Made by a program: the position numbers and the translations under genes. The notes under the pieces were generated by a model that was given only the letters and a program-made list of their open reading frames with translations, ran no database searches and had not been told where the DNA came from. A stretch of 38,664 bases of DNA from Fidelibacterota bacterium (GTDB lineage Bacteria; Fidelibacterota; UBA8477): contig JAIPJQ010000008.1 in assembly GCA_021734065.1 (NCBI GenBank), positions 1 through 38,664 on the forward strand, read 5' to 3'. Of this stretch, positions 1 through 38,664 are shown in pieces. Position 1 is the stretch's first letter; each line of letters begins with the position of its first letter.

Positions 1-791
1 AATTGTATCTGAAGCGCTTGATCATCGGCGGATTTGAAAAGGTCTATGAATTCTCCCGGAACTTCCGGAATGAAGGCATGGATCGTACCCATAATCCTGA
101 ATTCACAGCGATCGAGTGGTATGAAGCGTATGTGGATTATCATTACCTCATGGACCAGGCAGAAGCGCTGTTCAAGCATCTGGTGAAGGCATTGGGTAAA
201 AGCCAGTTCGAGTACAATGGCCACACGGTTGATTTAAGCGAACCTTTTCAACGCGCAACGATGCAGGACCTGGTAGCTGAGTATGTGAAAATCGATCTCA
301 GTGAAGCCGATGAGACGGAATTGGAGAAGGTTTGTAAAGCGCATCATATTGCCATTCCCAAAAATGCCAATTATGGACATTTGCTGGACGCGTTGTTTGA
401 CGAATTGGTTCAGCCGCACCTGGTGAAGCCCACCTTTGTCACGGAATATCCCAAGGCGATTTCACCGCTGGCCAAGATCAAGCGTGACAGCGATGGGACA
501 TTTGTGGAGCGCTACGAATTATTCATTGCCGGGAGCGAGTTTGCCAATGCTTTTAGCGAGTTGAATGACCCGCAGGACCAACGCGCCCGCCTGGAAGCAC
601 AGGCTGCATTACGGGCAGCCGGTGATGAAGAGGCTCAGGTGGTTGATGAGGATTTTCTACAGGCTGTGGAATATGGAATGCCACCCACTGGTGGCGTGGG
701 AATGGGATTGGATCGGCTGGTCATGCTGCTTACCGGGAATCGGTCAATTCGTGATGTTCTGCTATTCCCGCACATGCGTCCCGAACGCTAA
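1..791 (+). CDS. lysS: Lysyl-tRNA synthetase, class II, C-terminal part (5' truncated)
   Basis: Cytoplasmic enzyme that charges tRNA-Lys with lysine using ATP. Only the C-terminal part of the catalytic domain is present: the reading frame is already open at base 3 and the gene begins upstream of the window, so the leucine codon at base 3 is not a real start. Class II motif 2 is visible as FRNEG followed by HNPEFT, and motif 3 as [13 protein letters not shown] near the C-terminus. The ending [12 protein letters not shown] is typical of bacterial LysRS, so the 3' end is intact. The N-terminal OB-fold anticodon domain is outside the window. The next gene starts 22 bp downstream on the same strand, so co-transcription with the Lol genes is possible. 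Confidence 0.97.
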
Positions 792-813
792 TCAGTAGGG
801 AGTCGAATACCTT

Positions 814-2022
814 TTGTCCTATGCCGCGTATATTGCCCGGCGATATCTTTTCGGACGCCACCGCATCAAATTCATCGCATTCATTGCCCGCACATCCATC
901 CTGGGATTGGCGCTGGGGGTGACCGCATTGGTGCTGTCGGTTTCCATTCTACACGGCTTCAAATCAGAAGTTACCCGCAAGATCATTGGGTTTGACGCGC
1001 ACCTGCGTATCGAAAACCTGTACGGGCAAAATCTGTATTTACCGGACCCGGTGATTCGACAGATCGGCGCTCTGTCCACCGTGAAACGGGTGTTTCCTAT
1101 CCTAAGAGGAGAAGTGATGCTCCGGGCGAATGACGCCACGGATGGCGCCATTTTCGAAGGTTTACCCGAAGAGGCGCTGCCGGATCTCTATTCTGTGTCT
1201 GGTACGGTTGTGGAAGGAAATACAAATTTAGGAAGCAATGGACTGCTGATAGGAAAAACCCTGGCAGATCGTCTGAATGTTGCTGTTGATGACCAATTAC
1301 TACTCTACAATTTGGAAACAATTTCTGCCAATTCGCCGCTTCCGTTTGTTCAGATCGCCACGGTTCGGGGAATATACGCTTCCGGTATGGTGGATTATGA
1401 TAAAGCCTATATTTATGGCAGCTACGAATTAGCTCAAACGCTGTTTGAGTCCCCTGACCAGGCCAGCGCAATCGGCATTTCCCTGCATGATATCCGTGAC
1501 ACCCAAGTCACCATGACCGACCTGAGTGAAATCGTCAAATATCCGGATTTGGTGTTGAGCTGGGAGGAGCGCCATCAAACGCTATTCAACTGGATCAAGA
1601 CCCAACAGTTGCCCATCATTACAATTTTCAGTCTGATCATTCTCATCGCTTTGGTGAATGTGACCAGCACCTTGATTCTCATCATTCTGGAAAAAACGCA
1701 GGAGATTGGTATCCTGAAATCCCTGGGAACACCGCGCTGGAAGATCATGGTCATTTTTGCCCTGAAAGGACTCTATATCGGTGCAATCGGTGCGGGAATC
1801 GGTCTGATTTTGAGTCTGGGATTTGGATGGCTGCAGATTCAATATCAAATCATTCCGCTGCCCACGGATGTCTATTTCATGGATGCCGTTCCCATACAAT
1901 TTGTGTGGCGGGATGTTGCCTTGATCGCTGGTGGAGCGGTGATTTTTTCTGTGTTAGCCACAACATTCCCCGCCTGGAAAGCCGGTCGGATTCAGCCCGC
2001 AGATGCCCTGAGGAGCGAGTGA
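814..2022 (+). CDS. lolC/E: LolC/LolE-family lipoprotein-releasing ABC permease (first copy)
   Basis: Predicted inner-membrane permease of the Lol system, which extracts lipoproteins from the inner membrane and hands them to a periplasmic carrier. The 402-residue product has the MacB/FtsX layout: one N-terminal membrane segment (about residues 22-46), a periplasmic domain to about residue 260, and three C-terminal membrane segments (about 268-296, 313-343, 366-391). The sequence EIGILKSLG after the second segment matches the cytoplasmic coupling helix of this family. The start is TTG, chosen because the product then begins with the family-typical YIARRYL and a purine-rich AGTAGGGA lies about a dozen bases upstream. 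The stop overlaps the next start (TGATG). It cannot be assigned specifically to LolC or LolE from sequence alone. Confidence 0.9.
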   Translation: MSYAAYIARRYLFGRHRIKFIAFIARTSILGLALGVTALVLSVSILHGFKSEVTRKIIGFDAHLRIENLYGQNLYLPDPVIRQIGALSTVKRVFPILRGEVMLRANDATDGAIFEGLPEEALPDLYSVSGTVVEGNTNLGSNGLLIGKTLADRLNVAVDDQLLLYNLETISANSPLPFVQIATVRGIYASGMVDYDKAYIYGSYELAQTLFESPDQASAIGISLHDIRDTQVTMTDLSEIVKYPDLVLSWEERHQTLFNWIKTQQLPIITIFSLIILIALVNVTSTLILIILEKTQEIGILKSLGTPRWKIMVIFALKGLYIGAIGAGIGLILSLGFGWLQIQYQIIPLPTDVYFMDAVPIQFVWRDVALIAGGAVIFSVLATTFPAWKAGRIQPADALRSE

Positions 2023-3221
2023 TGTCTTTCGAATGGTATCTGGCAAGACGCTACCTCTTATCCAAAAAACAGAATCGCTATATCTCGCTAGTGTCGCTCA
2101 TCTCTGTTCTGGGAATGACCGTCGGTGTTGCAGCACTGATCATTGCCATGGCGGTGCTCAATGGTTTTGAACAGGCAGTGACCGGAAGAATCGTGAATTT
2201 TTTGCCGCATGTCGTCCTGGAAAACCGGTTTGAGCTGCCGAATGAATTAGCACAGGATCCCATGTTTCGGCAGGGGTATCGCTTCACTGAGCGGAAATCG
2301 CTACTGGTCTTCGACGGTGGTCGGCAGATTGTGGATGTTCAGGCGGTGGATCTGCCGAGTTGGCCTGTGAACACGAATGACTTGCCCTACGATTTTTACG
2401 GAGAAGGAGACTTGCCGCGCGGTGAAGGGCGGCTACCCGGCATCGTACTGGGATACGATCTTTCAGAAAAATTGATGATTGCGCTGGGAGACACACTGAG
2501 ATTGCTGTCACCTTTGGATGTGACCACCGGGACAGGGCGTATTCCCCAAGCCACCTTTGAGGTCACCGGACTTTTCGACGCCAATGTTTTCGATTACGAT
2601 AAATTACTGTGCTTCATAGACTATGGTGAAGGTCGGCGGCTGTTCCGCCAATCCTCACAACAGACCGGTTGGCAGATCTGGCTGCATGATTATCGTCAGG
2701 CTAAAAAATTTCACAATAAGCACGCGGAAACAGTGGGAGAGCCGGAACTCCAGACATGGTACGAACGGAATCAGACACTTTTCGAAGCCATGACGCTGGA
2801 AAAATGGGGTACGTTTGTGGGGTTGAATTTTATCATTCTGGTGGCGGTATTCAATGTGGTGAGTTCGCTCATGATGTTGGTGCTGGAGAAAACCGGCGAG
2901 ATTGGAATCCTGCGGGTTTTGGGAGCTACGGCATTCAATATTCGTCGCGTGTTTATCAATCAGGGGGTAATGGTTGCCTCCATGGGGATTTTGGCTGGTG
3001 TGGTGCTGGGATTGGGATTTGTGTGGACCCAAATGCATTGGGAGTGGCTGAAACTGCCGCAGGACATTTATTTTGTTTCGGCATTACCTGTGATTTTATC
3101 CGTCTGGGAGCTGGTGGCCATCATCGCTACTGCGCTTGTGATAACATTTCTGGCGGCACGCTACCCGGCGCGCAGGGCGGCTGATCTGACGCCGGTGGAA
3201 GCCATGAACTACAATCGATGA
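2022..3221 (+). CDS. lolC/E: LolC/LolE-family lipoprotein-releasing ABC permease (second copy)
   Basis: Paralogue of the preceding gene, 399 residues, with the same architecture: N-terminal ARRYL, a membrane segment at about residues 25-48, a periplasmic core, and three C-terminal membrane segments with the coupling motif EIGILRVLGA. The frame is open further upstream (to about 1827), but that extension lies within the first permease and gives a sequence unlike the family. The ATG at 2022, overlapping the upstream stop, gives the proper N-terminus. Two adjacent permeases plus one ATPase match the LolCDE arrangement in which LolC and LolE form a heterodimer. The ATPase gene starts 7 bp after this stop. 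Confidence 0.92.
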   Translation: MSFEWYLARRYLLSKKQNRYISLVSLISVLGMTVGVAALIIAMAVLNGFEQAVTGRIVNFLPHVVLENRFELPNELAQDPMFRQGYRFTERKSLLVFDGGRQIVDVQAVDLPSWPVNTNDLPYDFYGEGDLPRGEGRLPGIVLGYDLSEKLMIALGDTLRLLSPLDVTTGTGRIPQATFEVTGLFDANVFDYDKLLCFIDYGEGRRLFRQSSQQTGWQIWLHDYRQAKKFHNKHAETVGEPELQTWYERNQTLFEAMTLEKWGTFVGLNFIILVAVFNVVSSLMMLVLEKTGEIGILRVLGATAFNIRRVFINQGVMVASMGILAGVVLGLGFVWTQMHWEWLKLPQDIYFVSALPVILSVWELVAIIATALVITFLAARYPARRAADLTPVEAMNYNR

Positions 3222-3228
3222 AAGTGTT

Positions 3229-3927
3229 ATGAACAATCAAGTGATATTGAAAGCATCCGGCATCACCAAGACCTACCATTCATCCGCTGAGGACATCCAG
3301 GTGTTACGGGCGGTTAATCTGGAAGTCAATGCCGGTGAAATCGTGGCCATCAGCGGGCCGTCGGGTATTGGGAAAACAACCCTGCTGAACATTCTTGGGA
3401 CGCTGGATCGGCCGGATGGTGGTGAATTAACCATTGCAAGCAAGCTGCCATTCGAGCTGAATGATATTGCGTTGAGCACCTTCCGGGCGCGTCATTTGGG
3501 ATTCGTCTTTCAGTTTCATTATCTGCTACCGGAATTTACAGCGCTTGAAAACGTCATGATTCCTGGACGCATTCTTTCCGGTGATGTTGCCCAGTTGGAA
3601 GCACGCGGAGAATCACTGCTGAAGGCTGTGGGTATCAGCCATAGAATGCATCACAAGCCTTCCCAGTTATCCGGTGGTGAGCGTCAACGGGTGGCGGTTG
3701 CCCGTGCGCTGATGAATTCACCGGCATTGGTACTGGCAGATGAGCCTACCGGGAATCTTGATCCGGAAAACGGGGAGCGGCTGATGCAGCTATTTCTGGA
3801 ATTACGGGGGCAGTTTAATCAAACATTTCTGATCGCAACCCATAATCGCCAATTGGCGCAGAGTGCAGATCGTACCGTTCGTCTTACCTCAGAGGGTATG
3901 GAGGCGAATGGACCGGCATCCGGTTGA
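3229..3927 (+). CDS. lolD: LolD-type ABC transporter ATP-binding protein
   Basis: Cytoplasmic ATPase predicted to power the two upstream permeases in lipoprotein release. The 232-residue product has all ABC elements: Walker A GPSGIGKT (43-50), Q-loop in FQF (Q95), signature LSGGE (147-151), Walker B LVLADE (167-172) followed by the D-loop, and the H-loop histidine in ATHN (H205). The length and the DEPTGNLD sequence fit the LolD/MacB ATPase branch. The Walker A carries isoleucine and threonine where many relatives have serine (GSGKS), which should not affect function. It appears to be the last gene of the lol operon; no hairpin with a T-run was seen directly after it. Confidence 0.95.
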   Translation: MNNQVILKASGITKTYHSSAEDIQVLRAVNLEVNAGEIVAISGPSGIGKTTLLNILGTLDRPDGGELTIASKLPFELNDIALSTFRARHLGFVFQFHYLLPEFTALENVMIPGRILSGDVAQLEARGESLLKAVGISHRMHHKPSQLSGGERQRVAVARALMNSPALVLADEPTGNLDPENGERLMQLFLELRGQFNQTFLIATHNRQLAQSADRTVRLTSEGMEANGPASG

Positions 3928-3975
3928 CATCTCACACGTTTTGCTCCGGGCCTTAAATTCTTCCGGTGTGTCTGT

Positions 3976-4003
3976 TTCATTACGGAACATTACACCCTAT
4001 ATT
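3976..4003 (+). promoter_or_regulatory. Candidate promoter upstream of clpC
   Basis: A sigma70-like pair lies in the 153-bp gap before clpC: TTCATT at 3976-3981 and TATATT at 3998-4003, separated by 16 bp. The -10 box matches five of six consensus positions and the -35 box only three. No CIRCE element was seen here. This is a pattern match only. Confidence 0.3.
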
Positions 4004-4080
4004 TAATTCAAGCCGCTGGAGCGGTGAGAAGCTTGAAAATGATGAATTGTAAGATGTACAGGATTGACAGAGGATATTAA

Positions 4081-6549
4081 GTGAAGAGCAATTTTAATAA
4101 ACGGCTACAGATTGTAATCCAGTTGGCGAAGGAAGAAGCGATCCGACTGGGACATGGATACATTGGCTCGGAACATCTGTTCCTGGGCATTATCCGTCAC
4201 CACGACAATCGGGCAATCGACATTCTTGAATCCCTCAATGTGGATGTGAATGACATGAGAACCACACTGGAGGATTTAATTCGCACCACCGGTGGAACCA
4301 TGGTGATGGGGACGCTGCCTTTTACCAAACGTGCGGAACGGATATTGAAAAATACCTACCAGGAAGCGCGAGATTTGAATATGGACACGGTGGATGTGGA
4401 ACACCTGCTTTTAGCAATTGCCCGGGAGCAGGAGGGTGTTGCAGCCGAGGTTTTGGCGCAATTCAGCATTGACTACGAGTTGATTCGGGACGAGCTGGAA
4501 TTTTCGCCGGGGATGGAGCAAAAGGAAGTGGAAATCCCCAAAGGGAAGGGCAAATCCAAAACGCCGGCACTGGATCATTTCGGTCGTGATATTACGGCAT
4601 TAGCCCGGGCGGGGAAATTGGATCCGGTTATCGGTCGCGAAAAAGAGATTGAGCGTGTGGCTCAAATTCTCTCGCGCCGTAAGAAAAACAATCCGGTGCT
4701 TATTGGTGAACCGGGTGTGGGGAAAACCGCCATTGCCGAAGGATTGGCGCTACGCATCAATTCCCGTAAAGTGCCACGGGTCTTATTCGACAAACGCATT
4801 GTCTCGCTCGATCTGGCTTCACTTATCGCGGGTACGAAGTACCGGGGACAATTTGAAGAGCGCATGAAAGCGGTGACCACGGAACTTGAGAATAATGACA
4901 ATATCATTCTGTTTATTGACGAGTTACATACCATCGTGGGGGCCGGCAGTGCCAGTGGTTCATTGGACGCCAGCAATATGTTCAAACCAGCTCTGGCTCG
5001 TGGGGACATTCAATGCATCGGTGCTACCACGTTGGATGAATATCGTCAATACATTGAGAAGGATGGTGCTTTGGAGCGCCGTTTTCAGAAGGTGCAGGTG
5101 GAACCACCATCAGCCACTGAGACACTACAAATATTACATGGCCTGAAAGATCGCTACGAAGCGCATCACAATGTTCAATACAGTGATGAAGTGCTCCAGG
5201 CGGCGGTGAGTTATTCCATCCGGTATATTTCGGATAAATTCCTTCCGGATAAAGCCATTGATGTGATGGATGAAGGCGGCGCCCGGGTTCATCTGGCCAA
5301 TGTGGACATCCCTAATTCGATTACTTCAGTGGAAAATGAGCTGGAGGCGCTGCGTCAGGAAAAAGAATTGGTGGTGAAAGAACAGGAATTTGAACGCGCG
5401 GCAGCTTTGAGAGATAAAGAACGCAGATTGCTTCATGAACTCCAGGTTGCCAATGATGAGTGGATCAAGGAGATGAAAACCAATCCACCCAAGGTGGATG
5501 TGGAGGACGTGGCCGCGGTGGTTTCACTCATGACCGGGATTCCATTGCAAAATGTGGCTGAATCTGAAGCTGACCGCCTACTCAAGCTGGAATCTGAGAT
5601 TAAAAAATACCTGGTGGGACAAGACCATGTGGTAAAAACCCTGGCGCGCACGCTGCGTCGTGCCCGAAGTGGTTTGAAAGACCCCAAACGCCCCATTGGT
5701 TCATTCCTGTTTCTGGGGCCTACCGGTGTTGGCAAAACCGAGCTTGCAAAAGTGTTAGCTAAATACATCTATCAGGATGAATCCGCCTTGGTCAAGATTG
5801 ACATGTCGGAATATATGGAACGTTTCAATGTGAGTCGTCTTATTGGTGCGCCGCCGGGATATATTGGCTACGAAGAGGGTGGTACGCTTACGGAGGCAGT
5901 TCGGCGCCGTCCTTACAGTGTTATTCTCTTTGATGAAATTGAAAAAGCCCATCCGGAAGTCTATAACATGCTTCTGCAGATCATGGATGAAGGATCGTTG
6001 TCAGACAGTCTGGGTCATCATGTGGACTTTAAAAATACTATTCTGATAATGACCTCCAACCTGGGTATGCGTAATCTGGGGCGCCCGTCCATTGGTTTTT
6101 CGGAATCTGGTAGAAAGTCGGCCGAATCTGCTGATGAGGAAAAAATCATCAAAGAGATGAAAGAAATCTTTAAGCCCGAATTTTTAAATCGTCTCTCAGA
6201 AACCCTGATCTTCAAACCGCTTACGAAAGAAGAGCTTATCCAGATCATCGATATCCTACTGCAGGAGGTGAGTGGATACGCGGCCGATCAAGGCTTGAAG
6301 ATTGACTTACATAAAGACGCCAAGGAGTTTTTGCTGGAAAAGGACTACAACTTGGAATACGGGGCACGCCCGCTCCGCCGGGAAATTCAGAAGCGCATTG
6401 AAGACCCCATCGCTGAGATGATGCTGCAGGGGAAAATCAAACCCAATTCCATGGTGGTTGTCACCGTGAAAAACGGGGAATTACACTTCAAGGCGCAAAA
6501 CCAGAAACGAAATTCACCGAAGCAATCCACTAAAGAGAGCGTGGCTTAG
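4081..6549 (+). CDS. clpC: ATP-dependent Clp protease ATP-binding subunit ClpC
   Basis: Hexameric AAA+ unfoldase that feeds substrates to the ClpP peptidase. The 822-residue product has two N-terminal Clp-N repeats (about residues 1-150), a first AAA module with Walker A GEPGVGKT (209-216), a UVR-type motif around residues 434-450 ([12 protein letters not shown]), and a second AAA module with Walker A GPTGVGKT (546-553). The short UVR-containing linker distinguishes ClpC from ClpB, which has a long coiled coil here, and from ClpA. The start is GTG, preceded by AGAGG at 4069-4073 at good spacing. No clpP or mcsA/mcsB gene is adjacent. A strong hairpin follows the gene, so it looks monocistronic. 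Confidence 0.95.
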
Positions 6550-6612
6550 TTTAATAAACCAATTCTGGCCGACTGATTATCTGACGGATAACGCCGGTCG
6601 TTTGACAGGGAT

Positions 6613-6661
6613 ACGCCATATTAGCAGAGATGCGATGAGTTATCTGCTGATATGGCGTTTT
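6613..6661 (+). terminator. Long stem-loop terminator downstream of clpC
   Basis: Inverted repeat ACGCCATATTAGCAGA (6613-6628) with TCTGCTGATATGGCGT (6643-6658). The 16-bp stem has a single G:U wobble and a 14-nt loop, and is followed by a short T-run (6658-6661). The T-run is weak for an intrinsic terminator, so the hairpin could instead act in mRNA stability or processing. Confidence 0.6.
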
Positions 6662-6707
6662 AACAGTGCTGGCATAGGCTTTGAGAGATTAAGAGGTGCT
6701 GGACGTT

Positions 6708-6724
6708 CCGGTCATATTGACCGG
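6708..6724. promoter_or_regulatory. Perfect palindrome upstream of dnaK, candidate operator
   Basis: CCGGTCA-TAT-TGACCGG is a perfect 7-bp inverted repeat with a 3-bp centre, about 90 bp before the dnaK start. A partial TTGACC -35-like sequence overlaps its right arm (6717-6722), but no convincing -10 box sits at the right distance. It is unlike the HrcA/CIRCE element in sequence and spacing. The symmetry suggests a dimeric regulator site, though a short RNA hairpin is also possible. Confidence 0.4.
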
Positions 6725-6812
6725 TGGAATTTTGAAAATAATGAGCCGTTTTAAATGTGGGATTCGAAGTAAAGCATTTTGATGGTAGTGGAAAGCAAAG
6801 GAGTGACAATTT

Positions 6813-8741
6813 ATGGGTAAAGTTATTGGAATTGATTTAGGAACAACTAACAGTGTTGTTGCCGTGATGGAAGGTAAGGACGCTGTTGTTATCACAAATT
6901 CAGAGGGCGGTCGTACGACCCCTTCCGTAGTGGCATTCACAAAAGATGGAAACCGCCTGGTGGGGCAACCCGCCAAACGGCAGGCTATTACGAACCCAGA
7001 AAAAACCATTTATTCTATTAAGCGCTTCATGGGCCGCAAATACAATGAAGTGAAACAGGAATTAACGGAAATTCCGTATACGGTTGAAAGCGGTCCCAAC
7101 AATCGTTGCCAGGTGAAGGTGGATGATAAAACCTATTCTCCGCCGGAAATTTCAGCAATGATTCTGCAAAAAATGAAGCAGACTGCTGAAGAATATCTGG
7201 GTGAAAAGGTTACGGACGCAGTGGTTACCGTTCCCGCGTACTTCAACGATTCACAGCGTCAGGCCACTAAAGATGCTGGTGAGATTGCCGGGCTGAATGT
7301 ACTGCGCATCATTAATGAGCCCACAGCAGCATCATTAGCTTACGGGCTTGATCGGAAAAAAGATGAAACCGTGGCTGTCTTCGATCTGGGTGGTGGTACC
7401 TTTGATATCTCAGTGTTGGAAATTGGCGACGGTGTGTTTGAAGTAAAATCCACCAACGGTGATACGCATTTGGGTGGTGATGATTTTGACCAAAAACTCA
7501 TTGAGTGGATGGTAGATGAATTCAAAAAGCAAGAAGGGATTGACCTGGCAAAAGACGCTATGGCGATGCAGCGACTGAGAGAGGCAGCTGAGAAGGCGAA
7601 AATTGAGTTGTCCTCCTCTTCCAGTACAGATATCAACCTGCCCTACATCACCGCAGACAATACCGGTCCCAAGCACCTGGCATTGAAGCTATCTCGCGCC
7701 AAGTTCGAAAATCTGTGTAGCGATCTGTTCGAACGCTTGAAAGCGCCGTGCAATGCCGCAATTAAGGACGCTGGTTTAAAGGTGGAAGATATCCATGAGG
7801 TCATTCTGGTAGGCGGTTCCACGCGCATCCCCAAAGTCCAGGAAATCGTGAAGAATATCTTCAAGAAAGAGCCTAACCGCAGCGTGAACCCGGATGAAGT
7901 CGTGGCGATGGGTGCCGCGATCCAGGGAGGTGTGCTTGCCGGCAGTGTGTCCGATGTGCTGTTGCTGGATGTCACACCACTGTCACTGGGTATCGAAACC
8001 CTGGGTGGTGTGATGACCAAATTGATTGAACGGAATACTACGATTCCCAGCAAGAAAAGTGAAGTGTTCAGCACTGCTGCTGACAATCAGACTCAGGTGG
8101 AAATTCATGTGCTGCAGGGCGAGCGTGACATGGCCGTTCACAATCGGACATTGGGCCGGTTCATTCTGGATGGCATTCCGCCAGCTCCCCGTGGGATGCC
8201 GCAAGTCGAGGTCACGTTTGATCTGGATGCCAATGGTATCCTGAATGTGTCTGCCAAGGATAAGGCGACCAATAAGGAGCAGAGCATCCGCATTGAGGCT
8301 TCTAGCGGACTCACCGAAGAAGAGAAAGAAAAGATGGTTAAGGACGCGGAACTCCATGCGGAAGAGGATAAAAAGGAGAAGGAACTGGTAAATGCGAAAA
8401 ACCAGGCCGACTCACTGGTTTACCAGACCGAGAAAAACCTCTCTGAGTATGGTGATAAGTTGGACAGCAAATTGAAGGAAGAAATCCAACAGAAGGTGGA
8501 AGCGGTTAAAACAGCGGCGACAGGTACAGATAAAGCGGCGATTGATGAAACGGTGAATGCGCTGAATGAGAGCTGGAACAAAGCCTCCAGTGCCATGTAT
8601 GAAGCTGCGAAAGAAGCAGGCGCTCAGGCTGATGCCGGTTCTGAGGAAGAACCCACCGCAGGCACTGACAAAGCCGATAGTGACGCTGAAGTGGAAGAGG
8701 CTGACTTTGAAGTCGTAGATGATGAGGATAAGAAAAAGTAA
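6813..8741 (+). CDS. dnaK: Chaperone protein DnaK (Hsp70)
   Basis: Cytoplasmic ATP-dependent chaperone that binds unfolded segments, working with DnaJ and GrpE. The 642-residue product shows the N-terminal phosphate-binding GIDLGTTNS, the ATPase-domain motif [12 protein letters not shown], the adenosine-site [11 protein letters not shown], the linker [18 protein letters not shown], a substrate-binding beta domain and an acidic helical tail ending [15 protein letters not shown]. The length matches the family. The ATG is preceded by an excellent AAAGGAG (6797-6803). grpE and dnaJ are not next to it. A clear terminator follows at 8764, so the gene appears to be transcribed alone between two hairpins. 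Confidence 0.99.
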
Positions 8742-8763
8742 TCCTTTCGCTTACCCAACTACC

Positions 8764-8793
8764 AAAAGGGGTGGCATTTGCTGCCCCTTTTTT
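8764..8793 (+). terminator. Rho-independent terminator after dnaK
   Basis: AAAAGGGGTGGC (8764-8775) pairs with GCTGCCCCTTTT (8780-8791) through two G:U wobbles around an ATTT loop, and runs into T8788-T8793. This is a textbook intrinsic terminator 22 bp after the dnaK stop. Confidence 0.88.
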
Positions 8794-8821
8794 CATGCGA
8801 TTCAAATACTACATCTATATA
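8792..8821 (+). promoter_or_regulatory. Weak candidate promoter for tamB-tamA-clpB
   Basis: TTCATG (8792-8797) and TATATA (8816-8821) are spaced 18 bp, just after the dnaK terminator and before tamB. The -35 match is poor and overlaps the terminator tail. It is listed because the terminator implies a new promoter is needed in this short gap. Confidence 0.22.
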
Positions 8822-8860
8822 TAGAATTCCCATTGGGGGTCAGCTAAATTTAAAGCTGTT

Positions 8861-11800
8861 ATGCCTAAGCAAGGTCGCCAAGAACTCGATTTTCTCAAAC
8901 TGGTCAAAGGGGGCCTGATCACTGCTGCTGTGGTGGTGACCCTGTTTGGGGTGGTCCTGCTATTTTTTACACAAAAAATCTCCCCATTGCTCATTGGTTC
9001 GGTGAATAAGTTCTTCCTGACATCTAACAATCTCCATCTGTCGGGTAAAATTCATAGGTCTATCCTTCTCAATGGTGTGGAATTACAGGATATCCAACTC
9101 GTTGATCTGCAGCGCAACCAGGAGATGTTGCGGGCGGAGGGATTCAATGTCAGTCTCCATTGGTCTTCCCTGTTTAAAAAGAACATCGTTCTATCCCAGG
9201 TAGCTCTGAAGAATGCGACAATTGACACGGCATTATGGAGTTGGGGAAAACCCACCAGTGATTCAAATCGGAAAATGAATCTGATTTTCCATCGATTACA
9301 ATTTGACAGCGTGAGTGTTCATCTGCCTGAATCAGCCGGTATGGAAACCTTCGTGATCAGCAGCTACCGCGGGAGTGGATGGTTTCTGGATGGCATTCTG
9401 TACACAACCACGGATTCGGCATCCATTAATATTGCTGAACCGGTCAATCAGTCCATCCAATTTTCCGGAGGATTAAGTCTTGAGGGTGGTCTCTCCGGCC
9501 AACTTATCGATTTTGGCATTCAACTGGCGGCCGGAAGTGGAATTTTCAACGCAGAGTGGGAGGCTGATTCACTGGGCGGTAATGTGCGTGTCCCAAAACT
9601 GGATTTGGCAGAATTGCTGAAATCGCAACAGATTCAGACTCCGTTTGATACGCTACAGCTATTAGACATTGATATTGATGTATTGAACCGGGCAGGGAAC
9701 TGGATTGCCGATGGAACGGGTCAGATTAGACTGAACGAATACAGACCCAAATTGCGATTAAATCGTCTTTCCTGGGACACCCTGGGTTTGCGGGCGGATG
9801 CCAGCCTGAGTGATGGCATTCAAAACCTGGCGGTCACCGGGAGTTTTTCGCCTGAGGGTCAACTTGCAGTGGCAGGGGAATTAAGAAATCTGGATTTTTC
9901 CGGGGAATTCCCAACACTTCCCACACGCCAGGTGAGTGGGGAGTTTAGGATCTCCGGCGATGAAAAACTCCAGAAAACCCAATTGAGGCTGGAGCAGTTC
10001 AAGGTTGGTTCTTACCACGTGGAAGAATTGACCCTTCTGGCAATTCGTAATTCCAGAAATCAATTTAAAATCGATTCGCTGGGTGTGGATTTAGGACACT
10101 CCCGAGCGTCTTTAGGTGGGATTATTTCTCCAGATACTATGTCGCTCAGTGGGCAGGCGGTAATTGAAAATATTGCTGAATGGGCAATACCGAGTGATAG
10201 GACGACGACACTGACAGGTCGTGCGGAATTGGCATTCAACCTCTCGGGCTCACCTGCCCGACCCAAAATATCCGGTAGTTTCCAGCAGCGAAAACTCGGA
10301 CTCGCCAATACCGTAAGTATTGATGGGGTTGGAAAATATTCCCTGGTAAAAAACCGGAAACATTGGACCGGAGAACTGGTTTTGCAGTCCGAAAATGGCC
10401 AGTTTTTAGAAGACACACTCCGGAGGCTCACCCTGACTGCCTCCCTGCAAAACAATCAGATCTCACTGAATAGATTTAACCTGCGCACCGATAGATACCT
10501 GATAGCCGGTAATGGTTCCCTCTCACCGGATAGTCTTCGTATCCAGCGGCTGAATGTCATGGTGGGTGATTTGGCTGTTTCACTTGCTGAACCGTTACAG
10601 GTCAATAAAATCGGAACTGTTGAATCAGTTTGGGTCATCCCACACAGCGTGTTTACGGTGAACCGGGGTGGTGTGGCGGTTTCCGGACAGATCACCGACG
10701 CTGGAGAGCTTGATCTCATCCTGAATGCGGAACTCATTTCAATTGCTGCCGTCAGCCGGGCATTTAACATGAAAACCCCAGTCGCCGGGGAGTTGAGTGG
10801 CCAGTTCAGCCTGCAGGGCAGCCCCCTAAATCCGACCGTTGATGCCGTATTTAATTTGAATAAGCCAGCCCTGGGCAAGTTGGTAGCTGACAATTTCAAT
10901 TTTAACGGTGTTTTAAGAAATCGCGAACTGGATATAAGCAAAGCGGAGCTGGTGCGGGGAGAGAAAAGTGTCTTCCTGGTTGGTTCAATCCCGGTTGGAT
11001 ATACTAGTGAACAGTGGGAGTTGGCACGGGATAAGTCTCAGGTCTTTTCAGTAAAATTTACCAAATATCCATTGAAAGAATTGCTCATTACCGATTTCAA
11101 AGGGACGCCCATTGCCGGCGTATTATCAGGTACTCTGAATATCCGGGGTACGGCCAGTAAGACTGTGCTGGATGGAAACCTTATGATCACTGAAGGACGC
11201 TGGGACAAACTGAACTTTAATAGAGGGGTAGCCATATTCAATTACCAGCAGGGAATCATCAGCTTTGATTCGGTGAGTATCAGCTCAAACTGGGGGGTGG
11301 CCAGTGGTCTGGGATATCTGTCCGGACGATTGAATTTACGCCCGGAAACCCGTGAACCGCTACCAGTTAATCCCATGGATTTGACGATCAACGGCAATTT
11401 CACCGAATTAAAATTCATCACCGCCTATCTGCCCGGGTTGGACCAATTGACCGGCGATTATTCGGTCGAGATGCACCTGCACGGTTCCTATGAAAAGCCT
11501 ATTCGGGATATGAAGATTAGAGGTCACCACGCCACGTTGGCCTTGATGCCATTTGATAATAAAATTACCGATATTCATACTGAAATGACCATGCAGAACA
11601 ACCTGATGACAATTAATCATTTCAGTGGCAAAATGCGTTACGAACAGGGCACGGCATTACAACGAGGAGGGGTTGTATCATCGGTAACTGAGCTGTTCGG
11701 GTCTCTTATTGGAATGCAGACTGTTCGTCAGTACTCGGGCGATATTTTTATTACTGGCGTGGGTGATTTCTCCAGCTTTTTCAAACCACGGTTAAACCTT

Positions 11801-12754
11801 CGGCTGGAAGGGGATCAGATTTACTACCGAAACCTGGCTGGCGGCATCGAAGCCATTGCCGACTTGAATATGACCATCGCAGGCCAGGATACGATTCGTA
11901 TCAATGCTGACATGCCCGTTCTGAATGCCTTGTACTACAATAATTTCAGTGCCCAGAAAACCTATGATGTTCAACAGTCGAGCTCAGCTTCGAAGCCGTC
12001 CACCCGAATGTTGACCTATAACCTGCATACCATTTTTCCGGGAAATTTGCGTATTGATAATGATTTTATTTCTGCTGAAATGGAAGGTGAATTATGGCTC
12101 CTGGATTATGGAGATGGCCAATTGCGTTTTAGTGGAACCCTTGAGGCTGAACCCGGGGGTAAATTCTTCTACTTGGGGAATGTTCTCACCATTGAGCGGG
12201 GCACGCTCACCTTTGATCCCATTGAATTTAACCCTACCATCAGTGATTTTGTGGTTAGCACCTTCATAGAAGGTGAGCGGATTGATCTGGTGGTAAGTGG
12301 TGATCTGAAGGAGCCTCAGCTCAGTTTGGAGGAATCACAAACAACCACCCAGACCATGGAAGACATTCTCACATACCTTACCATCAACCAAAAGGTGACG
12401 GAAGGTATCAGTCTGGCTGCCAGCAGCATCCGGGATCCGGTACGTTCCTATGTGGGACTTCTGGTGAGTAAAACCGGTGAACGGCTGCTGAGCCGCAGTG
12501 TGGGATTGGATTATCTGGACATCCAAAGTCCGTACCTGGGAACAGCGACGGGTGACACAACCCGGATTTTGATGGGGCAGCAAATTTCCCGCGATTTAAA
12601 AATGACCTATCAAACCGATTTCAATCGCCTGGATCCCAATCTGGAATACAAATTCGGCGTGGAATACCGGGTGAATAAGAATGTCTCCCTCATCGGAAAC
12701 GTGAATCAGGATGGTCTGGTGGAATTAAGGAGTCGGGTACGCTACAGTTATTAA
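8861..12754 (+). CDS. tamB: TamB-like translocation and assembly module protein (DUF490)
   Basis: Predicted envelope-spanning AsmA/TamB-superfamily protein, anchored in the inner membrane and reaching across the periplasm. The family is linked to outer-membrane protein assembly and phospholipid transport. The 1297-residue product has a short basic N-terminus, one membrane segment (about residues 17-37), a long beta-rich region with repeated NLSGSPARPK-like and LQGSPLNPT-like elements, and a C-terminal DUF490-type region (about 900-1297) with PGNLRIDNDF, LTYLTINQ and a beta-strand ending RSRVRYSY. The ATG lacks a clear ribosome binding site, but no better in-frame start is seen. Its stop overlaps the start of the Omp85-family gene (TAATG), the typical TamA partner. 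Confidence 0.88.
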   Translation: MPKQGRQELDFLKLVKGGLITAAVVVTLFGVVLLFFTQKISPLLIGSVNKFFLTSNNLHLSGKIHRSILLNGVELQDIQLVDLQRNQEMLRAEGFNVSLHWSSLFKKNIVLSQVALKNATIDTALWSWGKPTSDSNRKMNLIFHRLQFDSVSVHLPESAGMETFVISSYRGSGWFLDGILYTTTDSASINIAEPVNQSIQFSGGLSLEGGLSGQLIDFGIQLAAGSGIFNAEWEADSLGGNVRVPKLDLAELLKSQQIQTPFDTLQLLDIDIDVLNRAGNWIADGTGQIRLNEYRPKLRLNRLSWDTLGLRADASLSDGIQNLAVTGSFSPEGQLAVAGELRNLDFSGEFPTLPTRQVSGEFRISGDEKLQKTQLRLEQFKVGSYHVEELTLLAIRNSRNQFKIDSLGVDLGHSRASLGGIISPDTMSLSGQAVIENIAEWAIPSDRTTTLTGRAELAFNLSGSPARPKISGSFQQRKLGLANTVSIDGVGKYSLVKNRKHWTGELVLQSENGQFLEDTLRRLTLTASLQNNQISLNRFNLRTDRYLIAGNGSLSPDSLRIQRLNVMVGDLAVSLAEPLQVNKIGTVESVWVIPHSVFTVNRGGVAVSGQITDAGELDLILNAELISIAAVSRAFNMKTPVAGELSGQFSLQGSPLNPTVDAVFNLNKPALGKLVADNFNFNGVLRNRELDISKAELVRGEKSVFLVGSIPVGYTSEQWELARDKSQVFSVKFTKYPLKELLITDFKGTPIAGVLSGTLNIRGTASKTVLDGNLMITEGRWDKLNFNRGVAIFNYQQGIISFDSVSISSNWGVASGLGYLSGRLNLRPETREPLPVNPMDLTINGNFTELKFITAYLPGLDQLTGDYSVEMHLHGSYEKPIRDMKIRGHHATLALMPFDNKITDIHTEMTMQNNLMTINHFSGKMRYEQGTALQRGGVVSSVTELFGSLIGMQTVRQYSGDIFITGVGDFSSFFKPRLNLRLEGDQIYYRNLAGGIEAIADLNMTIAGQDTIRINADMPVLNALYYNNFSAQKTYDVQQSSSASKPSTRMLTYNLHTIFPGNLRIDNDFISAEMEGELWLLDYGDGQLRFSGTLEAEPGGKFFYLGNVLTIERGTLTFDPIEFNPTISDFVVSTFIEGERIDLVVSGDLKEPQLSLEESQTTTQTMEDILTYLTINQKVTEGISLAASSIRDPVRSYVGLLVSKTGERLLSRSVGLDYLDIQSPYLGTATGDTTRILMGQQISRDLKMTYQTDFNRLDPNLEYKFGVEYRVNKNVSLIGNVNQDGLVELRSRVRYSY

Positions 12755-14616
12755 TGCACCTCCCGGTGCAAAAATATTTACTGCTATTTATGTTGATGCT
12801 GCTGCCTCTCGCCGGGTGGACGCAGGGGGTGTTTGTTCCGGAAGGGGCGGAGATCCGCTCCATCGTGTTCCGTGGAAATGAAAACATCCGGAAGGCTGAT
12901 TTGAAAGACCACCTCTCCATTCATTCACGTCTGTTCAAACGCTGGATTCGTCGTGGTTCACCTTACAATGTGCGGCAGATACTCCGGGATAAATTGGTGC
13001 TCACCAATTACTACCGGCAGTTTGGATATCTGGATGTAACCGTTAGCGATTCCATCATTCGGGTGTCTTCCGATGTGATTGACATTGAATTCATCATAAA
13101 CGAAGGCAAACAATACTACCTGAATAACTATTCCATTATTGGAAACGAAAAAATATCCACATCGCGGTATCTGCAGGAATTGAAGCTCAGAACCAACATT
13201 CCTTTCAGTCGTTATGAGATCCAAAATGGAATTCAGCGTATTATCCGCCATTATGAAACCACAGGCTATCCCAGTGTAATTATCCAGGACAGTGTGGCTA
13301 TCGGTGATTCGGTGGACTTTTTTGTCTATGTTAATGAAGGGGAGCTTACCTACTTCGGTGATATCAAGATACCTGAACTGGCGAGCATCGATAATCACGT
13401 GGTGCAGCGGGAAGTGGTGGTCGAAGCCGGAGACATTTATAATATTGAACTGATTGAAGAGTCCCAGCGTCGTCTGTTTGAAACGGGATTGTTCAATGGC
13501 GTGAGTATCCGACCGACCATGGTTGATACGGCAACAAATCGAGTGGATTTATCGGTTCAGCTCATTGTGAGCAATTTTCGAGCGGTAGATTTTGAATTTG
13601 GTCTGAAACAGGAGGCCAGTGCAGAATATGCCGACCCGCTTCTGAACCTGAAAACGGGAGGTAGTTGGCAGCATAAAAACATTAGTGGTTCAGGTCACCG
13701 TTTTCAGGTAAAAATGACTGCCAGTACCCGATTCCCCGAGATATACCAACCACAAACCTTCCGTAGTGATCTGCTCTACACAATTCCCTGGTTACTCCAA
13801 TTCAGGACCCCCACAACGATCAATCCGTATTACGATTACAAGGATTGGTCTGAATGGCATGGCGCTGGCGCGTATCACTGGCGGTATGGTGTCCAGGTCA
13901 CCACATTGTACCGTTGGTTCCGGATTGTTCAGGCTCAAGGCCGATTGGAATGGAGCAAGCTAAAAACCAGTGTGGTCACCAGCAATGAAACAGGTATCAC
14001 CGAGCAGCGATCCTATCGGTTACTGGTACGCTGGGACAATAGAAATAATTTTTTCTCACCCTCGGCCGGATATCTCATTGAACTGACGCCCAAACTCGCC
14101 GGTACGTTCCTGGGCGGGAACCATCATTTTGCCCAATTAGAGGCATCCTACAGCATATACCATCGCCTGTTTTGGAATGTGGTGGGCGCCGCTCGCATCG
14201 TGAGTGGTATCACCCATGTGATGCCGCAGGATACCAGCGGGGTGGCTCCTGTTGATCAGCGGTTCTACCTGGGAGGGAACACATCAGTACGAGGGTATCG
14301 GAACCAAATGCTGGGTCCTACCATAGTGGATGGCGGCAATACAATACCACAGGGTGGAAATTTTGAACTTTATGGGAATTTTGAGCTTCGTTTCCCAATC
14401 TATGGATTTCTGGGCGGGGAAGTCTTTCTGGATTGGGGGAATCTGTGGACGGAAGCAGAGTATGCCAAGATGACTGATATTAAGTTGTCATCAGGATTTG
14501 GCATTACCTTTGCGACCCCTATAGGACCAGCCAGGGTTGATTTTGCCCGGCCTTTGAATGATAGTATTTATGGCAGAGATTGGAAGATTCATGTCGCCAT
14601 TTCTCATGCCTTTTAA
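12754..14616 (+). CDS. tamA: TamA-like outer-membrane protein of the BamA/Omp85 family
   Basis: Outer-membrane barrel protein expected to work with the adjacent TamB. The 620-residue product has a cleavable signal peptide (about 1-23, ending AGWTQ) without a lipobox cysteine. It has about three POTRA-like domains (roughly 28-110, 115-185, 190-265) and a C-terminal D15-type barrel (about 270-620). The loop-6 motif conserved in Omp85 proteins is visible as VRGYRN (512-517), and the terminal segment DWKIHVAISHAF fits a barrel signal ending in phenylalanine. Three POTRA domains and the overlap with tamB favour TamA over BamA, which usually has five POTRAs and a larger size. A BamA-type role cannot be excluded from one window. 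Confidence 0.87.
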   Translation: MHLPVQKYLLLFMLMLLPLAGWTQGVFVPEGAEIRSIVFRGNENIRKADLKDHLSIHSRLFKRWIRRGSPYNVRQILRDKLVLTNYYRQFGYLDVTVSDSIIRVSSDVIDIEFIINEGKQYYLNNYSIIGNEKISTSRYLQELKLRTNIPFSRYEIQNGIQRIIRHYETTGYPSVIIQDSVAIGDSVDFFVYVNEGELTYFGDIKIPELASIDNHVVQREVVVEAGDIYNIELIEESQRRLFETGLFNGVSIRPTMVDTATNRVDLSVQLIVSNFRAVDFEFGLKQEASAEYADPLLNLKTGGSWQHKNISGSGHRFQVKMTASTRFPEIYQPQTFRSDLLYTIPWLLQFRTPTTINPYYDYKDWSEWHGAGAYHWRYGVQVTTLYRWFRIVQAQGRLEWSKLKTSVVTSNETGITEQRSYRLLVRWDNRNNFFSPSAGYLIELTPKLAGTFLGGNHHFAQLEASYSIYHRLFWNVVGAARIVSGITHVMPQDTSGVAPVDQRFYLGGNTSVRGYRNQMLGPTIVDGGNTIPQGGNFELYGNFELRFPIYGFLGGEVFLDWGNLWTEAEYAKMTDIKLSSGFGITFATPIGPARVDFARPLNDSIYGRDWKIHVAISHAF

Positions 14617-14634
14617 CATAGATGGGGGTACAAA

Positions 14635-17304
14635 ATGTTGGATTTTAATCGACTGACATATAAAAGTCAGGAAGCACTACAGAAAAGTATTTCGCTGGCG
14701 CAATCACACAATCATCAGGTTGTAGAAGTAGATCATTTTATTGCAGTATTATTACAGGAAGAAGATAGTCTGCTCAATGCCATTGTACGGAAACTGGGTG
14801 CCAATCAACACGATCTTGCTCGGGAAGTGGAATACAATGTATCCCGGTTACCGAAGGTCACCGGTACCGGAGTTGGGCAAACCGGGATCAGTTCTGAATT
14901 CAGTCAAATTCTTGATTCGGCTCAGACGGAGATGGCGACGCTGAAGGATGAATATGTCAGCATCGAACATATTTTACTGGCTGCAATACAGGTGGGAAAA
15001 ACAACGACCATCGGTTCTCTGAAGCGGATCGGACTGAGTCGGGAACGGTTGTTGGAATTATTGAAAACAGTTCGGGGTACGCAACGGGTGATGGATCAGA
15101 ATCCGGAGGAAAAATACCAAGCGCTGGACCGCTACACCCGGGATCTGACCAAGTTAGCCCGCCGGGGGAAGTTGGATCCCATCATCGGCAGGGATGAGGA
15201 AATACGTCGTGTTCTGCAAGTCCTCAGTCGTCGCACCAAAAACAATCCGGTGTTGATCGGAGAACCGGGGGTGGGAAAGACCGCCATCGCTGAGGGGATC
15301 GGCTTGCGCATCATCAATCAGGATGTTCCTGAGGGCATGAAATCCAAGCGACTTTTAGCACTGGATATGGGAGCACTCATTGCTGGAGCAAAATTCCGGG
15401 GGGAATTTGAAGATCGGTTAAAAGCAGTTCTTAAGGAAATTGAAGCAGCAGAAGGGTCCATCATTCTGTTCATTGATGAATTGCATACCGTTGTTGGGGC
15501 CGGGGCTGCCGAAGGCGCCATGGATGCATCCAATTTGCTGAAACCGGCACTGGCTCGTGGTGATTTACGGGCGATTGGTGCAACGACATTGGATGAATAC
15601 CGGAAACATATTGAGAAAGACGCAGCCCTGGAGCGGCGGTTTCAGCCGGTATTGGTGGAACCACCATCTGTAGAGGATACCATTTCAATTTTGCGCGGGT
15701 TGAAAGAACGCTATGAAATTCACCATGGTGTGAAAATCAAGGATTCGGCACTGGTGGCCGCGGCAGAACTTTCAGATCGGTACATCAGCGACCGCTTTTT
15801 ACCGGACAAGGCTATTGATCTGATGGATGAAGCGGCCAGTCGTCTACGATTGGTGATTGATTCACTACCGGAGGAATTGGACGAGGATGAGCGTAGGATC
15901 CGGCAGCTTGAAATTGAGATTCGTGCATTGAAAAAGGAGAATGATCCGGAGGCAAAGAAGCGGCTGAAAGCGGTGGAAAAAGAACTCTCCGATCTGCATG
16001 AACAATCTGATTTCTTGCGCTCCCACTGGAATTTGGAAAAAGAGCTGTTGAAGGAAATTCAATCGCTGAAAAAACAGATTGACGACACGCGCACAGAATT
16101 GGAGCAGGCGGAGCGGCAGGGCGATTATGACAAAGCGGCGGAGTTAAAGCACGGAACACTGGTGCGTCTGAAACGGGAGCTGGAGGAGAAGAGTGCGTCG
16201 CTGAGTGGCGATGAAAATACACATCGCATGTTGCGCGAAGAGGTGACGGCGAATGATATTGCTGAGATCGTTTCCCGCTGGACGCGTATTCCCATGACCA
16301 AATTAATGGAGACCGAACGGGAGAAGCTGCTTCACATTGAAGACCGTCTCCACCAGCGGGTGGTGGGGCAGGATCACGCCATCCAGGTGGTCTCAAATGC
16401 CATTCGCCGCAGCCGGGCTGGTTTTGCTGATGAACAGCGTCCCATGGGAAGCTTTATTTTCATTGGAAGTACGGGTGTGGGGAAAACCGAGCTGGCCAAA
16501 GCCCTGGCAGAATTTCTTTTTGATGATGAAAATGCCATGGTGCGCATTGACATGAGTGAATACATGGAGAAGCACTCAGTTGCCCGGCTGATTGGCGCGC
16601 CGCCGGGATATGTGGGGTATGAAGAGGGCGGCCAACTTACCGAATCGGTCCGGCGAAAACCGTATGCCGTGGTGCTGTTGGACGAAATTGAGAAGGCACA
16701 TCCTGAAATTTTCAATGCTCTCCTGCAAGTTTTGGATGATGGCCGGCTTACGGATGCCCGTGGCAAGACGGTTAATTTTAAAAACACCATTATCATCATG
16801 ACCTCCAATCTGGGTTCGGATGCCATTGCACAGCAATTGGAAGCGAAACAGGGTGAAATTTCAGAGTCTGAACTCACGGAGCTGGAGAATGGCATTCTCC
16901 AATTGATGCGCCGGACTTTGCGACCGGAATTTCTCAACCGAATTGATGATATTGTGGTGTTAAAGCCGCTGAGTCGTAGCCAGATAGCGGAAATCGTCCA
17001 GATTCAGTTTCGGCGACTGGTGAAGCGCTTCAAATCGCAGGAAATTGACGCGGAGCTTTCGGAGGCTGCCATTGGGCAACTGGCGAAAGAGGGCTTCGAT
17101 CCCATGTATGGCGCGCGTCCATTAAAACGCGTACTCCAGAGGAATGTGGTGGACCGGGTTGCAACGGCATTTCTCGAGGGCGAGATTGAACCGGGAGCTA
17201 CGGTGATTATCGACTATGAAAATGGCTATACACTCAGAATCAAGAAACACTGGGATGAACCGGTGGAAACAGGGAAATTTCCGGGAACTTCACAATCGAA
17301 ATGA
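14635..17304 (+). CDS. clpB: ATP-dependent disaggregase ClpB
   Basis: Hexameric AAA+ disaggregase that rescues aggregated proteins together with DnaK. The 889-residue product has an N-terminal Clp-N domain, a first AAA module with Walker A GEPGVGKT (209-216), a long coiled-coil middle domain (about 410-530) diagnostic of ClpB, and a second AAA module with Walker A GSTGVGKT (611-618). The serine in the second Walker A replaces the proline seen in clpC of this window; the lysine and threonine are intact. It starts 18 bp after tamA with GGGGG upstream and no obvious separate promoter or CIRCE element, so it is probably transcribed with tamB-tamA. There is no adjacent ClpP gene, as expected for ClpB. 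Confidence 0.97.
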
Positions 17305-17426
17305 AAGTAGAACGCTTACTTCAAAGCGAGGATTGTTGCGATAAAGGTTGTGATGTCACGGTGGAAAATCAATATTTCGCGTTCACAAAAAAACGGATCA
17401 CTCATCGAATAGGAGATGGATTCATT

Positions 17427-18146
17427 ATGCTGAAAAAGGGTATGATCGTATTGTTGGGGGCAATTATTCTGGTAGGTTGTGGGAAGAAATCTTACACGGA
17501 ATTAATGTCATTGGGTAACGAACACATGCAAGCGACTGAAATGGGTAAAGCCCTGGAAGCTTATCGTGAAGCGTTGGTTGTTGCAGAAGAACCAGCTCAA
17601 ATCATCGCTGCAGCAGACAAACTGGGCGATATTTTTGTGCAGCATGTCCCCAATGCCGACAGCGCCGGGGCCTACTACGCCATTATATTGGATTATCCGG
17701 ATGAGCTGAACGTGGAGACTTTGCGTGAATACACGAAACTGATTCACGAAGCCGGTAACTTTGGTGCTGCGGCGCGAGGGTATTCCATGTGGATGGAGCG
17801 CTATGCTGACAATCCGCTGGCTCCCAGTATGGCTTACGATCTGGCAGAGCTGTACCACAAACAAATTCAGGATTTAATCCGGGCGGTTGAGTTGTATGAC
17901 CAGGTGGTGAAAGATTATCCCGATTCACCCCTCGCACCAAAAGCACTCTTCTCGGAAGGGTATGTCTATGCCAATGACCTGAAAAATCTGGAAAAGGCAC
18001 GCAACATCTACGAGGTATTTCTGGCCTCCTATCCCAAGCATGAAATGGTTCCTTCCGTTCAGTTCGAATTGAGATATCTGGGGAAATCCATTGAGGAAAT
18101 CCCGGAATTACAGCACCTGGTTTCCGGTAAAAAATCCAGTAGTTAA
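17427..18146 (+). CDS. TPR-repeat lipoprotein of unknown specific function
   Basis: Predicted periplasm-facing lipoprotein of 239 residues. The N-terminus MLKKGMIVLLGAIILVGCGKK is a lipoprotein signal with the lipobox LVGC. The rest is helical with tetratricopeptide-like repeats, for example KALEAYREALVVAEEPAQ, AVELYDQVVKDYPDSPLAPK and ARNIYEVFLASYPKHE. This resembles the TPR part of YbgF/CpoB or BamD-like proteins, but no specific family is assigned. The frame opens at 17301, overlapping the clpB stop; the ATG at 17427 is chosen because AGGAGATGG (17411-17419) lies at good spacing and the product then begins with a proper signal peptide. It sits between clpB and moxR. Confidence 0.82.
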   Translation: MLKKGMIVLLGAIILVGCGKKSYTELMSLGNEHMQATEMGKALEAYREALVVAEEPAQIIAAADKLGDIFVQHVPNADSAGAYYAIILDYPDELNVETLREYTKLIHEAGNFGAAARGYSMWMERYADNPLAPSMAYDLAELYHKQIQDLIRAVELYDQVVKDYPDSPLAPKALFSEGYVYANDLKNLEKARNIYEVFLASYPKHEMVPSVQFELRYLGKSIEEIPELQHLVSGKKSSS

Positions 18147-18158
18147 GGAACCACCTGG

Positions 18159-18188
18159 TTGACACTTGACATTTGATAAAAATACAAA
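18159..18188 (+). promoter_or_regulatory. Candidate promoter upstream of moxR
   Basis: Two exact TTGACA hexamers sit one base apart (18159-18164 and 18166-18171). With the first as -35, TACAAA (18183-18188) is an 18-bp-spaced -10 matching four of six positions. Transcription would begin very close to the moxR start, leaving a short leader. Confidence 0.3.
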
Positions 18189-18209
18189 CAGAGGGACTTG
18201 ATACAGCGT

Positions 18210-19202
18210 ATGTCGTTTGATCTGGCTCAGTTGAATGAAGAGATAAAGCGGGAAAGTCAATTCATTGAATTATTGGAAAGTGAAATCAGTAAGGTCATCG
18301 TTGGTCAACAGTACCTTGTCCGTCGCTTGTTGGTGGGATTACTGGCCAACGGACATATTCTATTGGAAGGTGTGCCCGGATTAGCCAAAACTCTTACCGT
18401 GCATTCCCTGGCACAGCTCATTCAAACTCAATTCCAGCGCATTCAATTCACACCTGATCTACTCCCGGCCGATTTGTTGGGGACGTTGATCTACAATCAA
18501 AAAGATGGTGAATTCACTATTAAAAAGGGTCCGCTTTTCAGCAACATTATTCTGGCGGATGAGATTAACCGTTCTCCTGCCAAAGTGCAGGCAGCGCTTC
18601 TGGAGGCTATGCAGGAGCGGCAGATCACCATCGGTGAGGAGACCTTTAAGTTACATGACCCGTTCCTGGTGCTGGCGACTCAGAACCCCATTGAGCAGGA
18701 GGGAACCTACCCGCTGCCGGAAGCGCAGGTGGACCGGTTCATGCTCAAGGTAAAGATCAATTATCCCAATGAAACGGAAGAGCTGGAAATCATCCGTCGC
18801 ATGGCCCATCCGAGACCCAATCTCACCCTGCAGCCGGTGGTGAATCCGGAGCAAATTCTGAAAGCACGCCAGGTGGTGGATAGCATTTACATGGATGAAA
18901 AAATCGAGCGCTACATTGTGGATATCGTGTTTGCCACCCGGAATCCCGAGAAGTATGGTCTGGGGGAATTAACCGATCTGATCCAGTTTGGAGCATCTCC
19001 CCGGGCATCCATCAACCTGGCCATGACAGCCAAAGCACATGCTTTCATCAACCATCGGGGCTATGTGACACCTGATGATATTCGTGCCATGGGTATGGAT
19101 GTTTTGCGGCATCGTGTTCTGGTGACCTATGAAGCGGAAGCAGAGAATATGACCAGCGAAGACATCATCCAGCGCGTATTCGAAACGGTTGAAGTTCCGT
19201 AA
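18210..19202 (+). CDS. moxR: MoxR-family AAA+ ATPase
   Basis: Cytoplasmic AAA+ ATPase of the MoxR family, usually encoded with DUF58/von Willebrand-type proteins and thought to act as a chaperone or metal-insertion factor. The 330-residue product shows Walker A GVPGLAKT (54-61), Walker B ILADEIN (114-120), the family sequence [16 protein letters not shown] and sensor-1 TQNP (157-160). The start is uncertain. A TTG at 18198 sits only 3 bp after GAGGG, whereas the ATG at 18210 gives the usual N-terminus at wider spacing; the ATG is used here. The DUF58 gene follows after 89 bp, the standard MoxR-DUF58 pairing. Confidence 0.94.
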
Positions 19203-19291
19203 GCGCTTGCTGAGCGATATTTCAGCATTTTGTGAATTCTATCCATTTGAAAATGTCCTGTAGCAGCGATTTGATACGCCTCTGATCAAAA

Positions 19292-20170
19292 ATGATATCA
19301 AAAGACATTCTGAAAAAAATACGCCGACTTGAATTCTCCACCCGGCACCTGGTGAATGAGGTCTTTGGTGGAGAATATCATTCCGTATTTAAGGGCAGGG
19401 GAATGGAGTTCGCGGAGGTTCGTGAATATCTGCCGGGCGATGATATTCGTACCATTGACTGGAATGTGACAGCCCGGACGGGGAAGCCACATATCAAACT
19501 ATTTGACGAGGAGCGGGAACTCACCGTCATGCTGCTGGTGGATGCATCTGCTTCCGGTGCTTTCGGCAGTCGCAGTCGCATGAAACGGGAAGTGGCGGCA
19601 GAACTTTCCGCTGTGCTGGCATTTTCAGCAATCAAGAATAACGATAAAGTCGGCGCCGTGATTTTCACCGACCGGGTGGAAAAGTACCTGCCACCCCGTA
19701 AGGGGCGACATCATGTGCTGCATGTGATACGGGAATTATTATACCACGAGCCCCAGAGTAAAGGCACGGACATTGGTGCCGCAGTGGAGTTCATGTCCAG
19801 CGTGGTACGGCGCCGGGCAGTGGTCTTTTTACTCTCCGATTTTCTCACGACCGGGTTTGAAACACCCATACGGATTGCAGCGCGGCGACATGATTTCATC
19901 ACGCTGCGAATTTTTGACCCACTGGAAGAGACATTGCCCCGCGCCGGTCTGGTGCAGGTTCACGATGCGGAGACGGGCAATATTGCACTAATGGACACCG
20001 GCAACCGGCGCTTTCGGGAAGCGTACACCAAATCCAATCGGGACCGGGTACACATGTTGGAAAATTTCTTCCGTAGTCATCAACTGGATTACCTGGCCCT
20101 GAATTCAACCCAATCCTATGTAGAGCCTTTGGTGAAATTCTTTAAAGCACGAGCAAGGAGAGTGCGCTGA
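19292..20170 (+). CDS. DUF58 domain-containing protein (von Willebrand A-like)
   Basis: Predicted partner of the upstream MoxR ATPase. The 292-residue product carries the DUF58 signature DIRTIDWNVTART (51-63), preceded by REYLPGD and followed by FDEERE. A vWA-like metal-site motif DASAS (84-88) follows a hydrophobic strand (MLLVD). No membrane segment is evident, so it is probably cytoplasmic or peripheral, whereas many DUF58 proteins carry two N-terminal membrane segments. The start ATG has no strong ribosome binding site. The stop overlaps the next start (TGATG), indicating tight coupling. Confidence 0.93.
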   Translation: MISKDILKKIRRLEFSTRHLVNEVFGGEYHSVFKGRGMEFAEVREYLPGDDIRTIDWNVTARTGKPHIKLFDEERELTVMLLVDASASGAFGSRSRMKREVAAELSAVLAFSAIKNNDKVGAVIFTDRVEKYLPPRKGRHHVLHVIRELLYHEPQSKGTDIGAAVEFMSSVVRRRAVVFLLSDFLTTGFETPIRIAARRHDFITLRIFDPLEETLPRAGLVQVHDAETGNIALMDTGNRRFREAYTKSNRDRVHMLENFFRSHQLDYLALNSTQSYVEPLVKFFKARARRVR

Positions 20171-21186
20171 TGGCGGCATCGGGTTCCCAGCAGTTGAAGC
20201 GTTCGCGCACAGCAATCTTCATTTTATCAGCCATCGTTCGATTCTTAATCCTTGCCTTTGTTTTCGTAACACCGTCAATGGCAAAGCCTGTCCAAGTCAG
20301 CGTGAACCTGGATACAACCGATGGAACGCTGGGGGATGTATTTCAGGCAAACTGGCAGGTCAGCCATTCTCAAGATGAGAAGATCGTGTTTCCTCCATTG
20401 GAGGAGCGGATTGGAACATTTGAAATCCTGGATCAGCAGCGTACATCGTTGGAGGAGTATATCGTTTCATGGCAGTTGGCGGTGGCCGTATATGACTCGG
20501 TGGGGCCACACGATTTCCCGGACCTGACGGCTGCAATTATTTCCGGGGGTGACACTAATGCGATCAAGCTACCGGGATTTCAGGTGGAGATCCATTCCAT
20601 TCTTACGGCGGCCGACTCCACTTTTCGCCCGATTAAGCCCATTCATTCAGTGCGTTTGCCTTTCAACTGGTGGTACGTGGTATATGGGGTGTTGGCTATT
20701 ACTGTCATCTATCTGATTTACCGTTTTTGGCCACGACGGCGGGGAGGGAAGAGACAGCCCCGGGAAAAAGTAATCATTATTCCACCAGAGGAGGCTCATG
20801 TTGTTGCGTTGCGTGAGCTAAAAGCATTGGAAGGCTCGGGATACCTGGAGCAGGGCGCATTCAAGATATTTTACTCAGAACTGACGGCGATTCTGCGGAA
20901 GTATTTCGAAAACCGGTTCTTAATTGATGCGCTTGAAATGACCACGACAGAAGTTCTGCAGGCACTGAGAGCCGATATTTTAACACCTGATGAGTTCCGA
21001 GACGCAGAAGCGATATTGGAACAGGGGGATCTGGTCAAATTTGCGAAATTTATCCCCACATCCTCGGAAACTAAAAAGGCGTTAAACCTGGCTTTTGAGT
21101 TGGTGGAGGAGACCAGAATTCAATCAAAAACAACCAGACAAAATTCTGAGAAAACACAGCAAGCAGAAGTGGAGGACATATCGTGA
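20170..21186 (+). CDS. Membrane protein resembling DUF4381/BatD-type components
   Basis: A 338-residue protein with an N-terminal signal or membrane segment (about 14-37), a beta-rich extracytoplasmic domain (about 40-160), a second membrane segment (about 167-186, followed by WPRRRGG) and a cytoplasmic helical domain. In the latter, FKIFYSELTAILRKYFENRF and MTTTEVLQAL resemble the C-terminal region of DUF4381 and BatD-like proteins that accompany MoxR and DUF58. The assignment rests on layout, motif and position, not on a search. It overlaps the DUF58 gene upstream and the gldA-like gene downstream by 4 bp (GTGA). The expected vWA membrane proteins (BatA/BatB) are absent. Confidence 0.72.
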   Translation: MAASGSQQLKRSRTAIFILSAIVRFLILAFVFVTPSMAKPVQVSVNLDTTDGTLGDVFQANWQVSHSQDEKIVFPPLEERIGTFEILDQQRTSLEEYIVSWQLAVAVYDSVGPHDFPDLTAAIISGGDTNAIKLPGFQVEIHSILTAADSTFRPIKPIHSVRLPFNWWYVVYGVLAITVIYLIYRFWPRRRGGKRQPREKVIIIPPEEAHVVALRELKALEGSGYLEQGAFKIFYSELTAILRKYFENRFLIDALEMTTTEVLQALRADILTPDEFRDAEAILEQGDLVKFAKFIPTSSETKKALNLAFELVEETRIQSKTTRQNSEKTQQAEVEDIS

Positions 21187-22127
21187 TTGAAGTCCAAAAT
21201 GTAAGTAAATCCTATGGACCGGTCCACGCGGTCAGGGATATCTCCTTCTCTGTGAAGAGAGGGGAAATCCTGGGCTTCCTGGGACCGAATGGCGCAGGCA
21301 AAACCACCACAATGCGTATTCTGTCCTGTTTCATGCCGGCCACCGCCGGAACGGCCCGGGTTGCCGGATATGATGTATTTAATGAAGCAATGGAAGTAAA
21401 AAAACGCATTGGATATTTACCGGAAAATCCACCGTTGTATCTGGAACAGACCGTGGATGACTTCCTGCGTTTTGTTGCAGGCATCAAAGGTGTCCCAAGC
21501 CAGGATGTGAAGTCCAAAATAGATCGTGCGTTAACGCTCACTTCAACTATGGATGTGCGTCATCGGATTATCGGGAAACTTTCCAAGGGATTCCGTCAGC
21601 GGATTGGGTTGGCGCAGGCGCTGATTCATGAACCGGAAATTCTGATCCTGGACGAACCAACGGTGGGACTTGATCCGGCCCAGATCATTGAGGTGCGGGA
21701 GTTGATAAAGGGTCTTGCCGGTGATCATACCATCATTTTGTCCACCCACATTTTGCCGGAGGTGGAACAGACCTGTGATCGCGTGGTCATCATTAATAAG
21801 GGACAGGTTGTCGCAGAGGATACCACCACCGGTTTGACCCGGAAGCTACAGGGAGCCGCTTCCACTGTGAAGTTAGAGGCAGAAGGAGAGCCGGAAGCCG
21901 TTAAAGCAGTTCTACAATCCGTTGAGGGTGTGGCCAATGTCACCCATACCGCCGGGGCTTATATGATCGAATCCACCGCCGACCATGACATTCGTAGTGA
22001 CTTGGCTAAAGCCATTGTAAAAAAAGACTTTAAATTATTTGGCCTGCAGCGTGTGGGCATGAATCTGGAAGAGATTTTCCTCCAGTTGGTGAAGTCTGAA
22101 AATGGCGCAGGGAGGAATGAAGCATGA
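21183..22127 (+). CDS. gldA: GldA-like ABC transporter ATP-binding protein
   Basis: ATPase of an ABC-2 type system like GldA of Bacteroidota, which is associated with gliding; homologues occur in many non-gliding bacteria. The 314-residue product has Walker A GPNGAGKT (34-41), signature LSKGF (133-137), Walker B ILILDE (153-158) with EPTVGLDP, and a H-loop in STHILPEVE. About 100 C-terminal residues form a further domain, as in NosF/GldA-type ATPases. The start is GTG with GGAGG about a dozen bases upstream, overlapping the previous stop. The permease gene starts within its last codons (ATGA overlap). Confidence 0.9.
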   Translation: MIEVQNVSKSYGPVHAVRDISFSVKRGEILGFLGPNGAGKTTTMRILSCFMPATAGTARVAGYDVFNEAMEVKKRIGYLPENPPLYLEQTVDDFLRFVAGIKGVPSQDVKSKIDRALTLTSTMDVRHRIIGKLSKGFRQRIGLAQALIHEPEILILDEPTVGLDPAQIIEVRELIKGLAGDHTIILSTHILPEVEQTCDRVVIINKGQVVAEDTTTGLTRKLQGAASTVKLEAEGEPEAVKAVLQSVEGVANVTHTAGAYMIESTADHDIRSDLAKAIVKKDFKLFGLQRVGMNLEEIFLQLVKSENGAGRNEA

Positions 22128-22906
22128 AAAATACATGGACCATCTTTCGTCGTGAACTGAATGCCTATTTCGTATCACCTATGGCCTATGTGGTTTTGGT
22201 GTTTTTCTTTGCCCTGGCATCGGTTTTCTTTTACCTCTTTCTGGCCTCTTTCCTCCAGAACCAGCAATTGATTCAGATGCAGGCTCAGCAGGGCGGCCGG
22301 TTTCAACCGGTGAATGTGAACCTCATGTTGATCCGCGGTCTGCTGCTGAATTTATCGGTCATTTCCCTTTTTATGATTCCCATGATCACCATGCGTTCGT
22401 TCTCGGAGGATAAGCACAACGGGACCATGGAACTATTGCTCACATCACCGCTAACCAACTGGCAGATCATTCTGGGTAAATATTTTGCTGCACTTACCCT
22501 TTACGCCACCATGATTGGCACAACGCTGCTATTTATGGTGTTGTTGTTCTTCTACGGTGATCCGGAATTTTTACCCATCCTCAGTGGATACATCGGGTTG
22601 CTCTTATTTGGAGCCGCGCTGGTTGGTATTGGGATGTTCATCAGCAGTCTCACCGAAAATCAACTGGTGTCGGCGCTGGTGACCTTTGTGGTTATGCTGT
22701 TTCTCTGGTTGGTGGGTGCATTGGGAAGCTTTAACAGTACCAACTGGTCTCAGCAGCTCCTCCAATACCTTTCCACCATCGAACATCTGGATGATTTCGT
22801 AAAGGGTGTATTTGATACCAGACATTTGGTGTACTATCTGTCCACTGCATTTCTGGGACTCTTTTTGACCTATCAATCGGTTGAATCAACACGGTGGAGG
22901 GGTTAA
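22124..22906 (+). CDS. gldF: GldF-like ABC-2 type permease
   Basis: Inner-membrane permease partner of the preceding ATPase. The 260-residue product has about six hydrophobic segments, beginning with one near residues 20-45 after the short amphipathic start TWTIFRRELNAYFVSP. The cytoplasmic sequence TMRSFSEDKHNGTMELLLTSPLTNWQIILGKY is the conserved ABC-2 permease element that contacts the ATPase. The transported substrate is unknown. The start overlaps the gldA stop, and the stop lies 2 bp before the next gene, whose ribosome binding site is inside this gene's final codons. Confidence 0.9.
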   Translation: MKNTWTIFRRELNAYFVSPMAYVVLVFFFALASVFFYLFLASFLQNQQLIQMQAQQGGRFQPVNVNLMLIRGLLLNLSVISLFMIPMITMRSFSEDKHNGTMELLLTSPLTNWQIILGKYFAALTLYATMIGTTLLFMVLLFFYGDPEFLPILSGYIGLLLFGAALVGIGMFISSLTENQLVSALVTFVVMLFLWLVGALGSFNSTNWSQQLLQYLSTIEHLDDFVKGVFDTRHLVYYLSTAFLGLFLTYQSVESTRWRG

Positions 22907-22908
22907 TC

Positions 22909-24447
22909 ATGCAGAAGTTATGGAAAATCTTACTGTGGGTTGGTATCATCGGCATTGTCGCCGGCCTGGTTCTATATAGTGTTGTTGGTTTGTGGCGCTG
23001 GTATTCTGTTACAACCGAAATCGTTGGCTTGATGCTGGTTTTGGGCACCGTAATCATGAATTTCAGGATCGTGGTTCAGGCTTTGGGACGGCGATCCACC
23101 AAATATGGCATCAGCATGGTGATTGGTGGTCTGTTTGTCCTGGGCATTCTGGCTGCGGTGAATTTTTTCTTCTACCGGAATAACTACCGGTCGGATTGGA
23201 CGCAGCAGAAGACATTCTCCCTGTCAGATCAAACAACCAAAATTCTCCGGAATCTTGAAAAAGATGTGCAAGTGTACGCATTTTGGAATGATAATGACAA
23301 TGCGCGCAATCAAATCAATGAGCTCTTCATTGAGTACAACAATATCTCGCCCAGATTCCACTATGAATTTCTGGATGTGGATAAAAATGCGGATATCGCC
23401 CAGCAGGTGTACGCAATCGAGCAGTATGGGACGATTGTTTTCAAAACCGAAACCAAAGAGGAACGCTGGGAGCCTGCGCCTCAGTTTGGTGGCGCGCGTC
23501 CGCCTCAGGAAGAAGATATCACCAATACGCTGATCAAGGTTTTGCGGGATGAGCAAAAAACGGTTTATTTCATCAGTGGCCATGGTGAGGTTGACCTGGA
23601 TGATGCCCAGTCCCGGGATGGTTATGGCACAGCGAAAGCCGCGTTGGAGAAACAATTCTACAGAGTTGCCACTTTGGATTTGATGTCCTCGGACAGGGTC
23701 CCCGGGGATGCATCGGCAGTGGTAATCGCCGGTGCGGATAAGCCTTACCTGCAACATGAGCTCACGGCATTAACAACCTACCTGAAGCAGGGCGGCGGTG
23801 TGGCGGTACTGCTGGATCCCTCACCGAAACCGGATTTCAGGGAATTCCTGTCACCCTTCGGAATTGCACCGGATAATGACATTGTGGTTGATCCGTCGTT
23901 GGAAAATCGCTTGTTCGGAGGAAATCCGGGCACACCCCTGGTGCGTCAATATGGTGAACACAAGATTACCAAAGATTTTCCCTATGCCACCATTTTTCAC
24001 ATGACCCGTTCCTTACAGATAAGTGGTGAAGTAGGAGCTCTGGCGATTTCAGGTGGCAGTGCGTGGGGTGAGACCGATTTGTCCAACTTACAGCAGGGTG
24101 TTTCTTTTGGGGAGAGTGATATCCAGGGACCGTTGAATATCGCTGCCGTCACCAGCGTCCCCAGTGATTCGGTGAATGGCAAACCAGGTCGGCTGGTGGT
24201 CATAGGCGACTCAGATTTCGCCAACAACATCCAGTTCAACACGCAGGGGAACGGGAATTTCTTTACCAATATCGTTTCCTGGCTGGCGCAGGATGATGAT
24301 CTCATTTCGGTATCGCCCAAACAGATGGAAAATCGTCCGTTGAACATGACGGCCGGTGATCTGCGGATTGTCCTGTATGTCATCATCCTGTTCGGACTGT
24401 TGATCATTGGGCAGGGTCTGCGTGTCTATCTCAAACGACGGAGGTAA
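22909..24447 (+). CDS. gldG: GldG-like protein (ABC-type auxiliary membrane component)
   Basis: Auxiliary membrane protein with a large extracytoplasmic domain, as in GldG and related proteins of uncharacterized ABC transport systems. The 512-residue product has three N-terminal membrane segments (about 5-27, 37-57, 69-90), a long soluble domain with KTFSLSDQTTKILRNL near its start and YFISGHGEVDLDD and GGVAVLLDPSPKP in the Rossmann-like part, and one C-terminal membrane segment (about 484-505). A GTG at 22894 is in frame, but the ATG at 22909 directly follows GGAGGGG at ideal spacing and gives the natural N-terminus, so it is preferred. It is followed after 6 bp by the DUF4340 gene. Confidence 0.9.
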   Translation: MQKLWKILLWVGIIGIVAGLVLYSVVGLWRWYSVTTEIVGLMLVLGTVIMNFRIVVQALGRRSTKYGISMVIGGLFVLGILAAVNFFFYRNNYRSDWTQQKTFSLSDQTTKILRNLEKDVQVYAFWNDNDNARNQINELFIEYNNISPRFHYEFLDVDKNADIAQQVYAIEQYGTIVFKTETKEERWEPAPQFGGARPPQEEDITNTLIKVLRDEQKTVYFISGHGEVDLDDAQSRDGYGTAKAALEKQFYRVATLDLMSSDRVPGDASAVVIAGADKPYLQHELTALTTYLKQGGGVAVLLDPSPKPDFREFLSPFGIAPDNDIVVDPSLENRLFGGNPGTPLVRQYGEHKITKDFPYATIFHMTRSLQISGEVGALAISGGSAWGETDLSNLQQGVSFGESDIQGPLNIAAVTSVPSDSVNGKPGRLVVIGDSDFANNIQFNTQGNGNFFTNIVSWLAQDDDLISVSPKQMENRPLNMTAGDLRIVLYVIILFGLLIIGQGLRVYLKRRR

Positions 24448-24453
24448 TCGCGT

Positions 24454-25791
24454 ATGAAACCGAAGCAGTTAGCCATTTTATTTGTAGCGTTCGTTGTCGT
24501 CGCCGGGTTTGTCTATTTCTACGAATACAAAGGTGGACTGGAACGGGAAGCAGCGGCGGAATGGGCGAGCAAGACCTTTAAAATCTCTGGTCCGGAAGAG
24601 ATCGTGGGGCTGACCCTGCAGACGGAGCAGGGTGAGGTTTCAGCAGTCCGTGACCAGGGGGGCTGGCAAATAGTCACTCCATTTCGCGTGAATGCTGAAG
24701 ATGGTCAATGGAACGGGATTGTGAATGAAATAACCCAATCAACCATTGATCGTGTAATCACCACGGAGCTTACGGATTTGAGCACATTCGGCCTGAACAC
24801 ACCCCGCGCCACCGTGACACTGACCATGATGGATAATACGGAAAAGACATTCCTGATTGGTGCGGAGAGCAAAGCCAGTAAGGACGGCACCAAGACATTT
24901 GTAAAATGGGCTGACTCCAGTCGCGTGGTGACCACCGATAATGCCTTATTCACCCAATTGGATAAGTCACTCTTTGAACTGCGTGATAAAACTATTTTTC
25001 AAATTGAAGAGCCCCGGGTGTCCAAAATCGTTTTGGAGGATATGGAGCGGAAAGTGGTCTTAGAAAAACTGGCAAACCGCTGGATGATTACAGGTCCTAT
25101 TCATATGGTGGCCGTGCCAAATGCAGTGAACAGTTTGATCTCAGGGTTAACCGGTTTAAAGGCACGTGATTTTGTAGAAGAAAATCCACAGTCGTTAAAA
25201 CCCTATGGATTAGAAAAACCAGTGGGACGGGCTCAATTTGTTTATGATGACAGCACCACAAGTCTGGAGATACGGTTAGGGAATAAACGCTCTGCTAATG
25301 AAATGTATGTACATTGGTTGGGCGATCATCCTGTAGCCATTATTGACACAACCCAGGCAAAGCAGTTTGTGCGAACGGCTTTCGATTTTCAGGATAAAAA
25401 GCTGAAACCATTTGATGTGAAACTGGCGGATCACCTCACCATATCCGGTGATATGGCGTTGGACATTATCAAACGCGATACGCTGGGTTGGTTTAGCGAG
25501 GCAGGTGATACGCTCAGTACAAGTAAAGTGGAAAGTCTGTTGCGCAGCCTGAGTTCTATTCAGGCTGATGCGGTGGGTGAATATTATGCTGAGAATCTGG
25601 CGTTGTATGACTTGCACCAACCCCAAAGGACCATCACCGCATATATAGGTGACACGGTGTTATCGTCTATTTTGGTGGGAACGGAGTTTGAGAGCGAGAG
25701 TTTCGCCAAATGGGCTGAAAGTCCGCATGTTTATAAAGTGCGGAATTGGCGTATTCGCAATCTGGAAAAATCGGTTCATGATTTAAAATAG
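24454..25791 (+). CDS. DUF4340 domain-containing membrane-anchored protein
   Basis: A 445-residue protein with an N-terminal membrane anchor (about residues 5-24) and a long extracytoplasmic beta-rich region with duplicated elements such as STFGLNTPRATVTLTM and LKPYGLEKPVGRAQFVY. The pattern of 'GL..P...' followed by a strand and 'IGAES/LGNKR' is typical of DUF4340 proteins, which commonly lie next to GldG-like genes. The role is unknown; it probably acts in the periplasm with the ABC system. GGAGG at 24440-24444 sits 9 bp before the ATG. It is the last gene of the cluster, followed by a terminator. Confidence 0.87.
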   Translation: MKPKQLAILFVAFVVVAGFVYFYEYKGGLEREAAAEWASKTFKISGPEEIVGLTLQTEQGEVSAVRDQGGWQIVTPFRVNAEDGQWNGIVNEITQSTIDRVITTELTDLSTFGLNTPRATVTLTMMDNTEKTFLIGAESKASKDGTKTFVKWADSSRVVTTDNALFTQLDKSLFELRDKTIFQIEEPRVSKIVLEDMERKVVLEKLANRWMITGPIHMVAVPNAVNSLISGLTGLKARDFVEENPQSLKPYGLEKPVGRAQFVYDDSTTSLEIRLGNKRSANEMYVHWLGDHPVAIIDTTQAKQFVRTAFDFQDKKLKPFDVKLADHLTISGDMALDIIKRDTLGWFSEAGDTLSTSKVESLLRSLSSIQADAVGEYYAENLALYDLHQPQRTITAYIGDTVLSSILVGTEFESESFAKWAESPHVYKVRNWRIRNLEKSVHDLK

Positions 25792-25812
25792 GGCATATTT
25801 TCAGTTAAGAAG

Positions 25813-25838
25813 AAAGCCACAGGAAACGGTGGCTTTTT
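25813..25838 (+). terminator. Rho-independent terminator ending the gld-type cluster
   Basis: AAAGCCAC (25813-25820) pairs with GTGGCTTT (25829-25836) around an 8-nt loop and is followed by T25834-T25838. It begins 21 bp after the DUF4340 stop. Confidence 0.88.
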
Positions 25839-25997
25839 AAAACTTAAATGTACGTTAACAATTATTGCGGGTGCCATTAATAGGTGTAGTTCTAATTTTA
25901 TGGATTAAAAATACTTATTGCTTTATCTTCAACTAAATGTAAAATTGCCATGGTATGTTTAAAATGTTTTGTAGTAATGCAATGAAAGGAGTGACAG

Positions 25998-26351
25998 ATG
26001 GGATTTGAACCGTATAAACCCAAACGCGGTGGACGTGGAAAAGGTTTAGCAATTAGTTTTAGTCCGTCAGGTCGTATTGGTTTTAGTCGTGGTTTGTATG
26101 ATGCTCATTTGAGCAAAGCGAATCATGTGGAATTATTTTATGATCGGGCACGGAACAAAGTTGGAATTAAACCAGTCAAGCGAAATTCCACCAGCTCAAT
26201 CAAACTTCCGGCCGTTGGCGAGAAGAAACCCTGTGCCATTATGGGCAAAGGGTTTTACAAGGCATTCGGCCTCTCTTTTGACAAACTGAAACGGGTCTCG
26301 CCTGTTTACGACGAAGAGAAAAAAATGCTGATTGCTGACTTGAATAACTAA
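25998..26351 (+). CDS. Small basic protein of unknown function (117 aa)
   Basis: A 117-residue basic protein. It starts with a lysine/arginine/glycine-rich stretch (KPKRGGRGKG, 8-17), followed by two beta-rich halves: ISFSPSGRIGFSRGLYD with ELFYDRARNKVGIKPV, then a second half with CAIMGKGFYKAFGL and a closing strand VYDEEKKMLIADL. The pattern 'I..SG.I.FS.....' followed by 'V.L.YD...NK.GIKP' resembles a family of small hypothetical proteins that I recall from archaea and bacteria with an AbrB-like flavour; this is unverified. The ribosome binding site AAAGGAG is excellent. An AT-rich 160-bp leader precedes it and a terminator follows, so it is an independent unit. Confidence 0.85.
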   Translation: MGFEPYKPKRGGRGKGLAISFSPSGRIGFSRGLYDAHLSKANHVELFYDRARNKVGIKPVKRNSTSSIKLPAVGEKKPCAIMGKGFYKAFGLSFDKLKRVSPVYDEEKKMLIADLNN

Positions 26352-26371
26352 GTCAGAACCACAATTGGATC

Positions 26372-26404
26372 AAAAAAGGAGTATCATTTGGATACTCCTT
26401 TTTT
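26372..26404. terminator. Bidirectional intrinsic terminator between convergent genes
   Basis: GGAGTATC (26378-26385) pairs with GATACTCC (26391-26398) around ATTTG. The stem is flanked by A26372-A26377 on the left and a run of six T on the right (26399-26404), so both strands present a stem plus T-tract. It lies between the 117-residue gene and the convergent dehydrogenase gene and can serve both. Confidence 0.88.
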
Positions 26405-26431
26405 ATTTCACATATATGCATGAGCAGTGGA

Positions 26432-27205
26432 TTATTTCTTTGAAACGATTGTGGCCGAGGCCTGTGCGGTTGGAAAAATGATCATGTCGGCAATTTGAAC
26501 ATGGGGTGGACGCGTAGCCGCGTATAAAATGGCATCTGCAATATCCTCCGCAACCAGCGGTTCATAACCCTTATAAACATTTTTAGCACGCGCTGTGTCA
26601 CCTCTGAATCGCACATTGCTGAACTCCGTTTCTACCAACCCGGGTGAAATGGCCGTGACGCGCACTGGTGTATCAACCAGATCCATGCGGGTGCTTTTGG
26701 AAATGGCATTCACCGCATGCTTTGAACCACAGTATATACTTCCTCCCGGATAGGCTTCATGGCCGGCGATGGAGGAAATATTGATCACATGCCCACGCTG
26801 GCGTTCCACCATTCCCGGGACAATGGCTTGTGTGAGGTAGAGTATGCCCTTCACATTGACGTCTATCACGGTGTCGATGTCATCCGGTTCATTCTCCTGT
26901 GCTCTATTCACACCCAACGCCAAACCGGCATTATTCACCAGGATATCGATTTTCTTTAAGGGCTCAGGCAGGTTCGCCAGAACAGTTTGAATTGATTCCA
27001 GGCTGCTCACATCCATGGTTGCTGGATGGACTTGGACCGAAAATTCTTCCGTCAACTCCTGCGCCAGGGCTTGGAGACGATCCTGCCTGCGAGCTGTGAG
27101 AATGAGATGACAACCGGTGGCGGCAAATTGCCGGGCAGCTGCCTGACCGATTCCCGCACTGGCCCCGGTGATAAATACAACCTGATGGTTAATCGCATAT
27201 GCCAT
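26432..27205 (-). CDS. Short-chain dehydrogenase/reductase (SDR)
   Basis: Predicted NAD(P)-dependent oxidoreductase of the classical SDR family; the substrate is unknown. The 257-residue product has the cofactor motif TGASAGIG (13-20), NNAG (91-94), the structural/catalytic asparagine N118, and catalytic S145, Y158 and K162 (YCGSK). Arginines at the end of the second beta-strand (TARR) suggest NADP preference. It resembles YdfG-type 3-hydroxy acid dehydrogenases. The frame extends 54 codons upstream into the symporter gene; the ATG at 27205 is chosen because AAGGAAG precedes it and it gives a normal SDR N-terminus. It lies 13 bp downstream of the symporter and is probably the last gene of the minus-strand operon. 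Confidence 0.93.
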   Translation of the reverse strand: MAYAINHQVVFITGASAGIGQAAARQFAATGCHLILTARRQDRLQALAQELTEEFSVQVHPATMDVSSLESIQTVLANLPEPLKKIDILVNNAGLALGVNRAQENEPDDIDTVIDVNVKGILYLTQAIVPGMVERQRGHVINISSIAGHEAYPGGSIYCGSKHAVNAISKSTRMDLVDTPVRVTAISPGLVETEFSNVRFRGDTARAKNVYKGYEPLVAEDIADAILYAATRPPHVQIADMIIFPTAQASATIVSKK

Positions 27206-27218
27206 TAAAATCTTCCTT

Positions 27219-28616
27219 TCAATGATTCCGTAAAGATAACTCACTCTTCTTCCGATTGACCAAGCCCATTCCCCAGAGGAAAAGGCCGACCAACATACCC
27301 GGATAGAATGGCTCCAATCCCCAGTAATACTGCCAGGTGTCAATTTTTCCGAACCAATACCACACACCTGCCGAGAGTGGTCCCAGAATCATTCCCCACA
27401 GAATATACTGCTTTCCCACCCGTAATATGGGTACCAGGCTGGTAATAACCGGCAGCAGCAGTCCCGGCAGGATGAGGGTCCCCAGCGTGTACCAGAGATT
27501 CACCACGCTGGGCATAAATACAGCCATGACAAATGCCAGTCCCAGCGATAATCCCATGCCAATCTGGGTCAGGCGAACAGGGTTGTGGGAACCGAATCGT
27601 TTTAATCGTGCCAGAATGTCATATCCCAGCGTTTGGGCTGTAACCAGGGTTGTACTGTCCAGTGTTGACATGACTGTGGCGAAAATTCCCAGCAGAAATA
27701 ATCCCTGAATGCCGATGGGGAGGATGTGCGCTGATAGTTCCAAAAATGCCTGGGCGGGGTTGTCCAGGTCAGGTAACAGTGCCCGAGCCAGTAATCCGGT
27801 CCAGGTGGTGAGCAAATCAAACACAAACCAGCAAACAACGGCCAAAATAATGCCCTTTCGGGCGGTGCGATGATCCCGGGTTGCGTAAACCCGTTGGTGA
27901 AACCCCGGGTCCACCAGGGTCCACATGGCGATGAAAAACCACACCAGGATATAAGCAAATGAATGTCCGCCCGTTAATGACAGATGTTCAGGTGGAAGCA
28001 TGGCTTTTAGATGGGCGAAGGAACCCACCGTGTGCCAGCCGATAACAGCCATCGTCACAAATCCCAGGTACATGAGCAGGAATTGCAACATATCGGTGCG
28101 CACCACTGCGCCCAATCCACCACGGAGGATATAAAGTGTGGAAAAGACCAAACCTAAGATCATGGCCAGAATAAGGCCGAACCCGAAAAAGAATTGCAGC
28201 AGGAAGGCAACCGTTAAGAGGTAAGGTGCCGGAGATGCCAACAGAAAGACCCACAGCGCACCAATTTTTCCCGATGCCTCACCATAGTTCTGCCGTAACA
28301 ACCCGGGAATGGTTTCTGCCTGGGATAAGCGGGCGCGATGGGCCAGAAAAAACGCGAAGAAAAGACCAAACACATAGTAGGGTACACCAAAGATTATCCA
28401 GTTGGAAATGCCGTATGAGAAACTGAATTCACTCACCCCCAGAATGCCGCCATACCACGTGGAGACCAGTGTCATGACGAAGGCCGGCAGGGTCAGCCGC
28501 CGTCCCATGAGGATGTAATCGCCAATTTTCGTGTCGGATTTTTTCCAGAAACCCAATACCCAGATCAGGATGAAGTAGAAAACAATAATTGTGGTATCAA
28601 TGGGATGTAGCTTCAT
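27219..28616 (-). CDS. Sodium:solute symporter family protein (possible thiamine-related transporter)
   Basis: Multi-spanning inner-membrane protein of 465 residues with about thirteen hydrophobic segments, in the sodium:solute symporter (SSS/SLC5) family. Typical features are the N-terminal DTTIIVFYFILIWVLGFW, the SDTKIGDYILMGRR loop, YILRGGLGAVVRTDMLQF and FATVMSTLDSTTLVTAQTL, the last resembling the conserved Na2-site region of the family. The substrate cannot be read from the sequence. The gene lies 17 bp after thiamine pyrophosphokinase on the same strand, which makes thiamine or a precursor a reasonable guess, since SSS proteins have been linked with thiamine in other organisms. No TPP riboswitch supports this. 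The start ATG lacks a clear ribosome binding site. Confidence 0.88.
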   Translation of the reverse strand: MKLHPIDTTIIVFYFILIWVLGFWKKSDTKIGDYILMGRRLTLPAFVMTLVSTWYGGILGVSEFSFSYGISNWIIFGVPYYVFGLFFAFFLAHRARLSQAETIPGLLRQNYGEASGKIGALWVFLLASPAPYLLTVAFLLQFFFGFGLILAMILGLVFSTLYILRGGLGAVVRTDMLQFLLMYLGFVTMAVIGWHTVGSFAHLKAMLPPEHLSLTGGHSFAYILVWFFIAMWTLVDPGFHQRVYATRDHRTARKGIILAVVCWFVFDLLTTWTGLLARALLPDLDNPAQAFLELSAHILPIGIQGLFLLGIFATVMSTLDSTTLVTAQTLGYDILARLKRFGSHNPVRLTQIGMGLSLGLAFVMAVFMPSVVNLWYTLGTLILPGLLLPVITSLVPILRVGKQYILWGMILGPLSAGVWYWFGKIDTWQYYWGLEPFYPGMLVGLFLWGMGLVNRKKSELSLRNH

Positions 28617-28633
28617 AAAACGCTGGAATTAAA

Positions 28634-29260
28634 TCAGATCTCGTTCAAGATATGAATCGCGTAAAGCATACCGTCATTCAATTCGATGGTAACAGGTGGT
28701 TGGGAGACCCGGTTGGATTGTCCCAGTTGACTGGTTGGGCTCAGCCGTGTATTGGTAAGATTCCACTGCAGGCCGCTGGTTTTTCGGACAAATGCCTGCG
28801 GCCAGGGGACCAAACTGAGTGTGGCATTAACAGGCAGATCCAGAGAAATTCTGGTCACTACGCGTACAATCCGGGCATCCGCTCCTTCCAATTCAATGTT
28901 CCACGCCGGGTCTAATCGGGCGGCGATGTGCAGGTTGGTGAGTTCATGATCCACCCGGCCTCCCAATCCACCCAGGATGATGAGTTGTGAGATGGCTTTG
29001 GAAGAGCTGGAAATGGCTCCTAATGCCTTCTCGAAATCCGTGGTTTCCTGACTTTTGTCCCGCTCCACATGCCAGCTTTCAGGGATTGTATCTGTATTTA
29101 CCGAATCCAGGTCTCCGATGATCAAATCGGGCGTGATACGGGCATTCAAACATGCCATAGCGCCGCCGTCGGCTGCAATGACCTGATCTGCCTTCGCAGC
29201 GTGAAATTGTAAGCGCTCCGCCTGGGGTGATGGTCCGCCTAAAATGATGAGAATTCGCAT
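28634..29260 (-). CDS. thiN: Thiamine pyrophosphokinase
   Basis: Cytoplasmic enzyme that converts thiamine and ATP to thiamine pyrophosphate and AMP. The 208-residue product has the family motifs ADGGA (30-34), PDLIIGDLDS (44-53), QETTDFEKAL (71-80) and GGLGGRVDHELTNL (97-110), with the acidic metal- and ATP-binding residues intact. A C-terminal beta domain (about 130-208) ends in TIELNDGMLYAIHI, as in the thiamine-binding domain. It is the first gene of a minus-strand operon with the symporter and SDR and is divergent from the lipoprotein gene at 29357. No biosynthetic thi genes are nearby, consistent with salvage rather than synthesis at this locus. Confidence 0.95.
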   Translation of the reverse strand: MRILIILGGPSPQAERLQFHAAKADQVIAADGGAMACLNARITPDLIIGDLDSVNTDTIPESWHVERDKSQETTDFEKALGAISSSSKAISQLIILGGLGGRVDHELTNLHIAARLDPAWNIELEGADARIVRVVTRISLDLPVNATLSLVPWPQAFVRKTSGLQWNLTNTRLSPTSQLGQSNRVSQPPVTIELNDGMLYAIHILNEI

Positions 29261-29356
29261 GAGCCAAATCTATGACCTTGAGATCAGATTGCCACGAAAT
29301 TGGCTTGTCTTAAAAAAACATGGCTTAAATGGTCAAAGGGCTTTAGATTTTTCATC

Positions 29357-29914
29357 ATGCAGCTAATCCCCAAAAGTATTCTGGTAATATTCAGCGTCAT
29401 GGTGCTTTTTTGGAACTGTGCACCACAACCCGGTACCGGTGCCTCCCCACAGGAACTGGATAAATTGAACAAAGCCCAGGCAAGGGATGAAAAGTTTCAA
29501 AAAGTAGCCTTCCAGAAAATTACCGAACTGGAAAAGTCACTGGGTGAGTTGAAAAAATCGCAACAGCAACTCAATAAAATGGTGCGTGATCTGCAGCAGA
29601 TGAAATCCAGCGGAACCCTGTCCGGTGGCAGCTCAGCCCGTCTGGACAGTCTGGTGCAGGCAGTTGCTGATTTGAATCTGCGCCTCCAGCAATTGCAGCA
29701 AAGTGCTGCGACACCCCAGACCAATACCCAATCCGGCTGGCAAAACTATACGACACCGCAACCGACCCGGTCGGATCAGGACGCCGTCCTGCAACGCTTT
29801 GGTGATCCCATCGAGCGCCATCTCACCGACGCCAACACCGAAGTGTGGTTATACCGGAATGGTGTGGTGACATTTGATCAAAACGGTCAACTCACATCCA
29901 TTAAATTCGACTAA
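29357..29914 (+). CDS. Coiled-coil putative lipoprotein with a BamE/SmpA-like C-terminal segment
   Basis: A 185-residue protein with an N-terminal hydrophobic signal ending FWNCAPQP, where the cysteine may be lipidated although the lipobox is not canonical. A strongly helical coiled-coil region follows (about 32-80, ELEKSLGELKKSQQQLNKMV), then a Ser/Gln-rich linker. The C-terminal segment AVLQRFGDPIERHLTDANTE plus VWLYRNGVVTFDQNGQLTSIKF resembles the SmpA/OmlA (BamE) fold pattern of 'G.P......W.Y' and a final strand pair. An in-frame TTG at 29300 would add 19 residues; neither start has a strong ribosome binding site, and the ATG gives the better signal peptide. The gene is divergent from thiamine pyrophosphokinase. 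Confidence 0.72.
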   Translation: MQLIPKSILVIFSVMVLFWNCAPQPGTGASPQELDKLNKAQARDEKFQKVAFQKITELEKSLGELKKSQQQLNKMVRDLQQMKSSGTLSGGSSARLDSLVQAVADLNLRLQQLQQSAATPQTNTQSGWQNYTTPQPTRSDQDAVLQRFGDPIERHLTDANTEVWLYRNGVVTFDQNGQLTSIKFD

Positions 29915-29989
29915 GCAAAAACCTTCCCAAATCCGCGCACCGGGACGCATTCCCGCCACGATCAACACACCTGTTTTATAGGGTAAATT

Positions 29990-30018
29990 TTGTTTCGATT
30001 TATCCTTTATCATTATAG
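29990..30018 (+). promoter_or_regulatory. Candidate promoter upstream of the paired barrel genes
   Basis: TTGTTT (29990-29995) and TTATAG (30013-30018) are spaced 17 bp, about 50 bp before the first barrel gene. The TAGCTTTT overlapping the -10 also resembles the Bacteroidota -7 box TAnnTTTG, but the matching TTTG lies slightly too far upstream. The 151-bp gap is AT-rich in its right half. Confidence 0.3.
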
Positions 30019-30065
30019 CTTTTAGACTCATAGGAAAATTACTTCATGAATAGGATTAGATTAGA

Positions 30066-30842
30066 ATGGCTAATCTGCAAAAAATATGGGTCTATAGCCT
30101 GATTATCACCCTGGGGGTGTGCTCTGTGGCATCCGCTCAGGATGCCGGGAGTGATGAATGGGGTGGTTGGTTCGAGGATTCTGAGTCGGTATCCAGCCCT
30201 GCGGATACCATGGAATCCAATGATACCTGGGGCGATTGGTCCACCGAGGATGCCGACACGCAGCAGACCGACACGCTCAGTGTGAATGCGGATGAGTTTT
30301 CAGACTGGGGGATCCAGAGCGGTGACTGGGGACTCGAACCGGAGCCGGAAGAGGAAGGCTTACCCACGACCACAATTTATAATCCCAATGCCCCGGTCGG
30401 GATGGGAATGGCCATTGAAATCAGTGCGGTTTCGCCCTTCTGGGTTTCCCGTAAAATGAAAACCTGGTATTCCTTCATGGATTGGCGGGTGGGTGTGCAA
30501 TTGCCTTTCAGTTATCAACTGCCGCTGTATGGGATGCGGGTTACCGCCAGCGCTGAGATCGCCAGTTTCAATTTCGAAAACACATTTCCTCAGGGGGGGC
30601 AGTTTGGCGGGATTTCCGTTTTAGCCTACGGGCGATTACTGTATCAGCAATTTTGTGTTGACGCGGGGTTTGGGCTGTTCGGAAAGACCGGAGGCGCGCT
30701 TTTTGGGGCGATGTATCGGTACCCACTCACGTCAAATCTATACCTGGGAGCAGGTGGTCGATCCGTCTGGGTGAATCAAATCGAGCCGCTGGGCAGTTCG
30801 GGCTGGGCGGATGTACAAATCCTTGCCGGATACAAATTTTAG
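30066..30842 (+). CDS. Predicted outer-membrane beta-barrel protein with acidic, tryptophan-rich N-terminal segment
   Basis: Exported protein of 258 residues, not assigned to a named family. The signal peptide (about 1-24) ends ASAQ. Residues 25-100 are highly acidic with spaced tryptophans (DEWGGW, DTWGDW, FSDWG, SGDWGLEPEPEEE). From about residue 110 onwards the sequence alternates hydrophobic and polar residues in likely membrane strands, with many Gly/Tyr/Trp/Phe residues, and it ends in ILAGYKF, a terminal aromatic as in outer-membrane barrels. The C-terminal 150 residues are clearly related to those of the next gene (VSPFWVSRKMKTWYS, FENTFPQGGQF). About eight strands are plausible. The next gene starts after 11 bp. 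Confidence 0.78.
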   Translation: MANLQKIWVYSLIITLGVCSVASAQDAGSDEWGGWFEDSESVSSPADTMESNDTWGDWSTEDADTQQTDTLSVNADEFSDWGIQSGDWGLEPEPEEEGLPTTTIYNPNAPVGMGMAIEISAVSPFWVSRKMKTWYSFMDWRVGVQLPFSYQLPLYGMRVTASAEIASFNFENTFPQGGQFGGISVLAYGRLLYQQFCVDAGFGLFGKTGGALFGAMYRYPLTSNLYLGAGGRSVWVNQIEPLGSSGWADVQILAGYKF

Positions 30843-30853
30843 GTAGGAATGGT

Positions 30854-32176
30854 GTGAGCGTACACCAACCAAAAGGTGGAATCAATCAACTCCCGCCACT
30901 CAGGTGGCTGCGGTTAATCATGGGGGTAGTTATTCTGGGGGTTTACCCGATGTGGGTAATAGGTGCAGAGAATGATGGAACCGGTACATGGTACGAGGAA
31001 GACACGCTCTATGTGTTTACAATACAAGTACCGGACAACCGGTTGTTAACCAGCATGAAACTTCAGGAAAATCAGGGCAATCGTTATGTCACCGTGGGGT
31101 CTCCCCGGATTCAGGTGATTCCGGCTGAGTTTATCGGGAAACAAATCATTTTCACCCGGTCTAAACCCCAGATTGATTCAGAAGTTGGTCAGCGGGCTCA
31201 TGTTCCGGATTTTCGATTGGCCTATTTTGAAGAGGGGCTGAGAACGGCCGGTTACGGACAAATAAGGCGCGTGCTGAAGCCAAGTACAGATGTGGATATA
31301 CAGATGATCTCCCAGAGTGCTTACCCGGTTTTTCCCACAGACACGGTTGAGACAGTATCGAGTGCCATTGAAGAAAAAGCGGATACTGCTGCGACTGTAA
31401 GATCTGATGAGACGGTAACGGTTGACTCTGCAGCTTCATCTGAAATTGAATCTAAAAACTCAGCGGTTGAAAAACCGGTTATTTCCCAAGCAGAAAGTCC
31501 AACTGCGGAGCCTGTACAAGAAACCACTTCAACGGATTCCGCTGCACTTATACCGCAAAAAAACATGAAACCAGCGGTGGTGAAAGAAGAGATGCAGCAT
31601 GTTTCAAAGCAACCCTCACAGCCGAAACAGCAGAACCGACCGCCAGTGAATTCAGGCAAACAGCCGCAGACTAAGCGCCAGCCGTCACCCAAAGCACCCT
31701 CCAAGGCGCCCTGGGGGACGATTTTCAATCAGGGGATTTTGAATGGCCTGGCGCTGGAGATGAGTGTTGCTTCGCCGTACTGGGTATCCGAAAATCTCAA
31801 CACCTGGTATTCTTCCATTGACTGGCGATTTTCTTTCACCATGCCGTTTTACTACCGAGCAGGATCGGTGATGGTGGGGGCAAGCTTTGAGTGGTCCAGC
31901 TATGATTTCGAGAATACATTCCCCGAAGGTGGCCGCTTCCAGGGGCAGGCTAAATTGGCGTATGTGAGTACATATTGGCGGGGATTGATTCTGGAACTGG
32001 GGGGAGGCAAATTCAGCGATACCACTGGTTTCATCGGTGGAATTTCGGGAAAAATTCTGGAAGGTGAGCACTTGTATCTGGGTGGGGGCATGCGGGGTGT
32101 GATCATTCAGGAGATACAATCCATCGGACAGGGGCACTGGGCTGACGGTCGGCTCACACTGGGGTACAAATTTTAA
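30854..32176 (+). CDS. Predicted outer-membrane protein: N-terminal domain, disordered linker and barrel domain paralogous to the upstream gene
   Basis: Exported protein of 440 residues. A hydrophobic signal (about 18-37, ending VIGAE) is followed by a beta-rich domain (about 38-150). A long low-complexity linker comes next, first Thr/Ala/Ser/Glu-rich (about 155-240), then Lys/Gln/Pro-rich (about 245-290). A C-terminal barrel-like domain of about 145 residues closes the protein. The last part is paralogous to the upstream protein (MSVASPYWVSENLNTWYSSIDWR and FENTFPEGGRF) and ends LTLGYKF. The start is GTG, supported by AGGTAGGA at 30841-30848. The linker resembles segments that span the periplasm or reach through peptidoglycan. 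Function is unknown; the neighbouring giant repeat gene suggests a cell-surface role. Confidence 0.76.
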   Translation: MSVHQPKGGINQLPPLRWLRLIMGVVILGVYPMWVIGAENDGTGTWYEEDTLYVFTIQVPDNRLLTSMKLQENQGNRYVTVGSPRIQVIPAEFIGKQIIFTRSKPQIDSEVGQRAHVPDFRLAYFEEGLRTAGYGQIRRVLKPSTDVDIQMISQSAYPVFPTDTVETVSSAIEEKADTAATVRSDETVTVDSAASSEIESKNSAVEKPVISQAESPTAEPVQETTSTDSAALIPQKNMKPAVVKEEMQHVSKQPSQPKQQNRPPVNSGKQPQTKRQPSPKAPSKAPWGTIFNQGILNGLALEMSVASPYWVSENLNTWYSSIDWRFSFTMPFYYRAGSVMVGASFEWSSYDFENTFPEGGRFQGQAKLAYVSTYWRGLILELGGGKFSDTTGFIGGISGKILEGEHLYLGGGMRGVIIQEIQSIGQGHWADGRLTLGYKF

Positions 32177-32207
32177 TGGTCTATGATGAGAACACAGGGC
32201 AGACTAT

Positions 32208-35200
32208 ATGAAATCGCATAGGTACAGTTTTCAGTTTCAGCGGAACCTGGTGAGAAATTTCCTGGGGAGTTTGCTGCTAACCGGTAGTTTGCTGGGCGCA
32301 AATACCTTCACACCCACGGGCGGAACCGTAGTATCGGGATATTGGAATGCCAGTAATACGGGTGCAACAGTAGCCGTAAATGTGCCCAATAATGGTTCCA
32401 TTAATTATGCCAGTGTTCAGTTAAAAGTAGGAGCGAATAGCTGGGTTGGCATCGGCAGTCCCCAAAATGTTGCTGCGTTTATTAATGCTGAAGCTACCCT
32501 CACCAATACAGCTGGTGAAGTTGAATCAGCCACCGGTTTTGCAAATGGCGAAACCTTTGACAGCCAGGTAATTTTTTTGAACAGCAGTTTTGCAGCCACT
32601 GGTGATGAGGTAACCCTGACACCCACCACAACAATTGACCAGACAGTTCCCAGCATTTCGTCAACCAGTTTCAATGTGACCAGCGGTTACCTGAAAGTGG
32701 GTGATAACCTCACCATGACCATTAATTCCACCGAGACCGGATTAAATGCTACAACGCTGATCATCAATGGCGTGGACGTTTCCGGAGACATGGTGGACAA
32801 TGGCGATAATACCTATTCCGTGCCTTATCAGGTGACAGAGGGGGACGACCCGGTGAGTGATGACAGCCAGATTCCCATCAGCATCACCCTTAAGGATGAT
32901 GCCGGGAACAGCACCGGTAGTTATACCACATCACCCGCTGCAGGAAGTTCTCCGGGGATAGACGCCACGACTCCCAGTATTTCATCCGTCAGTTTTAGCC
33001 CGGCAAGTGGTACGGTGAAGGTGGGTGATGACCTCACGATGACAATCACTTCAACGGAAACGGGTCTAACTGCCTCTGTGTTGACCATTAACAGTCGGGA
33101 CGTTTCAGGTACGTTTACTGACAATGGTGATAATACCTACACTGCAACATATACGGTTACGGAGGGTGACAGTGATGTGAGCGATGCTGCTCAAATTGCG
33201 ATCAGTATTACTCTAAATGATGCTGCCACCAATACAACGGGTAGCTATACCACCTCTCCGGCGGCCGAAAGTTCACCTGGAGTCGATGCCAATACACCCA
33301 GCATTACTACCGTCAGCTACAATCCCACCAGCGGGACGCTAAAAGTAGGTGATGATCTGACACTAAGTGTCACCGCCAGCGAAGCCGGTTTGACTGCTTC
33401 AGCCGTCACAGTGAATTTGGTCGATGTTGTATCAACAAAGACCGATAACGGAGGTGGATCTTATTCCTTTACCTATACGATTGGTGAGGGACAAACTAGT
33501 GTGAACGACGCCTCGCAGATTCCTGTCAGTGTTACCATGGCTGATGCAGCAGGTAACAGCACGGGCGCTTATACGACAGCACCTGCAGCTGGGAGTACTC
33601 CGGCAGTTGACGCCAATTCACCCACAATTACCAGTGTCACTCTGTCACCCACCAGCGGAGCCCGTAAGGTGGGGGAAACCATCAATGTTTCGATCGATGC
33701 TGGTGAAGCCGGATTATTACTTCAGACCCTGACATTCAATAATGTGGATATTTCCGGGACTCATTCCGACGATGGTGGTGGACTCTATTCGGCCACCTAC
33801 ACGGTTGTGGAGGAACATGATGATATTTCCGATGCGGCGACCATCCCCCTGACAATCAAGTACAACGATACCGCCGGAAACACGACTGGTAATTATACCA
33901 CGCCGGTAGCGGCTGGTAGTTCACCCGGGATTGATGCCAATTCTCCAAGCATCAGTAGTGTCACATTTAACCCCACGGCAGGCACATTAAAGGTGGGCGA
34001 TGTCCTGAGTGCGACCATTAATGCCTCTGAAAGCGGTCTCACCATTAATACGGCCACACTGAATGGCGTGGATGTTTCCAGCCAAATCACGGATAACGGC
34101 AATAATACATACACGGCCTTGTACACGATTGCTGAAGGGAATGACGATGTAGGCGACGCTGAACAGATAGTCATTAATTTTTCCTTTGCTGACAGCGCTG
34201 GGAACAGCACTGGCTCTTTTACCACCGCGCCCGGGTCGGGGAGTACGCCGACCATTGATGCCAATTCACCCTCTATTTCCTCTGTGAATTTCACGCCCAC
34301 CAGTGGTGCGCTGCAGGTGGGCGATTCCATGACCATGACCATTTCGGCGGACGAGACCGGTTTGTCTGCAAGCACCGTTACCATGAATGGTGTGGATGTA
34401 GCCGGTACCCTTGCTGACAATGGTGACAACTCTTATACGGTTACTTACACCGTAGCTGAAGGCAATACTGATATTGATGATGCCTCCACGATACCCATTA
34501 GTGTAACGCTCGAAGACGCAGCCGGGAATACGACCAACACCTTTACTACCTCACCAGCAGCCGGCGTTACGCCATCCATCGATGCCAATTCGCCTGGTAT
34601 CACATCCGTGACTTTTTCGCCCACCAGTGGAACATTGAAAGTGGGTCAAGGCCTCACGGTTACGATCAATGCCAGCGAAGCCAGCCTTACAGCTGCGACT
34701 TTAACGATAAACGGCGTGGATGTCTCAAGTACTTTCACAGACAATACCGGCGGGGTTTATACGGCGACTTACACGGTTACCGAAGGCAATACAGATCGCT
34801 CGGACTCCGAGGAAATCCCGATAGCAGTGGAATTGACCGATGCCGCCGGGAACACCACCGGTTCTTACACGACTGCGCCTGCATCCACCAGTACGCCGGC
34901 GGTGGACGCCAATTCACCCAGTATTTCATCCGTCAGTTTTACACCATCGAGCGATACACTCAAGGTCGGACAAGCTTTGACCATGAATATCACAGCCAGT
35001 GAAGCGGGCTTAAGTGCTTCAACAATAACGGTTAATGGCGTAAATGTCGCTTCCACACTGGTCGATAATGGTGGAGGGAGTTATGCAACCACATATACCA
35101 TAGCTGAGGGTAACACCGACCGAGCCGATTCGGAGCAGATATCCGTTCAGGTCATCTTTACCGATGCTGCAGGGAATGTCACCAATACATTCGTCACCGC

Positions 35201-38200
35201 TCCGGTTGCCGGAAGTACACCGGCAATTGATGCCAATACACCTGCTATTACCAGTGTGAGCTATACACCGACTTCCGGTCTGTTGAAAGTTGGTGATGAT
35301 TTAACTGCAACCATCACCACCGGGGAAAGTGGGTTGACGCTTTCATCGCTCACGATCAACGCGGCAGATGTGTCGGGTACGATTGTGGACAATTCCGATG
35401 GAACCTATACAGCAACCTACACGGTCACTGAGGGTAATACCGATCGGAGTGATACTTCACAAATTCCTATTTCTGTTGCTTTTACTGATGCTGCTGGAAA
35501 CTCTACCGGTACCTACACAACCTCGCCGGCGGCGGAAAATTCCCCGGGTATTGATGCCAATTCTCCCAGCATCAGCAACGCGACATTGAATCCGACCTCC
35601 GGTACCTTAATCGTGGATGATATTCTCACAGTGGTGGTTACGACCAGTGAAGCGGGTCTGGTCGCAAATAGTATCACGGTGAATGGTGTTGATGTTGGCG
35701 CGGATCTGACCGATTCAGGTGGTGGCACCTATTCGATCGCCTATACCATTTCCGAAGGTGATGATGACATTAACGACAGTTCAACCATTCCGCTAAGTAT
35801 CACCCTGGAAGATGCGGCTGGAAACACAACCAATACCTATTCGACATCACCCGGAGCAACCAGCACGCCAATCATTGATGCGAATTCACCCGTTGTATCC
35901 CTGGTGACCTTCAGTCCCACAACCGGGACCCTGGGAATTGGAGATACTCTTTCTGTTGCGATAGTCGCCAGTGAGGCTGGATTTACACCAGACACCTTAA
36001 AGATCAATCAACGCTCGGTCATTGCGACCTTCAGTGATGCCGGGAGTGGCAACTATACTGCCAGGTATGTCGTTGTGGCTGGCGACGACGATGTAACCAA
36101 TAGTGAAACGATCCCCGTCTATATTGTGTTAGCGGATGCTGCCGGGAATAAAAACTCAGCGTTTACAACAACGCCATCTTCAGCGACCACACCAGCCATT
36201 GATGCCGGTCGCCCCACAATCAGCTCAGTGAGTTTTGCGCCGACGACGGGGTCATTGGTCCCCGGTGATGTTCTGACTGCAACCGTTACCGCAAGTGAAG
36301 CCGGCCTGACAGCTGGTACGATCACAATTAATTCTGTAAATGTAGCCAGCTCTTTAACTGATAACGGCGGTGGTAGTTATACCCTTACCTATACCATAAC
36401 TGAGGGTGACAATGATGTTGCAGATACTGCGACCATTCCACTCAGCATCATAATGAATGATGCGGCCGGTAATGCAACCACAGCCTACACCACATCACCT
36501 GCCGCAGGAAGTTCACCTGCTATAGACGCTAACTCTCCCAGTATCGTTTCCGTTACGTTTGCACCCACAACGGGGCTCCTCAAGGTGGGGCAAACACTTA
36601 CAGCGAATATTGTTGCTAGTGAAGCGTCTTTAAGCGCCAATGCATTAACCGTGAATGGTCAAAATGTGAGTGGAACCCTGTCCAATGTCAGCGGCACCTC
36701 CTATACCGTTACCTACACCGTGACGGAAGGTGAAAATGACATTGCGGATGAGGCAACGATTCCCATCTCTTTCATTTTGGAAGATGCGGCTGGCAATGTG
36801 ACCAACACCTTTACCACATCACCGGCAGCAGGGAGTTCTCCCGCGATCGATGCCAACTCACCAGCTATCATTTCTCTCGCCTACAGTCCCACGACGGGGA
36901 CCCTGGTCATTGGCGATACCCTGACCCTGACCATTAATTCGACTGAGACCGGACTTCTGCGCCAGGCGATTAGTATCAATGGTAAAACGCTGACCAATTT
37001 TACAGATAACTCAGATAACACCTACACCGTGAAATATGGTGTTGCGAACGGTGATACCGATATCGATGATAGTGCAACCGTCCCCTTAAGTGTTGTGTTG
37101 AAGGATGTTGCCGGAAATCTGAGTTCCACGAACACAACTGCACCGGGAGCAAGCGTAACTCCGGCCATCGATGCCAATCGACCGGTAATTTCCGGTGTCG
37201 TTTTCAGTCCCACCACCGGCACTTTGGCGATCGATGATACGCTCTCAGTTACGATCACCGCTGACGAAGCCGAACTTAACGCCGGCGCGATCACGGTTAA
37301 TGCAGTAGATGTGGCTTCGACCCTGGTTGATAATGGCGATAACACGTATGCGTTAACCTACACTGTGGGTGAGGGCGATAATGCCATTTCTGACAATGCC
37401 CAGATTCCTGTTTCCATTGTTTTAGTGGATAATGCGGGCAATAGCAGTACGGCTTTCACCAGTTCACCGTTGGCAGCTAATGCACCGGGGATTGACCCAA
37501 CCCGACCAACGATCACCAGTGTGAGTTTTTCACCCAAGACCGGCATTCTTACCCCGGATGAGACCCTCACCATGACCATTCTCGCGTCGGAATCTGGACT
37601 TAGTGCTACGGCTGTCAGCATCAATGGCACAGATGTCACTGATAACTTTGCCAGCAGTGGCGGTGGGACCTACACAGTTACGTACCAGGTGTCGGAAGAT
37701 GATAATAATGTCTCCGACGCAGCCACCATTCCTGTCAGCGTCCAACTGGAAGATGCCTCCGGTAATACCAGTAATGTCTATACCACATCGCCAACAGCTG
37801 GAAATTCCCCCGGAATTGATGCCAATCTGCCAGCGGTGCTGACCGCCACATTCACACCCACGTCCGGTACACTGAAAATCGGCGATTCGCTGACAGTGAA
37901 TATCACCGCTGATGAAGCCCGGTACACCGCATCGGTCGTCACTGTAAATGGCCGCAATCTCCTGCCCACATTCACTGATTTGGATGATGGCGCATATCAG
38001 GCTAAATATGGCGTGACTTCCGGAGATACAGATATTGCCCAAAACGAGACAATTCCCATCAGTATTACACTGGTTGACAGCGCCGGCAATCTGTCCGCAG
38101 AATTCACCAATACACCCGGCAGTGCCAGCACGCCAACCATCGATGCCCATGCACCGGTGATTTCTAATGTGACCTTTCAGCCGACCTCCGGAACCCTGGG

Positions 38201-38664
38201 AATTGGCGACAGCCTTATCGTCACGATAACGGCGACGGAAACGGGACTGACCGCAGGATCGACCACCGTCAATAGTGTGGATGTATCCACAACACTGGTT
38301 GATGAAGCGGATAATACCTACACGCTTGTCTATGTGGTCTCAGAAGGGGATAATGTTATTGCTGACAATGCCCAGATCCCCGTTTCCATCGTACTGCAGG
38401 ATGCAGCAGGAAATAACAGCACCACCTATACCACATCACCCCCGGCTGTAAATACACCAGCCATCGATTCCGCCAAGCCCACTATCTTCAGCGTGAGTTT
38501 TTCGCCCACATCCGGCGTTTTGGTGCCGGATGAAACCATCACCATGACCATTAATGCCGGTGAGAATGGACTCAGCGCTACAGCCATTTCTGTAAATCAG
38601 GTTTCGGTGGAAGCGAATTTTACCAGTGACGGACCGGGCATCTACCTGGTGGACTATACCATTT
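32208..38664 (+). CDS. Giant secreted Ig-like repeat protein, probable surface adhesin or fibre (3' truncated)
   Basis: The frame is open from the ATG at 32208 to the window edge, encoding at least 2152 residues. A long basic N-terminus with a hydrophobic core (FLGSLLLTGSLLGA, about 18-31) looks like a signal peptide. Residues 32-147 form a distinct N-terminal domain (GTVVSGYWNASNTGATVAVNVP), followed from residue 148 by Ig-like repeats of 108 residues. The repeats are rich in Thr, Ser, Asp, Gly and Asn; no cysteine was seen in them, and Lys/Arg are scarce. Each unit carries PTSGTLKVGD, a SEAGL element, ING-VDV, TDNG-YT, VTEGD, IPISV and DAAGN, with linker IDANSP. The layout fits bacterial giant adhesins, but no RTX, T9SS or LPXTG signal can be judged because the C-terminus is missing. 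It follows the second barrel gene by 31 bp; its ribosome binding site is weak. Confidence 0.85.
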   Translation, partial: MKSHRYSFQFQRNLVRNFLGSLLLTGSLLGANTFTPTGGTVVSGYWNASNTGATVAVNVPNNGSINYASVQLKVGANSWVGIGSPQNVAAFINAEATLTNTAGEVESATGFANGETFDSQVIFLNSSFAATGDEVTLTPTTTIDQTVPSISSTSFNVTSGYLKVGDNLTMTINSTETGLNATTLIINGVDVSGDMVDNGDNTYSVPYQVTEGDDPVSDDSQIPISITLKDDAGNSTGSYTTSPAAGSSPGIDATTPSISSVSFSPASGTVKVGDDLTMTITSTETGLTASVLTINSRDVSGTFTDNGDNTYTATYTVTEGDSDVSDAAQIAISITLNDAATNTTGSYTTSPAAESSPGVDANTPSITTVSYNPTSGTLKVGDDLTLSVTASEAGLTASAVTVNLVDVVSTKTDNGGGSYSFTYTIGEGQTSVNDASQIPVSVTMADAAGNSTGAYTTAPAAGSTPAVDANSPTITSVTLSPTSGARKVGETINVSIDAGEAGLLLQTLTFNNVDISGTHSDDGGGLYSATYTVVEEHDDISDAATIPLTIKYNDTAGNTTGNYTTPVAAGSSPGIDANSPSISSVTFNPTAGTLKVGDVLSATINASESGLTINTATLNGVDVSSQITDNGNNTYTALYTIAEGNDDVGDAEQIVINFSFADSAGNSTGSFTTAPGSGSTPTIDANSPSISSVNFTPTSGALQVGDSMTMTISADETGLSASTVTMNGVDVAGTLADNGDNSYTVTYTVAEGNTDIDDASTIPISVTLEDAAGNTTNTFTTSPAAGVTPSIDANSPGITSVTFSPTSGTLKVGQGLTVTINASEASLTAATLTINGVDVSSTFTDNTGGVYTATYTVTEGNTDRSDSEEIPIAVELTDAAGNTTGSYTTAPASTSTPAVDANSPSISSVSFTPSSDTLKVGQALTMNITASEAGLSASTITVNGVNVASTLVDNGGGSYATTYTIAEGNTDRADSEQISVQVIFTDAAGNVTNTFVTAPVAGSTPAIDANTPAITSVSYTPTSGLLKVGDDLTATITTGESGLTLSSLTINAADVSGTIVDNSDGTYTATYTVTEGNTDRSDTSQIPISVAFTDAAGNSTGTYTTSPAAENSPGIDANSPSISNATLNPTSGTLIVDDILTVVVTTSEAGLVANSITVNGVDVGADLTDSGGGTYSIAYTISEGDDDINDSSTIPLSITLEDAAGNTTNTYSTSPGATSTPIIDANSPVVSLVTFSPTTGTLGIGDTLSVAIVASEAGFTPDTLKINQRSVIATFSDAGSGNYTARYVVVAGDDDVTNSETIPVYIVLADAAGNKNSAFTTTPSSATTPAIDAGRPTISSVSFAPTTGSLVPGDVLTATVTASEAGLTAGTITINSVNVASSLTDNGGGSYTLTYTITEGDNDVADTATIPLSIIMNDAAGNATTAYTTSPAAGSSPAIDANSPSIVSVTFAPTTGLLKVGQTLTANIVASEASLSANALTVNGQNVSGTLSNVSGTSYTVTYTVTEGENDIADEATIPISFILEDAAGNVTNTFTTSPAAGSSPAIDANSPAIISLAYSPTTGTLVIGDTLTLTINSTETGLLRQAISINGKTLTNFTDNSDNTYTVKYGVANGDTDIDDSATVPLSVVLKDVAGNLSSTNTTAPGASVTPAIDANRPVISGVVFSPTTGTLAIDDTLSVTITADEAELNAGAITVNAVDVASTLVDNGDNTYALTYTVGEGDNAISDNAQIPVSIVLVDNAGNSSTAFTSSPLAANAPGIDPTRPTITSVSFSPKTGILTPDETLTMTILASESGLSATAVSINGTDVTDNFASSGGGTYTVTYQVSEDDNNVSDAATIPVSVQLEDASGNTSNVYTTSPTAGNSPGIDANLPAVLTATFTPTSGTLKIGDSLTVNITADEARYTASVVTVNGRNLLPTFTDLDDGAYQAKYGVTSGDTDIAQNETIPISITLVDSAGNLSAEFTNTPGSASTPTIDAHAPVISNVTFQPTSGTLGIGDSLIVTITATETGLTAGSTTVNSVDVSTTLVDEADNTYTLVYVVSEGDNVIADNAQIPVSIVLQDAAGNNSTTYTTSPPAVNTPAIDSAKPTIFSVSFSPTSGVLVPDETITMTINAGENGLSATAISVNQVSVEANFTSDGPGIYLVDYTI
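32649..38664 (+). repeat. Array of 108-residue (324-bp) Ig-like repeats, 18 complete and one partial
   Basis: Taking the proline codon after the IDANS-type linker as the unit start, units begin at 32649, 32973, 33297, 33621, 33945, 34269, 34593, 34917, 35241, 35565, 35889, 36213, 36537, 36861, 37182, 37506, 37830, 38154 and 38478. Every step is 324 bp except 36861 to 37182, which is 321 bp. The units are visibly diverged at the nucleotide level, so this is an old array held to a fixed length rather than a recent duplication. The last unit runs off the window. Confidence 0.95.

Follow-up and report, generated by a model that had tools for sequence, protein, structure and literature searches.

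The supply of vitamin B1 is one of the forces that shape microbial communities, and the Neomarinimicrobiota, which are common in the sea and the subsurface, have hardly been cultured. The window analyzed here, a stretch of DNA of 38,664 nucleotides, is contig C117 of a MAG of Candidatus Neomarinimicrobiota (2.5 Mb, 82% complete). It encodes a symporter of the SSS family next to a thiamine pyrophosphokinase (TPK), which raises the question of what this symporter carries: thiamine, one of its precursors or a solute that has nothing to do with its neighbor. A preliminary description of the window had suggested that the symporter imports thiamine or one of its precursors. The genes of the run are listed in Table 1.

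Table 1. The gene run around the symporter (positions in the window).
Feature	Position	Strand	Length	Remark
Thiamine pyrophosphokinase (TPK / thiamine diphosphokinase)	28634-29260	(-)	208 aa	First gene in run
SSS-family symporter	27219-28616	(-)	465 aa	Candidate inner-membrane Na+/thiamine symporter
SDR oxidoreductase	26432-27205	(-)	257 aa	PF00106; probably passenger

The preliminary description placed the symporter 17 bp behind TPK on the same strand, and the coordinates (gap 28617-28633) and the profile searches of both genes confirm this. TPK matches TIGR01378 with 132.6 bits (cut-off 76.4), both its catalytic domain (PF04263, 80.7 bits) and its B1-binding domain (PF04265, 35.9 bits) score above their cut-offs, and the named solved structures that it matches are mostly TPKs. 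It is also the single PF04263 match in the genome. The SDR gene, likewise assigned to the operon beforehand, indeed belongs to the same run and matches PF00106. With the ATG at 27205 taken as its start codon, it begins 13 bp past the symporter (27206-27218); the list of open reading frames has a longer version (to 27367), which overlaps the symporter. Its nearest NCBIfam model is YdfG-like (250.4 bits versus the 411 needed), and it has no visible role in uptake.

The symporter is a member of the SSS/SLC5 (SSF) family. It matches PF00474 over residues 34-412 (82.4 bits, cut-off 22.8), while staying below the NCBIfam superfamily model TIGR00813 (108.5 versus 184 bits). Its nearest named relatives (90 and 73% identity) come from records labelled Candidatus Neomarinimicrobiota and Candidatus Marinimicrobia. 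An AlphaFold2 model based on 45 family members (pLDDT 94.1, pTM 0.91) predicts helix breaks in TM1 (residues 53-57) and TM6 (residue 236), as in solved SSS transporters, and the top 14 rows of a Foldseek search are SGLT2, CHT1, SGLT1 and SiaT with TM-scores (query) of 0.75-0.84. The equivalog cut-offs of PanF (57.6 versus 328 bits) and PutP (55.2 versus 515.5 bits) were both missed, and there is no match to PF04973 (PnuT/PnuC) in the window symporter. The best solved-structure match of the family profile is a bacterial choline transporter (CHT; 88.6 bits).

The aromatic cage and the sodium ligands of CHT1 and sfCHT (SLC5A7) are described in the available text of two papers (PMC11589582, PMC13220886), and the residue numbers given there agreed with the CHT rows aligned here. 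Counterparts of the CHT1 ligands are present in the window protein for both sodium sites, namely the side chains of S317 and T318 for Na2 and D175, D320 and S321 for Na3. Among the 45 members, position 317 is Ser in 44 and position 318 Thr or Ser in all; position 175 is Asp in 37 and Asn in eight, position 320 is Asp in 30 and position 321 is Ser or Thr in all, showing that Na3 is not universal. Three of the six CHT1 cage residues (W62, Y67, Y91, W141, W254, and W406) are kept: W62 corresponds to W54 (43/45), Y91 to Y80 (41/45) and W406 to W375 (44/45). In place of the TM3 residue W141, all 45 sequences carry Ser, Thr, Leu or Asn; Y67 aligns to a gap, and the counterpart of W254 in TM6 depends on the aligner (D236 with HMMER, W232 with MAFFT). 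The full choline-transporter cage was thus not found in this family. The symporter resembles CHT1 in its fold, its best PDB profile match, the Trp of TM1, the Tyr of TM2, the Trp of TM10 and the Gln-Arg gate of TM6, but differs in the lost TM3 Trp, the TM6 Trp without a clear match and the gene context. Residues D236, P237, F239, Q241, and R242 are invariant (45/45), although an Asp of the D236 type is not unique to the family, since SGLT1 has one at the corresponding place in a printed alignment.

A second comparison concerns ThiV, an SSS symporter that, according to the available text of PMC11452348, probably imports HMP in SAR11, an organism unable to use thiamin. The same text gives HMP/thiamin symporters an Asp in TM3 at the position of SiaT residue 139. 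Further ThiV-type residues are a Phe at SiaT 254 (TM6) followed by His or another polar residue and a Tyr at SiaT 78 (TM2). Judged from the match ranges, SiaT 139 falls at residues 132-133 of the window protein (Tyr-Leu), where the Asp has no counterpart; acidic residues in columns 114-146 occur only at 116, 141, and 145, each in one of the 45 members. The aromatic residues do have candidates (F239 in 45/45 and H240 in 41/45; Y80 in 41/45 and Y81 in 44/45), the register to SiaT being tentative. Both proteins share the SSS family, TPP-riboswitch control (here in relatives of the window), a proposed role in thiamin-related uptake and perhaps the TM6 Phe-His, and they differ in the HMP cargo of ThiV, in the TM3 Asp that is unmatched here and in the pairing with TPK, which the available text does not mention for ThiV. 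Elsewhere ThiV is counted among B1 transporters (available text of PMC6593275) and thiV is described as homologous to panF (available text of PMC2211319). Because neither the TM3 Asp of ThiV nor the complete choline cage is present, we place the symporter in the SSS family at large, with its function as a proposal, rather than among the ThiV or CHT proteins.

The pairing with TPK was followed in 60 genomes, of which one is the window's own and 59 are relatives. Searching them for the symporter gave 124 matches at E <= 1e-10, of which 51, one per genome, have E < 1e-80 and are regarded as orthologs (51/60 genomes), leaving 73 weaker matches. For 49 of the 51 orthologs, TPK precedes the symporter by no more than 1.5 kb on the same strand, whereas not one of the 73 weaker SSS matches from these genomes adjoins a TPK, and the pairing is therefore far beyond chance. 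The two exceptions are G057 and G055, in the latter of which the symporter begins at base 27 of the contig. One weaker match (G014:C227) looks like the broken-off end of the ortholog in that genome. All 30 symporter loci that were fetched, one from the own genome and 29 from relatives, have a homologue of the window TPK beside the symporter. TPK occurs in 55 of the 60 genomes, and the presence or absence of the two genes agrees in 56: 51 genomes have both, five have neither (G024, G042, G044, G047, and G056), four have TPK alone (G027, G045, G051, and G054), and none has the symporter alone (Fisher p = 2.3e-5, a value that ignores relatedness). The four genomes with TPK alone indicate that TPK can also work with a different carrier.

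Scanning the GTDB species genomes yielded 455 confirmed relatives of the symporter. The best 80 of these 455 loci were analyzed, 20 of them being contigs that also lie within the 60-genome set, and the following counts hold for those 80. In 77 of them, TPK precedes the symporter on the same strand; the three loci without it have 35 b (L099), 666 b (L104), and about 1.5 kb (L142) of sequence before the symporter frame. Both genes overlap or are at most 200 b apart in 75 of the 80 loci; the spacing is wider in L103 (482 b) and L129 (1190 b). According to the depositors' labels, the loci come from Neomarinimicrobiota, Calditrichota, Ignavibacteria, Chlorobi, Balneolales, Acidobacteriota, KSB1, and Chrysopegis, and further from an FCB-group bacterium and one Opitutaceae. 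The symporter is directly followed by a homologue of the SDR in 18 of these loci; 54 lack it, and the remaining eight are too short to judge. Being confined to the loci of one lineage, the SDR was rejected as a component of the system and looks like a lineage-specific passenger.

TPP riboswitches (RF00059) are matched in 48 of the 60 genomes, in 45 of them over the gathering score under stricter filters. There is none at the Rfam threshold in the window, and so none in its own gene run; the sole RNA match in the window (E 0.075, a miRNA family) was rejected as chance. The riboswitch of the own genome lies on another contig (C7:21689-21802), just upstream of a gene for a TonB-dependent receptor. 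It scores 53.8 bits, just under the Rfam gathering score of 54.3, and 59.1 bits with a covariance model built from the riboswitches of 28 of the 30 fetched relatives, from which its own sequence was excluded. In 16 further riboswitch regions, with positions compared by hand, a receptor frame follows the riboswitch on the same strand in all 16; the frame in the region of G056 is apparently broken. Riboswitch, receptor, TPK and symporter are contiguous in G023, G029, and G034, and the identities of the operon genes were checked by profile in G023 and G034. In G057, riboswitch, receptor and symporter stand in a row while TPK is on another contig, which makes the tie between symporter and riboswitch independent of TPK.

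With the covariance model, a riboswitch was found upstream on the symporter strand in 30 of the best 80 GTDB loci, and 28 of these 80 contain the full run of TPP riboswitch, TonB receptor, TPK and symporter. In L114 and L137, the receptor profile found no TonB receptor between riboswitch and TPK, and in L108 about 1 kb separates the receptor from TPK. Among the 57 loci that have TPK and more than 3.2 kb of sequence before it, 25 show the full run. With the Rfam model, 27 of the 30 riboswitch loci reach the gathering score (the exceptions being L110, L137, and L140), as do 26 of the 28 full runs, and the 14 loci checked that were negative with our own model are all TPP-negative with the Rfam model as well. 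In L081, a riboswitch lies on the opposite strand, away from the TPK-symporter pair. No riboswitch was found beside the pair in the 18 closest GTDB loci, which are those with the SDR, and the window conforms to this.

ThiE or ThiN is needed to join HMP and thiazole into thiamine phosphate, whereas TPK acts directly on finished thiamine. We looked at which of these enzymes and which known importers are present, using family searches that each gave matches in at least 3 of 14 control genomes. The own genome has no match to ThiC, ThiE, ThiN, PnuC/PnuT (PF04973), ThiT or ThiB, single gene absences being weak evidence in a MAG that is 82% complete. The 22 other genomes of the same order (63-95% complete) have no ThiC, no ThiN and no ThiE above the cut-off. 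Among all 60 genomes, ThiC is present in three (G025, G031, and G035) and ThiN in one (G031). ThiE matches at E 0.001 occur in 17 genomes but are full-length in three (G025, G028, and G035); G048 passes by summed fragments only, and the other 13 are weak fragments. ThiT was found in none of the 60 genomes, ThiB in none over the cut-off (three weak matches), and PnuC/T in two (G037 and G048) with short C-terminal matches only.

The counts for ThiG and ThiL have to be read as raw matches, except in the own genome, where each match was identified singly. ThiG is matched in 58 of the 60 genomes and passes the cut-off in 56, all listed matches being fragments that score no higher than 30.6 bits; the own genome's two were rejected as PdxS (499.6 bits) and a geranylgeranylglyceryl-phosphate-synthase (GGGP synthase)-like protein (281.1 bits). 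ThiL is matched in 52 genomes and in none over the cut-off, and the four matches of the own genome were rejected as HypE, a cysteine desulfurase-SelD fusion, SelD and PurM. The ThiL cut-off may miss divergent members, as a 70-bit match in G028 stands in a thi operon.

For the families searched, the earlier statement that known importers are absent from the window extends to the whole genome, in which PnuC/PnuT, ThiT and ThiB have no match over the cut-off. A complete thiamine pathway together with a dedicated importer elsewhere, named beforehand as what would speak against the proposal, was not found among the searched families (ThiC, ThiE, ThiN, ThiG, ThiL, PnuC/PnuT, ThiT, and ThiB). Together with the context of the orthologs and the TPP-riboswitch operons of relatives, these unfound biosynthesis genes and importers support the proposed import. 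Between its two options, thiamine is favored and a precursor is not: ThiE and ThiN have no match above the cut-off in the own genome and the 22 others of its order, so that the cell could not join HMP or thiazole taken up from outside, and thiamine itself is the likely cargo. We should note that the pair is not limited to auxotrophs, since it coexists in G025, G028, G031, and G035 with ThiC and/or a coupling enzyme.

The most convincing reading by a wide margin, and in our judgment a highly probable one, is that the symporter is the Na+-coupled inner-membrane thiamine importer of a thiamine auxotroph. We infer thiamine as the substrate, Na+ as the driving ion, the inward direction and the receptor as a thiamine carrier. 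Thiamine would cross the outer membrane via the TonB-dependent receptor on C7, which is under the control of the TPP riboswitch, and the SSS protein would use Na+ to move it on from the periplasm to the cytoplasm. TPK would then phosphorylate it to TPP, trapping the cofactor inside, and TPP would act through the riboswitch to turn the receptor down. A bolder reading, about as likely as not, extends to the pocket: W54, Y80, and W375, the retained part of the choline cage, would hold the positively charged thiazolium ring, and the smaller residue in place of the TM3 Trp would make room for the larger two-ring vitamin, with the invariant D236 in the TM6 break.

Import of a precursor, either HMP as thought for ThiV or thiazole, could be argued from that SSS precedent in SAR11 (available text of PMC11452348) and from the four genomes that hold the pair as well as ThiC and/or a coupling enzyme. 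It would, however, require ThiE or ThiN, neither of which was found here and which have clear matches in only three (ThiE) and one (ThiN) of the 60 genomes. The partner gene encodes an enzyme for finished thiamine, and the TM3 Asp reported in that text for HMP/thiamin symporters has no counterpart, which makes a precursor very unlikely as the cargo. An unrelated solute such as an amino acid, choline or pantothenate, with an operon shared by history only, would fit the bacterial choline transporter as best solved profile match (88.6 bits) and the three retained cage residues. Against choline, W141 is lost in all 45 sequences, and its change to alanine is reported to abolish choline transport in CHT1 (available text of PMC11589582); the scores for PanF and PutP, far under their equivalog cut-offs, speak against the substrates of those families. 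Moreover, an operon shared by history would have to account for a symporter that is kept beside TPK over several phyla, when none of the 73 other SSS matches is, and for the riboswitch-receptor-symporter run without TPK in G057. We give an unrelated solute a slightly smaller chance still than a precursor.

The symporter might also carry thiamine phosphates, or mainly export surplus thiamine. G044, G047, and G056 keep a riboswitch-headed receptor while neither TPK nor the symporter was found in them, and this pattern suggests that some lineage may obtain TPP in another way. By reasoning, however, a cell that takes up TPP would have no need of TPK, export would be hard to understand where synthesis is missing, and the riboswitch runs join the symporter to a receptor, a protein of uptake. 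Phosphate transport or export is accordingly the least probable of the alternatives considered, and import of thiamine remains the preferred reading.

The proposed thiamine importer can be compared with systems in print. OMthi-PnuT-Tnr3 is a tested thiamine uptake system of Bacteroides (B. thetaiotaomicron; available text of PMC5613172) that likewise combines a TPP riboswitch, a TonB-dependent receptor, an inner-membrane carrier and a thiamine-pyrophosphorylating enzyme in one or in split operons. The carrier there is PnuT, while here it is an SSS symporter and the own genome has no PF04973 match; the location of riboswitch and receptor on another contig than the pair is like the split operons of Bacteroides. 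By analogy, the symporter run would work like OMthi-PnuT-Tnr3 with a carrier from another family. In Candida, Dur31 is an SSF-domain thiamin transporter, shown by deletion and pyrithiamine resistance, with a TPP riboswitch in many orthologues (available text of PMC5997356). Dur31 is fungal and Dur3-related, and is likened to the window symporter by description only.

A published case is the locus Cabys_3975-3977 of Caldithrix abyssi, for which candidate thiamine transporters were reported (PMC5317091). Two loci labelled Calditrichota (L082 and L117) show the run of riboswitch, receptor, TPK and symporter as at the C. abyssi locus, the comparison being made by gene run. In its available text, that paper treats one genome, argues thiamine transport for the receptor and contains no survey of the symporter family. 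It was the only paper with such a locus that we found in the open-access literature, to which our search extended, and it lowers the novelty of our proposal. New here are the conservation over several phyla, the separation seen in G057 and the residue mapping.

It is plausible, and about as likely as not, that these symporters form a separate SSS subfamily with choline transporters as the nearest solved relatives, which would be the main inner-membrane gate for B1 in several phyla, bound by operon to TPK and in the place that PnuT has in Bacteroides. On that reading, and with ThiC found in only 3 of the 60 genomes, most Neomarinimicrobiota would live on thiamine made by others. If the proposed function is true, an inner-membrane B1 importer can be named for lineages in which the searched importers (PnuT, ThiT, and ThiB) were not found, and a family annotated merely as ‘sodium:solute symporter’ would be spared misreading. 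W54, Y80, D236, and W375 would be candidate residues for mutation, and the riboswitch-receptor-carrier-kinase system would have a second architecture beside the one with PnuT. B1 dependence would become readable from genomes with more confidence.

The pairing of thiamine pyrophosphokinase (TPK) with the SSS-family symporter, the candidate thiamine importer, is retained in relative G031 alongside thiamine synthesis genes. At locus L173 of this genome (contig C23), a TPP riboswitch is followed by a gene for a ThiD-ThiN fusion and by Thi4, both assigned by Pfam, and its ThiC is split across two frames. Among the 60 genomes searched, TPK was present and no symporter orthologue was found in G027, G045, G051, and G054 (loci L154, L155, and L157). 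G045 (L154) and G027 (L155) have genomes of about 1 Mb, and at both loci TPK lies divergent from a receptor-sized gene, which Pfam identifies as a TonB receptor at L154. Neither TPK nor the symporter was found in G044, G047, and G056, which keep the TonB receptor headed by a TPP riboswitch (loci L178, L179, and L180), the receptor frame at L179 being apparently broken.

The 117-aa protein next to the SDR oxidoreductase gene of the window shares 97% and 84% identity with its counterparts in two genus mates, while the SDR is less conserved (82% and 72%). The two adjacent secreted-looking proteins resemble each other in their C-terminal parts, where by eye a barrel-like domain seems to have been duplicated in tandem. 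The gene row that includes the ABC ATPase resembles a GldA/F/G cluster. Outside the window, its genome encodes a cysteine desulfurase-SelD fusion and, at another place, a separate SelD.

Features of the window, of its genome (L170, L194), and of riboswitch-receptor loci
Feature	Location	Strand	Assignment
ABC ATPase, permease, auxiliary protein, DUF4340-like protein (consecutive)	window 21183-25791	+	
117-aa protein	window 25998-26351	+	no Pfam or NCBIfam match
Secreted-looking protein	window 30066-30842	+	
Secreted-looking protein	window 30854-32176	+	
Cysteine desulfurase-SelD fusion	L170:3-2072 (contig C64)	-	
Geranylgeranylglyceryl-phosphate-synthase-like protein	L194:29-718 (contig C16)	+	NCBIfam, above cut-off
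OPT-family transporter (PF03169)	L150:1426-3267		Pfam
OPT-family transporter (PF03169)	L156:1286-3127		Pfam
OPT-family transporter (PF03169)	L185:9171-11042		Pfam
OPT-family transporter-like	L151, L186, L191, L192		resemblance only

At all the OPT loci listed, the gene adjoins or lies close to the TPP-riboswitch TonB receptor. In several of them it is followed by an adenosine-deaminase-like gene (Pfam-assigned at L185 only). A possible role for the OPT-family transporter is that of a second carrier linked to the riboswitch; alternatively, its position may simply reflect an old gene order.
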